A stretch of 64,000 nt of DNA from Bradyrhizobium sp. (GTDB taxonomy: Bacteria; Pseudomonadota; Alphaproteobacteria; Rhizobiales; Xanthobacteraceae), in assembly GCF_022844465.1 (NCBI RefSeq), contig NZ_JALHLP010000001.1, forward strand, positions 372,001 through 436,000, read 5' to 3'. The notes beneath the pieces are model-generated. The model made no database searches. It was not told the DNA's origin and saw nothing but the letters and a program-made list of their open reading frames with translations. A program made the translations under genes and the position numbers. Every line of letters begins with the position of its first letter. The first letter of the stretch is position 1. Shown here in pieces: positions 1 to 64,000 of the stretch.

Positions 1-200
1 AGAAAACCTGTTTCTTCTGCCGGACCGGTTTTGAAGGGTACCCCCTTCGAAATTCGATCCAGCCGTTTGACCTGATGTCTCGCCGACACCCTCTTTCGTC
101 GACCTGAGCTTTCAGAATTCGGCCCGCTTCGAAAAGCAGATCCTCCGAGGCTCGTGTGACGTGCCGGCATCAAGCCGCCGGCATTCTCAAAGAAGCGAAG
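1..200. other. Intergenic, no gene seen
   Basis: No convincing coding frame is visible. A short inverted repeat (GAAGGG, loop TACC, CCCTTC) lies at 33-48. It could belong to a terminator of a gene outside the window, but no T-run follows it on the + strand. Confidence 0.4.
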
Positions 201-293
201 TTACTTCTTCTTCTTGGAGACCCTGCGGGTCTTCTTCGCAGTCTTCTTCACTGCGCTCTTCGCCTTCTTCGCCTTCTTCGCTTTCTTGGCCAT
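201..293 (-). CDS. 30-residue lysine/alanine-rich basic peptide (histone H1-like)
   Basis: A very short gene. The translation starts MAKKAKKAKKAK and ends VSKKKK; about half of the 30 residues are Lys or Arg, arranged as KKA repeats like the tail of histone H1 / HC2-type nucleoid proteins. A strong Shine-Dalgarno sequence (AGGAGGG) sits 6 nt upstream of the ATG, which is the main argument that it is translated. It is probably a nucleic-acid-binding peptide, inferred from composition only. The KKA pattern resembles the C-terminal tails of TopA and RNase R further along. A longer reading frame on the same strand in another frame lacks comparable start signals. Confidence 0.6.
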   Translation of the reverse strand: MAKKAKKAKKAKSAVKKTAKKTRRVSKKKK

Positions 294-831
294 GTTGCCC
301 TCCTAATGTAGAGATGACTTGATCGTCGCGTGCATTCGGGAATCGAAATGCACTCCTCCCGAATACACCAACACATTGAAAAAAACAGCGTCCGGCTTAA
401 GGAAGTGTTGACGCAGCATTGCGAGCGCGCGCGAAGCGCTGCTGTCGACGACATCACGACGCGTTCGCGCATCGACGCAAAAACACCACCATGGTCGACG
501 CAGGCGTTGGCAAAAAATAAAAGTTGAGACTGCGCCACAGCAGTTTTTTAGATTCGTTCAACTGACCACCGACCTTCGACCGATGTCATCGCGCGACGTT
601 GGGTCCGTCGGAGGCCGCGCGCACGGACTCTGAGTCGCGCATTTTGGCAACAAAAAAATTTTCGTGGTCAGGACCACCATCGTCTCGTTGGCGCTCGCCA
701 AAATCCGATTCGTACACGAGTCGCGACCAACGATTCGGATCGGCGCAATTTGTCGCGATGGTTAATTTCGGATCGCGATCAGGGTGGATCGACGTTCTCG
801 CGCGCGTCGATCGCGGCGTCATCGACGAACG
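294..831. other. Intergenic region downstream of gatB
   Basis: About 540 bp between the lysine-rich peptide gene and the end of gatB. Several short frames cross it but none has a good ribosome binding site or a recognisable product. It must hold the leftward promoter of the small peptide gene. It is locally less GC-rich than its surroundings, with A-runs near 380 and 650. Confidence 0.4.
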
Positions 832-850
832 ACGTCCCGTTACGGGACGT
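832..850 (-). terminator. Hairpin just after gatB stop
   Basis: A perfect 8-bp stem (ACGTCCCG / CGGGACGT) with a 3-nt loop lies 1 bp beyond the gatB stop codon. There is no clear U-tract after it, so it may be an mRNA 3'-end stabiliser or a weak terminator. Confidence 0.4.
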
Positions 851-851
851 T

Positions 852-2336
852 TCAGATGCCGAGCTTCGCCTTGAGCAGATCGTTCACCGCTTGCGGATTG
901 GCCTTGCCACCCGACGACTTCATCACCTGGCCGACGAACCAGCCGGCGAGTTGTGGCTTGGCTTTCGCCTGCGCCACCTTGTCGGGATTGGCCGCGATGA
1001 TGTCATCGATCACCTTCTCGATCGCGCCGAGATCGGTGACCTGCTTCATGCCGCGCGCTTCGACCAGCGCGCGGGGATCGCCGCCTTCGGTCCAGACGAT
1101 CTCGAACAGGTCCTTGGCGATCTTGCCGGAGATGGTGGCTTCGCCGATCAGATCGACGATGGCGGCAAGCTGCGCCGCCGACACCGGCGAGGCCGCGATG
1201 TCCCGGCCTTCCTTGTTGAGACGCCCGAACAGCTCGTTGATCACCCAGTTCGCCGCGAGCTTGCCGTCGCGCGCCTTGTCGGCGAGCCCGGCCAGCACGG
1301 CCTCGTAGAAATCGGCGCTTTCGCGTTCCGCCACAAGCACACCGGCGTCGTAGGGCGACAGTCCGAAACCGCCGATGAAGCGGGCCTTCTTCTGGTCCGG
1401 CAACTCCGGCAATTGCGATCTGAGCTCATCGACATAGCTTTGCGTGAACTCGAGCGGCAGCAGGTCGGGATCCGGGAAATAACGATAGTCGTGCGCTTCT
1501 TCCTTGGAACGCATCGAGCGCGTCTCGACCTTGTCGGGGTCGAACAGCCGGGTTTCCTGCTCGATGATGCCGCCGTCCTCGATAATCTCGATCTGGCGCC
1601 GCGCCTCGTATTCGATCGCCTGGCCGATGAAATTGATCGAGTTCATGTTCTTGATCTCGCAGCGGGTGCCGAGCGGCCCGCCCGGCTTGCGCACGGAGAC
1701 GTTGACGTCGGCGCGCAGCGAGCCTTTTTCCATGTCGCCGTCGCAGGTGCCGAGATAGCGCAGGATCGAGCGCAGCTTGGCGACATAGGCCTTGGCCTGC
1801 TCGGCGTCGCGGATGTCGGGCCTGGAGACGATTTCCATCAGCGCCACGCCGCAGCGGTTGAGATCGACACAGGACATGGTCGGGCTCTGGTCGTGCAGCA
1901 GCTTGCCGGCGTCCTGTTCGAGATGCAGCCGCTCGATGCCGACCGTGACGGTATGGCCGCCACCGAGTTCGACCACCACCTCGCCCTCGCCCACCACCGG
2001 CGACTTGTACTGGCTGATCTGGTAGCCCTGCGGCGAGTCCGCATAGAAATAGTTCTTGCGGTCGAACACCGAGCGCAGGTTTATCTTCGCGTTGAGGCCG
2101 AGCCCGGTTCGCACCGCCTGACGTACGCATTCCTCGTTGATCACAGGCAGCATCCCCGGCATCGCCGCATCCACCAGCGAGACGTGGCTGTTCGGCTCGC
2201 CGCCGAATTCGGTCGAGGCGCCGGAGAACAGTTTTGACTTCGAGGTGACCTGGGCGTGGACCTCCAGCCCGATCACGACCTCCCAATCGCCGGTCTGGCC
2301 CTTGATCAGTTTGGCCGGTTTGACTGAGGCGTTCAT
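852..2336 (-). CDS. gatB: Asp-tRNA(Asn)/Glu-tRNA(Gln) amidotransferase subunit B
   Basis: GatB activates the misacylated Glu-tRNA(Gln) or Asp-tRNA(Asn) with ATP so that ammonia delivered from GatA can amidate it in the cytoplasm. The 494-residue protein opens with the family hallmark [12 protein letters not shown] and has the length of normal GatB, with the helical/YqeY-like tail at the C-terminus. I take the ATG at 2336 because it overlaps the gatA stop codon (ATGA); a frame-extended start 18 bp upstream would lie inside gatA. It is the last gene of gatC-orf68-gatA-gatB and is probably translationally coupled to gatA. Confidence 0.97.
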
Positions 2337-3820
2337 GCTTTTGCACCCCACCAATTCGGCGGCGTGAAGCGGCCGGCCGCCTGCTCGACCACCTCGCCCA
2401 GCGAGAACAGCGTCTCTTCGTCAAAGGGCCGTCCGATCAGTTGCAGGCCGAGGGGCAACCCCTGTTCATCCTTGCCGGCGGGCACCGCAATGCCCGGCAG
2501 CCCCGCCATGTTCACCGTCACCGTGAAGATGTCGTTCAGATACATCTCGATCGGATCGGCGCCGCCCTTCTCGCCGACGCCAAACGCGGCCGATGGCGTC
2601 GCCGGCGTCAGGATCGCGTTGACGCCGCTGGCGAAGCATTCCTCAAAATCCCGCTTGATCAGCGTGCGGACCTTTTGCGCGCGCAAATAATAGGCGTCGT
2701 AGTAGCCGGCCGACAGCACATAGGTGCCGATCATGACGCGGCGGCGCACCTCGTCGCCGAAGCCCGCGGCGCGGGTGTTCTCGTACAGTTCGCCGATCGA
2801 GCGGCCGGGCACCCGCAGCCCATAGCGCACGCCGTCATAGCGGGCGAGGTTGGACGAGGCTTCCGCGGGCGCCACGATGTAATAGGCCGGCAGCGCGTAT
2901 TTGGTGTGCGGCAGCGACACATCCACCAGTTCGGCGCCGGCCGCCTTGAGCCAGGCCGCGCCCTCGCTCCAGAGCTTTTCGATTTCCGCCGGCATGCCGT
3001 CGAGGCGGTACTCGCGGGGGATGCCGATCTTCATGCCCTTGACGGATTTTCCGATCGCGGCCTCATAGTCCGGCACCGCACGATCGACCGACGTGGTGTC
3101 CTTGGGATCATGGCCCGCCATCGAACGCAGCAGGATCGCGGCATCGCGGTTGGTGCGTGCGATCGGCCCGGCCTGGTCGAGCGAGGAGGCAAACGCCACG
3201 ATACCCCAGCGCGAACAGCGGCCATAGGTCGGCTTGACGCCGACGGTCGCGGTGAACGCGGCGGGCTGACGGATCGAACCGCCGGTGTCGGTCGCGGTCG
3301 CGCCCATGCAGAGCAGCGCCGCGACGGCGGAAGCCGACCCGCCGGACGAGCCGCCCGGCACCAGCGCGGTGTTGGAACCCTCGCGTCGCCACGGATTGAC
3401 CACCGGGCCGAAGCAGGAGGTTTCGTTCGAGGAGCCCATCGCGAACTCGTCATTGTTGAGCTTGCCGAGCATCACGGCGCCGTCGCGCCAGAGCTGCGAG
3501 GTCACGGTGGATTCGTAAGGCGGCACGAAATTGCCGAGGATCTTCGAGCACGCGGTGGTGCGCACATCCCTGGTGGCGAACAAATCCTTGATGCCGAGCG
3601 GGATGCCGGCGAGCGGACCGCCCTCGCCCTTGGCGATCTTGGCGTCTACCGCGCCCGCCATGGCGCGGGCCTGGTCCGGGGTTTCCAGCACGAAGGCGTT
3701 GAGCGAGCGCGCCGCCTCCATCGCCGCAAGATGGGCGTCGGTCAGTTCAAGCGCGGTAAAGGACTTCCGCGCAAGGCCGGTCCTGGCCTCGGCGATCGTC
3801 ATCGACGTCAGGTCGGTCAT
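2333..3820 (-). CDS. gatA: Asp-tRNA(Asn)/Glu-tRNA(Gln) amidotransferase subunit A
   Basis: This is the glutaminase subunit of the GatCAB complex, an amidase-signature enzyme releasing ammonia from glutamine. In the 495-residue product the Ser-cis-Ser-Lys triad is visible: K78 (IPLGIKD), S158 (GGSSGGS) and S182 (TGGSIRQP), with the standard 24-residue spacing between the serines. Start ATG at 3820 overlaps the stop of the small upstream gene by 4 bp (ATGA), and its own stop overlaps the gatB start the same way, so the three genes are coupled. A second amidase-family gene in the window (19928-21169) is a separate stand-alone amidase. Confidence 0.97.
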
Positions 3821-4023
3821 TTATTGATCGGGCTGCAGAAGAAAGGAGAAAGCGTCTTGTCGTTGGCGGGATCGCCGGCGCGGGCCTTGTCGGCGGCCTC
3901 GAGCTGATCCAGCACGGCGTCCATCGCCTTGTCGGGGTCGGCGGCCTTGCCCTGCCGCGCCATCGCATCGAGATAGTTCATATAGGCCTGATAGGCCTTT
4001 TCATCGTCGCACAGCAGGCACAT
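3817..4023 (-). CDS. Small hypothetical protein inside the gat operon
   Basis: A 68-residue protein with an N-terminal MCLLCDDE motif (two cysteines) and a charged helical middle (Tyr/Ala/Asp-rich, then [21 protein letters not shown]-like composition). I do not recognise the family. It lies 31 bp after gatC and shares an ATGA overlap with gatA, so it is certainly cotranscribed with the amidotransferase genes and probably coupled to gatA translation. No function can be assigned from sequence; a role tied to GatCAB, or merely a translational spacer, are both open. Confidence 0.8.
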
Positions 4024-4054
4024 CGAACGTCCGATCTCTCAAGGGAAACAGGGC

Positions 4055-4342
4055 TTATTCCACCACCTTCGGCACCAGGAAGAAGTGGTTCTGCGTTTCC
4101 GGCGCATTCTTCACCACGTCGTCGGCGATCTCGCCGTCATTGACGACGTCGCCGCGCTTCTTCATCGCCATCGGCGTCACCGAAGTCATGGGCTCGACGC
4201 CCTCGACATTGACCTCTGACAATTGCTCGACAAAGGCCAGCATGGCGTTCAACTCGCCCTGCAGATGCGGCACCTCGGCCTCGGTGACCGCGATCCGCGC
4301 CAGGTGCGCGATGCGGCGAACGGTGGCGGCGTCAACGGACAT
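4055..4342 (-). CDS. gatC: Asp-tRNA(Asn)/Glu-tRNA(Gln) amidotransferase subunit C
   Basis: GatC is the small subunit wrapping around GatA and stabilising its contact with GatB. The 95-residue product begins [19 protein letters not shown] and contains the usual conserved C-terminal part ([17 protein letters not shown]). The frame extends further upstream, but ATG 4342 gives the normal family N-terminus and length. First gene of the gat operon; the promoter must lie between 4343 and the divergent small gene at 4555. Confidence 0.96.
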
Positions 4343-4554
4343 TTGCAGGCCTCGGGCGGGAAATTCGCCATCTGCCGTATAGCAGAGGCCGCTTTTGCGC
4401 CGCAACCGCATGGACCGCGCCGACGCGCGATTCTCCACCTTTTGGGCTGGGAAAGCCCGGGAACCGCCGCACGACGAAACCGTTTTTATCCCTGAAGCAG
4501 TCTTCCTGAAACAGTCGCGGGATGAAGTTGATCCCAGGAAGCGGAGGCCGTGCC

Positions 4555-4671
4555 ATGGCCACACTACAAGACGAAAACGAAAGCGGCGGGGCGGGAGGCT
4601 GGGACCCCGCGCTCTGGTCCATCAGCACCGCACTTGGCGCCGCGATCGTCTACCTCGCCTGCCTGGGCTGA
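4555..4671 (+). CDS. 38-residue putative single-span membrane peptide
   Basis: A tiny gene starting [16 protein letters not shown] and ending in a hydrophobic stretch of about 17 residues ([16 protein letters not shown]), so probably one membrane span with the N-terminus outside the membrane core. A GGAGG sequence sits about 7 nt before the ATG. The frame ends 1 bp before the stop of the convergent nitronate monooxygenase gene, so it fills exactly the space left free. I do not recognise the family. It reads divergently from gatC. Confidence 0.6.
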
Positions 4672-4672
4672 G

Positions 4673-5752
4673 TCAGCTTGGCCGCAACGCGCCGAGCCGG
4701 GCCAGCGCCGCACCGGCAAGCGCCCGCGTCAACTCCGCCGCCGGCATCTCGCGGCCCATCCGTACCGCCTGCCCAGCCCAGAGGTTGGTAAAATCGACCT
4801 TGCCGAGCTTCTCGGCCGCCGCCTTCAGCGGCGCGAGCGCGGTCGCGGCATGCGGAAACGACGGCGCTTCCGGCCAAATCGGACCGACCTCGGCCATGAC
4901 ACGGTTGACGACCCCGCGCGCCGGGCGTCCGGTCATGACATTGGTGATGACGGTGGAATCATCATGCGCCTGGGCCAGCGCCGTCCGCGCCGGCGGGGTC
5001 ACCGTGGATTCCGGGCAGCGCAGATAGGCGCTGCCGATCTGCACGCCGGATGCGCCAAGCGCGAACGCCGCCGCGATGCCGCGCCCATCGGCGATCCCGC
5101 CGGCCGCGATAACAGGCACCCTGACGGCATCGACCACCTGCGGCACCAGCGCAAAGGTGCCGGGCTGCCGGGCGATGTTGTCGGTCAGGAACATGCCGCG
5201 GTGGCCGCCGGCCTCCGCGCCTTGCGCGATGATCACGTCAACGCCGTGCTCCTCCAGCCAGATCGCTTCCCTGACGATGGTTGCCGACGACATCACGGTG
5301 GCGCCGGCCGCCTTGACGCGCTTCACCAGCGCGGGATGCGGCAGGCCGAAATGGAAGCTGACCACTTCCGGCCTCAGTTCCTCAACCACCGCGCACATTG
5401 CTTCATCGAATGGCGCGCGGTTGGCGGCAGTCATGGGTGCGGCGGGATCGACGCCGAATTCCCCGTAGTAGGACTTCAGCAGGGCTCTCCACCCGGCCTC
5501 GCGCGCGGGATCGGCCTCGACCGGCGTGTGACAGAAAAAATTCATGTTGATCGGCGCGGTGACGCGCTGGCGGATGATGTTGACCTGTTCGCGCGCCTTC
5601 TCGGGCGAGATCATCGCGCAGGGCAGCGAACCCAGCGCCCCGCCCTGCGCCGCCGCGATCACCAGCTCCGCGTCCATGACGCCGGCCATCGGCGCCAGCA
5701 CGATCGGAAATTCGGTCTTGAAGAGGTCGATGATCCGGCGGTCTGGCCACAT
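4673..5752 (-). CDS. Nitronate monooxygenase (2-nitropropane dioxygenase family)
   Basis: An FMN-dependent TIM-barrel enzyme of the NMO/2-nitropropane dioxygenase family, which oxidises alkyl nitronates. The N-terminal FPIVLAPMAGVMD and the AQGAEAGGH phosphate-binding region are typical. Start: ATG 5752 (MWPDRRI) matches family N-termini; a further in-frame ATG at 5806 would add 18 residues. It is divergent from the LysR gene at 5908, with a LysR-type box between them, so it is the likely target of that regulator. The exact substrate cannot be told from sequence. Confidence 0.88.
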   Translation of the reverse strand: MWPDRRIIDLFKTEFPIVLAPMAGVMDAELVIAAAQGGALGSLPCAMISPEKAREQVNIIRQRVTAPINMNFFCHTPVEADPAREAGWRALLKSYYGEFGVDPAAPMTAANRAPFDEAMCAVVEELRPEVVSFHFGLPHPALVKRVKAAGATVMSSATIVREAIWLEEHGVDVIIAQGAEAGGHRGMFLTDNIARQPGTFALVPQVVDAVRVPVIAAGGIADGRGIAAAFALGASGVQIGSAYLRCPESTVTPPARTALAQAHDDSTVITNVMTGRPARGVVNRVMAEVGPIWPEAPSFPHAATALAPLKAAAEKLGKVDFTNLWAGQAVRMGREMPAAELTRALAGAALARLGALRPS

Positions 5753-5848
5753 GGTTCGGCTCGCTCGATTGGATTGAAGATGCGGGTCAGGCGCGGGCAT
5801 CGGCATATCCAACTCGCAATCTGGACAGCCAGTCTAGACCCAACTAAC

Positions 5849-5865
5849 ATTCACTAAAAATGAAT
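5849..5865. promoter_or_regulatory. Candidate LysR-type regulator binding site
   Basis: ATTCA-N7-TGAAT, a perfect 5-bp inverted repeat that contains the classic T-N11-A pattern (TCACTAAAAATGA). It lies in the 155-bp divergent region between the nitronate monooxygenase gene and the LysR gene, 43 bp before the LysR start codon, where LTTR autoregulatory sites normally sit. Confidence 0.55.
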
Positions 5866-5907
5866 AACATAGAATTCTGCCATCTCTAAAATGAAACGGA
5901 CCTCGCC

Positions 5908-6789
5908 ATGGAATTGAGCGATCTCCTGACCTTTTCGACCGTCGCCCGCCTCGGCGGGATCACCCGCGCCGCCGACGAACTCAACACCGTCCAATCCAAC
6001 ATCACGCAACGGGTCAAGGCGCTGGAAGCCGAAATCGGCACCGCTTTGTTCGAGCGTCACAGCCGCGGCATGACATTGACCGGCGCTGGAAGACGACTGC
6101 TGCCCTATGCGCAGCGGATGGCGGCGCTGTCGCGCGAGGCGATGCTGGCCGCGCGAGACGACGGTGAACCCAAGGGACCGCTAGCGATCGGCTCGTTGGA
6201 GACAACGGCCGCGGTGCGCCTGCCACCGCTGCTGGCTGAATTTCATCGCCGCTTCCCGGCGGTGCGGCTGAGCCTGCGGACCGCCACAACCGCCGAGCTG
6301 GTGGCCGGCGTGCTCAACGGCACCTTCGACGGCGCGTTCGTGGCTGGCCCCATCGATCACGCCGAGCTCAACGCAACGCTCGCGTTCCGGGAAGAGCTGG
6401 TGCTGGTGACGGCAAGACAATGGACGAGCCTCGGCGCCTTGCGCGCGGGCACGCCGGAGTCCGGACCTACCGCGCTGGTTTTCCGTACCGGCTGCACCTA
6501 CCGGCAACGACTGGAGCAGGTCTTCTCGGAGCTCGGCTGGCCGTCTTCCGCCCGGTTCGAATTGGGCACGCTCGACGGCATGATCGGCTGCGTCGCCGCC
6601 GACATGGGCGTGACGCTGCTGCCGCGCGCCGTGGTCGGACGGAACGAGACTGTCAGCATTCACACGCTCGACCCGGCGCAATCCGGGGTCGACACGCTGT
6701 TCATCACCCGCCGCAGCGCCCATCGATACAGCGCATTGCAGGGTTTCGCCGCCTGCCTCGGCAATAATGCCGAGGTGATCGCCGCCTGA
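5908..6789 (+). CDS. LysR-family transcriptional regulator
   Basis: A 293-residue LTTR. Residues 1-60 form the winged helix-turn-helix (FSTVARLGGITRAADELN, followed by QSNITQRVKALE); the rest is the periplasmic-binding-protein-like effector domain. It resembles the PtrR/YneJ-type subgroup by eye, but I would not name it. Divergent orientation to the nitronate monooxygenase and the T-N11-A box between them suggest it controls that gene and itself. Convergent at its end with the protease-nuclease gene (11 bp apart). Confidence 0.93.
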   Translation: MELSDLLTFSTVARLGGITRAADELNTVQSNITQRVKALEAEIGTALFERHSRGMTLTGAGRRLLPYAQRMAALSREAMLAARDDGEPKGPLAIGSLETTAAVRLPPLLAEFHRRFPAVRLSLRTATTAELVAGVLNGTFDGAFVAGPIDHAELNATLAFREELVLVTARQWTSLGALRAGTPESGPTALVFRTGCTYRQRLEQVFSELGWPSSARFELGTLDGMIGCVAADMGVTLLPRAVVGRNETVSIHTLDPAQSGVDTLFITRRSAHRYSALQGFAACLGNNAEVIAA

Positions 6790-6800
6790 AGCTTGAGCGG

Positions 6801-8960
6801 CTAGATCCTGATGTCGTCGAAGGTCTCGATCAGGCGAGGCCCCGCAGCGGTGGCCTCAAGCGAGTCGGCCTGTAGCAATTTGCCGAAGTCCAGCCTGGTG
6901 AGTTTCGCAAGGTCCGTGATCGAGACCTGGAAGACCCGGACATCCTCCGCCGAAAGCTTCTCCGCATCCCGGATCCTGTCGATATCCATGACGAGATGCC
7001 GCTGGCTGACAATGAAAGCCGCCGCCTTGAGGCGGTCGTTGTGCTTGCTGACCAGTATCTTCCAGAAGTATTTCGGGATCGCCACGCCGCCGAAGACCGG
7101 GTCCTTGTGCGGCTTGCCTGACGGGTCGGGCAGATCGGCGTCGTCGGCATCAGGACCGTCGAAGATCGGCCCGTTCAAAACCACGCCCCGGTCACGGCGC
7201 TGCAGCAGCTCGTCGCGCGTGTAATCCTCCAACCCCGCCCATAGCTGCTTGCCCTGGTTGAAGGACCAGAATTGCGGCGCGCAATTGGTGAAGTGAAAGG
7301 AGTCGTCGCCGTGCGCCTTGGCCTCTTCGACGCTGTCGCCCCAGGTTGCGTCGAGGCGGCGGACGAGATGCCCGCGATCGAACGGATTGGCGCTGCGGTC
7401 GGCTTCAAACGTCTTTTGCTTGCCATAGAACTCGTTGCCGATCTGGAAGTCCTCGTCGATCCGGGGATCGCGCAGCCAGGAATCGCCCTCGCGCTTGCCG
7501 ACGTCCTGCTGCGCGCCGCCGTCGATATTGACGGCACTGAAGAAGGCCAGTTTGCGCTCCTTGTTCATGACCACGCTGTAGTTGAAGTATTTCAGCTCGA
7601 ATTTTGAGGAAGCGGACTTCAGCCTGGCGACCTTCGATTTGAGGGAGGCCGGAATTTGCGGCAGCGGCACCGAGAGTTTTCCCGCGCCGATGAAGTTCGG
7701 CTTGAAGCCCCGCCGCGATCCCAAAGTGGACTGGTCGATATGCACGGCCTCCATCGGCCGACCCGTGAGCAGGCCAATACGGGCGCCGCCGACCGGCGGG
7801 GCTGGCGGCGCCGTTGGCGCCTGAACCGGCCCTGCTTCCGAGCGGTCCTGGACGCTCTTCTGGAACAATGGCACAGGAATACGCAACGGTATCACCAGCG
7901 AGGTCCTGTCGCCGGACTGCTCGAACCAGAGCTCATTGTTTCCATAAGGAGGCGCAGCGGGTGGTAGGGGCGTCTTTTCCGTCGAAGGCAGCGGCGGTTG
8001 CACTTCGTCGAGGACCGGCTTCACCAGCGGATGCGAGCCGACCGTCACCTTCAGATCGGCGACGATGGCGCTGACGCGAACACCCTCATTGGCGATCCAC
8101 TCGATCGAGGTTTCGTCCATCGACGGATCCCACACCTTGCCGTCCTTGGTGAGGATGCGGCCCTGTCCATCCTTTTTCGGGACGCCGCTATGGTGCAGGG
8201 CGATCACCTGCCAGAACCGGTTGAACGCCGGAGCGCCTGACGAGCCGGAACTGGTGTCGGTCATGTACCAGACAAAATCCCCGGCATATTTCAGCAGCTT
8301 GTTGTCACGAACGCATATCTGCTTGGGCTGTCCGCTGGGGTGCTGGATGATCGTCAGATATTCGCCGGGGTCGCCCTTGCCCGGCTGCGCGCTGAGCGGC
8401 AGCCATCCCCAATCGATCAGTCTTCGGCCGCCGACCAATGATACCGGCGCCACCGCCACGATCGAATAGTCGAGCCTGTCGTTGGTGTAGAACAATTTGT
8501 CGGGCTCGAAGCCGAACCGCACGGGCTCCCGCTCCATGCCGGCGACGTCCAACTCATGGTCGAAATCGGCAACCGAGTTGAGCGCGTCGCCCGGTCGGCC
8601 GAACACGTGGTTGTTGGTCATCAGCAGCCCGGGAGCGATCAGGAAACCCGACGCATAGCCCAACAGGTTTGCGCGCGCATCCTTGAGCTGGATGCGGCAG
8701 ACAGATCGCGCGGCAATGACGCCCTTGGCCAGAAAATTGATGCCGTCGAGTTCGTTGCCGCTGATGATCCGTTCAAGCCCGATCCGGGCGGCCACGGCAT
8801 CATCGGTTTGCGCCAGCAACTGGCGCAAGCGGGCCCGCTTCTGCTCGACCGTCATGGAGATTGGCCCGTCGCCGAGTTTCCGGTCCAGCGCGGCGGGCGA
8901 GAAATCCGCTTGCTTGAAGCGTCGTTCCGAGGCGGCAATGATCCCGCGTTTCATGAGCAT
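6801..8960 (-). CDS. Trypsin-like serine protease fused to a DNA/RNA non-specific (NUC) endonuclease
   Basis: A 719-residue two-domain protein. The N-terminal part (about 75-290) is a V8/trypsin-like protease: His118 in TNNHVF, Asp164 in RLDYSIVAV and Ser241 in SGSSGAPAF. A proline-rich linker (about 315-395) leads to a C-terminal NUC (beta-beta-alpha metal) nuclease with the DRGH motif (His531) and the downstream Asn559 of FTNCAPQ. An N-terminal helical region (about 1-70) precedes both. No signal peptide or membrane span is evident, suggesting cytoplasmic action. Start: the ATG at 8960 has GGAG 6 nt upstream; an ATG 6 bp further out is possible. Protease-nuclease fusions of this kind are discussed as conflict or phage-defence effectors; function here is inference. 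It stands alone, convergent with the LysR gene. Confidence 0.9.
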   Translation of the reverse strand: MLMKRGIIAASERRFKQADFSPAALDRKLGDGPISMTVEQKRARLRQLLAQTDDAVAARIGLERIISGNELDGINFLAKGVIAARSVCRIQLKDARANLLGYASGFLIAPGLLMTNNHVFGRPGDALNSVADFDHELDVAGMEREPVRFGFEPDKLFYTNDRLDYSIVAVAPVSLVGGRRLIDWGWLPLSAQPGKGDPGEYLTIIQHPSGQPKQICVRDNKLLKYAGDFVWYMTDTSSGSSGAPAFNRFWQVIALHHSGVPKKDGQGRILTKDGKVWDPSMDETSIEWIANEGVRVSAIVADLKVTVGSHPLVKPVLDEVQPPLPSTEKTPLPPAAPPYGNNELWFEQSGDRTSLVIPLRIPVPLFQKSVQDRSEAGPVQAPTAPPAPPVGGARIGLLTGRPMEAVHIDQSTLGSRRGFKPNFIGAGKLSVPLPQIPASLKSKVARLKSASSKFELKYFNYSVVMNKERKLAFFSAVNIDGGAQQDVGKREGDSWLRDPRIDEDFQIGNEFYGKQKTFEADRSANPFDRGHLVRRLDATWGDSVEEAKAHGDDSFHFTNCAPQFWSFNQGKQLWAGLEDYTRDELLQRRDRGVVLNGPIFDGPDADDADLPDPSGKPHKDPVFGGVAIPKYFWKILVSKHNDRLKAAAFIVSQRHLVMDIDRIRDAEKLSAEDVRVFQVSITDLAKLTRLDFGKLLQADSLEATAAGPRLIETFDDIRI

Positions 8961-9164
8961 CGTCATCTCCGATCAAAATCAGCGAGCGCTCTAAAAAACT
9001 CACGCGACAACGGGCGCGCAAAACCGCACGTCGCTACCTGTTCGGCGAGTTTAGCTCCGTCTTCCGATAGGCTTGCTGGCGACGAGGGCCATCTGGCGCG
9101 GACCGAAAAAAATTGAAAAAAGAGTACACTACCTGAATGCGTCAAGGTAACTCAGCGACAACCG

Positions 9165-9401
9165 CTAGGTCAATGCTTGGGCGGATGAAGAACGCCGGAT
9201 GATCCAGCGCCGCAACGCGACACCGGCCCAGATGGCCTCGACCACACCGAACGGCCAGGCCCCCTGAAGAAAGCCATAAGCGGAGCCGAGGACGCAGGCG
9301 CCGGCAAAGCCGAGGATGAACCCGTGATGGCGCTCCTCCAGCGCGTAGGTCACCAGCATTGCGGTGACCGCGAACAGACCGAACATGCTCAACGCGTCCA
9401 T
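9165..9401 (-). CDS. Small membrane protein, unknown function
   Basis: A 78-residue hydrophobic protein with about two to three membrane spans (FGLFAVTAMLVTYAL, then FILGFAGACVLGSAYGFL, then VEAIWAGVALRRW) separated by an EERHH motif, and a short polar tail. I recall similar conserved hypotheticals in rhizobia, but no function. It stands alone, divergent from the cyclase-family gene. Confidence 0.75.
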   Translation of the reverse strand: MDALSMFGLFAVTAMLVTYALEERHHGFILGFAGACVLGSAYGFLQGAWPFGVVEAIWAGVALRRWIIRRSSSAQALT

Positions 9402-9609
9402 CGCGTCATCCCCATTTCACGATCGCTCCGCCGCGCGGGACGATCTCCGTCATATTTTCGCAACAAACCACTTACCACTGCGCGCTTTCGCGCCGCGCTC
9501 CTTCGATCAAACTCGGCGCAAAAATATTCTTTGGTTCGCCACCAACTCCTACGTTAGGATGACGCGCTAACTGTCAAGAACCATAACGTCAACTCTGGGA
9601 GGAACTGCG

Positions 9610-10548
9610 ATGCGCGTTGCGTTGGTATTGAGCTTTTCTGTTGCCTTGCTGTGCGGCACGGCCGGAACATCAAGCGCTCAGGACTGGACCAAATCCAAAT
9701 GGGGACCGAACGACGAGATCGGCGCTGCGAACTACATGACGCCCGAACTCGTGGTCAAGGCGGCGGGATTGATCAAGACCGGCAAGACCTATGCGCTCGG
9801 CATCCCGGTCGGCTCTGCTACTCCCGCCTATCCGCCACGCGCCTTCAAGATCACGGTGGTGCAGCCCGGCCAGGCCGGCAGCCCCGGCCTCGGACCGACC
9901 AAGACCACCTATAATGACGACATCATCGAGGGTTGGGTCGGCGTCGGCAGCCAGCTCGACGGCCTCGGCCATATCGGCGTCGAGCACGTCTACTACAACG
10001 GCAACAAGCTGCTTGAATTCGCCGATCCGACCGGCCTGAAAAAGCTCGGCGTCGAAAAAATCCCGCCGATGGTGGCCCGCGGCGTGTTGCTGGACATGGC
10101 GGCCCATTACGGCACCGACGTCATCAAGGAAGGCACTGCTTTCAACGTCAAGGAGATCGAGGAGGTCGCCAAGAAGCAGGGCGTCGAAATCCGCCAGGGC
10201 GATGTCGTGATCTTCCACACCGGCTGGCTCAGCCTGATCGGCAAGGACGACAAGCGTTTCGGCGCCGGTGAACCCGGCCTCGGCGTCGAGGGCGCCAAAT
10301 ACCTCGTCAGCAAGGGCGTCGTCGCGGTAGGCGCCGATACCTGGGGCCTCGAAGCCGTTCCGTTCGAAACCAAGAACGTCTTCGAGGTGCATCAGATCCT
10401 GCTGCCGATGAGCGGCACCTACATCCTCGAAAACCTGGATACGGCCGAACTCGCCAAGGACAAGGCCTACGAGTTCATGTTCGTCCTCGGCCACCCGCGC
10501 TTCAAGGGCGCGGTTCAAAGCATGATCAACCCGGTCGCGATCCGGTAA
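9610..10548 (+). CDS. Exported cyclase-family (kynurenine formamidase-like) hydrolase
   Basis: A 312-residue protein of the 'cyclase' (PF04199) superfamily, Mn/Zn hydrolases that include KynB. An N-terminal signal peptide (about 24 residues, cleavage after SSAQ-like AXA context) marks it as periplasmic. The central region QLDGLGHIG corresponds to the metal-binding H-x-G-T-H-x-D segment of the family but in a divergent form. A good Shine-Dalgarno (GGAGGAA) precedes the ATG. Substrate unknown; cytoplasmic KynB is unlikely because of the leader. Confidence 0.88.
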   Translation: MRVALVLSFSVALLCGTAGTSSAQDWTKSKWGPNDEIGAANYMTPELVVKAAGLIKTGKTYALGIPVGSATPAYPPRAFKITVVQPGQAGSPGLGPTKTTYNDDIIEGWVGVGSQLDGLGHIGVEHVYYNGNKLLEFADPTGLKKLGVEKIPPMVARGVLLDMAAHYGTDVIKEGTAFNVKEIEEVAKKQGVEIRQGDVVIFHTGWLSLIGKDDKRFGAGEPGLGVEGAKYLVSKGVVAVGADTWGLEAVPFETKNVFEVHQILLPMSGTYILENLDTAELAKDKAYEFMFVLGHPRFKGAVQSMINPVAIR

Positions 10549-10639
10549 GGCGTCAACGACAGCTGGCGTGGCGCCCCCGTCAAAGGCGCCGCGCCAGGAT
10601 CGGCTTTGCGCCCGCGCCTCGCCGGTGTTATGCGGGACC

Positions 10640-11122
10640 ATGCCCGCCCCCATTCTCCCGCTGATCGAAGCCGTCGCGCACTGGCCCGAGCGCGGCGCCC
10701 TCATAGGCCTCGATCTCGGCACCAAGACCATCGGCGTCGCGGTCTCCGACCCCGACCGCCGGCTGGCCACTGGCGTCGAAACGCTGCATCGCACGGCGTT
10801 CAAGGCCGATGCGGCGCGGCTGCTGGCGATATCGGGCGAACGCAACGCCGTCGGCTTCGTGCTCGGACTGCCCATCAACATGGACGGCAGCGAGGGGCCC
10901 CGCGCGCAATCGACCCGCGCCTTTGCCCGCAATTTCTCCAACCTGACCGGCCTCGCGATCGCGCTTTGGGACGAGCGGCTTTCCACCGCGGCGGTCGAGC
11001 GCGAGCTGATCGGCATGGATGTCAGCCGCGCGCGCCGCGCCGAGGTGATCGACGAGCATGCCGCCATCTTCATCCTGCAGGGCGCGCTGGACCGGCTTTC
11101 GAAACTGCGCAGGGATCGCTGA
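10640..11122 (+). CDS. ruvX: Putative pre-16S rRNA nuclease / Holliday junction resolvase RuvX (YqgF)
   Basis: A 160-residue RNase H-fold protein of the YqgF/RuvX family, now regarded mainly as a nuclease maturing the 5' end of 16S rRNA. Visible motifs are GLDLGTKTIGVAVSD (first acidic residue), VLGLPINMDGS and WDERLSTAAVE. The frame extends 72 bp upstream, but the ATG at 10640 gives the usual N-terminus. It is followed after 2 bp by the AEC permease gene and probably cotranscribed with it. Confidence 0.95.
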   Translation: MPAPILPLIEAVAHWPERGALIGLDLGTKTIGVAVSDPDRRLATGVETLHRTAFKADAARLLAISGERNAVGFVLGLPINMDGSEGPRAQSTRAFARNFSNLTGLAIALWDERLSTAAVERELIGMDVSRARRAEVIDEHAAIFILQGALDRLSKLRRDR

Positions 11123-11124
11123 CG

Positions 11125-12054
11125 ATGGCGGTCGTCACGGCGGCGCTGCTGCCGGTGTTTCTGCTGATCGTGCTCGGCTTCATCCTGAAGCGGACGCTGA
11201 TCCGGCCGGACACGCAGTGGCACGGGTTGGAGCGGCTGACCTATTACGTGCTGTTTCCGGTCCTGCTGGTGCAGTCGCTGGCCAGGGCCGACCTCGGACA
11301 GGTACCGGTCGCCGGCGTCGGCGGCGCACTGCTGCTTTCGGTTCTGCTGATGTCGCTACTGTGCCTGGCGCTGCGGCCGCTGCTGGCGCGCGTTTCGGTC
11401 GATGGCCCTGCCTTTACCTCGATCTTCCAGGGCGCAACCCGCTGGCAGACCTATGTCGCGCTCGCCGTCTCCGGCAATTTGTTTGGCGATCTCGGGCTGG
11501 CGCTGGCCGCCGTCGCCATGGTCGCCATCATTCCGCTGGTCAACGTGTTCAGCGTCGCGGTGCTGGCGCATTACGCGTCGCCGGAAAAGCGGTCGATCGG
11601 CTCCATCTTTCTGACCGTAGTGGCCAATCCCCTGATCTGGGCCTGCGCGATCGGGCTTGCGCTCAACCTCGCCCACGTCCCGCTCCCCAAACTATGGCAC
11701 GAGGTCGCCGATGCGCTCGGGCGCTCCTCGCTCGCCATCGGCCTGTTGGTCACCGGCGCCGGCCTGCAGCTCGAAGGCATGTTCCGGCCGAGCCTTGCCG
11801 CCTCGGTCGCCGTGTTCCTCAAGCTGGTGCTGATGCCCGTCATCGCAGTGACGCTGGCGCTGAAATTCGGCCTGACCGGCTCCAGCCTTTCGATCGTGGC
11901 CGCATGTTCGGCGGTGCCGGCGTCGTCGAGCGCCTATGTGCTGGCCCGGCAGATGAACGGCGACGCGCCGCTATTGGCCCAGATCATCACGCTGCAGACC
12001 ATTCTGGCGGCGGTGACGATGCCGATCGCGATTGCGCTCGCCGCCCTCCTATAG
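11125..12054 (+). CDS. AEC-family permease (auxin efflux carrier-like)
   Basis: A 309-residue integral membrane protein with about ten predicted spans in two groups of five, as in the auxin efflux carrier family (PF03547). Bacterial members export or import malate, malonate and similar organic acids; the substrate here is unknown. Start ATG 11125 is 2 bp after the ruvX stop. Its stop codon abuts the end of the convergent CPBP protease gene with no gap. Confidence 0.93.
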   Translation: MAVVTAALLPVFLLIVLGFILKRTLIRPDTQWHGLERLTYYVLFPVLLVQSLARADLGQVPVAGVGGALLLSVLLMSLLCLALRPLLARVSVDGPAFTSIFQGATRWQTYVALAVSGNLFGDLGLALAAVAMVAIIPLVNVFSVAVLAHYASPEKRSIGSIFLTVVANPLIWACAIGLALNLAHVPLPKLWHEVADALGRSSLAIGLLVTGAGLQLEGMFRPSLAASVAVFLKLVLMPVIAVTLALKFGLTGSSLSIVAACSAVPASSSAYVLARQMNGDAPLLAQIITLQTILAAVTMPIAIALAALL

Positions 12055-12894
12055 CTACGAGCCCGCCAGCCAGAACGTCTGGACCGTGGCCGCCGAATTG
12101 TTGACGCCGTGCAGGACGACGGTCAGCCACGTCGAGCCGGTGCGATAGCGGAGATAACCGAGCAACAGCCCGATCGAAAACACCTCGCCGAAAAAGAACC
12201 AGTCGTATTGCAGATGCACCGAAGTCCACGCCAGCGACGACAGGAAGATGGCGCCGACAACGCCGATGCGCGATTCCGACCAGCCGCGATAGAGAAAGCC
12301 ACGCGCCAGAATCTCCTCCGAAACCGGGGCGGCGACGCAAAAGGCGATCACCAGCAGCCACACCGCGCCGTCGACCTGCGCCGATTTCAGCACCTCGCCC
12401 ATGAAGCCCGGCGTCACCTCGCGCCCGAGCGCGCGCGACAACAGGTCCCAGCAACCGACCAGCACGGCCAGCGCGACCACCCCGATCATGACGTTGCGCC
12501 ACGAGGTCCAGCGCAGCGCCAGATAATCGGCGAAGGGCGTGCGAGTCGGCCGGATCGCGATCCAGGCTGCGAACAGCACCGCCGGCAACCCCATGATGAC
12601 CGAGAGCGAGATCGTCAGCCCGCCGCCGACGATGCGGATCGCCTCGGCGAGATCGAACGGCCCGCCCTGCCTCAGCACGAAATAGCCAATGACGGTGGCC
12701 TGGCCGACGAACATGCCGGCAAAGATGAACAGGCCCCACAGCGCCGTGCCCCAGAACTTCCAGATTCGCGGCGGCCGTTGCTGATCGGGGGTCGCCAGCG
12801 CAACAGCGGCCGGACCGGCGGGGGTAAGGGAATCCATCAGTGGGCTTTCAATGAGCTGGACGTCGCCGGGGTGGACGTCATCGCGGTGAGCCAT
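12055..12894 (-). CDS. CPBP-family intramembrane metalloprotease (Rce1/Abi-like)
   Basis: A 279-residue membrane protein of the CAAX-protease/bacteriocin-processing family. The motif SEEILARGFLYRG carries the catalytic Glu pair and Arg, and conserved His residues follow in TSVHLQY and VLHGVNN, the latter within predicted membrane helices. Start 12894 has AGGAAAG directly upstream and lies 21 bp after the aidB stop, so the two genes look cotranscribed; an internal ATG at 12837 would give a shorter N-terminus. Role in this organism unknown. Confidence 0.9.
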   Translation of the reverse strand: MAHRDDVHPGDVQLIESPLMDSLTPAGPAAVALATPDQQRPPRIWKFWGTALWGLFIFAGMFVGQATVIGYFVLRQGGPFDLAEAIRIVGGGLTISLSVIMGLPAVLFAAWIAIRPTRTPFADYLALRWTSWRNVMIGVVALAVLVGCWDLLSRALGREVTPGFMGEVLKSAQVDGAVWLLVIAFCVAAPVSEEILARGFLYRGWSESRIGVVGAIFLSSLAWTSVHLQYDWFFFGEVFSIGLLLGYLRYRTGSTWLTVVLHGVNNSAATVQTFWLAGS

Positions 12895-12915
12895 GCTTTC
12901 CTGGACACGCCCGGT

Positions 12916-14559
<1,644 letters not shown>

Positions 14560-14582
14560 GGCGGGTCCTGACAAGCCGAAAA

Positions 14583-15362
14583 TCAGTTGCGTCGCGGAAT
14601 CGGGAAATCATAGGCCTGGCCGCCCGCCCCCGGCAGCGAAAAATGCCACCATTCCTTCCAATAGTTTACGAATCCTCGCCGCGTCATCACCTCTACCAGT
14701 TTCTGCCGCCACCGGCGCTGGGCCGCCGTGATCGATGTCGCCTGGGTGTGCGACCTGACGTCGGAACAGTCGAAGCCGGTGCCCATGTCGACGCTGCCTT
14801 CCGGCGCGCGAATGTCGGCGTTGGCGACGCAGTCGGCGTAATCCCGGGCGGGGTCGAACGTGGCTGAGTTGTCGGCTTTCAGATCGACCAGCGTGAGGTC
14901 GAGCGCGGCGCCGGTGGAATGGCCGGAGCGTTCGGCGATGTAGCCGAGGCGAAACAGATCGACCTTGTCGAGCGCCGGGTGGTAGCGCTTCTGCGCTCGG
15001 GTTTCGTGGCCGTCGCGCGACCAGACCACGATGTCGGCGGTCGCCCGCGCCGGGCGGTAGCAATCCAGCATCTTCAGCGACAGACCCTGCGGCGCCAGCT
15101 CTTGCTGGATTTGCCGCAGCAGCACGCCGACCTCACGCTTCACCACGCATTCGGCGGCGTCATACCCCCGGAGCGGTCGCCCGACGAAGTTGTTCGAGCC
15201 CGCGTAGCGAATGTCCTGGAGGATGGTCGGGTCGATGTCACGCAGATAGACGAAGCCGGACGGCAGCTTTTGCGCCTCAGCGACTGCGCTGGCGAGACAA
15301 CTTGCCAGGCAGACCGCAGCAAGCGCCATCGATGCCTTGGCGCGCCTCCTGGCACGGATCAC
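14583..15362 (-). CDS. Exported VanX-like D-alanyl-D-alanine dipeptidase (peptidase M15D)
   Basis: A 259-residue zinc D,D-dipeptidase. Zinc ligands H148 and D155 (SGHSTGAALD) and H240 with catalytic E237 (EWWH) are all present, plus the conserved CYRP arginine near 103. I choose the GTG at 15362: it overlaps the caspase gene stop as GTGA and supplies an Arg-rich n-region before a hydrophobic leader; an ATG at 15329 would remove that charge. The leader contains LASC (19-22), so it could be a lipoprotein or an ordinary secreted protein cut after AEA. It likely hydrolyses D-Ala-D-Ala in the periplasm; coupling to the caspase gene is unusual. Confidence 0.9.
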   Translation of the reverse strand: MIRARRRAKASMALAAVCLASCLASAVAEAQKLPSGFVYLRDIDPTILQDIRYAGSNNFVGRPLRGYDAAECVVKREVGVLLRQIQQELAPQGLSLKMLDCYRPARATADIVVWSRDGHETRAQKRYHPALDKVDLFRLGYIAERSGHSTGAALDLTLVDLKADNSATFDPARDYADCVANADIRAPEGSVDMGTGFDCSDVRSHTQATSITAAQRRWRQKLVEVMTRRGFVNYWKEWWHFSLPGAGGQAYDFPIPRRN

Positions 15363-16786
15363 TGCACCCGCTCCGAGCCGACCAGCAGCTTGCTGATCGC
15401 GGTATCCGTGTATTTGTTGCCGGCCCAGACGTCCTCGATGATGAACTTGACCCAGTAGGCCCGTACCGGCGTCGGCAATGTCAGAACTTCCTCGCCGAGG
15501 CCATCGCGCAGACTGAACGTCTGCGTCTCGCCTTGCGAGAACACCGCGCGCAACTGGCGCACGCGGTTGTTCTTGCGGAAGATGTCGTTGTTCTTCTGGT
15601 AGCCGTTCTGGACGTGGATGGATTTCACCAGCCGCACGGCGTCGAACTCGACCGTGATCCACTCGCCGACGCCATTGCCGTCCCTGCCCTCCACCCACGC
15701 GGTGGCGCTGGAAGCGTTGAACAGGTTCTGCGCGCCGTAGGAATTGCCGAACTGCGGCTTGAGCACCGAACTGACGCAATAGGTCTCGGCGCCGTTGCGG
15801 GCGCAGCTTTCGCCCGGCGCGCCCGGCCGCGACGTTCGCGCCGCCCGCTCCGGTTCCGGCGACGCGCTTGCAAACTTGGTCTCCGGTTGCTCGATGCGGT
15901 TGGCGCTCGACAGCCCGGCGAGGTAGATGCGGCCGCCGAGGGTCTGATCGTAATAGGCCGGCGTCTGCTCGTGCGGCGCCGGCTGGCCCTGCTCGTCGGT
16001 GGCCTGCAGCGCCAGCGCGGCGACGCGCTCGCGCACCTCGACGGCGAGGTCGCCCAGATGCAGGTCGGGGCGCTTCAACTGCTCGGCGAATACCCGCGTG
16101 AACACCGAATTGTGGGCGGCGTCGCGGCCGCCGAGCCGGTCCAGCGCGGTCTGGCCGATGCCGGCGGAATACAGCGTGAAGATGCCGCGCGCAGGACGGG
16201 CGTCGGCGAGCCCCCGCGTGTTGCCGATCGAGCGGCCGGCGGCGCGCGGGAACGGATTGTCGCGGCAGGCGTCGATCACCAGCAGCGCCACCCGGACCGA
16301 CTTTGCCTGCAACTCGGCAATCAGGTCGGGCTCGGCGAGCGAGGCTCCGCGCACCCGCGCTTCCGCGCCTTCGGTGACGGCCGGCACGTCGCTCGGGACC
16401 AGGTAGTTGACGCCCGCGATCGCGACGCCATGGCCGGCAAAGAACAAGGCCGCCGTGTCGCCCGGCTGCAGCCGCGCGGTGAACTCCGCAAGCTTGTCGA
16501 TCATCGCCTGGCGGCCGAGATTGGTGCCGACGATCACCTCGAAACCCAGCGATTTCAGGGTCGCCGCGATCGTGGTGGCGTCGTTGGCGGCCTTCTTCAG
16601 CTGCCGGTCGGCGGGCAGATTGGGATAGAGATCATTGCCGATGGCAAGCGCGATCCGCCGCTCGGCGGCGGCCGGCGTGGCCGCCAGGCCGGCGAGCACG
16701 AGCCATGCGACCGCCATCAGCAGCGTCCGCGAGGCGATCCGAACGGATTGAATGAAATGCCGTAGCTTTTCCATGGCCTCATGCAT
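15359..16786 (-). CDS. Exported caspase-like (C14) peptidase with C-terminal discoidin-like domain
   Basis: A 475-residue protein with a signal sequence (about 1-41, ending PAAAE), a caspase fold with His119 (FFAGHG) and Cys174 (VIDACRDNP), a linker, and a C-terminal beta-rich region (about 335-475; NLFNASSATAWVEG, ITVEFD, VKFIIEDVW) resembling the discoidin / NADase-type glycan-binding domain. Bacterial caspase homologues cleave after basic residues; the leader places this one in the periplasm or at the surface. An alternative ATG at 16774 is possible. Directly upstream of and overlapping the D,D-dipeptidase gene. Confidence 0.88.
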   Translation of the reverse strand: MHEAMEKLRHFIQSVRIASRTLLMAVAWLVLAGLAATPAAAERRIALAIGNDLYPNLPADRQLKKAANDATTIAATLKSLGFEVIVGTNLGRQAMIDKLAEFTARLQPGDTAALFFAGHGVAIAGVNYLVPSDVPAVTEGAEARVRGASLAEPDLIAELQAKSVRVALLVIDACRDNPFPRAAGRSIGNTRGLADARPARGIFTLYSAGIGQTALDRLGGRDAAHNSVFTRVFAEQLKRPDLHLGDLAVEVRERVAALALQATDEQGQPAPHEQTPAYYDQTLGGRIYLAGLSSANRIEQPETKFASASPEPERAARTSRPGAPGESCARNGAETYCVSSVLKPQFGNSYGAQNLFNASSATAWVEGRDGNGVGEWITVEFDAVRLVKSIHVQNGYQKNNDIFRKNNRVRQLRAVFSQGETQTFSLRDGLGEEVLTLPTPVRAYWVKFIIEDVWAGNKYTDTAISKLLVGSERVQ

Positions 16787-16937
16787 CTCGTGCCGATCCG
16801 CGCCATCCTAGCCTAACTCCGGGCCCGCAACACCATCCGGCGGCGTTTACCCTGTTGCCGAAGCGCTGGTGGATAAGTCCGGCCGGGGGATTTGTGACTT
16901 GCCCCGCGCGGCATCTCTGCCTATAGCTCTGGCTTTA

Positions 16938-17891
16938 ATGACCCCTGCATCGAAATCGACCTTCGTCCTCGGACACCGGCACCTGCTGGGAATCGAGGGG
17001 CTTTCGGCTGCCGACATCACCGGCCTGCTCGACCTCTCCGAGGAGTATGTCGAGCTCAACCGCCAGGTGGACAAGAAGCGCACCAGCTTGCGCGGTCGCA
17101 CCCAGGTCAACCTGTTCTTCGAGGCCTCGACCCGTACCCAATCCTCGTTCGAACTGGCCGGAAAGCGGCTCGGCGCCGACGTCATGAACATGTCGGTTTC
17201 CTCGTCCTCGATCCGCAAGGGCGAGACGCTGATCGACACCGCGATGACCCTCAACGCCATGCACCCGGACATCCTGGTGGTGCGCCACCACGCCTCCGGC
17301 GCGGTGGAACTGCTCGCCCGCAAGGTCGACGGTTCCGTGATCAACGCCGGCGACGGCAGCCATGAGCATCCGACCCAGGCGCTGCTGGACGCGCTCACCA
17401 TCCGCCGCAACAAGGGCCGGCTGGAAGGGCTCGTCATCGCGATCTGCGGCGACGTGATGCACTCGCGGGTGGCGCGCTCCAATATCCTGCTGCTCAACAC
17501 CATGGGCGCCCGCGTCCGCGTGGTGGCGCCCTCGACGCTGCTGCCGCGCGGCATCGAGCGGATGGGCGTCGAGGTCGCGCGCGACATGCGCGAGGGCCTC
17601 AACGGCGCCGACATCGTCATGACGCTGCGGCTGCAGCGCGAGCGCATGAACGGCTCCTTCGTACCCTCGAGCCAGGAATACTTCCATTATTTCGGCCTCG
17701 ATCAGAAGAAGCTGGCCTACGCCAAACCGGATGCGCTGGTGATGCATCCGGGGCCGATGAACCGCGGCGTGGAGATCGACTCGATCGTGGCCGACGGCGC
17801 GCAGTCGCTGATCCGCGAACAGGTGGAAATGGGAGTGGCGGTGCGGATGGCGGTGCTGGAAGCGCTCGCCCGCAACCTGCCGAACGCCTGA
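16938..17891 (+). CDS. pyrB: Aspartate carbamoyltransferase catalytic chain
   Basis: Catalyses carbamoyl phosphate + aspartate to carbamoyl aspartate, the committed step of pyrimidine synthesis. The 317-residue product has the carbamoyl-phosphate motif [13 protein letters not shown], the HPTQALLD loop and [12 protein letters not shown]. The ATG at 16938 gives the normal alphaproteobacterial N-terminus ([11 protein letters not shown]); the frame is open 69 bp further up. The pyrC-like gene follows after 1 bp, and the pair probably makes a joint complex (see that entry). Confidence 0.97.
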
Positions 17892-17892
17892 G

Positions 17893-19194
17893 ATGCTGAC
17901 CGACCGCCGCCCCATCCTGCTTGCCAACGCCCGCATCATCGATCCCTCCAGGGATTTCGACGGCCCTGGCGACGTCCTGATCGCCGACGGCGTGATCCGT
18001 GACGCCCGGCGCGGCATCGGCGCCGCCGGCGTCCCCGAAGGCACCGACATCGTCAACTGCGCCGGCAAGATCGTCGCCCCCGGGCTGATCGACATGCGCG
18101 CCTTTGTCGGCGAGCCCGGCGCCGGCCATCGCGAAACCTTTGCCTCCGCCAGCCAGGCCGCGGCCGCCGGCGGCATCACCACCATCATCTGCCAGCCGGA
18201 CACCTCGCCGGTCATCGACAATTCCGCGACGGTCGACTTCGTGCTGCGCCGCGCCCGCGACACCGCGATCGTCAACATCTACCCGATGGCGGCGCTGACC
18301 AAGGGCATGCGCGGCGAGGAGATGACCGAGATCGGACTATTGAAGGCGGCCGGCGCGGTCGCCTTCACCGATGGCGACAAGAGCGTCACCAACGCCCAAG
18401 TGATGCGCCGCGCGCTGACCTATGCGCGGGATTTCGACGCGCTCATCGTGCATCACACCGAGGACCCCGACCTCGTCGGCGAAGGCGTGATGAACGAGGG
18501 CGAATTCGCCGCCAGGCTAGGTCTCGTCGGCATTCCCAACGCCGCCGAAGCCGTGATGCTGGAGCGCGACATGCGGCTGGTGGCGCTGACCGGCGGGCGC
18601 TACCACGCCGCCTCGCTGTCGTCGATCGAGTCGCTGGAAATCCTCAAGCGCGCGCGCGACGCCGGGCTCGCCGTCTCAGCTTCGGTCTCGATCAACCACG
18701 TCACCCTGAACGAGAACGACATCGGCCCCTATCGCACCTTCCTGAAACTGTCGCCGCCGCTGCGCACCGAGGACGACCGCCTCGCGCTGGTCGCCGCCCT
18801 CGCCTCCGGCTTGATCGACGTCGTGATGTCCGACCACAATCCGCAGGATGTCGAGGTCAAGCGGCTGCCGTTCGCGGAAGCCGCTAGCGGCGCGGTCGGG
18901 CTGCAGACCATGCTGCCGGCGGCGCTACGCCTGATCCACAATGGCGAGATGGATTTCAAGACGCTGATCCGGGCGATGTCGACCAGGCCTGCGGAACTGC
19001 TCGGCCTTCCCGGCGGCTCGCTGCGCGCCGGTTCCCCGGCCGATGTGGTCGTGATCGATCCGGATACGCCATGGGTGCTCGATCCCGCCGACCTCAAATC
19101 GCAATGCAAGAACACGCCTTTCGACGAAGCCCGCTTTTCGGGCCGCGTCGCCCGTACTATCGTGGGCGGACGAACCGTCTATGAGCATGTCTAG
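17893..19194 (+). CDS. pyrC: Dihydroorotase-like protein lacking the HxH metal motif (PyrC/PyrX type)
   Basis: A 433-residue member of the dihydroorotase/amidohydrolase family, 1 bp after pyrB. Most family landmarks are there (VAPGLIDMR, ITTIICQPDT, SINHVTLNENDIGPYRTF, SDHNPQDVEVKRLPF). However, the strand-1 motif that should read D-x-H-x-H-x-R-x-P is D67-M-R69-A-F71-V-G73-E-P, so both metal-binding histidines and the arginine are gone. In Pseudomonas such inactive homologues (PyrX/PyrC') are needed to assemble ATCase with PyrB. I infer a structural role here, with an active dihydroorotase elsewhere. Its stop codon lies at the edge of a repeat element. Confidence 0.9.
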   Translation: MLTDRRPILLANARIIDPSRDFDGPGDVLIADGVIRDARRGIGAAGVPEGTDIVNCAGKIVAPGLIDMRAFVGEPGAGHRETFASASQAAAAGGITTIICQPDTSPVIDNSATVDFVLRRARDTAIVNIYPMAALTKGMRGEEMTEIGLLKAAGAVAFTDGDKSVTNAQVMRRALTYARDFDALIVHHTEDPDLVGEGVMNEGEFAARLGLVGIPNAAEAVMLERDMRLVALTGGRYHAASLSSIESLEILKRARDAGLAVSASVSINHVTLNENDIGPYRTFLKLSPPLRTEDDRLALVAALASGLIDVVMSDHNPQDVEVKRLPFAEAASGAVGLQTMLPAALRLIHNGEMDFKTLIRAMSTRPAELLGLPGGSLRAGSPADVVVIDPDTPWVLDPADLKSQCKNTPFDEARFSGRVARTIVGGRTVYEHV

Positions 19195-19299
19195 AGCATG
19201 AACCGGAAAAGTGTGTAGCGGTTTTCCGAAAAGATCATGCTTAAGAAATAATGAGCTGGACCGGGATGACGATTCGAAGAAAAGTCATCCCGCTCTAGC
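19191..19299. repeat. RIME-like intergenic palindromic element
   Basis: Two adjacent imperfect palindromes: AGAGCATG...CATGCTT with inner CCGGAAAA/TTTTCCG, then GGGATGAC...GTCATCCC flanked by GAGC/GCTCTAG. This is the look of rhizobial intergenic mosaic elements, which carry two large palindromes in about 110 bp. The left edge (CTAG) supplies the TAG stop of the pyrC-like gene. Confidence 0.7.
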
Positions 19300-19331
19300 G
19301 CAGGAAACAAGGCGCGGCGGGAGCAACGTTC

Positions 19332-19925
19332 ATGATGTCGGATGCATTCCTCGCGCTGGCGTTGCCGGTCGGCTATTTGCTCGGCTCGATTCCGTTCGGG
19401 CTGGTGCTGACCAAATTCGCCGGCACCCAGGACCTGCGTTCGATCGGCTCGCGCAGCATCGGCGCCACCAACGTGCTGCGCACCGGCCACAAGGGCCTCG
19501 CCGCGGCGACCCTGATCGGCGACGCACTCAAGGGCACGCTCGCGGTGGTCCTCATGGGTTATTACGGCGGCCCGCATGCGGCGATGCTGGCGGCGCTGGG
19601 CGCGTTCCTCGGCCATCTGTTTCCGGTCTGGCTCAAATTCAACGGCGGCAAGGGTGTCGCCACCTATATCGGTGTCCTGATCGGTCTGTTCTGGCCGGCA
19701 GCCCTGATGTTCTGCCTGATCTGGCTCGCGACCGCCTTTGCCACGCGCTATTCGTCGCTCTCGGGACTGGTCGCAGCCTTTGTCACGCCGCTTTTCCTGT
19801 GGTGGTTCGGCCATCCCGCGCTGGCGTCGCTCGCAGTCGTTCTGACATTGCTGCTGTTCTGGAAGCACCGCGAGAACATCAAGCGGCTGCAGGCAGGCAC
19901 CGAAGGCAAGATCGGCGCGAAGTAG
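19332..19925 (+). CDS. plsY: Glycerol-3-phosphate acyltransferase PlsY
   Basis: An inner-membrane acyl-phosphate:glycerol-3-phosphate acyltransferase making lysophosphatidate, the first step of phospholipid synthesis. The 197-residue protein has about five spans and the family loops: [11 protein letters not shown], then [14 protein letters not shown], and the glycine-rich [14 protein letters not shown] lies 8 nt before the first of two adjacent ATGs. It reads away from pyrC across the repeat and converges on the amidase gene. Confidence 0.95.
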
Positions 19926-19927
19926 CC

Positions 19928-21169
19928 CTATCGCCGCGCCAGCGCCTGCTCGACGAATCGCGCCGCCACCAACGCCTGCGCATCCGCGCCATACCGCGCG
20001 ATCACCTGCACCCCCACCGGCAAGCCGCCGTCCGCGATCAGCGCGGGAACATTGACGCAGGGCACCCCCATCAGCGTCCACAGCCGGTTGTAACGGGCGT
20101 CGCCGGTCGAGGCCAAGCCGTGCGGCGCGGCGCCGGGCGCCGACAAGGTCAGCAGCACGTCAATGTCCTCGAACACACGTGCCAGAGCCTGTCGCGCGCG
20201 ATCGGCGGTTTCCACCGCCGCGTCATAGGCCGCCGGGGTCGTGTCCCGGCTATCGTCAAGCCTGGCCCGCAACAGCGGCGCCATGGCATCGTAGTTCTCG
20301 CGGTACTCCCAGGCGAGCGCCCGGTGCGCCTCGAATTCCTGCACCACCGGCTGGGCGCGCCACGCCTCGGCGATAATCGCGGGCATGGTCAATTCGCGCA
20401 ACGAGGCGCCGGCGCGCTCGGCCGCCTTTGCCGCGATCCGCAATGCCTCCGCGCCTGACGCCTCCGGCGCGCCGGCAAAATCCTGCGTCACGACGCCGAT
20501 GCGCGGGGTCGCAATGGTGGACGGCAGCAGCAATTCGCCCCGCCCGGTCATCGCCGCAAGCCCGCGCGCGACGTCATCGACGCCTGATGCGAACAGGCCC
20601 ACGGTATCGAGCGTCCACGAATAGCATTTCACGCCGACGGTCGGCAGCAGGCGGTACGACGGCTTGATCGCGGCGACGCCGCAGAACGAGGCCGGCCGGA
20701 TCATCGAGCCGCCGGTCTGGGTGCCCAGCGCCAGCGGGACCATGCCGGCTGCAACCGCGGCCGCCGAGCCGGATGACGATCCGCCGGGCGTATGGGCCTG
20801 GTTGCGCGGATTGAGCGTCGCGGTCGGATCGACCGAGGCGAACGCCGTGGTCGTGGTCTTGCCGATGATGGTCGCGCCTGCCTGCTTTAGGAGCATCACC
20901 ACGGCCGCATCGCCGCGCGGCCGGTGTCCCCGGTAGATCGGTGACCCCATCTCGGTCGGGAAATCCGCCGTGTCCATGATGTCCTTGATTCCGACCGCGA
21001 TGCCGCGCAGCGGCCCCGCGCTTTGCGCCCTGGCATGGTCGGCATGGCAAACGAACGCGCCGATGGCCTCATCCTGCGCGCCGATCGCCTCCAGCGACTG
21101 CGCGATGGCGGCGTCTGCGGAAAGCTCGCCGGCATCGATACGGCGCTGGAGTTCGGCGAGCGAGATCAT
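19928..21169 (-). CDS. Amidase-signature family amidase
   Basis: A 413-residue amidase with the Ser-cis-Ser-Lys triad K62 (GIAVGIKD), S131 (GGSSSGS) and S155 (TGGSMIRP). It is not GatA: it is shorter, lacks the gat neighbours, and differs in its C-terminal half. Start ATG 21169 (MISLAELQ) matches family N-termini; the frame runs 57 bp further up. Substrate not predictable. Convergent with plsY, divergent from dprA. Confidence 0.93.
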   Translation of the reverse strand: MISLAELQRRIDAGELSADAAIAQSLEAIGAQDEAIGAFVCHADHARAQSAGPLRGIAVGIKDIMDTADFPTEMGSPIYRGHRPRGDAAVVMLLKQAGATIIGKTTTTAFASVDPTATLNPRNQAHTPGGSSSGSAAAVAAGMVPLALGTQTGGSMIRPASFCGVAAIKPSYRLLPTVGVKCYSWTLDTVGLFASGVDDVARGLAAMTGRGELLLPSTIATPRIGVVTQDFAGAPEASGAEALRIAAKAAERAGASLRELTMPAIIAEAWRAQPVVQEFEAHRALAWEYRENYDAMAPLLRARLDDSRDTTPAAYDAAVETADRARQALARVFEDIDVLLTLSAPGAAPHGLASTGDARYNRLWTLMGVPCVNVPALIADGGLPVGVQVIARYGADAQALVAARFVEQALARR

Positions 21170-21291
21170 GGCGACGTGTTTCCTAGGGTGACGACGCAGG
21201 TTAGGGAGCGCGCCGGTATTGAGCAAGCGGAAGCGCCTTGCGCCATCAAACCGGTTGATCGCAATCTCCGGTTGGGCAAAGCTGCGCCCGC

Positions 21292-22410
21292 ATGCATGAC
21301 CGGGCGCCCAGCACTCTGCGTCTCTCCGACACCGAACGCCTCCACCGGCTGCGGCTGATCCGCAGCGACAATGTCGGCCCGCGCACCTTCAACTCGCTCA
21401 TCGCCCATTTCGGCAATGCGCAAGCGGCGCTGGAACGGCTACCCGATCTGGCGCGACGTGGCGGCGCCACGCGTTCGGGGCGCATCTGCGGCGAGGACGA
21501 AGCACGCGCCGAACTCGCGGCCGCTGGCAAGATCGGCGTGGCGCTGGTAGCGCCGGGCGAAGCCGCCTATCCGCCCCGGCTGGCGACGCTGGACGATGCG
21601 CCGCCTCTGCTCGGCGTGCGGGGCGCGCCTGAGGCGCTGATGGGGCCGATGATTGCGATCGTCGGTTCCCGCAACGCCTCCGGCGCCGGGCTGAAATTCG
21701 CCGGCCAGCTGGCGCGCGACCTCGGCGAGGCCGGCTTCGTCGTCATCTCCGGGCTGGCGCGCGGCATCGATCAGTCCGCGCATCGCGCCACGATCGGCAG
21801 CGGCACGGTCGCCGTGCTGGCCGGTGGCCACGACCGGATCTATCCGGCCGAGCACGAGGATTTGCTGGCCGCCCTGCTCGAACGTGGCGGCGCGATCTCC
21901 GAAATGCCGCTCGGCCACATACCGCGCGCCCGCGACTTTCCCCGCCGCAACCGCCTGATTTCCGGCGCATCGCTCGGCGTCGTGGTGGTGGAGGCCGCGC
22001 ACCGCTCCGGCTCGCTGATCACGGCACGAATGGCCGCCGAGCAGGGCCGCGAGGTTTTCGCCGTGCCGGGCTCGCCGCTCGACCCGCGCGCCGCCGGCGC
22101 CAACGATCTGATCAAACAGGGTGCAACTCTGGTCACCGAAGCCGGCGACGTCATCGATGCCGTCGCGCCGATCATGGAACGCCCGCTGGCGCTGGGAGCC
22201 GGCGAGCCCGATGGCGAGCCACTCGATTTCGAGACCGATGCGGGCGACCGCGATCGCATCATTGGCTTGCTGGGACCAAGCCCGGTCAGCCTCGACGACC
22301 TGATCCGGATGGCCGGAACCTCGCCGGCGAGCGTGCGCGCCGTCCTGCTCGAACTGGAACTTGCCGGACGCCTGGAGCGCCATGGCGGCGGGCTGGTGTC
22401 TCTGATCTAG
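21292..22410 (+). CDS. dprA: DNA-processing protein DprA (Smf)
   Basis: DprA binds incoming single-stranded DNA during natural transformation and loads RecA; in non-competent bacteria its role is less clear. The 372-residue protein has an N-terminal SAM-like region, the Rossmann-like core ([50 protein letters not shown]) and a C-terminal winged-helix (about 300-372). Stands alone ahead of topA, with a weak hairpin following it. Confidence 0.95.
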
Positions 22411-22418
22411 CGGACCGC

Positions 22419-22445
22419 GGTCCCGGCGGCGGCGATGCCGGGACC
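22419..22445 (+). terminator. Hairpin after dprA
   Basis: Perfect 9-bp stem GGTCCCGGC / GCCGGGACC with a 9-nt loop, 8 bp after the dprA stop. No T-run follows, so termination strength is uncertain. Confidence 0.4.
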
Positions 22446-22692
22446 CTCGTTGGCCACCGCATCGGTAACTGACAATATTGTATTGTAATCAAACATATAC
22501 GCGTCTGTCCTCACGGGCTCCCAGGCTCTACTTGACTGGGGAACCGGATCGCTGCGCGACCGCCCAAAGGGCCCCGTTAACATCTGCCGATTTGACAGGG
22601 GCCTCCCTACCACCCATGTTCGCTGCCAACAGGCTGACCCGCGAGTCTTGCGGAACCCTCCTTCACATTTCCCTGTAAGCTATTGGAATAAC

Positions 22693-25446
22693 ATGAATAT
22701 CGTCATCGTGGAGTCGCCGGCGAAGGCCAAGACGATCAACAAATATCTGGGCGCCTCCTACGAGGTTCTGGCCTCGTTCGGCCATGTCCGTGACCTCCCC
22801 GCCAAGAACGGATCGGTCGATCCCGAGGCCAATTTCCAGATGATCTGGGAGATCGACCCCAAGGCCGCCGGCCGGCTTAACGACATCGCCAAGGCCCTCA
22901 AGGGCGCCGACCGCCTGATCCTGGCAACCGACCCCGATCGCGAGGGCGAGGCGATCTCATGGCACGTGCTGGAGGTCATGAAGGAGAAGCGCGCGCTGAA
23001 GGACCAGAAGATCGAGCGCGTGGTGTTCAACGCCATCACCAAGCAGGCGGTGACCGATGCGATGAAGTCGCCGCGCCAGATCGACGGCGCGCTGGTCGAC
23101 GCCTACATGGCGCGCCGGGCGCTGGATTATCTGGTCGGCTTCACCCTGTCGCCGGTGCTGTGGCGCAAGCTGCCGGGCGCGCGCTCGGCAGGACGCGTTC
23201 AATCGGTCGCACTGCGGCTGGTCTGCGACCGCGAGCTCGAGATCGAAAAATTCGTGCCGCGCGAATACTGGTCGCTGGTCGCGACCCTGACGACGCCGCG
23301 CGGCGACGCGTTCGAGGCGCGCCTGGTCGGCGCCGACGGCAGGAAGATCCAGCGTCTAGATATCGGCACCGGCGCGGAAGCCGAAGACCTCAAGAAGGCG
23401 ATCGAGGCCGCGAGCTTCTCGGTTTCGACCGTGGAGGCAAAACCCGCGCGCCGCAATCCGCAGGCGCCCTTCACCACCTCGACGCTGCAGCAGGAAGCCA
23501 GCCGCAAGCTCGGCTTTGCCCCGGCGCATACGATGCGGATCGCGCAGCGGCTCTATGAAGGCATCGACATCGGCGGCGAGACCACCGGCCTCATCACCTA
23601 CATGCGAACCGACGGCGTGCAGATCGACGGCTCCGCGATCACCCAGGCCCGCAAAGTGATCGGCGAGGATTACGGCAACGCCTATGTGCCGGACGCGCCG
23701 CGCCAGTACCAGACCAAGGCCAAGAACGCGCAGGAAGCGCATGAAGCGATCCGACCGACCGATCTGTCGCGACGGCCGGTCGAGATGCGCCGCCGCCTCG
23801 ATACCGACCAGGCCAAGCTCTATGAATTGATCTGGATCCGCACCATCGCCAGCCAGATGGAATCGGCCGAACTGGAACGAACCACCGTGGATATCGCGGC
23901 GAAGGCGGGCTCCCGCCTGCTCGAACTGCGCGCCAGCGGCCAGGTCGTGAAATTCGACGGCTTCCTTGCGCTCTACCAGGAAGGCAAGGACGACGAAGCT
24001 GACGACGAGGATTCGCGCCGCCTGCCGGCCATGAGCGCGGGCGAGGCGCTGAAGAAGCAGGAACTCGCCGTCACCCAGCATTTCACCGAGCCGCCGCCGC
24101 GCTTCTCCGAAGCGTCGCTGGTCAAGCGGATGGAAGAACTCGGCATCGGCCGTCCCTCGACCTATGCCTCGATCCTGCAGGTGCTGAAGGACCGCGGCTA
24201 TGTCAAGCTGGAGAAGAAGCGGCTGTACGGCGAGGACAAGGGCCGCGTCGTGGTCGCGTTCCTGGAGAATTTCTTCGCGCGTTATGTGGAGTATGACTTC
24301 ACCGCGGCCCTCGAAGAGCAGCTCGACCGCATCTCCAACAACGAAATTTCCTGGCAACAGGTGCTGAAGGAATTCTGGGTCGGCTTTTCCGGCGCGGTCA
24401 ATGACATCAAGGACGTTCGCGTCTCAGAAGTGCTGGACACCCTCGACGACATGCTGGGGCCGCACATCTACCCCGCCCGCGCCGACGGCGGCGACGTCAG
24501 GCAGTGCCCGACCTGCGGCACCGGCAAGCTGAATTTGAAGGCCGGAAAGTTCGGGGCCTTTGTCGGCTGCTCGAACTATCCGGAGTGCCGCCATACCCGT
24601 CCGCTGGCCGCCGATGGCGAGGCCAGCGCCGACCGCGTCCTCGGCCCGGACCCGGAAACCGGTCGCGATGTGACGGTGAAGGCCGGACGCTTCGGACCCT
24701 ACATCCAGCTCGGCGAGCAGAAGGATTATGCCGAGGGCGAAAAGCCCCGGCGCGCCGGCCTCCCGAAAAACATGTCGCCCGGCGACATTGAACTCGACCT
24801 GGCGTTGAAACTGTTGTCGCTGCCGCGCGAGATCGGCAAGCATCCGGAAACCGGCGAGCCGATCACCGCCGGCATCGGCCGCTTCGGCCCGTTCGTGCGC
24901 CACGAAAAGACCTATGCGAGCCTGGAAGCCGGCGACGAGGTGTTCGACATCGGCCTCAATCGCGCGGTGACCTTGATCGCGGAGAAGATTGCAAAGGGTC
25001 CGAGCGGCCGCCGCTTCGGCGCCGATCCCGGCAAGCCGCTGGGCGAGCATCCGAGCCTTGGCGGCGTCGCGGTGAAGAACGGCCGCTACGGCGCTTATGT
25101 CACCGCCGGCGGCGTCAACGCCACGATCCCGAGCGACAAGACGCCGGAGACGATCACGCTCGCCGAGGCCATCGCCTTGATCGACGAGCGCGCCGCCAAG
25201 GGCGGCGGCAAGGTCAAGCGCGGGGCCAGGAAGGCCGCGCCGAAGAAGGCCCCCGCCAAAGCCGCCGCGGCCGACGCACCAAAGCCTATCAAGAAGGCGG
25301 CCGCGAAGAAGGTTGCGGCGAAGCCGAAACCGGAAGCCGTCAGCAAGGCGCGCGCCCCGGTCGCCTCGGCCGCCAAGACATCGGCGGCAAAGCCAACAGC
25401 ATCCAAAACGCCTGCGAAGAAAAGCGCGGGCAAGGCGCGGGGTTAA
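22693..25446 (+). CDS. topA: DNA topoisomerase I
   Basis: Relaxes negative supercoils by single-strand passage. The 917-residue enzyme has the N-terminal Toprim domain (IVESPAKAKTINKYLG, DPDREGEA), the catalytic Tyr in GLITYMRTDG near residue 310, a C4 zinc ribbon (CPTCGTG...CSNYPEC) and several repeated topoisomerase C-terminal zinc-ribbon-like domains without cysteines (GRFGPYI/GRFGPFV/GRYGAYV). The last 80 or so residues are a low-complexity Lys/Ala tail that should bind DNA non-specifically. ATG 22693 starts with the canonical MNIVIVESPAK. The RNase R gene begins immediately after the stop. Confidence 0.97.
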   Translation: MNIVIVESPAKAKTINKYLGASYEVLASFGHVRDLPAKNGSVDPEANFQMIWEIDPKAAGRLNDIAKALKGADRLILATDPDREGEAISWHVLEVMKEKRALKDQKIERVVFNAITKQAVTDAMKSPRQIDGALVDAYMARRALDYLVGFTLSPVLWRKLPGARSAGRVQSVALRLVCDRELEIEKFVPREYWSLVATLTTPRGDAFEARLVGADGRKIQRLDIGTGAEAEDLKKAIEAASFSVSTVEAKPARRNPQAPFTTSTLQQEASRKLGFAPAHTMRIAQRLYEGIDIGGETTGLITYMRTDGVQIDGSAITQARKVIGEDYGNAYVPDAPRQYQTKAKNAQEAHEAIRPTDLSRRPVEMRRRLDTDQAKLYELIWIRTIASQMESAELERTTVDIAAKAGSRLLELRASGQVVKFDGFLALYQEGKDDEADDEDSRRLPAMSAGEALKKQELAVTQHFTEPPPRFSEASLVKRMEELGIGRPSTYASILQVLKDRGYVKLEKKRLYGEDKGRVVVAFLENFFARYVEYDFTAALEEQLDRISNNEISWQQVLKEFWVGFSGAVNDIKDVRVSEVLDTLDDMLGPHIYPARADGGDVRQCPTCGTGKLNLKAGKFGAFVGCSNYPECRHTRPLAADGEASADRVLGPDPETGRDVTVKAGRFGPYIQLGEQKDYAEGEKPRRAGLPKNMSPGDIELDLALKLLSLPREIGKHPETGEPITAGIGRFGPFVRHEKTYASLEAGDEVFDIGLNRAVTLIAEKIAKGPSGRRFGADPGKPLGEHPSLGGVAVKNGRYGAYVTAGGVNATIPSDKTPETITLAEAIALIDERAAKGGGKVKRGARKAAPKKAPAKAAAADAPKPIKKAAAKKVAAKPKPEAVSKARAPVASAAKTSAAKPTASKTPAKKSAGKARG

Positions 25447-27780
25447 GTGAAGAGAAAACCCGATCATGGCTTTCCGGCCCGGGACGCCATCGTCGCCTTC
25501 ATCCGCGCCAATCCGGGCACGGTCGGGACGCGGGAAATCGCCCGCGAGTTCGGCCTGAAGAACGCGGATCGCGTTGAGCTGAAGCGTATCCTGCGCGAGC
25601 TCGCCGACGAAGGCGCGGTCGCCAAACGCGGGCGGAAGATCCAGGAGCCCGCCACCCTGCCGGCCACCGTGGTCGCCGACATCACCGGCCGCGACACCGA
25701 TGGCGAATTGCTGGCGACGCCCACCGAGTGGGACACCGAGCAGGACGGGCCCGCGCCGAGAATCCGCATTCACGTTCCGCGCCGTCCGCAGCCCGGAACC
25801 GCCGCCGGCGTCGGCGACCGCGCGCTGATGCGGGTCGAAAAGCTGGATGAGGGCGGCGGCGCGCTCTATCGCGGGCGCGTCATCAAGGTAATCGACCACG
25901 CCCGCACCCGCCTGCTCGGCATCTTCCGCAAAACCCCCAACGGCGGCGGCCGGCTGGTTCCCGTCGACAAGAAGCAGGCCGGACGCGAACTGAACATTGC
26001 GCCTGCCGACACCGGCGGCGCCGAGGATGGCGACCTCGTCAGCGTCGATCTCATCCGCGCGCGCGGCTATGGCCCCGCCGCCGGCAAGGTGAAAGAGCGG
26101 CTGGGATCGCTTTCGAGCGAAAAGGCGATCAGCCTGATCGCGATCCATTCCCACGAGATTCCGCAGGCCTTCGCACCAGGCGCGGTGCGCGAAGCCGAGG
26201 AAGCGCAGCCAGCGACGCTGAAGGGCCGCGAGGACTGGCGCGAATTGCCGCTCGTCACCATCGATCCACCCGACGCCAAGGATCATGACGACGCGGTGCA
26301 TGCCGCGCCCGATTCCGATTCCGGCAACAAGGGTGGCTACGTCGTCCATGTCGCCATCGCCGACGTCGCCTTCTATGTACGGCCGGGATCGGCGCTCGAT
26401 CGCGACGCCCTGACGCGCGGCAATTCGGTCTACTTCCCTGACCGCGTGGTGCCGATGCTGCCCGAGCGCATCTCCAACGATCTCTGCTCGCTGGTGCCGG
26501 GCCAGCCGCGCGGCGCGCTGGCGGTGCGGCTGGTGATCGGCCCCGATGGCCGCAAGCGCGCCCACAGCTTCCACCGCGTGCTGATGCGATCGGCCGCGAA
26601 ACTGAGCTACGCGCAGGCCCAGGCCGCGATCGACGGGCGGCCCGACGATTTGACCGGCCCGCTGCTGGAACCGATCCTGAAGCCGCTCTACGCGGCCTAT
26701 GCGCTGGTCAAGCTCGCGCGCGACGAGCGCGATCCGCTCGACCTCGACCTGCCCGAGCGCAAGATCCTGCTCAAGGCGGACGGTTCGGTTGATCGCGTCA
26801 TCGTGCCGGAGCGGCTCGATGCGCACCGGCTGATCGAGGAATTCATGATCCTCGCCAACGTCGCCGCGGCCGAAATGCTGGAAAAGAAGGCCCTGCCGCT
26901 GATCTATCGGGTGCATGACGAGCCGACCCAGGAGAAGATTCATAACCTCCAGGAGTTCCTGAAGACCCTCGATCTGCCGTTCGCCAAGGGCGGCGCGTTG
27001 CGCCCTTCCCTGTTCAACCGCGTGCTGGGCCAGGTTCGCGGCGAGGATTACGAACCGCTGGTCAACGAGGTGGTGTTGCGCTCGCAGGCGCAGGCGGAAT
27101 ACTCGTCGGAGAATTACGGCCATTTCGGCCTCAACCTGCGCCGCTACGCGCATTTTACCTCGCCGATCCGGCGCTACGCCGACCTGATCGTGCATCGCGC
27201 GCTGATCCGCGCGCTCGGTCTCGGCGAAGGCGCGCTGCCGGAAACCGAGACGCTGGAAAGCCTGGCCGAGGTCGCGGCGCAGATCTCCGTCACCGAGCGC
27301 CGCGCCATGAAGGCGGAACGCGAGACCGCGGACCGCCTGATCGCGCATTTTCTGGCCGACCGCATCGGCGCGACGTTTCAGGGCCGCATTTCCGGCGTCA
27401 CCCGCGCCGGGTTGTTCGTCAAGCTTTCGGATACCGGCGCCGACGGGCTGATCCCGATCCGCACCCTTGGCGCCGAGTATTACAATTACGACGAGGCACG
27501 CCATGCGCTCGTCGGTTCACGCAGCGGTGCCATGCACCGGCTGGGTGACGTTGTCGACGTGCGTCTGGTAGAAGCAGCCCCGGTGGCGGGGGCGCTGCGG
27601 TTCGAATTGCTGTCGGAAGGCAAGGTCATCCAGCGCGGCAGAAAACGCGACGGCGCCGGGGTTTCGGCGACGTCGTCGAAATCGCATCCGGGCCGCAGCC
27701 CGCGCGACAAGGCCCGCAAGTCCCACAAGGGCAAGTCCGGCAAAGCCAGGTCGGGCAAACCGAAGAGAGGCAAGTCATGA
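25447..27780 (+). CDS. rnr: Ribonuclease R
   Basis: Processive 3'-5' exoribonuclease acting on structured RNA. The 777-residue protein has an N-terminal winged helix (about 1-70), cold-shock domains, the RNB catalytic domain (DPPDAKDHDDAVH with the catalytic aspartates, LIEEFMILANVAAAE, HFTSPIRRYADLIVHR), an S1 domain (about 635-725) and a basic Lys/Ser/Gly tail. Start is GTG at 25447, directly abutting the topA stop. Its stop overlaps the next gene as ATGA. The topA-rnr-DUF983 order indicates one operon. Confidence 0.96.
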   Translation: MKRKPDHGFPARDAIVAFIRANPGTVGTREIAREFGLKNADRVELKRILRELADEGAVAKRGRKIQEPATLPATVVADITGRDTDGELLATPTEWDTEQDGPAPRIRIHVPRRPQPGTAAGVGDRALMRVEKLDEGGGALYRGRVIKVIDHARTRLLGIFRKTPNGGGRLVPVDKKQAGRELNIAPADTGGAEDGDLVSVDLIRARGYGPAAGKVKERLGSLSSEKAISLIAIHSHEIPQAFAPGAVREAEEAQPATLKGREDWRELPLVTIDPPDAKDHDDAVHAAPDSDSGNKGGYVVHVAIADVAFYVRPGSALDRDALTRGNSVYFPDRVVPMLPERISNDLCSLVPGQPRGALAVRLVIGPDGRKRAHSFHRVLMRSAAKLSYAQAQAAIDGRPDDLTGPLLEPILKPLYAAYALVKLARDERDPLDLDLPERKILLKADGSVDRVIVPERLDAHRLIEEFMILANVAAAEMLEKKALPLIYRVHDEPTQEKIHNLQEFLKTLDLPFAKGGALRPSLFNRVLGQVRGEDYEPLVNEVVLRSQAQAEYSSENYGHFGLNLRRYAHFTSPIRRYADLIVHRALIRALGLGEGALPETETLESLAEVAAQISVTERRAMKAERETADRLIAHFLADRIGATFQGRISGVTRAGLFVKLSDTGADGLIPIRTLGAEYYNYDEARHALVGSRSGAMHRLGDVVDVRLVEAAPVAGALRFELLSEGKVIQRGRKRDGAGVSATSSKSHPGRSPRDKARKSHKGKSGKARSGKPKRGKS

Positions 27781-28217
27781 GAACCGTGAGCGTCGCAACC
27801 ACTGTCTGGACCCGGGATAGCGTGCGGGGCGAAAAGCGCGATCTCTGGACCGCGATGAAGCGCGGCTTTCGCTGTCGCTGCCCGCGCTGCGGCGAAGGCA
27901 GGATGTTTCGCGCCTTCCTGAAGACCGCCGACGATTGCCCGTCCTGCGGACTCGATTTGACGCCGCATCGTGCGGATGATCTGCCGGCCTATCTCGTGAT
28001 CGTCGTCGTCGGCCACATGGTGGTGCCCGCGGCGCTGTGGATCGAAACCAATTACTCACCGGAAGTGTGGCTGCAACTGGCGATCTACCTGCCGCTGACA
28101 TTCGCCCTTTCAATGCTGCTGTTGCAGCCGGTCAAGGGCGCGGTCGTGGGGCTGCAATGGGCCTTGCGGATGCACGGCTTTGACGACAATCCCGCTGGTG
28201 GCATTCCTCCGGTGTAG
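27777..28217 (+). CDS. DUF983 family zinc-ribbon membrane protein
   Basis: A 146-residue protein with an N-terminal zinc ribbon (CRCPRCGEGRMF and CPSCGLDL) and two hydrophobic helices (LVIVVVGHMVVPAALW and LPLTFALSMLLLQPV). This architecture is the DUF983 family, of unknown function, typical of alphaproteobacteria. ATGA overlap with rnr indicates translational coupling. Confidence 0.92.
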   Translation: MRTVSVATTVWTRDSVRGEKRDLWTAMKRGFRCRCPRCGEGRMFRAFLKTADDCPSCGLDLTPHRADDLPAYLVIVVVGHMVVPAALWIETNYSPEVWLQLAIYLPLTFALSMLLLQPVKGAVVGLQWALRMHGFDDNPAGGIPPV

Positions 28218-28256
28218 CTAAACCGCGAGTATGACAAGCGCCAGAATGGGGATGAA

Positions 28257-28994
28257 ATGACCGACGCCGCGCCCGCCGAAAAAGAAGAAAAAGAAGCCGA
28301 TCACCATCCCTATTTCCGGCCCCGCGACGCCGCGACCCTGATCCTGATCGATCGCTCCGGCGCAAAGCCGAAGGTCCTGGTCGGCAAGCGCCACGACAAT
28401 GTGGTGTTCATGCCGGGCAAATATGTCTTTCCCGGCGGTCGTGTCGACAAATCCGACAACCGCGTTCCCGTTGCCGCCCCGATTCCCGGCGAACTCGAGG
28501 CCAATCTCCTCAAGGGCAGTCCGAAGATCGCGCCTTCGCGCGCGCGCGCGCTCGCGGTCGCCGCGATCCGCGAAGCCTGCGAGGAAACCGGGCTCTGCCT
28601 CGGCCGCAAGGTCGAGAAGCCCGTCAAGCTCGACGGCGCCTGGAAGCCGTTCGCGGAAGCGGGCCTGCTGCCCGATCCGTCCAGCCTTTTCCTGATCGCG
28701 CGCGCGATCACCCCGCCGGGCCGCGTCCGCCGCTTCGATACCCGTTTCTTCACTGCCGACGCATCTAGCATCGCCCACCGCGTCGAAGGCGTGATCCACG
28801 CCGACGCCGAACTGGTCGAGCTGGTCTGGGTCGAGATCGGCTCCAGGCCGCTCGCCGACGCCCATGCCATGACCAAGAATGTGCTTGCCGAGCTCGACCG
28901 CCGCCTCGCCACCGGCCCGCTTCGTCACGACGGCGCCGTTCCGTTCTTCCACTTCTACGGCGGCAAGATGCAGCGGGACGTGCTGGGGGCTTGA
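28257..28994 (+). CDS. Nudix hydrolase (NUDT19-like)
   Basis: A 245-residue Nudix-fold hydrolase. The Nudix box is split: FPGGRVDKSD, then a 35-40 residue insertion, then AAIREACEETGL with the metal-binding REAxEE core. That long insertion is characteristic of NUDT19/NUDT7-like members, some of which act on CoA or its esters; substrate here is not provable. GGGGATGA precedes the ATG. It follows the topA-rnr-DUF983 genes by 39 bp and may be in the same transcript. Confidence 0.9.
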   Translation: MTDAAPAEKEEKEADHHPYFRPRDAATLILIDRSGAKPKVLVGKRHDNVVFMPGKYVFPGGRVDKSDNRVPVAAPIPGELEANLLKGSPKIAPSRARALAVAAIREACEETGLCLGRKVEKPVKLDGAWKPFAEAGLLPDPSSLFLIARAITPPGRVRRFDTRFFTADASSIAHRVEGVIHADAELVELVWVEIGSRPLADAHAMTKNVLAELDRRLATGPLRHDGAVPFFHFYGGKMQRDVLGA

Positions 28995-29006
28995 GGGGCC
29001 CTGATC

Positions 29007-29082
29007 GTCATTCCGGGATGCGCGCAGCGCAGACCCGGAATCTCGAGATTCCGGGTTCACGCTTCGCGCGCCCCGGAATGAC
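29007..29082. repeat. Dispersed palindromic repeat, family A, copy 1
   Basis: GTCATTCCGGG at one end and CCGGAATGAC at the other, around a perfect central palindrome whose half is ACCCGGAATCTC. The same arrangement occurs at 38196-38273 and 45318-45398. It lies between the Nudix gene and the LLM monooxygenase gene. Confidence 0.85.
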
Positions 29083-29195
29083 AATCGTGTTGAGAGTCCG
29101 CTTCAAAACACAATAATCTTCTGCGCGTCTCCAATGGCGCACGCCCCGCCCCTCCTATCTCTTCCCCAACAACAACCAGCACGGAAAACGGGGCA

Positions 29196-30521
29196 ATGGC
29201 AAAACGGCAACTCAAGCTCGGCGCGTTCATGCGGCCGGTCTCCATCCACACCGGCGCGTGGCGCTATCCCGGCGCCTGGCCGGATGCCAATTTCAATTTT
29301 CCGCGCATCAAGCAACTGATCCAGAAGCTGGAGGCCGGCAAGTTCGACGCCTTCTTCATGGCCGATCACCTCGCCGTGCTGAACATGCCGGTCAATGCGC
29401 TCAAGCGCAGCCACACCGTGACCTCGTTCGAGCCGTTCACGCTGCTGTCGGCGCTGGCCGGCGTCACCGAGCGCATCGGGTTGATCGCCACGGGATCGAC
29501 CACGTTCGACGAGCCCTACCATGTCGCCCGGCGCTTCGCCTCGCTCGACCACATCTCGGGCGGGCGCGCCGGCTGGAACATCGTCACCACCTCCAATCCG
29601 GACGCCGCGCTGAATTTTGGCCTTGACGACCACATGGAGCACGCCGAGCGCTACAAGCGGGCGCGCGAGTTCTATGACGTGGTCACCGGCCTCTGGGATT
29701 CCTTTGCCGACGACGCCTTTGTGCGCGACGTCGAGCAAGGACTCTATTTCGACCCGACGAAAATGCACGTCCTCGACCACAAGGGAAAATACCTGTCGGT
29801 GCGCGGGCCGCTCAACATCGCCCGCCCCGTTCAGGGCTGGCCCCTGATCGTGCAGGCCGGCGCATCGGAAGATGGCAAGCAGCTTGCCGCGGAAACCGCC
29901 GAGGCCGTGTTCACCGGCGGCGGCCCGCTCGCCGACGGGCAGAAGCTCTACGCCGATATCAAGGACCGCATGGAAAAGATCGGTCGCGATCCCGAACATC
30001 TGAAGATCCTGCCCGGCGCCTTTGTCGTGGTCGGCGACAGCGTCGAGGAAGCCAAGGAGAAGCGCGCCAGGCTGGACGGCATGGTGCATTACGACAGCGC
30101 CATCGCCTCGCTCTCGGTGCAGCTCGGCACCGACGCCTCCGGCTTCGATCCCGACGGCCAGTTGCCGCCGATCCCCGAAACCAATGCAAGCAAAAGCGGC
30201 CGCCAGCGGCTGGTCGATGCCGCTGCGCGCGACAAGCTGACGGTGCGCCAGCTCGCCCAGCGCGCCGGCGGCTATGGCGGGCTGTCGTTCGTCGGCACGC
30301 CCGCGTCGATTGCCGACCAGATGGAGGAATGGCTGACCAGCCGCGGCTGCGACGGCTTCAACATCATGTTCCCGTTCCTGCCCGCGGGGCTCGACGATTT
30401 CGTCGACAAGGTGGTGCCCGAGCTGCAGCGGCGTGGAATCTTCCGAAGGGAATATGAGGGCAAGACGCTGCGCGAGAATTTGGGGCTGCCGAGGCCGAAA
30501 AACCGGTTCTTCGAGCGCTAA
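29196..30521 (+). CDS. LLM-class flavin-dependent monooxygenase (NtaA/DszA-like)
   Basis: A 441-residue luciferase-like monooxygenase using FMNH2 supplied by a separate reductase. Features of the NtaA/SnaA/DszA group are visible: GAWRYPGAWPDAN at the start, FFMADHLAVL, FEPFTLLSALAGVTERIGL, SGGRAGWNIVTT and the PVQGWPLIVQAGASEDG region. Substrates in this group are sulfonates, chelators or aromatic sulfur compounds; not decidable here. No partner flavin reductase is adjacent. Confidence 0.93.
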   Translation: MAKRQLKLGAFMRPVSIHTGAWRYPGAWPDANFNFPRIKQLIQKLEAGKFDAFFMADHLAVLNMPVNALKRSHTVTSFEPFTLLSALAGVTERIGLIATGSTTFDEPYHVARRFASLDHISGGRAGWNIVTTSNPDAALNFGLDDHMEHAERYKRAREFYDVVTGLWDSFADDAFVRDVEQGLYFDPTKMHVLDHKGKYLSVRGPLNIARPVQGWPLIVQAGASEDGKQLAAETAEAVFTGGGPLADGQKLYADIKDRMEKIGRDPEHLKILPGAFVVVGDSVEEAKEKRARLDGMVHYDSAIASLSVQLGTDASGFDPDGQLPPIPETNASKSGRQRLVDAAARDKLTVRQLAQRAGGYGGLSFVGTPASIADQMEEWLTSRGCDGFNIMFPFLPAGLDDFVDKVVPELQRRGIFRREYEGKTLRENLGLPRPKNRFFER

Positions 30522-30644
30522 TCGGCGCGAATTGAACGGGTTTCCTCTGGCAAAACCTTGACTTTGGATGGATCGAAGCTAGGTTGCGCGGCAAATGCAG
30601 GCCGGTTGGGCCGGCGTCTGATACCCCCATTTTGAGGTTCTGAC

Positions 30645-30812
30645 ATGGCCAAAGCGGTCACCATCAAGGTCAAGCTCGTTTCCACCGCGGATACCGGCTT
30701 CTATTACGTCGCCAAGAAAAATTCGCGCACCATGACCGACAAGCTGGTCAAGAAGAAGTACGACCCGGTCGCGCGCAAGCATGTCGAGTTCAAGGAATCC
30801 AAGATCAAGTAA
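30645..30812 (+). CDS. rpmG: 50S ribosomal protein L33
   Basis: A 55-residue ribosomal protein starting [19 protein letters not shown] and ending VEFKESKIK. It has no zinc-binding CxxC pairs, so it is the zinc-independent (C-minus) form. Monocistronic, with its own strong terminator immediately downstream. Confidence 0.96.
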
Positions 30813-30841
30813 TTTCGCGGCACATCGCTAGCGGATTTGGA

Positions 30842-30861
30842 CGGGGCCGTGCGGCCCCGTT
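30842..30861. terminator. Terminator after rpmG, possibly bidirectional
   Basis: Perfect GC-rich stem ACGGGGCC / GGCCCCGT with a GTGC loop, followed by TTTCG on the + strand. It sits between rpmG and the convergent MFS gene and can serve both. Confidence 0.65.
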
Positions 30862-30873
30862 TCGATTCGGCGA

Positions 30874-32124
30874 CTACGCCGCCTGCATCTGCGGCGGTGG
30901 CCCGCTTGGCCGGAACAGCGCGAACGCGACCTGGATGATGCCGCCGGCCAGGCCCAGCGCGACGCCAATCCGCCACGCCATGGTGTAGGAGCCGAGCGCG
31001 TCGTACAGCAACCCGCCGCCGAAGGCGCCGAGGAAACTGCCGAGCTGATGGCTCATGAAGGCGAGCCCCTGGATCATCGCCTGCCATTTCAGGCCGAACA
31101 TTTCGGCCACCGCGCCCGCAACCAGCGGCCCGACGCCCATCCACAGGAAGCCCATGATTGCGCCGAACAGCAGCGTCGCGGCCGGCGTCGGCGGCAGCAT
31201 GAAATACCAGGCCAGCGCGATCGAGCGGAAGATGTAGATGCCGCCGAGCAGCGCCAGCTTGTTCCAGCGCTGGCCGGCCCAGCCGAAGAAGATGCTGCCG
31301 ATCACATTGAAGCCGCCGATCATGCCGAGCGTCTGCGCGCTCAGCATCGGGTCCATGCCGCAGATCGCCAGATAGGACGGCAGATGCGTGGTGAGGAAGA
31401 CGAGCTGCATGCCGCAGACAAAGTAGGCGACGGTCATGACGACGAACGAAGGGTTGGAGAACGCGATCTTCGCGGCGACGCCGGCCGAAGTATCGCCGAT
31501 CTCGTCGGCCGATGGCTTCGGCAACGGAATCCTGTCCACCCGGCCGGCGTACCAGGCGGCCGGAATCATCGCGACTGCCAGCACCACGAAACCGATCAGG
31601 CCGACCCGCCAGCCATAGCCTTCGCTCAGCATTTGCCCGAGCGGCGCCGACAATAGCGCGCCAAGCGAGCCTGCGCCCGACACCAGGCCGAGCACGGTGG
31701 AGCGCACGGTCGCGGGCACCGCGCGGGCCGCCACCGACATCGCGATTGCGGCCGCGGTGCAGGCCAGCGAGATGCCGACCAGGACGCCGCCGCCGACCAT
31801 GACGCTGAGAAAGCCGTGCGAGCCCGCCATCAGCGCCAGGCCCGCGATGTAGAACAGGGAGCCGGCCACCATGATGGTGCGAAAGCCGAAGCGCACCGTC
31901 AGCGCGCCGGCGAGCGGTTGCAGGAATCCCCAGGCCAGGTTCTGCACGGCGATCGCGAGCGTGAAGTCGGAGATCGATATCTTGATGTCCTGCGTCAACG
32001 GCTGCATGAAGATGCCGAGCGACTGCCGCAGGCCCATGCTCAGCGTGAGCATAATGGACGCGCCGATCAGGATCGGCAGCGTCGGACGCAGGACTTGCAG
32101 CAGGGAGGCTTGCGGCACCGGCAT
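30874..32124 (-). CDS. MFS transporter
   Basis: A 416-residue protein with about twelve predicted spans and the MFS loop features (GFRTIMVAG between spans 2 and 3). The closest general resemblance is to the oxalate/formate or CynX-like families, but I would not assign a substrate. Start ATG 32124 has GGAGAG about 9 nt upstream; the frame is open a further 78 bp without a good start. Confidence 0.92.
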   Translation of the reverse strand: MPVPQASLLQVLRPTLPILIGASIMLTLSMGLRQSLGIFMQPLTQDIKISISDFTLAIAVQNLAWGFLQPLAGALTVRFGFRTIMVAGSLFYIAGLALMAGSHGFLSVMVGGGVLVGISLACTAAAIAMSVAARAVPATVRSTVLGLVSGAGSLGALLSAPLGQMLSEGYGWRVGLIGFVVLAVAMIPAAWYAGRVDRIPLPKPSADEIGDTSAGVAAKIAFSNPSFVVMTVAYFVCGMQLVFLTTHLPSYLAICGMDPMLSAQTLGMIGGFNVIGSIFFGWAGQRWNKLALLGGIYIFRSIALAWYFMLPPTPAATLLFGAIMGFLWMGVGPLVAGAVAEMFGLKWQAMIQGLAFMSHQLGSFLGAFGGGLLYDALGSYTMAWRIGVALGLAGGIIQVAFALFRPSGPPPQMQAA

Positions 32125-32631
32125 GGTTCTCACTCTCCGTATCGGCCGCGATTGGCAAGCCGCTTCCCGCGTTAGCCTGCCTTGATGCGCAGACCTGTGC
32201 AACTAGCCTGACTGTCGGGCAAAAGGCTACCGCGCGCGCTCGCATGGCTAGTCTATCGTTATAGTCTTGACCAAGACTCTCAGATCGACCGACGTTCAAT
32301 CGACGTGGAGAGCGCAACGAGAATCGAGTTGCTCATCCGCCCGTTTGTCGTGGGTACCGCCCTGGCTGCCGCAGCCGAACCGCTTGAAAACCGGTTCGGA
32401 CCTGACCGCGACCGAGATTATCGCGCGGAACGCGGGCTCAGCTAGGCCCGCCCGGGCTTCGAGAATAGGGACCGGTCAAATTTCCTTGGCGCCAACCGTC
32501 CACTGAATGGTGAAAACCGGCGCCCCGCCGTAACCTTCGTCCGCCCCTGCCTATCGACATGCATCGATAGCTGAAGGCACTTCCGGCTCAATCCCAGCCC
32601 GATCGAGCGTTCAGGTCAGTAGCCATCACGG
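32125..32631. other. Gene-free stretch of about 500 bp
   Basis: No credible gene. A 79-codon frame at 32267-32506 (+) has a Ser/Arg-rich composition typical of shadow frames and no recognisable product. A 7-bp inverted repeat CTATCGA / TCGATAG with a 6-nt loop lies at 32551-32570. The left part must hold the MFS gene promoter. Confidence 0.5.
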
Positions 32632-33246
32632 TTATTCGGCAGGCGCAAGACGGCTGCGCGACTGCGATGTCTTTTCCGCACCGTTGCCATCGACGTCCGC
32701 GCCGAGGTCGTCGCGCCACCGCCGCAGCCTCTCGATCAGCACGAGGATGACGACGATAGCCGCTGCGAGCGCCAGTGCGCCTTGCCAATAGGGAATGCCG
32801 GCGAAATCCGTGAAGATCAGTTTGGGCCCGGTGCCGATCAACGACTTGGCGAGCCAGGGCTGCGCGTAGGAGAAAGCAACCGCGCCGGCCAGCCCACCGA
32901 GCAGCGTGAAAATGGCATCGCGATAGCCGACGCCGATCTGCGCCAGCGTCGTGCCGGGGCAGGCGCCCGCCAGCGCGATGCCGGCGCCGAGGATCAGCCC
33001 GCCGACAATGTCGGCGGCGTACAGCGCCGCCTTAGGCTGCAACTTGACGAGCCCAAATCCATTGAGAAAAGCCAGCACCACCGCGCCGGTCGCAACCGCG
33101 CTCAGAAAGACCTTGAGCATGATCCAGTTGCGCAACTGCATCTGGCCGACGATCATTCCTGGCTCGAACACCCGCGACTTCTCCAGCGCAAAGCCGAAAA
33201 CAACCCCCATCAGCAGGCCGCTGATGATTCCAACTGCAACCGACAT
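32632..33246 (-). CDS. YeeE/YedE-type sulfur transport protein, second half-subunit
   Basis: A 204-residue membrane protein with about five spans, carrying the conserved GACPGTTLAQIGVG motif of the YeeE/YedE family, which transports thiosulfate or other sulfur species via cysteine relay. Start ATG 33246; a longer overlapping frame running to 33759 is a shadow of the neighbouring gene. It is 14 bp downstream of the partner half-subunit gene. The C-terminal 25 residues are polar. Confidence 0.9.
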   Translation of the reverse strand: MSVAVGIISGLLMGVVFGFALEKSRVFEPGMIVGQMQLRNWIMLKVFLSAVATGAVVLAFLNGFGLVKLQPKAALYAADIVGGLILGAGIALAGACPGTTLAQIGVGYRDAIFTLLGGLAGAVAFSYAQPWLAKSLIGTGPKLIFTDFAGIPYWQGALALAAAIVVILVLIERLRRWRDDLGADVDGNGAEKTSQSRSRLAPAE

Positions 33247-33260
33247 GACGGCCTCCCAGG

Positions 33261-33779
33261 TTAAATTCGGCGAAGCAGAAGCGACGCGGTGGCGATGCCG
33301 CCCACGAACATCGCGGCAACCGCAACGGTCGAGCCGACGGACAACTGCGCCATTCCGGATAGGCCGTGGCCACTGGTGCAACCGTCGGCAATTCGCGCGC
33401 CGAACAACATCAGAAAGCCGGCGGCAAACGCAACCGCATAACGCGAGCCGGTCGATGATGTGCCAAGCGCTTTCGCCCAGATTGGCGAGATCGATGCACG
33501 CGCCGCACCCGACATCTTCATCGACGCAAAGGCGCCGAAACCGATGCCTGCGACCAGCGCGACCTGCCAGAGGTTTTTGGCGTTCGCGGTAACGTGCCTG
33601 GCCACGTAATCGATGTTGAACAGCGAAGAATCGAACAGGCCGGCGATCCCCGCACCAACGGTTACATACGAAGAAGATGCTCCAAGCGCAGTCTCGATGA
33701 TCAGGAACGCGGGAATTTGCAGCAGGCCGATAAGGATACCGGCAATGTAAGGCGACCACGCCTTTTCGAAGGGTGACAT
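33261..33779 (-). CDS. YeeE/YedE-type sulfur transport protein, first half-subunit
   Basis: A 172-residue membrane protein with the other family motif, GARIADGCTSGHGLSGM, whose cysteine is the presumed sulfur carrier. Full-length YeeE has both motifs in one chain; here they are on two adjacent genes, as is common for PmpA/PmpB-type pairs. GGGAG lies 6 nt before ATG 33779. An AT-rich dyad lies just upstream, suggesting regulation, for instance by a sulfide-sensing ArsR-type repressor (inference). Confidence 0.92.
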   Translation of the reverse strand: MSPFEKAWSPYIAGILIGLLQIPAFLIIETALGASSSYVTVGAGIAGLFDSSLFNIDYVARHVTANAKNLWQVALVAGIGFGAFASMKMSGAARASISPIWAKALGTSSTGSRYAVAFAAGFLMLFGARIADGCTSGHGLSGMAQLSVGSTVAVAAMFVGGIATASLLLRRI

Positions 33780-33795
33780 CGACAACTCCCTAATT

Positions 33796-33825
33796 TCATC
33801 ATATTAGCATTTAATGATATAATGA
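33796..33825. promoter_or_regulatory. AT-rich imperfect dyad in divergent promoter
   Basis: TCATCATATTA and TTAATGATATAATGA form an imperfect inverted repeat in the 50-bp space between the YeeE pair and the divergent small gene. It is strikingly AT-rich against the high-GC background and so close to both starts that a bound protein would block both promoters. Confidence 0.4.
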
Positions 33826-33829
33826 GGCG

Positions 33830-34036
33830 ATGCTCATTGACTTGGATCAACTGATCCAGGCGGTGAGAAAAATATCATTTCTACGATTTGTTGCGGATCA
33901 ATCCCGCAACATGGCCGGCGTGATGATGGCGCAGCGCCAGATGGCCTTCGTCCATCCGTTCTCGTTCGAGTTCAAGCGGCTGGCATATGAGGCGGTGAAG
34001 CAAGAGCGCCGGCAAGTTCGCGCCTCTGCACAATGA
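33830..34036 (+). CDS. Small hypothetical protein divergent from the YeeE pair
   Basis: A 68-residue frame: MLIDLDQLIQAVRKISFLR, then a methionine-rich middle (MAGVMMAQRQMAF), then a helical basic end (EFKRLAYEAVKQERRQ). No known family recognised. Evidence that it is real: it starts in a sensible position opposite an AT-rich promoter with an upstream AATGAGG as possible ribosome binding site. It ends just where a repeat element begins. Confidence 0.45.
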   Translation: MLIDLDQLIQAVRKISFLRFVADQSRNMAGVMMAQRQMAFVHPFSFEFKRLAYEAVKQERRQVRASAQ

Positions 34037-34038
34037 CT

Positions 34039-34140
34039 GTCATCGTCCGCGAAGGCGGACGATCCAGTATTCCAGAGAGGTCAATTGTCAAACCGAGGAG
34101 CCGCAGCGTACTGGATACCCGCTTTCGCGGGTATGACGAT
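34039..34140. repeat. Dispersed palindromic repeat, family B
   Basis: An inverted element with ends GTCATCGTCCGC and GCGGGTATGACGA, internal hairpins CGTCCGC/GCGGACG and ACCCGC/GCGGGT, and inner arms ATCCAGTA / TACTGGAT. Differs in sequence from family A. It sits between the small gene and the end of pleD. Confidence 0.75.
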
Positions 34141-34158
34141 GGGGCTGGGTGGCGGCAG

Positions 34159-35532
34159 CTACGCCGCCGCGGAGACCACCCTGTTGCGGCCGTCATGCTT
34201 GGCGCGATAGAGCGCGGTGTCGGCGCGCTTGAGCACATCGGCGACCGGCTCCCCCTTGCGGTCCAGCGTCGACAGGCCGATCGAGATCGTGACCTCGATG
34301 CGCTTGGCGCCCTTGTGGACGGCGAAGCTTTCGCCAGCGATGGCGCGCCGCAGGCGCTCCGCCACCAGGCCGGCGACGTGGAGATCGGTTTCCGGCATCA
34401 CGATGACGAATTCCTCGCCGCCGTAGCGGCACGCCAGATCGATGCCGCGGATCGATTTGCGGATGCGGACCGCGAATTCGCGCAGCACGTCGTCGCCGGC
34501 GTCGTGGCCGTAAGTGTCGTTGATGGCCTTGAAGAAGTCGATGTCGAGGATCATCAGCGCCAGCGGCTTGCCGCGGCCGGCGGCTTGCTCGGCGAGTGTC
34601 GCCAGATGGCTTTCCATATAGCGGCGGTTATGCAGGCCGGTCAGCGCGTCGGTGATCGCCATCTCGATCGAGTTCTGCACCTTGTCGCGCAGATGGTCGG
34701 TGTAGCGTCGCCGCCGGACCTGGGTGCGCACGCGCGCAAGCAATTCGTTCCTGTCGACGGGTCGGAGCAGGTAATCGTTGACGCCGATCTCGAGTCCGCG
34801 CAGCAGCCGCGCATTGTTGTCGATGTCGGAGATCGCGAGGATCGGCATCTGGCGGGTCCGCTCGAGCGAGCGCGCCTGGCTGCACAGCCGCAGGCCGTCA
34901 TAGTTTTCCAGGCTGAGCGAGACGATCATCAGGTCGTAATTGCCGTCGGCGGCGTGGAACAGGGCTTCCGCCGGATTGGTCTCGACGTCGACGGTGTGTT
35001 CGGCGGAAAGCATCGGCGCCAGCCGCTCGTGCGACGACGGCCGGTCGTCGACCAGCAATATCCGCCCGCCGAGGCCCTTGTCGGCGACAGCGCCGCGCTC
35101 GGGCGCCTCCATGCCCATCTCGAGCGAGGTGACGGCGCGCATGCGCAGCTCATCGGTCATCATTTTCAGCCGCGTCAGCGAACGGACGCGGGCAATCAGC
35201 ACGACGTCCGACACCGGCTTGGTAAGAAAATCATCGGCGCCGGCTTCCAGCCCGCGGACGCGGTCGGCCGGGCTGTCCAGCGCGGTGACGATCACCACCG
35301 GAATGAAATGCGTGGCCGGGTTGGACTTCAGCCGGCGACAGACCTCGAAGCCGTCCATGTCGGGCATCATGACGTCAAGCAGGATGATGTCGCATTCGGA
35401 GCGCGCGCAGACCTGGAGCGCCTCGGCGCCGCTGGAAGCGGTCAGCACGTCGAAATACTCCGCCGAAAGGCGGGCTTCCAGGAGCTTGACGTTGGCGGGA
35501 ACGTCATCGACGACAAGAATACGCGCAGACAT
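34159..35532 (-). CDS. pleD: Response regulator / diguanylate cyclase PleD
   Basis: A 457-residue protein with two receiver domains (about 1-120 and 155-275) and a C-terminal GGDEF domain. Phosphoacceptor D53 is present in REC1 (LLDVMMPD); in REC2 the equivalent position is Ser (MIVSLS), so only REC1 is phosphorylated, as in Caulobacter PleD. The cyclase motif is GGEEF (370-374) with an inhibitory RxxD site (R361-D364) five residues before it. PleD makes c-di-GMP at one pole during the swarmer-to-stalked transition. Downstream of divK by 12 bp, one operon. Confidence 0.97.
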   Translation of the reverse strand: MSARILVVDDVPANVKLLEARLSAEYFDVLTASSGAEALQVCARSECDIILLDVMMPDMDGFEVCRRLKSNPATHFIPVVIVTALDSPADRVRGLEAGADDFLTKPVSDVVLIARVRSLTRLKMMTDELRMRAVTSLEMGMEAPERGAVADKGLGGRILLVDDRPSSHERLAPMLSAEHTVDVETNPAEALFHAADGNYDLMIVSLSLENYDGLRLCSQARSLERTRQMPILAISDIDNNARLLRGLEIGVNDYLLRPVDRNELLARVRTQVRRRRYTDHLRDKVQNSIEMAITDALTGLHNRRYMESHLATLAEQAAGRGKPLALMILDIDFFKAINDTYGHDAGDDVLREFAVRIRKSIRGIDLACRYGGEEFVIVMPETDLHVAGLVAERLRRAIAGESFAVHKGAKRIEVTISIGLSTLDRKGEPVADVLKRADTALYRAKHDGRNRVVSAAA

Positions 35533-35544
35533 CGAAACTCACTC

Positions 35545-35910
35545 CTACCCGATAAAACGCCGCACCGTTTCGATGAACTTGCCGACCGAAATTGGTTTGG
35601 AAAGATACGCCTCGCAGCCGCCCTCGCGGATGCGTTCCTCATCGCCCTTCATCGCAAAGGCGGTGACCGCGACCACCGGGATCGCGCGCAGTTCCGGATC
35701 ATCCTTGATCCAGCGCGTGACTTCGAGGCCCGATACCTGCGGAAGCTGGATATCCATCAGGATCAGGTCGGGCCGCAGCTTGCGGACGAGATCAAGCGCC
35801 TCGAAACCATTGCTGGTGCCGGAGGTCTGATAGCCATGCGCTTCGAGGAGGTCACGAAAGAGCTTCATGTTGAGCTCGTTGTCCTCCACGATCAGGACGG
35901 TTTTTGCCAT
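35545..35910 (-). CDS. divK: Single-domain response regulator DivK
   Basis: A 121-residue lone receiver domain with D53 as phosphoacceptor (LILMDIQLP), acidic pocket E9-D10, T/S switch region (VTAFAMKG) and KP in SKPISV. DivK relays PleC/DivJ signals to DivL-CckA and so controls CtrA activity. The divK-pleD gene order is conserved in alphaproteobacteria. Three GANTC methylation sites lie in the region upstream (35985, 36002, 36077). Confidence 0.97.
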
Positions 35911-36135
35911 CCCGCCCCTCCCTCATTCCAGGAAACAGGCCTGGCTTCGGTACGTCCCGCACCCGCCAGGCTTGTCGAAAAGTGGATTCAAACTAGCGCC
36001 AGATTCGCTCTAACCGGTTAAATACATGCATCGACTTTTCGCGAAGCGGTTTCCACTTTGTTGAACACGATCCGCAGACTCGGGCATGATGGCTGCAAAT
36101 TAGAGCCCATAAGTTAAGGGAAAGGCAAACGCGCG

Positions 36136-36435
36136 GTGCGAAAACCTGTTCACAATCCCCGTGAAGCTGCTGAAATCGTTGCGATTCAGGCATTGTCCTT
36201 CATTGCCGGCGATGCCGAGCGGCTGGGCCTGTTCCTGGCCGAAAGCGGCATCGGCCCGGAAACGCTGCGCACGGCCGCGGCCGATCCGCAATTCCTGGCC
36301 TCGGTGCTGGATTTCGTGATGCGCGACGACGCCACGGTGCAGGCGTTCGCGAGCGTTTCCCAGTTGCACCCGACCAACATCGCCGCCGCGCGCCAGGCGC
36401 TGGGCGACTCGCATTGGGAGCGGGACGTGCCGTGA
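36136..36435 (+). CDS. DUF3572 family protein
   Basis: A 99-residue protein with the DUF3572 pattern: EIVAIQALSFIAGDAERLGLFLAESGI and a closing DDATVQAFA with alpha-helical composition. Function unknown; widespread in Rhizobiales next to DNA polymerase IV or cell-cycle genes. Start is a GTG at 36136; the stop overlaps the dinB start as GTGA, so the two are coupled. Confidence 0.9.
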   Translation: MRKPVHNPREAAEIVAIQALSFIAGDAERLGLFLAESGIGPETLRTAAADPQFLASVLDFVMRDDATVQAFASVSQLHPTNIAAARQALGDSHWERDVP

Positions 36436-37736
36436 GCGCGCCGGCGCCAGAGTTTGACGGTCCGCGCGCCTTCTGCCGGGATTGCCTCGGCGGCCTCGAT
36501 ATCAAGGCCGTCAGATGCGGCGAATGCGGTTCGCCGCGCCTGGTTCGCCACCCAGCGCTGCCGTCGCTGACGCTGGCGCATATCGATTGCGACGCGTTCT
36601 ACGCCACGGTCGAGAAGCGCGACAATCGCGATATCGCCGACAAGCCCGTCATCATCGGGGGCGGCAAGCGCGGCGTGGTGTCGGCCGCCTGCTACATTGC
36701 GCGAACCTACGGCGTGCGCTCGGCGATGCCGATGTTCAAGGCGCTGGCGCTCTGCCCCGCCGCGGTCGTGATCCGGCCAGACATGGCAAAATACGTCCGG
36801 GTCGGCCGCGAGGTCCGCCAGGCCATGCAGACGCTGACGCCGCTGGTCGAGCCGCTGTCGATCGACGAGGCGTTTCTCGATCTTTCCGGCACCCAGCGCG
36901 TCCACGGCATGATCCCCGCCAAGGTGCTGGCGCGCTTTGCCCGCGACGTCGAGCGCGACATAGGGATTACGGTGTCGGTCGGCCTGTCCTGTAACAAGTT
37001 TTTGGCCAAGATCGCCTCCGACCTCGACAAGCCGCGCGGCTTTGCCGCGCTCGACCAGATCGAGGCCCGCGCCATGCTGGCGGACAAGCCGGTCGGATTC
37101 ATCTATGGCGTCGGTCCCGCGACCCAGCAAAAACTGCTGCAGCGGGGCTTTCGCACCATCGCGGACCTGCAGCGCGCCGACGAGGTAGAGTTGATGAAGC
37201 AGTTTGCCGGCGAAGGCCGGAGGCTGTGGCGGCTGGCGCGCGGCATCGACGACCGCAGCGTGGTGCCCGACCGCGGCGCCAAGACGATTTCCAACGAAAC
37301 CACGTTCGACACCGACATCAGGGATTACGCCACGCTGGAGAAGGTGCTGTGGCGGCTTTCAGAGAAAGTGTCTTCGCGGCTGAAGGGCGGCGATCTCTCG
37401 GGCCTTACCATCACCTTGAAGCTGAAGACCGCAGATTTCAGGCAGCGCACCCGCTCGCAGTCGATCCATGCGCCGACCCAGCTCGCCGCCAAGATCTTCG
37501 CGGTATCGCGGGAGATGCTGGCCAGGGAGATTGACGGCACCGCCTTCCGCCTGATCGGCACCGGCGTCAGCGCCCTGCGCGAGGGGTCGCTGGCCGACGA
37601 CACTGACATGCTCGACCGCCGGTCGGCCCACGCCGAGCGCGCGATGGACGACTTGCGAAAGAAGTTCGGCCATGCCGCCGTGATCAGGGGCATTGCCTAT
37701 AATGGGCCGGCGCAGGACGAAGACGAAGAGGAATAG
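36432..37736 (+). CDS. dinB: DNA polymerase IV with N-terminal zinc-ribbon-like extension
   Basis: A 434-residue Y-family translesion polymerase. Catalytic acidic residues lie in HIDCDAFYATVE and SIDEAFLDLSG; SVGLSCNKFLAKIASDLDKP and the little-finger region follow. Before the polymerase proper there is an extension of about 35 residues with two cysteine pairs (FCRDC and CGECG), suggesting a small zinc ribbon. Start GTG 36432 overlaps the DUF3572 stop; an ORF-extended start 18 bp up would lie inside that gene. No LexA-type site was located by eye. Confidence 0.95.
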   Translation: MSAPAPEFDGPRAFCRDCLGGLDIKAVRCGECGSPRLVRHPALPSLTLAHIDCDAFYATVEKRDNRDIADKPVIIGGGKRGVVSAACYIARTYGVRSAMPMFKALALCPAAVVIRPDMAKYVRVGREVRQAMQTLTPLVEPLSIDEAFLDLSGTQRVHGMIPAKVLARFARDVERDIGITVSVGLSCNKFLAKIASDLDKPRGFAALDQIEARAMLADKPVGFIYGVGPATQQKLLQRGFRTIADLQRADEVELMKQFAGEGRRLWRLARGIDDRSVVPDRGAKTISNETTFDTDIRDYATLEKVLWRLSEKVSSRLKGGDLSGLTITLKLKTADFRQRTRSQSIHAPTQLAAKIFAVSREMLAREIDGTAFRLIGTGVSALREGSLADDTDMLDRRSAHAERAMDDLRKKFGHAAVIRGIAYNGPAQDEDEEE

Positions 37737-37770
37737 CCCGCTGTCTCTCCCCGAAAAAGACGCAGCGTTG

Positions 37771-38172
37771 TCAATCGACGACGGCGACCGCCTCGATCTC
37801 GATCAGCCATTCCGGCGCGGCGAGCGCCGATACGCCGACCAGCGTGCTCGCCGGCGGCTCCATGCCTTCAAAGAACGCCGAGCGCGCCTTGCCGATGATG
37901 GGGCGGAGTTCCGGCTTGTAGCCCACCACAAAGGTGGTGATCTTCACGATATTGGCGTAGCTCGCGCCGGCGGCCTTCAGCGCCAGGCCAAGATTATGCA
38001 TCACCTGGGTCGTCTGCGCGGCGAGGTCGCCGGCGCCGACCACCCTTCCCTCATCGTCGGTGGACACCTGTCCCGAGATATGGATCGTTCGCCCACCCGA
38101 GGCGACGACGACGTGGGAATAGGCCGGATTGTGGTGCAGGCCGCTGGGCTTGAGGTGTTGGAGCTTGCTCAT
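37771..38172 (-). CDS. RidA family protein (first of two in the window)
   Basis: A 133-residue YjgF/YER057c/RidA-fold protein. RidA proper deaminates reactive enamines/imines; many paralogues do other chemistry. The conserved arginine normally found near the C-terminus (as in CxRxxL-type motif) is not seen: the corresponding region reads VGVSALAAPEWLIEIEAVAV, so canonical deaminase activity is doubtful. AGGAAGG lies 8 nt before the ATG. A second, different RidA-like gene lies 1.2 kb away. Confidence 0.88.
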   Translation of the reverse strand: MSKLQHLKPSGLHHNPAYSHVVVASGGRTIHISGQVSTDDEGRVVGAGDLAAQTTQVMHNLGLALKAAGASYANIVKITTFVVGYKPELRPIIGKARSAFFEGMEPPASTLVGVSALAAPEWLIEIEAVAVVD

Positions 38173-38195
38173 GTTGGTGCCTTCCTGAGAGTGCT

Positions 38196-38273
38196 GTCAT
38201 TCCGGGATGGTCCGAAGGACCATCCCGGAATCTCGAGATCCCGGGTTCGCGCTATTGCGCGCCCCGGGATGAC
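38196..38273. repeat. Dispersed palindromic repeat, family A, copy 2
   Basis: GTCATTCCGGGATGGTCC...GGACCATCCCGGAAT hairpin, a slightly altered central palindrome (CGGAATCTCGAGATCCCG), and CCCGGGATGAC at the far end. It fills nearly all of the space between the RidA start and the eipB stop. Confidence 0.85.
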
Positions 38274-38286
38274 CGGCTTTCGCCGG

Positions 38287-39156
38287 TCACTTGCACGGCC
38301 TGGAATCCCTCACGTCGAATTTTCCCATCGCGCCCGAAATCACGAAGTCATTGTAGTCGAGCACCAGCGCGCGGGAGACGCCGTTCTCGAACAGCTCGAA
38401 TGACATGGCATAAACCGGCGTCTGCTCGCCGTCCTTGGCCTTGGCGGCGCGGTCGTAGTAGCTCACCGTGACCGGCCAGCGCGTCAGCGCCCGCATCCGC
38501 TCGTCGGCGGTCGAGGGATCCGGCGCGGCGATGCTGCGGCTGCCGGGGATCGGCTGCCCGATGACGGACAACGTGTCGTACACCTTCTCGCCGTTGTCCG
38601 AGCCGTCATAGACCATCAATTCCAGCACCGACTTGCCGGCGCGGGCGGCGGCGATGATGTGCTGGATCTGCTCGGTCGGGAATACGACCTTGCCGTCGAG
38701 GTTGAAGGTCTTGGCAACCGGCTGCTTCAGCTTGACCGTGATGCCGTCGCCGACCCGCTCGGCGACCCCGTCGATCGGCGCGGCGTCGGCATCGTTCATC
38801 CGGGTCTCGATCTTGAAGCGGTAGGTCTTGCCGGCGGCATCTTCCCAGGAGGTTGAACGCAGGTCGCTGAGCGTAAGCTTGCCCTCGCCGCTGTCGAGCT
38901 CCGAGACCTGGCGGAATTCGGATGTGTAGCCCTCGCAGGCACTGCCCGAGAAGCTGTAGAGAATGCGACCGCGCGCGGCGTTGATCGCATTGGACCCGCG
39001 CGACTTGACCAGCTTCAGGTCATACAGCGCCTGATGGGCGAGGAATGGCCCGTTGGCGGCCGCCAGCGCCGGTGCGCTTGCGAAGCCGGACCATCCCAGG
39101 GTCGCTGCAATCGAGAACGCCAGGGCGCGGGCCGGAATCGGAAACATGCTCGCCAT
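38287..39156 (-). CDS. eipB: Cell envelope integrity protein EipB (DUF1849)
   Basis: A 289-residue exported protein of the DUF1849/EipB family, described in Brucella as a periplasmic beta-spiral protein needed for envelope integrity. A signal peptide (about 1-33, ALAAA) is clear. Family features include HQALYDLKLV at the mature N-terminus, a SACEGY cysteine that can pair with the near-C-terminal Cys (RPCK), and EQIQHIIAAARAGKS. GAGG lies upstream of the ATG. Divergent from the second RidA gene. Confidence 0.93.
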   Translation of the reverse strand: MASMFPIPARALAFSIAATLGWSGFASAPALAAANGPFLAHQALYDLKLVKSRGSNAINAARGRILYSFSGSACEGYTSEFRQVSELDSGEGKLTLSDLRSTSWEDAAGKTYRFKIETRMNDADAAPIDGVAERVGDGITVKLKQPVAKTFNLDGKVVFPTEQIQHIIAAARAGKSVLELMVYDGSDNGEKVYDTLSVIGQPIPGSRSIAAPDPSTADERMRALTRWPVTVSYYDRAAKAKDGEQTPVYAMSFELFENGVSRALVLDYNDFVISGAMGKFDVRDSRPCK

Positions 39157-39406
39157 TTGCCGTTTTCCTCGAAAGGGATTCGCCTACAGTAGTGACGGCG
39201 TTATTGCGTCGCAACTAGGGCGGCCTCCCGAAAGCAAGGATTTTGACGCCGAACCGCCTTGATTCCTGACATTCTTGCCGGTGACGCATGCCAGGCGGAA
39301 CAAACGCGCAAGGTCTTCCCCAGGCTCCTTGCACCGGGGGACGCGATGCGCGAAACCATGCGGGCCGGATCTTCGGATCAGGAGCAATCAAATCGGGGAC
39401 ATCAAA

Positions 39407-39874
39407 ATGGCGGGAACGGTCGAACAGAAGCTTGCGGCGCAAGGCATCAGCCTGAGCGAACCCCGCGCGCCCGTGGCGAACTACGTCGGCTTCGTGCGCA
39501 CCGGAAACCTGCTGTTTGTCTCGGGCCAGGTCTGCGCCAATGCGGAAGGCAAGTTGATCGCCAAGGGCAAGCTTGGCGCCGGCGTCACCATCGAACAGGG
39601 CTACACGGCGGCGCAGGGTTGCGCCGTCAATCTGCTGGCGCAAATCAAGGCCGCGCTCGGCGATCTCGACAAGGTGGTCCGCGTCGTTCGGCTCGGCGGG
39701 TTCATCAATTCGACGCCCGACTTCCTCGACGGACCCAAGGTGCTCAACGGCGCTTCCGACCTGATGGTCGCAGCCTTCGGCGACAAGGGCCGCCACGCCC
39801 GCACCACCGTCGGCGTCGCCTCCCTGCCCGCGGACGCCGCCGTCGAGGTCGACGGCATTTTCGAAGTATCCTGA
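39407..39874 (+). CDS. RidA family protein (second of two)
   Basis: A 155-residue protein of the YjgF_endoribonuclease-like 'RidA 7' type: long, with LAAQGISLSEPRAPVANYVG, LLFVSGQVC, and the LNGASDLMVAAFGDKGRHARTTVGVASLP region. The ARTTVGV arginine is the position used by RidA family enzymes, so an enamine deaminase activity is possible. I choose ATG 39407 over the far upstream frame start because it gives the usual N-terminus. Followed by the glycerophosphodiesterase gene after 13 bp. Confidence 0.9.
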   Translation: MAGTVEQKLAAQGISLSEPRAPVANYVGFVRTGNLLFVSGQVCANAEGKLIAKGKLGAGVTIEQGYTAAQGCAVNLLAQIKAALGDLDKVVRVVRLGGFINSTPDFLDGPKVLNGASDLMVAAFGDKGRHARTTVGVASLPADAAVEVDGIFEVS

Positions 39875-39887
39875 GCGGAGCCGTGGC

Positions 39888-40640
39888 ATGCGCGCGCCGG
39901 ACTGGCTGACGGCGCGCCCGATCGCCCATCGCGGCTTGCACGATCTTGCCCGCGGCATCGTCGAGAACATGCCGGCGGCGGCGCAGGCCGCCATCGACGG
40001 CGATTTTTCCATCGAATGCGACATCCAGCTTTCGTCCGACGGCGAGGCGATGGTGCATCATGATGACGCGCTCGGCCGCCTCACCGAGGGCTCCGGCGCG
40101 CTGCTGGGCAAGACCGCGGCCGAGCTCAAGGCGGTCAGGTTCAAGCATACGCCGGAACGGATGATGACGCTCAGCGATCTCTGCGCGCTCGTCGCCGGCC
40201 GCGTGCCGCTGGTGATCGAGGTGAAAAGCCATTTCGATGGCGACCGAAGGCTGGTTAAGCGGATGGCCGACGTGCTCGCTTCCTATTCCGGTCCGGCCGT
40301 CGGCATGTCGTTTGATCCGGACCAGGTGCTGGCGCTGCGCCAGTTCATCCCCGGCCGTCCGCGCGGCATCGTGGCCGAGCGCGAATATGCCGCGGCGGAT
40401 TGGCCGCAAGCCTCCGCCGAACAGCGCCGCGGCATGACGCAGCTCCGCCACGCTTTCCGTACCCGGCCTCACTTCGTCGCTTATTGGGTCAACGAGCTGC
40501 CCGCGGCGGCCCCCTGGATCGCCCGCAACCTGTTTTGCCTGCCGCTGCTGACCTGGACGGTGCGCACGCCGGAACAACGCCAACGGGCGGCCCGCCACGC
40601 CGACCAGATCATCTTCGAGGGGTTCGTTCCGGGAAGCTGA
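39888..40640 (+). CDS. Glycerophosphodiester phosphodiesterase
   Basis: A 250-residue cytoplasmic GDPD/UgpQ-type TIM-barrel enzyme hydrolysing glycerophosphodiesters to glycerol-3-phosphate and an alcohol. The active-site motifs are plain: IAHRGL near residue 12, the IECDIQLSSDG metal site, and VHHDDALGRLT with the catalytic His. No leader. It is cotranscribed with the upstream RidA gene and probably with the GNAT-like gene. Confidence 0.93.
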   Translation: MRAPDWLTARPIAHRGLHDLARGIVENMPAAAQAAIDGDFSIECDIQLSSDGEAMVHHDDALGRLTEGSGALLGKTAAELKAVRFKHTPERMMTLSDLCALVAGRVPLVIEVKSHFDGDRRLVKRMADVLASYSGPAVGMSFDPDQVLALRQFIPGRPRGIVAEREYAAADWPQASAEQRRGMTQLRHAFRTRPHFVAYWVNELPAAAPWIARNLFCLPLLTWTVRTPEQRQRAARHADQIIFEGFVPGS

Positions 40641-40758
40641 TCGGCGCGCGCCACCTTGCGCTTGCGCGCCCAATGCACGATCTTTGCAAGGAGTTGGTCG
40701 CCATGGGCGATGGTTGGGCGATGGCTGCTCGCACGATGGGACCGGTCCGAATTTCTCG

Positions 40759-41997
40759 ATGGCGTCATCCGAAATCACCCTCGAAGCCGTCCCCTCCGTC
40801 AGCGAGATCAAGGCTGCGGACTGGGACGCCTGCGCCCATTCAGGGCCGGATTCCGATAGCCTCGACAAGCTCGACACGCTGGCTGCGGTCGGGTCGCAAG
40901 GCGGTTCCTGCAAACCTGTCTATAACCCCTTCGTTTCCCATGCTTTTTTTGCCGCCGCGGAAGCTTCAGGCTCGGCCTGCGCGCGCACCGGCTGGGGGCC
41001 GCGGCATCTGGTGGCGCGGCTCGGCGGCGAAATCGCCGGCATCGTCCCCTGCTATCTGAAATCGCATTCCCAAGGCGAATACGTCTTCGACCGCGGCTGG
41101 GCGGATGCCTATGAGCGCGCGGGCGGACGCTATTATCCCAAGCTGCAGGTCTCGGTGCCGTTCACCCCCGCCACCGGGCCGCGGCTGCTGATCCGCGACG
41201 GCGTCGACCGCGAGCGGATCGGAACCGCGCTCGCCAGCGGCCTGATGGCGCTGTGCAACGCCACTGACGCGTCCTCCGTGCATGTGACCTTCGCCCGCGA
41301 GGCGGAAGCAAAATTCCTGGGCGAGCACGGTTTCCTGCAACGTAACGACCAGCAGTTCCACTGGCGCAATGCCGGCTATGGCAGTTTCGATGACTTTCTC
41401 ACCTCGCTGAACTCGCGCCACCGCAAGGCGATCAAGCGCGAGCGGCGCGAGGCCACCGCCGCAGGGATCACCATCCACCGCCTGACCGGCGCCGACATCA
41501 CCGAGGATGCCTGGGACGCGTTCTTCGCCTTCTACATGGAGACCGGCTCGCGCAAATGGGGCCGGCCCTACCTGACCCGAAAATTCTTCTCGCTGATTGG
41601 CGAGAGCATGGGCCGCGACGTGCTCTTGGTGATGGCCAGGCGCGACGGCCGCTGGATCGCCGGCGCCATCAACTTCATCGGCTCGGACACGCTGTTCGGC
41701 CGCAACTGGGGTGCGATCGAGCATCACCCGTTCCTGCATTTCGAGGTCTGCTACTATCAGGCGATCGAATTCGCGATCGAACGCGGCCTGAACACGGTCG
41801 AAGCCGGTGCGCAGGGCGAGCACAAGCTGGCGCGCGGCTACCTGCCACAAACCACCTACTCCGCCCACTACATTGCCGATCCGGGATTGCGCCGGGCGAT
41901 TGCGGACTATTTGAAGCGCGAACGCGCCTATGTGGCCGAAGTCGGCCGCGAATTGGCTGAAGCCGGCCCGTTCCGCAAGGCCGCCGACGAGGCTTGA
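40759..41997 (+). CDS. GNAT-superfamily peptidoglycan-related protein (DUF482 / FemAB-like)
   Basis: A 412-residue protein of the DUF482 (peptidogalycan biosynthesis/recognition) family, a GNAT-fold group related to FemAB aminoacyl transferases. Seen: HAFFAAAEASGSA near the start, HLVARLGGEIAGIVPCYLKSHS, LLIRDGVDRE, NSRHRKAIKRERR, and the closing EAGAQGEHKLARGYLP region. Biochemical activity is unproven for the family. Start ATG 40759 excludes a low-quality upstream extension of 25 codons. Confidence 0.9.
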   Translation: MASSEITLEAVPSVSEIKAADWDACAHSGPDSDSLDKLDTLAAVGSQGGSCKPVYNPFVSHAFFAAAEASGSACARTGWGPRHLVARLGGEIAGIVPCYLKSHSQGEYVFDRGWADAYERAGGRYYPKLQVSVPFTPATGPRLLIRDGVDRERIGTALASGLMALCNATDASSVHVTFAREAEAKFLGEHGFLQRNDQQFHWRNAGYGSFDDFLTSLNSRHRKAIKRERREATAAGITIHRLTGADITEDAWDAFFAFYMETGSRKWGRPYLTRKFFSLIGESMGRDVLLVMARRDGRWIAGAINFIGSDTLFGRNWGAIEHHPFLHFEVCYYQAIEFAIERGLNTVEAGAQGEHKLARGYLPQTTYSAHYIADPGLRRAIADYLKRERAYVAEVGRELAEAGPFRKAADEA

Positions 41998-42047
41998 CCT
42001 CATCGGCGATCAACATGAAATTCGGCCAGACCTCGAGGGACAAGACC

Positions 42048-42470
42048 ATGCCCGCCTATGACACCAACAACCCCTTCGCAAGAATTCTGCGCGGCGAGTT
42101 TCCCTGCCACAAGGTCTATGAGGACGAGCACGTCCTGGCCTTCCTCGACATCATGCCACGCTGCCCCGGCCATACGCTTGTCATCCCGAAGGCGCCGGCC
42201 CGCAACATCCTCGACATCACGGCTGACGACTATGCCCATGTCGCGCGCGGCGCCCACAGGATCGCCGCTGCCGCCATCAAGGCCTTCAACGCCGACGGCA
42301 TCACCGTGCAACAGTTCAGCGAGCCCGCCGGCGGGCAGGTCGTGTTCCACCTGCACATGCATGTGATGCCGCGCCATGACGGCATCGCGCTGCTGCCGCC
42401 GGCCAGCCGCAAGGAAGATGTCAAGGTGCTGGAGGACAATACGACCAGGCTGGTCGCGGCGCTGGGGTAG
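42048..42470 (+). CDS. HIT family protein (Hint-like nucleotide hydrolase)
   Basis: A 140-residue histidine-triad protein. The triad is H101-L-H103-M-H105-V-M, with the preceding GHTLVIPK region and the mid-protein FLDIMPRCPGH motif. Such proteins hydrolyse AMP-linked phosphoramidates or dinucleoside polyphosphates. ATG 42048 with GAGG 9 nt upstream is preferred to an in-frame ATG at 42015. Confidence 0.94.
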   Translation: MPAYDTNNPFARILRGEFPCHKVYEDEHVLAFLDIMPRCPGHTLVIPKAPARNILDITADDYAHVARGAHRIAAAAIKAFNADGITVQQFSEPAGGQVVFHLHMHVMPRHDGIALLPPASRKEDVKVLEDNTTRLVAALG

Positions 42471-42479
42471 CTGGCCCTT

Positions 42480-42563
42480 CGTCATTGCGAGCGAAGCGAA
42501 GCAATCCATCATGCCACAAGCAATGAGTGGATTGCTTCGTCGCTATCGCTCCTCGCAATGACG
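42480..42563. repeat. Dispersed palindromic repeat, family C
   Basis: Inverted ends CGTCATTGCGAG and CTCGCAATGACG, inner arms GAAGCAATCCA / TGGATTGCTTC. This third repeat type has no sequence in common with families A and B except the general GTCAT...ATGAC border. It lies between the convergent HIT and TrmO-like genes. Confidence 0.8.
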
Positions 42564-42569
42564 GCGAAA

Positions 42570-43067
42570 CTACTCTCCCTCCGTCTCGACGTCCCCACCC
42601 TTTGCCTGCGCCAATGGCGAGAACTCGCAGCGGTCGGGCTTGACGTCCAATAGCGGCGTTTCGTCAAGGCAGTCGAGGCCGCGCACCAAGATGGCGTTGC
42701 CCTCGATCGCGACGAACTTCACGATCGAGGTGCCGATCGGGTTCGGCCGCACCGGCGAGCGCAGCGAGAACGTACCGCGGGTCTTCTGGTTGTTCTTCGG
42801 GCTCTGCAGCACGAGGTCGCGGCGCGACTGATGCAGCCAGTAGATCACTTCGAGATACTCGTAGAAATCGACGCCCTTGATCGCAGGGACCCACGGCTCG
42901 AAAATCTCCAGCCGGCAGACCGGGCCGTCGTGACGGCCCTGTCGCGGGGTGTCCTGCCGAGATTTCCAGGGCGTGCGGATGCGGCCGATGAACACCAGCC
43001 CGGCGTCGCGGGGCGGCGGCATCTCGACGGTGAGTTCGCCCTCGCGGATCCCGGTCTTCTGAACCAT
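42570..43067 (-). CDS. TrmO / TsaA-like tRNA methyltransferase
   Basis: A 165-residue protein of the UPF0066/TsaA family; the E. coli member TrmO N6-methylates t6A37 of tRNA using AdoMet. The signature SPVRPNPIG and the neighbouring LEVIYWLHQSRRD and LVRGLDCLDETPLLDVKP segments are all present. The ATG lies 3 bp after the stop of the Bug-type gene, so it is the last gene of that leftward unit even though function looks unrelated. Confidence 0.88.
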   Translation of the reverse strand: MVQKTGIREGELTVEMPPPRDAGLVFIGRIRTPWKSRQDTPRQGRHDGPVCRLEIFEPWVPAIKGVDFYEYLEVIYWLHQSRRDLVLQSPKNNQKTRGTFSLRSPVRPNPIGTSIVKFVAIEGNAILVRGLDCLDETPLLDVKPDRCEFSPLAQAKGGDVETEGE

Positions 43068-43070
43068 CGT

Positions 43071-44042
43071 CTAATCCAGCGAAATGTTGAGCGTCTTGAT
43101 CACGCCGGCCCATCGCGCCCGGTCGGTGGCGACGAATTTGTCGATCTCGGCCTGGCTCTTCGGACGCAACGGCGGGAAGCCGACCTTGTCGAGCGAGCCG
43201 CGGAAGGCCTCGTCGCTCAACGCCTTGTTCAGACTGGCGGTGAGCTTCCGCGCGATGTCATCCGGCAGCTTTGTCTGCGCGGCGACGCCGTACCACACGC
43301 TGACGCCGTAATCGGGATAACCGGCCTCGGCCATGGTCGGGACATCTGGCAGGTCGGCAACGCGCTGCGCCGAGCTGACCGCCAGCGCCCGCACCAGCCC
43401 GCCCTTGACCGGCGGCAGCGCGGTGCCGAGCGTATCAAACATCAGCTGGATGTTGCCCGACAACAGATCGGTCAGCGCCGGAGCTGCGCCCTTGTAGGCG
43501 ACGTGGACCATGTCGACGCCGGCCATCTGCTTGAACATCTCGCCGGCCAGATGAATGGTGCCGCCGGTGCCGGCCGATCCGAAATTGAGTTTTCCGGGAT
43601 TTTGCTTCGCGTAGGCCACGAACTCCGCCACCGTCTTGGCGGGCACGGCAGGGTGGACTTCCATCACGACCGGCAGGTCGGTGATCAGCGCAAGCAGGCG
43701 GAAGTCCCTCGCGGGATCATAGGGCAATTTCTTGTAGAGCATCGGGTTGAGCACGATGATCGAGGCCGCCGTGAAGAACAGCGTGTAGCCGTCGGGCTCG
43801 GCGCGCGCCGCCGCGTCCGCGCCGATCGCGCCTTGCGCGCCGGCCTTGTTCTCGACCACGACGGTCTGCTTGAGGTCGCGGCTGAGATAGTCGCCGACCA
43901 TGCGGCCGAGCACGTCGGTCGGGCCGCCCGCGGCGTAGGGCACGATCAGCCTGATCGGACGCGTCGGATAGTCGGCCGCCTGCGCCAGCGGCGCGGCGCA
44001 GAGAAAACTGCACGCGAGCGCCGCTAGTTTGATCCAGTTCAT
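43071..44042 (-). CDS. Tripartite tricarboxylate transporter substrate-binding protein (Bug/TctC family)
   Basis: A 323-residue periplasmic solute receptor with a signal peptide (about 1-22, AQA-A). Family landmarks: YPTRPIRLIVPYAAGGPTD at the mature N-terminus, VVVENKAGAQGAIG, and the FGSAGTGGTIHLAGEMFK motif. Bug proteins bind carboxylates or aromatic acids; no TctA/TctB membrane genes are adjacent, so this is an orphan receptor, as is common in this group. It lies between azlD and the TrmO-like gene. Confidence 0.94.
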   Translation of the reverse strand: MNWIKLAALACSFLCAAPLAQAADYPTRPIRLIVPYAAGGPTDVLGRMVGDYLSRDLKQTVVVENKAGAQGAIGADAAARAEPDGYTLFFTAASIIVLNPMLYKKLPYDPARDFRLLALITDLPVVMEVHPAVPAKTVAEFVAYAKQNPGKLNFGSAGTGGTIHLAGEMFKQMAGVDMVHVAYKGAAPALTDLLSGNIQLMFDTLGTALPPVKGGLVRALAVSSAQRVADLPDVPTMAEAGYPDYGVSVWYGVAAQTKLPDDIARKLTASLNKALSDEAFRGSLDKVGFPPLRPKSQAEIDKFVATDRARWAGVIKTLNISLD

Positions 44043-44122
44043 GGTGTCTTCCCCGCTGTTTTCATTGCCAGTTTCTTTGCGCTGTCAGGGGCGGACAGTA
44101 CCGGATTATCCGCACTCTGCAA

Positions 44123-44467
44123 TCAACCGAGCCACCAATTCCCCGCCACCAGGACGATCTCGCCGCCGACAACGCCGGCAAAGATCGATCGCCGGGTCAG
44201 GATAAAGACCGCAAATCCCGCGGCAACCGCGCCGTAGCGCAGCCCGTCGGGTACGCTGGCGAGCGCTCCCGGCGGCTGCAGCAGGATTTGCGCAATCACG
44301 CCGGCGAGGATCGCCGTCGCCACCGCCCTCACCCACACCAGCAGTTCGGAGCCCTCGTCGACGCCGGCGCCGAACCAGAGCCCGGCCATGCGCCAGATTT
44401 CGTTGGGCAGGAAGCCGGCGATCACCAGGATCAATAGCGCCTGGGGGCTGCCAAAAAACTCGCTCAT
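44123..44467 (-). CDS. azlD: AzlD family branched-chain amino acid transporter small subunit
   Basis: A 114-residue protein with about four spans, of the AzlD family, which pairs with AzlC to export branched-chain amino acids or analogues. Starts MSEFFGSPQALLILVIAGF at ATG 44467, overlapping the azlC stop by 4 bp (ATGA). The extended frames over it are shadows of azlC. Confidence 0.88.
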   Translation of the reverse strand: MSEFFGSPQALLILVIAGFLPNEIWRMAGLWFGAGVDEGSELLVWVRAVATAILAGVIAQILLQPPGALASVPDGLRYGAVAAGFAVFILTRRSIFAGVVGGEIVLVAGNWWLG

Positions 44468-45207
44468 GCGCGCACCCTTCCCCGCCACCAATGCGCGCCA
44501 TAGGCGATGGTGCCGGCCGCGATGCCGCTGAGCAGGACATCGACGCCGGTCTGCAACATCGACACCAGCGGAAACAGCGCCAGCCCCAGCACCAGCGCCA
44601 GCACGTCCGACAATTGGCGGCAGTTGCGCGCGGTCGAAAGCAGGAACGCCAGCGGCGTCAGCAGCAGGATCGCCGCCGCAAACAACGGCGGCAGGTTGGC
44701 GGCAAGGCCGTAGCCGAGCGCGGTGGCGGCGAGACAGACGATGAGGAGCCCGCTGCCGAGCCCATGGGTGAAAGCAATGCGCCGCGCGCGCGGAACCTGC
44801 GGCAGCAGCCGGTAGCATTCGACCCACAGGGTGACGGCGATGAAGTGCGCCACCAGCACGAGGTGACGGCGTTTTGTCTGCGGCGTTCGCAACAAGGGTA
44901 GCACCGACACCACCATCGGAAACAACCGGATCGCGCTCAACGTGACCGCGATCGCCGCCTGCACCGCGGTCGCCCCCGAACCCAGCGTCGATATCAGGAT
45001 GATCTGTGCCGGCCCCGCCCACACCAGGAGCGTGCTGCCGAGCACCCACCCCAGGCTGAACTGGCTGTCATGGGCCAGCGCGCCGATGCCGAGATAGGTC
45101 GCAAACAGCACCAGCGTCAGCACCGTGGACGCAACCGAGCCCATGCCCCACGCGAAGGCGCGCAAGGGGCTGTGCCATTGGGGGGAGTCGAGCGGAGGCA
45201 GCGGCAA
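44464..45207 (-). CDS. azlC: AzlC family branched-chain amino acid transporter large subunit
   Basis: A 247-residue membrane protein with about six spans and the AzlC landmarks FAWGMGSV, VWAGPAQIILISTLG and SAIRLFPMVVSVLPLLR. It likely exports branched-chain amino acids with AzlD. Upstream of azlD with an ATGA overlap; the leftward operon continues into the Bug-type and TrmO-like genes. A family A repeat lies upstream. Confidence 0.9.
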   Translation of the reverse strand: MPLPPLDSPQWHSPLRAFAWGMGSVASTVLTLVLFATYLGIGALAHDSQFSLGWVLGSTLLVWAGPAQIILISTLGSGATAVQAAIAVTLSAIRLFPMVVSVLPLLRTPQTKRRHLVLVAHFIAVTLWVECYRLLPQVPRARRIAFTHGLGSGLLIVCLAATALGYGLAANLPPLFAAAILLLTPLAFLLSTARNCRQLSDVLALVLGLALFPLVSMLQTGVDVLLSGIAAGTIAYGAHWWRGRVRA

Positions 45208-45317
45208 TTGAGACCGATGGGATTTGACTGGTTGCCAGCATAGGGCTGACCAAAGCGTCGGGCGTCAAGCAAGCGGCAGCACAAGGCGGTTATGCAGTGC
45301 GTTGATAAGGAAACATT

Positions 45318-45398
45318 GTCATTCCGGGGCGATGCGAAGCATCGAACCCGGAATCTCGAGATTCCGGGTCTGGTCCTTTCGGACCATCCCGGAATGAC
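45318..45398. repeat. Dispersed palindromic repeat, family A, copy 3
   Basis: GTCATTCCGGGGCGATGC...GCATCGAACCCGGAATCTCGAG, then the palindromic partner ending GGACCATCCCGGAATGAC. Intact central palindrome with half ACCCGGAATCTC. It lies between azlC and the lytic transglycosylase gene. Confidence 0.85.
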
Positions 45399-45410
45399 GA
45401 AGCACATGCA

Positions 45411-46388
45411 TCATCCCTGCACGCCCCGGTTCCGCAGCACAAAGCACGCCTCGCCCGCCTTGCGAATGCGGTTGCAGAGGTCGTCGGCGGCGGGCCGGGT
45501 GTCGGTGCCGATCCGCACCTGGTAGAATGCGCGGGTGCCGCGGCTGCGCATTACCGAGGAAAGCAGGCTCGGATCCCGATCGCTAATCACCGGGCCAAGA
45601 CGTTTCATCGCGCGGGCGTACATCGCAAGCGCCCTGTCGCGGCTGAACCCGGCCGCGAGCTGCACGCCCCACAATTTGGCCGCGCCAAGCCTGACGCGTT
45701 GCTCAAGCCCGGTCACGAACGGATTGGGGGCGCGCTGGAGCAAGGCCATCAGATCACGGCAGCTTGACGGCGAAGCCTGCTCGGGCATCTTCCCGGTCCG
45801 TCCCGCCGCCGCCCACGCTTCGACGGTCGATCCGGTGATGGCGACCACGTAGCTGCGGGTTTCCTGCGGCATGTAGCCTGTTCCCGCGAGCCATTCCTGC
45901 ACCCGGCGCGGACCGGCATTGTAAGCTGCCGCCGCGAGGCCAAGATTGCCGAACTGGTCGCGCAGCTCCTGCAGGAACTCGGCGGATTTCGGCAACGCCT
46001 GCACCGGATCGAACGGATCAAGCAACCGCCGCTCGCTCGCGGTGCCCGGCATGAACTGGGCGATCCCCTGCGCCCGCTGGCCATTGCGCGTCACCGGCCC
46101 CACCGCATCGGGCTGAAACCGGCTTTCCTGCCAGATCACGCGGGCGAAAAACTCCAGCGGCAGGCCCGATGCCTTCGCCGCCGATTCGATCATCAGGCAC
46201 ATCGCTTCGCGCGCATCGCTCCCGCGCGCGACTTCGGCCGGCTTCTGGCCGGGTATCGCCGGTTCCTCGACGCTGGGGCGGGCGGCATCGGCCGTCGCAG
46301 GCTTCGCGTCCTCCGCGATCGCCGGCGTAAATGCGCAGGAAATCAATACCATGCAGGCTATGGCGGTGAAACGCTGACCTCGTGGCAT
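45411..46388 (-). CDS. Lytic transglycosylase with C-terminal SPOR-like segment
   Basis: A 325-residue exported soluble lytic transglycosylase of the SLT fold, cleaving the MurNAc-GlcNAc bond in peptidoglycan. Signal peptide about 1-25 (AIAE). Catalytic Glu88 in VIWQESRFQPDAVG; then QGIAQFMPGTA and LGLAAAAYNAGPRRV, the family motifs. The C-terminal 45 residues (FYQVRIGTDTRPAADDLCNRI) look like part of a SPOR domain, which would direct it to septal denuded glycans. Confidence 0.92.
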   Translation of the reverse strand: MPRGQRFTAIACMVLISCAFTPAIAEDAKPATADAARPSVEEPAIPGQKPAEVARGSDAREAMCLMIESAAKASGLPLEFFARVIWQESRFQPDAVGPVTRNGQRAQGIAQFMPGTASERRLLDPFDPVQALPKSAEFLQELRDQFGNLGLAAAAYNAGPRRVQEWLAGTGYMPQETRSYVVAITGSTVEAWAAAGRTGKMPEQASPSSCRDLMALLQRAPNPFVTGLEQRVRLGAAKLWGVQLAAGFSRDRALAMYARAMKRLGPVISDRDPSLLSSVMRSRGTRAFYQVRIGTDTRPAADDLCNRIRKAGEACFVLRNRGVQG

Positions 46389-46606
46389 GGCAGATTGGTC
46401 CGAACAGATAGAACCCTCTCAACGAATATGGCGCTCCGATGTATCCGGCTCCCCGCTCCCGAGGCCTCTTTTTTTGCAGGAAGAAGCCCGAATCCGCGCC
46501 GCCGGGCCGGCCTATGGGTTTACGTTAACGCCGTATTTTGCCCGTCCCGGCCTTTCGCTGGGAGCAAAGCGGCGTAAAGGTCCGGCCTTGTTTTCGGAGA
46601 TTTTCA

Positions 46607-46963
46607 ATGCAGGACCGACGCGAACACAGGCGCGACAAGGTGATGTATGGCGGCGTCGCCGAGATCGGCGAGCATGGCGCCAGGCGTGAATGCATCGTCC
46701 GCAACATTTCAGATCAGGGTGCGGCCATCGAGTTCCGCAACCCCGTCCGCCTGCCAAGGGAGCAGCTTTCACTCCGGGTCGCGCGCAAGGGCCGCGCCTT
46801 CCTCGCCAGGGCCGTGTGGTGGCGGGACAATTTCGTCGGCGTCGCCTTCCGCGCCGAGTCCCCCGTCGAACCTGTATCCGACCTCGACGAGCGGCTGCGC
46901 CAGAGCGAGATCAAGAAGCAGCAATTGCAGCGGCGCATCCAGAAGCTGCTCGACGAACGCTGA
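46607..46963 (+). CDS. PilZ-domain protein
   Basis: A 118-residue c-di-GMP receptor-type PilZ domain. RREHRRDK near the N-terminus gives the RxxxR motif and NISDQGAAIEF gives D/N-x-S-x-x-G. A C-terminal charged coiled-coil-like stretch (LDERLRQSEIKKQQLQRRIQ) follows. Short upstream frame excluded; ATG 46607 sits after a TTTTCAGG-type sequence. A tandem of hairpins lies between this gene and clpA. Confidence 0.9.
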   Translation: MQDRREHRRDKVMYGGVAEIGEHGARRECIVRNISDQGAAIEFRNPVRLPREQLSLRVARKGRAFLARAVWWRDNFVGVAFRAESPVEPVSDLDERLRQSEIKKQQLQRRIQKLLDER

Positions 46964-47000
46964 GGCAGCGCCACCGGTCAGGCCGATACGGCAAGAAAAA

Positions 47001-47020
47001 GACCGGCTGCTGAGCCGGCC
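47001..47020 (+). terminator. Hairpin, first copy of a duplicated 20-mer
   Basis: GACCGGCTGCTGAGCCGGCC forms a CCGGCT/AGCCGG stem with GCTG loop, 37 bp after the PilZ stop. No T-run follows on the + strand, but AAAAA precedes it, so it can terminate leftward transcription. The identical 20 bp recur at 47161-47180. Confidence 0.5.
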
Positions 47021-47036
47021 CAGATTGATTACAAAC

Positions 47037-47069
47037 CCCTCGATTTTTGGCAGCAGCTAAAGTCGAGGG
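47037..47069 (+). terminator. Hairpin between PilZ and clpA genes
   Basis: Stem CCCTCGA / TCGAGGG with a 19-nt loop, followed by ATTTTGATT. It lies between the two copies of the 20-mer hairpin. Confidence 0.35.
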
Positions 47070-47160
47070 ATTTTGATTCCGGTTTGTTCGCGATCTGAGT
47101 CTGTGACGTTCCGCGAATCTTGAGTGATTTCTAGGTTCGCCGAGGTTTGTCAGCAGTCTG

Positions 47161-47187
47161 GACCGGCTGCTGAGCCGGCCTTTTCTT
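47161..47187 (+). terminator. Hairpin plus T-run, second copy of the 20-mer
   Basis: The same GACCGGCTGCTGAGCCGGCC as at 47001, here followed by TTTTCTTT, a good rho-independent terminator for rightward transcription from the PilZ gene. Confidence 0.6.
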
Positions 47188-47211
47188 TGCATCATCGATT
47201 GAACCCGTCTA

Positions 47212-49632
<2,421 letters not shown>

Positions 49633-49887
49633 TCGCGTCCTCTATGGGCCCCGCTCATCATGATCGCCATTACCCGGTCAGGCAACAACAACCTTCGTCG
49701 TCCCCCGTCATATAGTTACGCTCGATCATGGCGAAAGCCCGGCTCCCGCATGCGTGATTTGCCCTGGATCGACACACGCTGCGACGGCCGAATATAGCCT
49801 GCCAACCATCGGAAAAACATCGTCCGGCATCCGGACGAAAAATCCGCGACCCGTTGCCGTATTAGCCGGGTCGCCGGTCATGCGCGG

Positions 49888-50286
49888 CTACTTCTTTTCC
49901 ATGACGCATTGCAGGGGATGCTGGTGCTTGCGCGCGAAATCCATCACCTGCGTGACCTTGGTCTCGGCAATCTCATAGGTGAAAACGCCGCACTCGCCGA
50001 TCCCGTGGTGGTGGACGTGAAGCATGATCTTGGTGGCTGCTTCCGCGTCCTTCTGAAAGAACTTCTCCAGCACGTGAACGACGAACTCCATCGGCGTGTA
50101 GTCGTCGTTCAAGATCAGCACGCGATACAGGTTCGGACGCTTGGCCTTCGGCTTGACCTTGGTAATGACCGACGTCGAAGTCCCGCCGGTTCCGGCGTTG
50201 CGGTTCCCGCCATTGCTCGTTCGGGGAGCAACCCGGGCTGACTTGGCCGACGCGGACGAGCAAGCTTTTAAAGTTAACTGCAACAT
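49888..50286 (-). CDS. clpS: ATP-dependent Clp protease adaptor ClpS
   Basis: Binds N-degron substrates and delivers them to ClpA. The core is canonical: [25 protein letters not shown], the [21 protein letters not shown] acidic pocket and the closing [18 protein letters not shown]. The reading frame gives 132 residues; most ClpS are about 105, so the true start may be further in (a non-ATG codon around position 27-30). No ribosome binding site is obvious at the ATG used here. Confidence 0.92.
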
Positions 50287-50717
50287 GGCTCAGGCAATTC
50301 GCATTCCCAAGGGAAACAGGACAGAACACGCTGGCGGCGTTGGCGGCGAGCTTCGGAAAGCCGCCGCGAAGAGCCAGCCACGCGTTCCGGATCGTGGCTC
50401 CCGGTCCGACCCCTTGGCCGGATCGGAAGCTGGAATATGGGCCTGCCGCCGGACCGCCGCAAGCGCACAAAAGCTGCCCGGCGCGACCCGCGACCGGCCC
50501 GATTCCCGGCTCCAGCGCTCAGGACAAAGGTTAATCGTTTCTGATCGCTTTGACAAAGGAAGGGTGTTGGCCGTTCAGCGGCTGTTGAGGATAGCGGGCT
50601 TTGCGGAGCCTCGAATCGGCGATCCCGGGCTTTGACCCGTGTTTCGTGGAACAGATTTACCTGCTGTTTAGCCGCTTGGGCGGAAATGCCCGTAGAAATC
50701 ACATAGCGGTGACAGCA
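50287..50717. other. Gene-free region upstream of clpS and the vWA gene
   Basis: About 430 bp between two divergent starts. Several frames pass through but none resembles a protein. It must carry the leftward clpS promoter and the rightward promoter of the TadG-like gene. No strong repeat or operator was seen. Confidence 0.45.
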
Positions 50718-52091
50718 ATGCTCGTTAGGTCCATTTTCGGTTGCGTCCGCGCCGCCACAGGCCGGTTCGCCAGCGCCAAAGACGGCAATATCGCGGTCCT
50801 GTTCGCGATCGCAGCGGTGCCGGTGCTGAGTTTCGTCGGGGCGGCGATCGACTACACCCGCGCCAACAGCGCCCGCTCGTCGATGCAGGCAGCCCTCGAT
50901 TCGACGGCGCTGATGCTGTCGAAGGACCTGAGCGACGGCACGATCACGACTTCGCAGATCACGCAGCGGGCCGAGGATTATTTCAGGGCTCTGTACACCA
51001 ATACCGACGCCAAGTCGGTGGCGGTCAATGCGACCTACACGGCCGCGGCCGGCAACGGATCGACCATTCTGATCAACGGCTCCGGGCTGGTCAACACGGA
51101 CTTCATGAAGATCGCCGGCTTCCCGAACCTGAACTTCAACGCCAGTTCCACCTCGGCCTGGGGCAACGTGCGCATGCGCGTGGCGATGGCGCTCGACGTC
51201 ACGGGATCGATGGCGTCCGACGGCAAGATGCCGGCGATGCAGACCGCCGCCAAAAGCCTGATCGACCAGTTGAGCGCCATCGCCAAGAATCCCGGCGACA
51301 TCTACATTTCGATCGTTCCGTTCGCCAAGGACGTCCACCTCGGTAGCTCCTACTACAACCAGACCTGGATCGACTGGAGCCGCTGGGAAAGTGCCAATCA
51401 GACCATGGGGACGTGCAGCACCCCCAGTTACACAACCAAGAATTCGTGCCTAACCGCCGGCAGGGTCTGGACGCACGACCGCAGCAGATGGACCGGCTGC
51501 GTCACCGACCGCGATCAGAATTTCGATACCATGAACACGACGCCGACCGCGGCGAACGCGCCGACCATGGTTGTCGCCGAGGAGTATGTTTCCGGTTCCG
51601 AGAGATACTGCAGGACGGGCAACGACCCCTATCTGCATCCGATCGTGCCGCTCAGCTACGACTGGGCTACGCTCAAGACCGCGATCAACAATCTGGCGCC
51701 CACCGGCATGACCAACCAGGGCATCGGTCTCGCCTGGGGCTGGCTGACGCTGGGCGCGGGCGCGCCGTTCAACGCGCCGGCCAAGGACGCCAACTACACC
51801 TACAAGGAAGCCATCATCCTGCTGTCGGACGGCCTGAACACGCAGAACCGCTTTAGCACCAACACGGCCCAGATCGACGCTCGCCAGAAGATGCTCTGCG
51901 ACAACGCCAAGGCGGCCAACATCACGATCTATACCGTTCAGGTCAATACCGGCGGCGATCCGGAGTCAGCCGTGCTCAAGAACTGCGCCAGCGGCGTCGA
52001 CAAGTTCTTTCACATCAAGTCCGCCAACCAGACCTTGTCGGTGTTCAATTCGATCGGCGCCTCGCTCGCCAAGCTGCGCGTCGTGAAATAA
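50718..52091 (+). CDS. TadG-like protein with von Willebrand A domain
   Basis: A 457-residue protein of the TadE/TadG (Flp pilus assembly) type: a short cytoplasmic stretch, one hydrophobic segment (NIAVLFAIAAVPVLSFVGAAIDY, residues about 22-44), then a vWA domain with MIDAS DVTGS near residue 160. Cysteine-rich region (about 235-300) with GTCSTPS, NSCLT and RYCRTG may form disulfides. No other tad genes are close, so it is an orphan, probably a surface or periplasmic adhesion or pseudopilin-like factor. ATG 50718 chosen to place the hydrophobic segment near the N-terminus. A strong terminator follows. Confidence 0.85.
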   Translation: MLVRSIFGCVRAATGRFASAKDGNIAVLFAIAAVPVLSFVGAAIDYTRANSARSSMQAALDSTALMLSKDLSDGTITTSQITQRAEDYFRALYTNTDAKSVAVNATYTAAAGNGSTILINGSGLVNTDFMKIAGFPNLNFNASSTSAWGNVRMRVAMALDVTGSMASDGKMPAMQTAAKSLIDQLSAIAKNPGDIYISIVPFAKDVHLGSSYYNQTWIDWSRWESANQTMGTCSTPSYTTKNSCLTAGRVWTHDRSRWTGCVTDRDQNFDTMNTTPTAANAPTMVVAEEYVSGSERYCRTGNDPYLHPIVPLSYDWATLKTAINNLAPTGMTNQGIGLAWGWLTLGAGAPFNAPAKDANYTYKEAIILLSDGLNTQNRFSTNTAQIDARQKMLCDNAKAANITIYTVQVNTGGDPESAVLKNCASGVDKFFHIKSANQTLSVFNSIGASLAKLRVVK

Positions 52092-52113
52092 GCGGCCGCG
52101 GGCCTCCATTCAG

Positions 52114-52150
52114 AAAAAAGCCCGGCCAATCACGGCCGGGCTTTTGTTTT
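52114..52150 (+). terminator. Rho-independent terminator after TadG-like gene
   Basis: AAAAAGCCCGGCC, loop AATCA, CGGCCGGGCTTTT, then GTTTT: a strong stem flanked by A and T runs, so active in both directions. It lies 23 bp after the stop of the vWA gene and also serves the convergent phasin gene. Confidence 0.85.
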
Positions 52151-52212
52151 CGAGTTCATGGAGTTCTCGCCTCGGCGAGAAAATGGTTCCCGCCGAGGTC
52201 AAACCGTGTGGA

Positions 52213-52551
52213 TCAGCGCGCCGCCGGCGTAAACTTCGCGATCAGGCCTTCGTAGGGCTTGTAGGCCTGCTTGGCGAGATCGGTGTAAAGGCCGGCGATC
52301 TTCTGGGCCTCCGCAACGAAGGTCTCGTAGGACGAGCGCGCGAATTCGGTCTGCGCTTCGATCACCTTGTCCGGCGACTTCACGCCGGAAATCTTTTCAA
52401 CAAACGATTTGGTGTCTTCGAACGACTTCTTGGCGTAGTCGCCATAGGCGGTAGCGATCGCCTGGACGCCGCTCTGCATGCTGCTCGCCGAAGCGGCGAT
52501 CGATTCGAGTTGGTCTTTTCCGAAATTCTGGATCTCTTCAACCTTGGCCAT
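52213..52551 (-). CDS. Phasin family protein
   Basis: A 112-residue amphipathic helical protein of the phasin_2 family, coating polyhydroxybutyrate granules. Typical stretches: QNFGKDQLESIAASASSMQSG, AIATAYGDYAKKSFEDTKSFVEKI and SYETFVAEAQKIAGLYTDLA. Two identical TGTGC-N3-GCACA dyads lie 67-109 bp upstream, the spacing and placement expected of a PhaR-type PHB-sensing repressor (inference). The ATG is at 52551. Confidence 0.92.
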   Translation of the reverse strand: MAKVEEIQNFGKDQLESIAASASSMQSGVQAIATAYGDYAKKSFEDTKSFVEKISGVKSPDKVIEAQTEFARSSYETFVAEAQKIAGLYTDLAKQAYKPYEGLIAKFTPAAR

Positions 52552-52617
52552 GATCGAGTCCTTTCCCAGACTGAATATGCAATTGCCGGGAGGTTCCGGC
52601 TCACTGGATCACTCATA

Positions 52618-52630
52618 TGTGCATCGCACA
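52618..52630. promoter_or_regulatory. Dyad TGTGCATCGCACA, copy 1 (phasin upstream)
   Basis: 5-bp perfect inverted repeat TGTGC/GCACA with 3-nt spacer, 67 bp upstream of the phasin start. A second identical 13-mer is 30 bp further on, about three helix turns away. Candidate operator. Confidence 0.6.
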
Positions 52631-52647
52631 ATAATGTCAACAATTTT

Positions 52648-52660
52648 TGTGCATCGCACA
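52648..52660. promoter_or_regulatory. Dyad TGTGCATCGCACA, copy 2 (phasin upstream)
   Basis: Exact repeat of the 52618-52630 dyad, same orientation, preceded by AATTTT. Together they would allow cooperative binding on one DNA face. Confidence 0.6.
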
Positions 52661-52943
52661 ATTACAGCCTTCTTGGCGGGCGAATCAACGGCTACCCGGC
52701 AACGGTTCATTAATGTTTTGGAAACCCGCTGCGCCTAACCTCATCAGGGGCTCCTTCGCGCCCCGGCACCTGGCTCGAAAGCTGCTTGTGAACAATAGCT
52801 TAGCTTCAACTGCGACTTGATCGACCGACCACGCCAGGTTCGGGGGCAGGATCGAAGCATAAGGCGGAACCGATCGGGGCTTATCGGGCACAATTTTGCC
52901 TCACGAGCCGGTGATCAAGATGCAAATTCGGACGGGGAAGTAG

Positions 52944-54761
52944 ATGTTTCGTACAAACTTGGCTTCCTCGCGGGGGTTGCGACTTTGGGCGCTCGGGCTC
53001 GCTACCCTGACCACGGCGATCTTGATGAGCAGCGAGAGCGCCGAAGCCCGCCGCAGCAAGCATCGCCATAGCACCGCCCGCGAAAGCTACAGTCCGCAAT
53101 TCTCTTCGATCATTGTCGACGCCAATTCCGGCGCGGTACTCGCCTCGAACAATCCCGACGCTATCCGGCGTCCGGCGTCGCTGACGAAGATCATGACGCT
53201 CTATTTGCTGTTCGAGCGCCTCGAAGCCGGCAAGATGAAGCTCGATACTGAAATGGAAGTGTCGGAACGCGCCGCCGAACAGGCTCCGACCCGGCTCGGC
53301 CTGCGGCCCGGCCAGACCATCAGGGTCGATGACGCCATCAAGGGCTTGGTGACACGCTCGGCCAACGACGCCTCCGTCGTGATCGCGGAGGCCATTGCCG
53401 GCGACGAAGCCGAGTTCGCCCGGCTGATGACGCGCAAGGCGCGCGCGCTCGGGATGACCAAGACCGTCTATCGCAACGCCTCCGGCCTGCCCAACGACGA
53501 TCAATTGACCACGGCGCGCGATCAGGCGACGCTCGGCCGGGCGATCCAGGATCGTTTCCCGCGCTATTATCGCTACTTCTCCACCACCGCGTTCCATTTT
53601 CGCGGCCAGTCGATCCGAAGCCACAATCGCCTGATCGGCAAGGTCGAAGGCGTCGATGGCATCAAGACCGGCTACACCAGGGCGTCCGGCTTCAACCTCG
53701 TAAGCTCGATGCGCCGCGGCAACCGCCATATCGTGGGCGTCGTGCTCGGCGGCCGCAGCGCCGGTTCGCGTGACGCCGTCATGCGCAACCTGCTCGCCGA
53801 AAACCTCGACAAGGCGGCGACCAAACGCACCGTTGCCGCGATCGTTGAGCGCAGCCCCGCCGACGGCGTCAACGATGTGGCCGAAGCCGCCCACAGGCCA
53901 GTTGCAACGGTTCAGCTCAACGGCGCCATCGCAACCGACGAACCGACGCCTGCGGGCCAGCCCGCAACCCGCGCCATCGCGCCCAAACCGTCGCTCTTGG
54001 CGGCCGCCGCCGCAGCGCTACCGCCGTCGTCCGCCAAGCCTGAACCCGCGCCATTGACCAGCGGCGTGATTCAGACCCCGCCGATCGCCGCGATCCCAGG
54101 CTCTGCCGAACCGATGAAGCCGGTCAAGGTCAAGACGGTCCAGGTCAAGGCCGGACCGATCAGGTTGGCCTCGGCGGGTCCTGCCCAGCCGGGGGCTCCG
54201 GTCACCACCAACGCCATACCGCTGCGCGCTGACGTCGCCGAGACCTCGAGCGCGGTGGCGGCGAAGTTTGCGGAGATCAACCAGGCCGAGGCCCCCAGGG
54301 TAGCGATGCCGCCGCAACCGGCCAATCACGGCACCGGGAACGGCATACTCGGCGTGTTACCCGCCTCGAGCCTGACGGCCGCACGCGCGCAAACCGCCGC
54401 ACCGCGAGCCACGACGTCGCAGGCCATGGCCTATGCCGATCCGGCTTTACGATCGCCACCTCAGACGGTGCAGCAGAACGCCGCCAGCAAGCCTGCGGTC
54501 CCGGTCGTGGCCCGCACCGGGTGGATCATTCAGGTGGGCGCGCTGGAAAGTGAAAACGAAGCCAGGCAACGCATCGATCTCGCCCGCACCAAGGCCAGCA
54601 GCCTGCTCAGCAAGGCCGATCCGTTCACCGAGCCGGTGGTCGCCAAGGACAACCGCACCCTGTTCCGAGCCCGTTTTGCCGGTCTCGAACGCGATCAGGC
54701 CGAAGCGGTCTGCCGTACGCTCAAGCGCGCCGAAATGTCCTGCATCACCGTTCGCAATTGA
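52944..54761 (+). CDS. D-alanyl-D-alanine carboxypeptidase (PBP5/6-type) with SPOR domain
   Basis: A 605-residue exported penicillin-binding protein trimming pentapeptides. Leader about 1-34 (SAEA). Active-site motifs: S79-L-T-K82, S139-A-N141 and K241-T-G243. After the catalytic domain comes a long Pro/Ala/Lys-rich linker (about 300-525) and a C-terminal SPOR domain (about 525-605; GWIIQVGALESENEARQRIDLA) that binds denuded septal glycans. The DacA C-terminal amphipathic anchor of enterics is replaced by the SPOR domain. Divergent from the phasin gene; a terminator follows. Confidence 0.94.
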   Translation: MFRTNLASSRGLRLWALGLATLTTAILMSSESAEARRSKHRHSTARESYSPQFSSIIVDANSGAVLASNNPDAIRRPASLTKIMTLYLLFERLEAGKMKLDTEMEVSERAAEQAPTRLGLRPGQTIRVDDAIKGLVTRSANDASVVIAEAIAGDEAEFARLMTRKARALGMTKTVYRNASGLPNDDQLTTARDQATLGRAIQDRFPRYYRYFSTTAFHFRGQSIRSHNRLIGKVEGVDGIKTGYTRASGFNLVSSMRRGNRHIVGVVLGGRSAGSRDAVMRNLLAENLDKAATKRTVAAIVERSPADGVNDVAEAAHRPVATVQLNGAIATDEPTPAGQPATRAIAPKPSLLAAAAAALPPSSAKPEPAPLTSGVIQTPPIAAIPGSAEPMKPVKVKTVQVKAGPIRLASAGPAQPGAPVTTNAIPLRADVAETSSAVAAKFAEINQAEAPRVAMPPQPANHGTGNGILGVLPASSLTAARAQTAAPRATTSQAMAYADPALRSPPQTVQQNAASKPAVPVVARTGWIIQVGALESENEARQRIDLARTKASSLLSKADPFTEPVVAKDNRTLFRARFAGLERDQAEAVCRTLKRAEMSCITVRN

Positions 54762-54781
54762 ACGAACCCGTTTGGAAACGC

Positions 54782-54816
54782 AACGCCGGCACCGCAAGCG
54801 CCGGCGTTGTGATTTT
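54782..54816 (+). terminator. Terminator after the carboxypeptidase gene
   Basis: Stem AACGCCGGC / GCCGGCGTT with a 9-nt loop (ACCGCAAGC), followed by GTGATTTT, 20 bp after the stop codon. Confidence 0.65.
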
Positions 54817-55017
54817 GAAGACACAGTCTCTTGAAGACACAGTCCTGGGCGACGGTGAACAATCGACCGGGCAAAAACTTCTCGTCAAGCATTTGCGGTT
54901 AGGTTTTTGGAGAACGGAGATCGACCACGCCGGCTAACGGCGGGCGACATGGGGCCTCGGTCAGAGAACGACACGGAAGCAGTTCTGGGTTTGTAGCGTC
55001 GGTAGCGTGAGCCGGAG

Positions 55018-55746
55018 TCAACTGAGATGCGCGCGAAGCAGAGTATCCTTGGCCTCGTTTACTCGGGCGGCGAGGTACGTCGATCCCCCCTGGTCGGGAT
55101 GCAGTTTCTTCATCAGCGCGCGGTGCGCCCGGCTGATGTCGTCGCGCCCCGCTCCCGGCTGCAGGCCAAGGATCTGATAAGCTTCCTCTTCCGTCATTTT
55201 TCCGGTCGCCGTCGCGCGGCGCTGCCCCGCTGCCGCATCACCTTGCGCGTCCTGACGCCAGGCGGGAAACCGGCGGTCCAGATAGCTCTCAAGTAGCGCG
55301 ACGCTCTCGGCGTCAAAGCCCGCCATCATTGCCACCAATTGCGGCAGATCAAACTCCGCGAGCGAACGCCCGGCATTCGGCCCAACCACGATCCGGCCCG
55401 ACAGCTCACCGCTGTCGTGATCAAGGCTCATGTCGAGAAACGGCGAGCGGACGCGCGAGGCCTGTCCCGAGGAGCGTTCCGCACCACGACCAAAGATTCC
55501 GCCGATACTGCTGAAGCCTGACGATCCGAACGGCGACCATCCGAGCAGGCCGGCGCCGAAAAGGCCGAGCGGAATCGCCACCGCCAGTTCGCCCCGCAGG
55601 CCGGTGAAGGCCGCGACCGCAAGCGCGACCACGCCACCTGCGATCTTGATCCCGCGCGCGAGCAAGACCGGGTTGGCTGCACGAAACATCTGCAGCAGCA
55701 GATAGAGCAGGACAATGGCGACGACGCCGGCAATCAGGGTTGGCAT
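55018..55746 (-). CDS. Membrane-anchored J-domain protein
   Basis: A 242-residue protein with two to three N-terminal hydrophobic segments (about 3-75), a middle region with FDLPQLVAMMAGFDAESVALLESYLDRR, and a C-terminal J domain (about 185-242) with the HPD motif in MKKLHPDQGG. It resembles the DjlA/TerB-like co-chaperones: membrane anchor plus a terminal J domain that stimulates DnaK. Downstream of the vWA gene by 67 bp in the same direction. Confidence 0.9.
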   Translation of the reverse strand: MPTLIAGVVAIVLLYLLLQMFRAANPVLLARGIKIAGGVVALAVAAFTGLRGELAVAIPLGLFGAGLLGWSPFGSSGFSSIGGIFGRGAERSSGQASRVRSPFLDMSLDHDSGELSGRIVVGPNAGRSLAEFDLPQLVAMMAGFDAESVALLESYLDRRFPAWRQDAQGDAAAGQRRATATGKMTEEEAYQILGLQPGAGRDDISRAHRALMKKLHPDQGGSTYLAARVNEAKDTLLRAHLS

Positions 55747-55813
55747 GACTGCAATATAGTCACATCGGCGCCGAAAAGCACCGCAGGCCGCCTGTCCGAG
55801 GCCAGTCCCGTCG

Positions 55814-56575
55814 TCACTTCATCTGGCCAATCAGCCTGGCGGCGCCGCCCGCGGTTTTCGAGAGCGCCAGCAGCGCCTTTCGCCCGCCGGCGGCATAGGC
55901 TGCGGCGGCGCGCAGCAGTTCGCGCAACTGCGCCGCCGCACCGGGATCGAACCTGCACCACGCGCCGCCGGTAAGCCGCGCGATCTCGCGAAACGCCTGT
56001 TCGGCCGCGATGTCGTGGCCTTCCTGAAACATGAACACCGGCACCTTGAGCAGCCCGAGTTCGCCCGCCTTGGCGCAGAGGTCGTCGACCGGCTCTTCGA
56101 TGGCGTCGCCGACGAACACCACGGCGCGCACGCCTGACGCGACCGCCTCGCGGCGCACCTCCGACAGCGCCTTGCCGATCTGGGTATTGCCACCCTGGCA
56201 GTCGATCTTGCCCATCAGCCTGGCCAGCTCAGCGGAATCGGAAATCCAGCGCGTGGCCCGGCATTCGTTCAAACCGCGGTAATAGACCAGTCGGATATCG
56301 AGACTGCCCAGCGAAGCCGCCTCGCGGAACATATCAGCCTGCAACGCGCAGGCCATGTCCCAGGTCGGCTGCCGACTCATGGTGGCGTCGAGCGCAAACA
56401 CCAACCTTCCCCTTGCTCCCGCCTGGTGCGGCGACATCGCCCGCGCCCTGGCCACAAAGGCCGCGATTTCTTCGGCCGCGGAAGGCCTCGCTCCCGGCAA
56501 GGGCGTTTCGGTACCATGCGCCGAGGCGAGGTCACCTGTCGATTTCGGTTTGCTGGGTTGGCCGGCCATAAGCAT
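55814..56575 (-). CDS. vWA-domain protein
   Basis: A 253-residue cytoplasmic protein with a von Willebrand A fold: MIDAS DATMS in FALDATMSRQP near residue 65, threonine site and a DxxE-like acidic patch (VFVGDAIEEPVDDLC). No leader or span. ATG 56575 used; an in-frame TTG lies 6 bp upstream and a second ATG at 56569. Gene neighbours with J-domain proteins suggest assembly or folding roles, but no function is known. The gene is leftward like the J-domain gene and they may be cotranscribed. Confidence 0.85.
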   Translation of the reverse strand: MLMAGQPSKPKSTGDLASAHGTETPLPGARPSAAEEIAAFVARARAMSPHQAGARGRLVFALDATMSRQPTWDMACALQADMFREAASLGSLDIRLVYYRGLNECRATRWISDSAELARLMGKIDCQGGNTQIGKALSEVRREAVASGVRAVVFVGDAIEEPVDDLCAKAGELGLLKVPVFMFQEGHDIAAEQAFREIARLTGGAWCRFDPGAAAQLRELLRAAAAYAAGGRKALLALSKTAGGAARLIGQMK

Positions 56576-56687
56576 TTGCAATCTGCTATGCGCTGTATGT
56601 GGGACGACGAGCCAGGCAGGTCAATGCGCTTGGCGGGCGAACCAAGGATCCGCACCGGCGATCCCCGGGCTGCGCTACGACAAACCG

Positions 56688-57590
56688 TCAGTTAGTAACC
56701 GGTCGGTTCTTCGACGCCGGGCTGCTCGCCAGTGGGGCCGGCCCCGGCAGCGGCACGGGCCCCGGACTGGTGGTGAGGATGTCCGGCACTTTCGTCGGGA
56801 CGGGCTTCAACGCGCTCCTGTCGGCTTCGGCAAGGAACTTGTCGAGCATGCCCTGGATCGACGCCTTGGCTTCGTCGGGCCCGGTGTCGCGCATGTCGTT
56901 ATGCCGGAAGCCGGTGTTCACCACCGTAATGCCGGCCTGTTCGCACTGCTCGTCGTCGGGCACGACGCCAGGGTCGGGCTTGAACTGCGTGTCCTTGGAT
57001 CGGAACGACAGGATCTTGAACTTGCCGTCGGTCAGGAACGGTACGCGCAGATTGTCCAGCGTCACAACCTTCTTGACCTCGTCGGGATAGGTCCTGGCGA
57101 AATACATCGAGATGTCGCCGCCCATGGAGTGGCCGACCATCGTTACCTTCTCGTAGTCGGCATTGGGCTGGATCTTCTTCATTTCCCCAATGGCGAAATG
57201 AATGTTGGCGACGCCGCGCTGGATCTGCGGCAGACGGCCGACATAGAGTTCGCCCACCTTGGTCACCATCGGCGGATCGGTCGGCAGGTCATGCTGCGGG
57301 CTGATCGCCAGATAACCGCGTGCGGCAAAGGCGTTTGCGAGAAACGAATACTCGGTGTGCTTGACCGTATTGCCGTGATTGAGAACCGCGACCGGCAACT
57401 TGATCAGGCCGGCGTCGGCCTGCATCGCCTTGTCGCGGCGAACGGCGATGTTGACCGCCACCAGGCGATTGTCGCGCGAGGCATCATGGAAGGCGATGGT
57501 TTCATGACGGATCGCCCACTTGCTCGCGGTGAAATACCCGACAGCAACCAGCACGGAAAGCGAAAGCAGAACGATAATTCCACGTTTCAT
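56688..57590 (-). CDS. Membrane-anchored alpha/beta hydrolase
   Basis: A 300-residue alpha/beta-fold hydrolase with an N-terminal signal-anchor (IIVLLSLSVLVAVGYF) and nucleophile Ser155 in GHSMGGD; oxyanion HG motif is NHGNT (71-75); a His (RHND) near 240 is the likely catalytic base. It resembles dienelactone-hydrolase/PHB or polyester hydrolase types but the substrate is unknown. The C-terminus is Pro-rich. Start ATG 57590; longer frame excluded because the operator palindromes lie there. Two separate dyads lie upstream, one identical to those before the phasin gene. Confidence 0.88.
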   Translation of the reverse strand: MKRGIIVLLSLSVLVAVGYFTASKWAIRHETIAFHDASRDNRLVAVNIAVRRDKAMQADAGLIKLPVAVLNHGNTVKHTEYSFLANAFAARGYLAISPQHDLPTDPPMVTKVGELYVGRLPQIQRGVANIHFAIGEMKKIQPNADYEKVTMVGHSMGGDISMYFARTYPDEVKKVVTLDNLRVPFLTDGKFKILSFRSKDTQFKPDPGVVPDDEQCEQAGITVVNTGFRHNDMRDTGPDEAKASIQGMLDKFLAEADRSALKPVPTKVPDILTTSPGPVPLPGPAPLASSPASKNRPVTN

Positions 57591-57656
57591 GTTCTTCCCA
57601 GCGCCCCCTTTCAGGGCCATCGACTTCGGAGATTCCTCCGTCTCCGTTGAATGATA

Positions 57657-57678
57657 TATGTCACGGTATAGTGACATA
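57657..57678. promoter_or_regulatory. Perfect 8-bp inverted repeat (TetR/GntR-like operator candidate)
   Basis: TATGTCAC, spacer GGTATA, GTGACATA, centred 78 bp upstream of the alpha/beta hydrolase start codon. The only palindrome of this quality in the region; its size and spacing suit a homodimeric repressor. No regulator gene is adjacent. Confidence 0.55.
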
Positions 57679-57712
57679 AAGACCAAAAGCTGTGAATTCG
57701 CCGCCCGATTAT

Positions 57713-57725
57713 TGTGCGATGCACA
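57713..57725. promoter_or_regulatory. Dyad TGTGCGATGCACA, copy 3 (alpha/beta hydrolase upstream)
   Basis: Reverse complement of the 13-mer dyads upstream of the phasin gene, 123 bp before the hydrolase start. Finding the same 13-mer at both places suggests one regulator controls both genes. Confidence 0.55.
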
Positions 57726-57813
57726 TATCGAAGGCGCAGACGCCAACAAACCTGAATCTAGCCTGCTTCATCCTACGACGCCTCCCCTCGCGGATCGGTT
57801 CGATCATTGCATA

Positions 57814-57851
57814 AGAATCGAATGAAAACGGGAGAATCGAATGAAAACGGG
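57814..57851. repeat. 19-bp tandem duplication
   Basis: AGAATCGAATGAAAACGGG occurs twice in direct tandem. Non-coding; each unit contains a GANTC methylation site (GAATC). Confidence 0.8.
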
Positions 57852-57955
57852 GTTCCAGCTCAGCCTGGCCCGGGGCATCCCGATCGCCCGTCGGTAATCT
57901 CGTAATGCCCGGAACCAGCAAGGGCTTTCGCTTACCGGGCGGAGAAAAGCCTCTC

Positions 57956-58879
57956 CTAAGCGCTGATGATGTCGTGGATTTCGAGCGGCTGGTCGACCTG
58001 GGTGAACCATTCGGCGCGATTGGCCGCCCGGCGGCGGCCACGCTCGTCGAGCGGCAATTTGAGCTGGCGCAACAGGCTCGTGACTTCCTCACGGGCGGTC
58101 ACATGACCCATGCTCGGCCGCGTTCCCAGCGTCGCTTCGTCGATGTCGTCGAGCGCCGTCAACCCGCGCGGGAAGAACTCCCGGTAAACCACCCGCTCTC
58201 CGAACCCGTCGATCGCACGGAAACCGAGCCGCAGCGATAGCTCCCTGAGCCCGTCAGCGACGAGCTGCTTGTTGCGCGAGCCGATCATCGACAGGCGGTT
58301 GCGCACCACGATCCAGTCGGTGGTGGAACCATCGATCTGACGGCGCTTGCGTCTGAACTCGCGCACCATCTCCGCGTAATGGCTCTCGCCGGTCACCGAA
58401 TAGGTGGCGGGATCGACGGTGCCGAGCACGTCGAAGTCAAGGAAGCTGTCATTGATCGGCGTCACCAGCGTATCGGCCATCGAATGCGCCAGCCGCATCA
58501 GGTAGGAGTCCGAACCGGGCGTATCGATGACGATGAAGTCGTAGGCACGCTCGACCGTGCTTACCGCTTCCATGAATTGCTGGAACTCGGCGTTCTCATT
58601 GTCGGCGATCTGCATGGTCTCGCCGAGCCTGATGCAGCAATGCACGGGCATTTCGAGATTGAGCCCGGTGCGACGCGCCCAGGCGCTGCGGTTGGCGAGG
58701 TAGCGGGTAAAGCTTTGCTGGCGGCAGTCGAGGTCGATAGTGGCGACGCGCTGTCCGGCTTTCATCAGGGCGACCGCGATATGCAGTGCCGTGGTGGACT
58801 TCCCCGACCCACCCTTTTCGTTGCCCAGCACGACCACATGTGCCGAGCCCGATTGCCCCTGACTAGTCTGAACCAGCAT
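57956..58879 (-). CDS. mipZ: Division-plane positioning ATPase MipZ
   Basis: A 307-residue ParA/MinD-like ATPase that forms a polar gradient through ParB and inhibits FtsZ near the poles. Deviant Walker A K22-G-G-S-G-K27-S-T is present; family stretches include DLDCRQQSFTRYLANR and FVVID-like FIVIDTPGSDSYLMRLAHSMAD. ATG 58879 chosen; the frame is open 105 bp further up with a basic, non-homologous extension. Core cell-cycle gene of alphaproteobacteria. Confidence 0.95.
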   Translation of the reverse strand: MLVQTSQGQSGSAHVVVLGNEKGGSGKSTTALHIAVALMKAGQRVATIDLDCRQQSFTRYLANRSAWARRTGLNLEMPVHCCIRLGETMQIADNENAEFQQFMEAVSTVERAYDFIVIDTPGSDSYLMRLAHSMADTLVTPINDSFLDFDVLGTVDPATYSVTGESHYAEMVREFRRKRRQIDGSTTDWIVVRNRLSMIGSRNKQLVADGLRELSLRLGFRAIDGFGERVVYREFFPRGLTALDDIDEATLGTRPSMGHVTAREEVTSLLRQLKLPLDERGRRRAANRAEWFTQVDQPLEIHDIISA

Positions 58880-59184
58880 GACTCGACCCCTGTTCGATAT
58901 CTTCAAATCGCGCGCGGCTGCGGTCAAGCGAAATGCGCGACGACGCTTTCGAATCGCGCTGCGACTGCCTTTATGATGAATCAACTGGAGGCGCGGCGGC
59001 TATTTCAACGTCGGCGACCGACACCGGCTGGTGCGATACGTCCGGGAGCGCTTGCGCGCAGCTGCCGCGACTGGCCTTCACGGGCTGCCTTGGCGCTCAT
59101 GTTTCGTCCTTGTAAGGTCGCGGTGTCCACCGATCGCCAACAAGGCTCTTCCCCACCCCGCACACTGCAACAGATCGAGTCCCG
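58880..59184. other. Divergent region between mipZ and panC
   Basis: About 305 bp holding two divergent promoters. Three GANTC sites occur (58951, 58978, 59177), compatible with CcrM-dependent cell-cycle control of mipZ. Otherwise no repeat or small gene that I can support. Confidence 0.45.
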
Positions 59185-60036
59185 ATGTCGCGAAATCCCA
59201 TGGTCGTCCGTACCGTTCCCGCCCTGCGCCGCGCCCTCGATGGTCTGCGAACGCGCAGAGCCACCATCGCGCTGGTGCCAACCATGGGAGCACTTCACGA
59301 CGGACATGTGTCGCTGGTGCGGCAGGCCCGGCGCCGGGCGCAAAAAATCATCGTTTCGATCTTCGTCAATCCCGCGCAGTTCGCGCCCACCGAGGATTTC
59401 GGTTCCTATCCGCGAACCTGGAACGCCGACGTCGCCAAACTCGCCGCTGAAAAGGTCGACCTGATCTGGAATCCGGACGTCAAGGCAATGTACCCGGATG
59501 GCTTCGCCACCCGGATCGTGCCCGAAGGCCCCGCCGCCGCCGGTCTCGAGGACCGGTTCCGGCCGCATTTCTTCGGCGGCGTCGCCACCGTGGTGGGCAA
59601 GCTGTTTACGCAGTGCCGTCCGGATGTTGCGGTCTTCGGCGAAAAGGATTTCCAGCAATTGCGGGTGGTGACGCAAATGGCGCGGGACCTCGACCTCGGC
59701 GTCCGCGTGATCGGTTCGCGCACCGTGCGCGAGCGCGACGGGCTCGCGATGTCCTCGCGCAACGTTTACCTCTCGGCCGAACAACGACTGACGGCGCCGA
59801 CGCTGTACCGCGTCATGAAGGAAAGCGCCAAACAGCTCAAGGCCGGCGACGACTTTGCAAACGTGATGGCCGCCGGCCGCGAGCTGATCGCCCGCGCCGG
59901 CTTCGTTCCCGATTATTTCGAGGCCCGCCACGCCGAAACGCTGGCGCCGGTTGCTTCGATGCGGGAGGGGCCGGTGCGGATTCTGGTCGCCGCCAAACTC
60001 GGCGAGACCCGCCTGATCGACAATATCGCGGTCTAG
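59185..60036 (+). CDS. panC: Pantothenate synthetase
   Basis: Condenses pantoate and beta-alanine with ATP to pantothenate for coenzyme A synthesis. The 283-residue protein has the M34-GALHDGH41 nucleotide motif, the FVNPAQF pantoate site and the closing [12 protein letters not shown] and KMSKS-like S-R-N-V-Y-L segments (SSRNVYLS). No panB neighbour, so pantoate is made elsewhere. Divergent from mipZ. Confidence 0.96.
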
Positions 60037-60061
60037 CTCAGAGCGGTCCGCCCTGCCCGCG

Positions 60062-60502
60062 TCACAGCAATCCGAGATCGCGCAGTTCCCGGCGCATCGG
60101 CTCCGGCATCGCCGCCACGCTGGCGGCCGAGGACCGCGTGAGGTCGGGGGGTGCTGAGTCTTCGCTGAGATAGCGCCAGCCCTGGAACGGGCGCATCGGC
60201 CGCGGCGCGACCGCAAAGACCTTGGGCTGCATCACCAGGCGACAGCGGCCGATCCCGTCCTTGTCGCGGAACGGCTCGATCGCGATGATCTTTTCGCGCG
60301 CGGCGATTTCCCCCTTGATCACCCAATAGAGCGAGCCGCCGGCCAGGATTTCGCCGTCGCGCTTCGGGGTCATCCGCGTGACATGGACATGACGAAGCGG
60401 CAGGCCCTTTTTCCGGGCAGTCGCCATCCGCTCGGCAACCCAGGACTTGAGTTCCTTGACCGACTCGCAGCCGACGGCAAGCTTGATGAGATGAAGCGGC
60501 AT
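60062..60502 (-). CDS. DUF1489 family protein
   Basis: A 146-residue protein starting MPLHLIKLAVGCESVKELKSWV, the hallmark of DUF1489, a Rhizobiales-specific family of unknown function; the mid-protein GGSLYWVIKGEI and QPKVFAVAPRPMRPFQGWRYL also match. ATG 60502 is preferred, although an in-frame GTG at 60544 would overlap the upstream gene stop as GTGA. Convergent with panC. Confidence 0.88.
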   Translation of the reverse strand: MPLHLIKLAVGCESVKELKSWVAERMATARKKGLPLRHVHVTRMTPKRDGEILAGGSLYWVIKGEIAAREKIIAIEPFRDKDGIGRCRLVMQPKVFAVAPRPMRPFQGWRYLSEDSAPPDLTRSSAASVAAMPEPMRRELRDLGLL

Positions 60503-60540
60503 GCTGGGCGATTTAGCCGCCTGCGCGCGCTTTGGAAAGG

Positions 60541-61506
60541 TCACTCATTGCTGGTGGCGGCAGTGGCCGCGCCGGCGGGCGCTGACGGCGTGAGTTGGAC
60601 CGGCGCCGCAGCGGGCGGCCGCTTCGGTGGCGGCGGCTGTTTCTTGGCGGCGGTCTGCGCGGGCGACGTCGTGGCCGCGGCCGGACGTGGCGCTGATGGC
60701 GGCGCCGCCCCCGGCTTCGGCGCGACCGCGCCCGTCGCCGGCTCTGGCGTCATGATGCTGACCGGCGGGGTGGAGGCCGAGGACGGAAATTCGGCGTTGG
60801 TCGGCTTGCCGGTGGGCGCAGACGGCGGAAGCGCCGCGACCGCGCCCGAAGCGGCCTGGGCCGGCGCGTTCCAGGACGGTGCGTAGCGCGAGATCAGGCC
60901 TTCATAGACGCGTTCGTTCATGTTGATCGCGATCTGTTGATTGTCGGTCAGCGAACGGAACACGGGGCATGCCGAGGGTGTGCAACGGTCGCGCACCGCC
61001 AGCACATAGGCCATCAGTCCATAGCGGTCGCGTTCGACTGCACGTCGAAGCGCGTGCAGGTCGGTCCCCGCGCCCTTGTTGGCGGTGGCGACATCGCCGA
61101 GCGCGGTCAGCATCGTGATCTGGGAGGCTGCGTAGGCGACCGCAGCCGCCGCCGATTCGGCGGAACCGAACAGCGCCTTTTCACAAGCATTGAGAACCGC
61201 GTCGCCGGCGAGGTCGTCGATGCAGGAAAGCTGCGGCAATGCCGCGCTGGTCGAATGAACCGGGCGCGATTCCGTGGGCGCTGCCGTTTCCCGCGGGCCA
61301 AAGCCGTGAACGGTGGCAGCGCCGGCGGCCCCGATAGAAAGCAACGCGATAACCGCCAGGGCGGCGTTGGCCACCGACCTGTCTGCGCGCAACAGCGTGG
61401 TCAGAACGACGAGCGCGAAGAAACCCGACACGGCAAGGGTCAGCCACATCGGAAAACTCGGCGAACGCCAGATATGGTCCAGCGAAGAAGCCCAAGCCCA
61501 GTTCAT
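60541..61506 (-). CDS. Membrane protein with Ala/Pro-rich C-terminus, unknown function
   Basis: A 321-residue protein with two N-terminal hydrophobic segments (MWLTLAVSGFFALVVLT near 20-38 and AALAVIALLSIGAAGAA near 48-66), a central globular part with conserved cysteines (LSCIDDLAGDAVLNACEKALFGS, DRCTPSACPVFRSLTD), and a long Ala/Pro-rich tail (about 220-321). I recall it only as a conserved Bradyrhizobium hypothetical. Its stop overlaps a possible GTG start of the DUF1489 gene. Confidence 0.8.
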   Translation of the reverse strand: MNWAWASSLDHIWRSPSFPMWLTLAVSGFFALVVLTTLLRADRSVANAALAVIALLSIGAAGAATVHGFGPRETAAPTESRPVHSTSAALPQLSCIDDLAGDAVLNACEKALFGSAESAAAAVAYAASQITMLTALGDVATANKGAGTDLHALRRAVERDRYGLMAYVLAVRDRCTPSACPVFRSLTDNQQIAINMNERVYEGLISRYAPSWNAPAQAASGAVAALPPSAPTGKPTNAEFPSSASTPPVSIMTPEPATGAVAPKPGAAPPSAPRPAAATTSPAQTAAKKQPPPPKRPPAAAPVQLTPSAPAGAATAATSNE

Positions 61507-61675
61507 GCGTCGTGCCCCTCAACGCCGCCGCAAACGATGGGCGAGAGCGATTGCATTTTCAAGGTGGTTGCGCCTCCGCAGAATGATCCTGCGAACGGGG
61601 CCTTTTGACGGCCCTGCCAACGTAACCGCGTCGGCCGCTTGGCTTGCGCAAGCCTGTTTCAGGAACCCGCCTGTT

Positions 61676-61879
61676 TCAGGAAACCGCGAGCTGGCTTTCC
61701 TTGGCGACCCGTTCGAAGGCTTCAGTTGAACTCTTGATACGATACTGGCAATCGTCACCATCGGTCGGCAGCAGGCGGATAACCTCGTAGGTGCCGCTGG
61801 CGGCCGGACGCGCCACATTGCTTGCAGTAAAATAGACAGTCTCTCCAACAGAGTACTTATGCTTCAACGCCCTCTCCAT
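61676..61879 (-). CDS. Small conserved hypothetical protein (67 residues)
   Basis: Starts MERALKHKYSVGETVYF and contains YEVIRLLPTDGDDCQYRIKS, the pattern of a short rhizobial family I recall only as hypothetical. It reads like an SH3-like beta-barrel (alternating strands, G and Y at turns), inference only. The frame is open 69 bp further up but that begins with TTG; ATG 61879 fits the homologues I remember. Confidence 0.7.
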   Translation of the reverse strand: MERALKHKYSVGETVYFTASNVARPAASGTYEVIRLLPTDGDDCQYRIKSSTEAFERVAKESQLAVS

Positions 61880-62101
61880 CACGCCAGGAACGTCGGCCGC
61901 GCTCACGATCCCCGCTAGCTTTCGACCGACTTGAGAACCCTGTGACAAGCTAGCACACCCGAGACGCCAAAAGCCAGCGACATCACGGCATGGAAAACAT
62001 GCGAATTCTGCATATTATTCAAAGCGATAATTCGCGGCATCGGGGTTGTTTCCGGCGCGATTGCATTGGTGCTGGACCGGCCCGCGCAAGCCCGCCCGGC
62101 G

Positions 62102-62785
62102 TCACACTGTCTCGAACCGTTCGATCACCAGCGTTTCGGCAAGACCCGCGCGGGTCCATTCCTGGAACGCTGGCAGCGACCCCATCGCGTCGAAATAATG
62201 CCGTGCGTCGCCGCTGACCTCGATCGCATAGGTGCGAAAGCGATGCACGACGGGTGCGAACATCGCGTCGGCGCCGCTGAACCTGCCGAACAGGAACGGC
62301 CCCTCTTTTCGGTAACGCCGGCTGCAATCGGCCCAGATGTGCTGAATCCGCGCCACATTGGCGCGGGCATCGTCCGACATCGGAATGGCGCCGACCGGGC
62401 GGCGCAGATTCATGCCGCATTCATTGCGCAATGGCAGGAATCCAGAGTGCATCTCGGCGGAAACCGAGCGCGCATGCGCGCGGGCGGCGCGGTCTTCGGG
62501 CCACAGCCCGGCTTGCGGGAATTTCTCGGCCAGATATTCGATGATCGAAAGCGAATCCCACACCGTGATCTCGCCATCGATCAACGCCGGCACCTTGCCG
62601 GATTGCGAGAAGCTCAGAAGCCGGTCCTTGTCGGCCTTGTTATCGGTGTAGAGCGGAATGAATACTTCGTCGAAAGCGATGTCGTTGGCGCGCAGCGCCA
62701 GCCACGGCCGCATCGACCATGACGAATAGTTCTTGTTGCCGATCACCAGCTTCAGCACTTGCGGGAAATCCTGTTGTTGGGGCAT
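62102..62785 (-). CDS. Glutathione S-transferase family protein
   Basis: A 227-residue GST. The thioredoxin-like N-terminal domain shows LVIGNKNYSSWSMRPWLAL with the catalytic Ser, GKVPALIDG (cis-Pro) and WDSLSIIEYLAE (the GSH-binding Ser region); the all-helical C-terminal domain follows. It resembles the GSTs annotated as stress-response or dehalogenase-like, not assignable further. ATG 62785 with AAGG upstream chosen over the 62806 start. Confidence 0.93.
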   Translation of the reverse strand: MPQQQDFPQVLKLVIGNKNYSSWSMRPWLALRANDIAFDEVFIPLYTDNKADKDRLLSFSQSGKVPALIDGEITVWDSLSIIEYLAEKFPQAGLWPEDRAARAHARSVSAEMHSGFLPLRNECGMNLRRPVGAIPMSDDARANVARIQHIWADCSRRYRKEGPFLFGRFSGADAMFAPVVHRFRTYAIEVSGDARHYFDAMGSLPAFQEWTRAGLAETLVIERFETV

Positions 62786-62868
62786 GACCTTGCCACGGTG
62801 CGCCACCGCCGTTCAACCCCTCCTGTTTGCGGTCGGGCGATCAGGGGACGGAGCGCAGCAATCACGAA

Positions 62869-63669
62869 TCAGGACGCGCCAAAATCCCGCGGCGTGAAGC
62901 TGAGATCGAGCACCCTCCATTCGCCGTAGCGGTCGACTGGCAGCATCGCATAAGGCTGGCACGCCTGTAGCGCGCTGATCGCGCCCTGCATCAGCAATGG
63001 TCCTTTCATTGAAGCGCTGGCCTCGATCAGGATCGGCTCGGCGGCGAGCCTGCCCTGCGGGGTCATCAGCACGCGCAACTTGACCCTGACGTCGTCGGAG
63101 CGTGCCAGCGAGGCTGGCAGTTTCGCGCAGGCCTTGAGGTGCCGTCGGAACTCCGCGATCACATTGTTGGCGATGTCGGCCGCCTCGGTTGCCGGTGCGT
63201 CGAAGTTGTCGCTGGCCTGCGCCGGGGCCGGCGGCGGAATGGGCGCAATATCAGGCGGCAAACCCAGGATGACCTGATACTTGATCGACAGGTCGGGCTC
63301 GGGCTGCTTGTAGGCCGGCGCCGCCGGTGGAGCCGGTTGCGGTGGCGTGAGGGCCGCCTGGCGTTGCGGTGGCGCGGCGGCCGGCGCCGCCGATGGCACA
63401 GGCGTCGCAGCAGCGGGTTTGTCGAGCAGGGAGAAATCCGGCGGCGTTGGCGCTGGTACCGGATCGGGCGCTTTCTCGGCAACAGCCGGATCTGCAGGCT
63501 CCTGCTTTTCGGCAATCTCCTGCGGAGTCACGATTTCGACCGGGATCTGCTCGGCGGTGACGGCGCTGAACGGACGGACGTCCGAAAACAGCAGCAGCAG
63601 CGTCAGCAGCGACAAATGCGCGATCGCCGATGCCGTGATATCGGTGGGTATGATCCGTCGCAGGTCCAT
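62869..63669 (-). CDS. TonB/TolA-like energy transducer protein
   Basis: A 266-residue protein with an N-terminal signal-anchor (IAHLSLLTLLLLFSDV), a long Pro/Ala-rich linker (about 60-140) that would span the periplasm, and a C-terminal domain with VKLRVLMTPQGRLAAEPILIEAS, the TonB C-terminal or TolA_bind_tri type fold. A TolA-like role in outer-membrane maintenance is as likely as TonB-dependent uptake; no exbB/exbD or tolB neighbours are visible. Confidence 0.8.
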   Translation of the reverse strand: MDLRRIIPTDITASAIAHLSLLTLLLLFSDVRPFSAVTAEQIPVEIVTPQEIAEKQEPADPAVAEKAPDPVPAPTPPDFSLLDKPAAATPVPSAAPAAAPPQRQAALTPPQPAPPAAPAYKQPEPDLSIKYQVILGLPPDIAPIPPPAPAQASDNFDAPATEAADIANNVIAEFRRHLKACAKLPASLARSDDVRVKLRVLMTPQGRLAAEPILIEASASMKGPLLMQGAISALQACQPYAMLPVDRYGEWRVLDLSFTPRDFGAS

Positions 63670-63726
63670 CGTGCGATTTTGGCTGTTTCACGTGCGACCG
63701 ATCATAGCGCCCGGCGCGGCGACGCC

Positions 63727-64000
63727 TCAATCCCATTTCGGCGCAAAGCCGGACTCGGTGAGCCGGCCGCCGCTGCTTCCCATGTTCGAGATATCGCGCA
63801 TCTCGTCTGGCGACAGATCGAAGTCGAAGATTTCGATATTCTCCGAAAGCCGCTCCAGTTTGGAGGTGCGCGGGATCGCCGCCACATTCTGCTGCACCAG
63901 CCAGCGCAGGCAGACTTGCGCCGCGGTCTTGCGGTGGCGCTCGCCGATCCGCTGTAACGCGGGGTCGTTCTTGATCCGCCCCCTGGCGACCGGACTATAG
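63727..64000 (-). CDS. Aldo/keto reductase, C-terminal part (gene runs off the window)
   Basis: The 3' part of a leftward gene, 90 codons. Reading from the window edge: YSPVARGRIKNDPALQ, then TAAQVCLRWLVQQNVAAIP and RTSKLERLSENIEIFDF, the standard closing region of the aldo/keto reductase family (NADPH-dependent carbonyl reduction). The stop TGA is at 63727. The catalytic Tyr/Lys/His lie outside the window. Confidence 0.9.
   Translation of the reverse strand, partial: YSPVARGRIKNDPALQRIGERHRKTAAQVCLRWLVQQNVAAIPRTSKLERLSENIEIFDFDLSPDEMRDISNMGSSGGRLTESGFAPKWD

Follow-up and report, generated by a model that had tools for sequence, protein, structure and literature searches.

A caspase-discoidin protein and a VanX-like D,D-dipeptidase encoded by a conserved gene pair in Bradyrhizobium and its relatives

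The locus described here lies in a stretch of 64,000 nucleotides from Bradyrhizobium sp. (assembly GCF_022844465.1, contig NZ_JALHLP010000001.1, positions 372,001 to 436,000), hereafter the window, and consists of a caspase-family gene followed on the same strand by a gene for a VanX-type D,D-dipeptidase (Table 1). The dipeptidase gene is followed by an aidB-like acyl-CoA dehydrogenase gene, possibly co-transcribed with the pair in the source genome, and the divergent pyrB gene marks a site that is conserved in the genus. The original prediction had placed both genes at exactly these coordinates and had reported a GTGA overlap between them, which is found at 15362-15359.

Table 1. Features of the caspase-dipeptidase locus (positions within the window; residues within each protein)
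Feature	Position	Strand	Remarks
Caspase-family gene, 475 aa	15359..16786	(-)	ATG start; Pfam, NCBIfam, alignment
Caspase protein, parts			Leader ~1-41 (by eye); caspase domain 43-284; NADase-type discoidin domain 333-467
GTGA, dipeptidase start codon over caspase stop	15359..15362	(-)	Sequence
VanX-type D,D-dipeptidase gene, 259 aa	14583..15362	(-)	GTG start 15362-15360, stop 14585-14583
Dipeptidase protein, parts			Leader ~residues 1-30 (by eye), then M15 domain
aidB-like acyl-CoA dehydrogenase gene	12919..14559	(-)	Starts 23 bases past dipeptidase stop
pyrB, divergent neighbour	16938..17888	(+)	Marks conserved site in genus; context only

The caspase-family protein joins a Peptidase_C14 domain (Pfam PF00656, residues 43-284, E 6.6e-29, 101.7 bits against a cut-off of 21.4) to a C-terminal domain (residues 333-467) that matches both PF25302, NADase_transloc (E 9.7e-29, 100.9 bits, cut-off 27), and the NCBIfam model NF047619, 'NADase-type glycan-binding' (E 8.2e-42, 142.4 bits, cut-off 38). 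The F5/8-type-C model PF00754 stays under its cut-off on this tail (25.9 vs 28.2 bits), and a profile of the tail compared with the PDB recovers the translocation domain of the streptococcal NAD-glycohydrolase, the namesake of PF25302 (7ji1, E 3.4e-14), with a weaker match to neuropilin-1 (E 3e-4). Glycan binding by the tail is predicted from the name of its domain family. The catalytic dyad, H119/C174, is invariant in 39 of 39 aligned caspase domains, and the intact active site predicts proteolysis. The protein is one of 12 C14 matches in the source genome and falls below the cut-off of the model for EACC1-associated caspases (NF047832, 34.9 bits, cut-off 140). Among plasmid records, 261 match its caspase part, all with coverage of the query below 80%. 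The mature protein was modelled with AlphaFold2 from 8 rows, but the mean pLDDT of 59.2 is too low for the model to be of use.

The dipeptidase matches Peptidase_M15 (PF01427, E 3.7e-32, 112.2 bits, cut-off 27), and the sole PDB relative found by sequence is VanX (1r44, 8xz2; E 4.2e-30). Its scores against two equivalog models, that of VanX (NF033115, 161 bits vs a cut-off of 320) and NF007557 (96.4 vs 176), place it as a relative of VanX and not as an equivalog of either model. Residues R103, H148, D155, E237, and H240 are each shared by at least 97% of 69 aligned dipeptidases; H148, D155, and H240 correspond to the zinc ligands of VanX, E237 to its catalytic Glu, and R103 to its active-site Arg. 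Three cysteines of the protein stand at sites where VanX has other residues, and a fourth lies in an insert. The N-termini of both the caspase and the dipeptidase look like leaders, with a hydrophobic stretch and an A-x-A site (judged by eye). Leaders on both products, an intact His119/Cys174 dyad, a discoidin-like C-terminal domain, and the full set of zinc-dipeptidase residues had all been named in the original prediction, and each of these is borne out, the leaders as far as inspection by eye goes.

That prediction had held a functional link unlikely should the pairing be confined to this strain, or should the genes be separated in close relatives, and had proposed a neighbourhood survey. 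The survey finds the link kept far beyond the source strain: among the distinct caspase-discoidin loci of the sampled genomes, 52 of 56 have a dipeptidase gene within ~2 kb, the 56 being made up of 29 loci from the genus sample, 8 more from the order sample, 18 from family f201 beyond locus L152, and 1 from genome G213. The four loci that lack a nearby dipeptidase gene are L210, which is cut by a contig end, L148 and L149, whose genomes (G851 and G1023) carry an M15 gene elsewhere, and that of G213, a genome with no M15 match. In the latter (L131, 5871-9809), the caspase-discoidin gene faces a second caspase, whose tail weakly matches NCBIfam models of peptidoglycan-binding type. In a set of 60 relatives, 42 match the dipeptidase query and 9 match PF25302, and all nine PF25302 genes adjoin the dipeptidase on the same strand (by coordinates). 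For close relatives the picture is divided: the pair recurs, but among the 36 genomes of the genus in this set the dipeptidase is present in 35 and PF25302 in 6. The larger genus sample has PF25302 in 30 of 242 genomes and no match in the other 212; 28 of its 29 caspase-discoidin genes adjoin a dipeptidase gene, the 29th being L210, and the remaining hit (L209) shows neither caspase nor dipeptidase. Two of these 28 pairs (L196, L200) have a frameshifted caspase gene.

Beyond the genus, PF25302 occurs in 22 of 297 genomes of the order sample (24 hits). Ten of these hits are caspase-discoidin genes, eight of them with a dipeptidase gene within 1.5 kb, and 14 are without caspase, two of them with a dipeptidase gene nearby. 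The domain is rare in the class sample (6 of 385 genomes) and in the phylum sample (5 of 398, three over the cut-off). A metagenome-assembled genome of a candidate phylum carries the pair in reversed order, dipeptidase then caspase-discoidin, overlapping (L115); the contig is short (3 kb) and is to be read with caution. A discoidin match near a dipeptidase gene in the Deltaproteobacteria (L103) belongs to a separate protein ~0.8 kb away and was not counted. Discoidin-domain proteins without caspase, many of them short, are seen in the order sample (L150, L157, L159-L162, L164-L169) and in f201 (L225, L230-L232), with an SH3-like stretch in L225 and L231 (by eye) and no dipeptidase gene within 1.5 kb of any of them. 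The caspase gene of G915 (L153/L172) is interrupted by a stop; its relative in G861 (L156/L174) is intact.

Family f201, of the same order, has PF25302 in 21 of 87 genomes (23 hits) and the caspase-discoidin gene in 19; those 19, and no others, give a full-length dipeptidase match (E of 3e-50 or below). The search used a single query protein and matched 22 of the 87 genomes; G1258, G1264, and G1278, with short partial matches (E 4e-9 to 4e-4), were not counted as having dipeptidases. In two genomes that lack the gene (L252, L254), the only match to this query (L152, from 655) is to its first 24-29 residues, and the chosen start is therefore probably too early. The 19 genomes fall among 45 of one genus (counted by hand), and in all of them the two genes lie within ~2 kb of each other, 16 within 1.5 kb and three ~2 kb apart, with an exported-looking gene in between in the one such locus that was read. 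The arrangement is tail to tail in 18 genomes; in G1295 it is head to tail, and the coordinates give an overlap of 4 bases. A downstream flank is common to 18 of the 19 loci, and independent events may therefore be few; in this flank comparison a more distant caspase was picked for L259, the locus of G1295, where the upstream grouping is unreliable. Positions 1-10700 of L259 hold four caspase-family genes on one strand, including the caspase-discoidin gene that overlaps the dipeptidase gene by 4 bases.

The stop-start overlap is itself conserved. Within the genus, the letters NTGA are found at all 26 loci from L183 to L208, as well as at L120 and L125, and outside it the overlap is seen at L155 (one of two loci of family f199), L129 (f15), and L130 (f19). 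At L128 the dipeptidase start immediately follows the preceding stop, and at L151, L153, and L156 an ATG lies 8-10 bases past the first base of the stop. The Bradyrhizobium-type gene order has pyrC-pyrB on one strand and, on the opposite strand, the caspase gene, where present, followed by the dipeptidase gene and aidB. The aidB-like gene does not adjoin the pair in the other families examined, and the neighbours of the pair vary across families f9, f12, f15, f19, f199, and f201, as listed at some loci, not all. A comparison of the neighbours across families yielded some weak similarities; several are antisense frames of the pair itself, and others involve an ABC-transporter ATPase, close to the pair in f9 and f199, and a UppP-like protein, found in f9 and f19 at a distance of several kb (both named by eye). 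ATPase genes beside the pair lie at 422-1504 of L128, ~9.1-12.9 kb of L170, and ~8.9-10.1 kb of L173, those of f199 on the other strand, and L170 has near them a gene that looks like one for an iron-type binding protein (by eye). In the genus, a second CPBP-type gene stands beside the first, downstream of aidB, at the caspase-bearing loci L144, L146, L147, L039, and L040 and at the caspase-less L054, and the caspase-less L145 has a palindromic, repeat-like stretch between pyrB and the dipeptidase gene (by eye).

The protease part of the first gene is exchanged in two genomes. At L129 (f15) a Trypsin_2 domain (E 4.3e-13) is fused to the discoidin domain, and at L130 (f19) the discoidin domain is fused to a part without Pfam match, the gene overlapping the dipeptidase gene in both cases. 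With E values of up to 1 allowed, Pfam gives no match for the N-terminal region of the L130 protein or for those of three proteins that have the discoidin domain alone. Each exchange is seen in one genome, from sampled families of two (f15) and one (f19) genomes, and the second f15 genome, which is less complete, gives no PF25302 match. The class of protease thus varies while the discoidin domain, the overlap, and the dipeptidase stay, suggesting that the tail and the dipeptidase form the constant core of the arrangement.

The dipeptidase is also kept where the caspase is missing. In the set used for a dipeptidase tree, 94 of 134 dipeptidases show neither a caspase nor a discoidin gene in the flanking sequence available, a few of these loci having little sequence upstream. 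The caspase is patchy on this tree, with 17 changes of the 'caspase-discoidin' label, a figure that serves as a guide only, since the tree was built quickly, has weak support at many branches, and does not separate gain from loss; 16 loci (genome or species copies, from a hand list) and dipeptidases shorter than about 170 residues were omitted from it. A screen of 50 caspase-less loci, two of them (L048, L056) with fewer than 330 bases upstream, found the start of a caspase gene left before the dipeptidase gene in four (L012, L014, L016, and L045). These remnants are 91-100% identical over 20-44 bases, three of the four in frame with the dipeptidase, and are most simply read as deletion of the caspase gene in that clade; at the other 46 loci gain and loss of the caspase are not distinguishable. 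Over 26 linked loci, the caspase domain has a median dN/dS of 0.091, the discoidin domain one of 0.225, and the dipeptidase one of 0.196, the frameshifted L196 and L200 being excluded as in all these sets; the unlinked dipeptidases (24 loci) are under similar constraint without the caspase (0.184). Distances between caspase domains correlate with those between dipeptidase domains (37 linked loci, r 0.956), an effect due in part to shared descent. Caspase-discoidin genes without an adjacent dipeptidase are rare and dipeptidases without a caspase are many, and the usefulness of the caspase therefore seems tied to the dipeptidase more than that of the dipeptidase to the caspase.

The protein families involved are known ones. 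The dipeptidase shares its catalytic domain and active-site residues with other M15 enzymes, namely PcgL of Salmonella, DdpX of E. coli, and VanX of enterococci. PcgL is periplasmic and has a leader, as the dipeptidase here appears to have. PcgL is described as a D-Ala-D-Ala dipeptidase of Salmonella in PMC7933661. In contrast to all three, the dipeptidase described here is coupled to a caspase-discoidin gene, and it differs from VanX in its extra cysteines and in its scores below the cut-offs given above. The caspase, for its part, has the domain and His-Cys dyad of the prokaryotic caspase homologues (metacaspases and orthocaspases). The survey of these proteins with record number PMC3501461 is that of Asplund-Samuelsson et al. 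(2012). Portions of that survey describe caspases that are exported, operons with caspase genes, and how abundant caspases are in rhizobia; its supplementary operon table aside, these portions name neither a dipeptidase partner nor a fusion to an NADase-type discoidin domain (PMC3501461). Pairs of a protease with a second enzyme, in which caspase and trypsin alternate, are likewise found in the canu caspase-nuclease and the Hachiman/AVAST protease-nuclease systems, which are defence loci with a gated nuclease (PMC12799240), whereas the partner here belongs to M15 and the products look exported. A canu-type MBL-fold nuclease with a gating insert was not found at the pair, and no insert is limited to the linked rows. 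As for the tail, the streptococcal NAD-glycohydrolase has been linked with glycan binding, and its domain contacts a partner protein in one modelled state, according to extracts of PMC9887584; the discoidin domain here differs in being C-terminal and fused to a protease, with no sign of a toxin or of host-cell entry. Searches of the open-access literature by title and abstract, on the pair and on caspases in rhizobia, found no description of it, in line with the original prediction that no such system had been described. Within that scope, the novelty lies in the pairing and in the pattern of domain exchange.

We place slightly better than even confidence in a reading in which the pair is a conserved, exported two-protein module of the envelope whose members both act on one process, the turnover or remodelling of peptidoglycan, around a core of discoidin domain and dipeptidase. 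The caspase-like protein would cross the inner membrane, outside which the NADase-type discoidin domain would hold it at a glycan or a partner protein, and the protease domain would then cut a protein of the envelope or outside the cell. The dipeptidase would reach the same compartment after translation coupled to that of the caspase and would hydrolyse D-Ala-D-Ala there, as PcgL of Salmonella is reported to do, and the two proteins would share their process at a particular site of the envelope, the protease being an exchangeable or removable accessory. The periplasmic, wall-linked setting proposed by the original prediction is one that we likewise infer, and the functional link that it suggested gains support from the conserved linkage. 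What the sequences show is membership of the named families, complete active sites, linkage that recurs, the overlap, and the retention of the dipeptidase after the caspase has gone; export, enzymatic activity, a shared process, its site, and the accessory part of the protease are inferred from there.

Other explanations have to be set against this one. The exported look of the products, the glycan-binding type of the tail, and the patchy presence of the pair in the genus would also suit secreted or surface proteins that face outward, with the discoidin domain binding a glycan of a competitor or plant host and the enzymes acting on foreign material, and extracellular and fratricidal roles of caspase homologues have been raised in general terms in portions of PMC3501461. 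We consider this unlikely, as no secretion-system or immunity gene was noticed among the listed neighbours, a D-Ala-D-Ala dipeptidase would make a poor weapon, and the dipeptidase is conserved alone. Another view, that the genes are neighbours without common function and the caspase is a chance passenger beside a dipeptidase gene of old housekeeping type, accords with the much wider spread of the dipeptidase, with the repeated loss or gain of the caspase, and with the frameshifted copies in L196 and L200. It is decidedly unlikely, given that the pair recurs in several families, among other neighbours and in two orientations, that both genes mark the same 19 of 87 f201 genomes, and that the overlap persists with a different protease part.

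Two further explanations turn on the protease. Caspase homologues act in some bacterial death and defence systems (PMC12799240), and with both products presumed to act in the envelope, a stress-triggered death or lysis module, as the original prediction had suggested, might be supposed. This finds little favour here and is highly unlikely in our view: no lysis or pore gene was noticed beside the pair at the listed loci, the dipeptidase is no lysin, and caspase-less relatives keep it under similar constraint. D-Ala-D-Ala dipeptidases are not known to cleave cross-linked peptidoglycan. Among PADLOC models, the caspase matches the general 'caspase' model and none of the specific defence models, and the dipeptidase matches none. 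Activation or destruction of the dipeptidase through cleavage by the caspase was considered because caspase-nuclease and trypsin-nuclease pairs such as canu work in this manner, and the coupling of the genes and the alternation of caspase and trypsin, as in those nuclease pairs, would fit it (PMC12799240). It is very improbable: linked and unlinked dipeptidases of the genus (30 vs 24 rows, frequency threshold 0.5) are not set apart by any position, and the one insert relative to VanX occurs in unlinked dipeptidases as well and is missing in the linked L151, leaving no residue or insert restricted to the linked enzymes, and a caspase-activated dipeptidase was rejected on this ground.

A bolder form of the reading preferred here, that of an exported module of peptidoglycan turnover, would make the discoidin domain and the D,D-dipeptidase a fixed core onto which a protease head is plugged, caspase or, in at least one lineage, trypsin-like, which cuts an envelope target according to the state of the wall; this would amount to a caspase pathway in the periplasm, tied to the D-Ala-D-Ala terminus of wall precursors, and we put it forward as a doubtful, if possible, extension. 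Rhizobia and their kin carry many caspase homologues, and a role is known for few of them. A steady partner of predictable chemistry offers a handle on such a protein, in that the dipeptidase names the compartment and the process in which the target of the caspase may be sought. If the preferred reading is true, the pair would represent an exported caspase pathway, in contrast to the intracellular caspases of defence systems.
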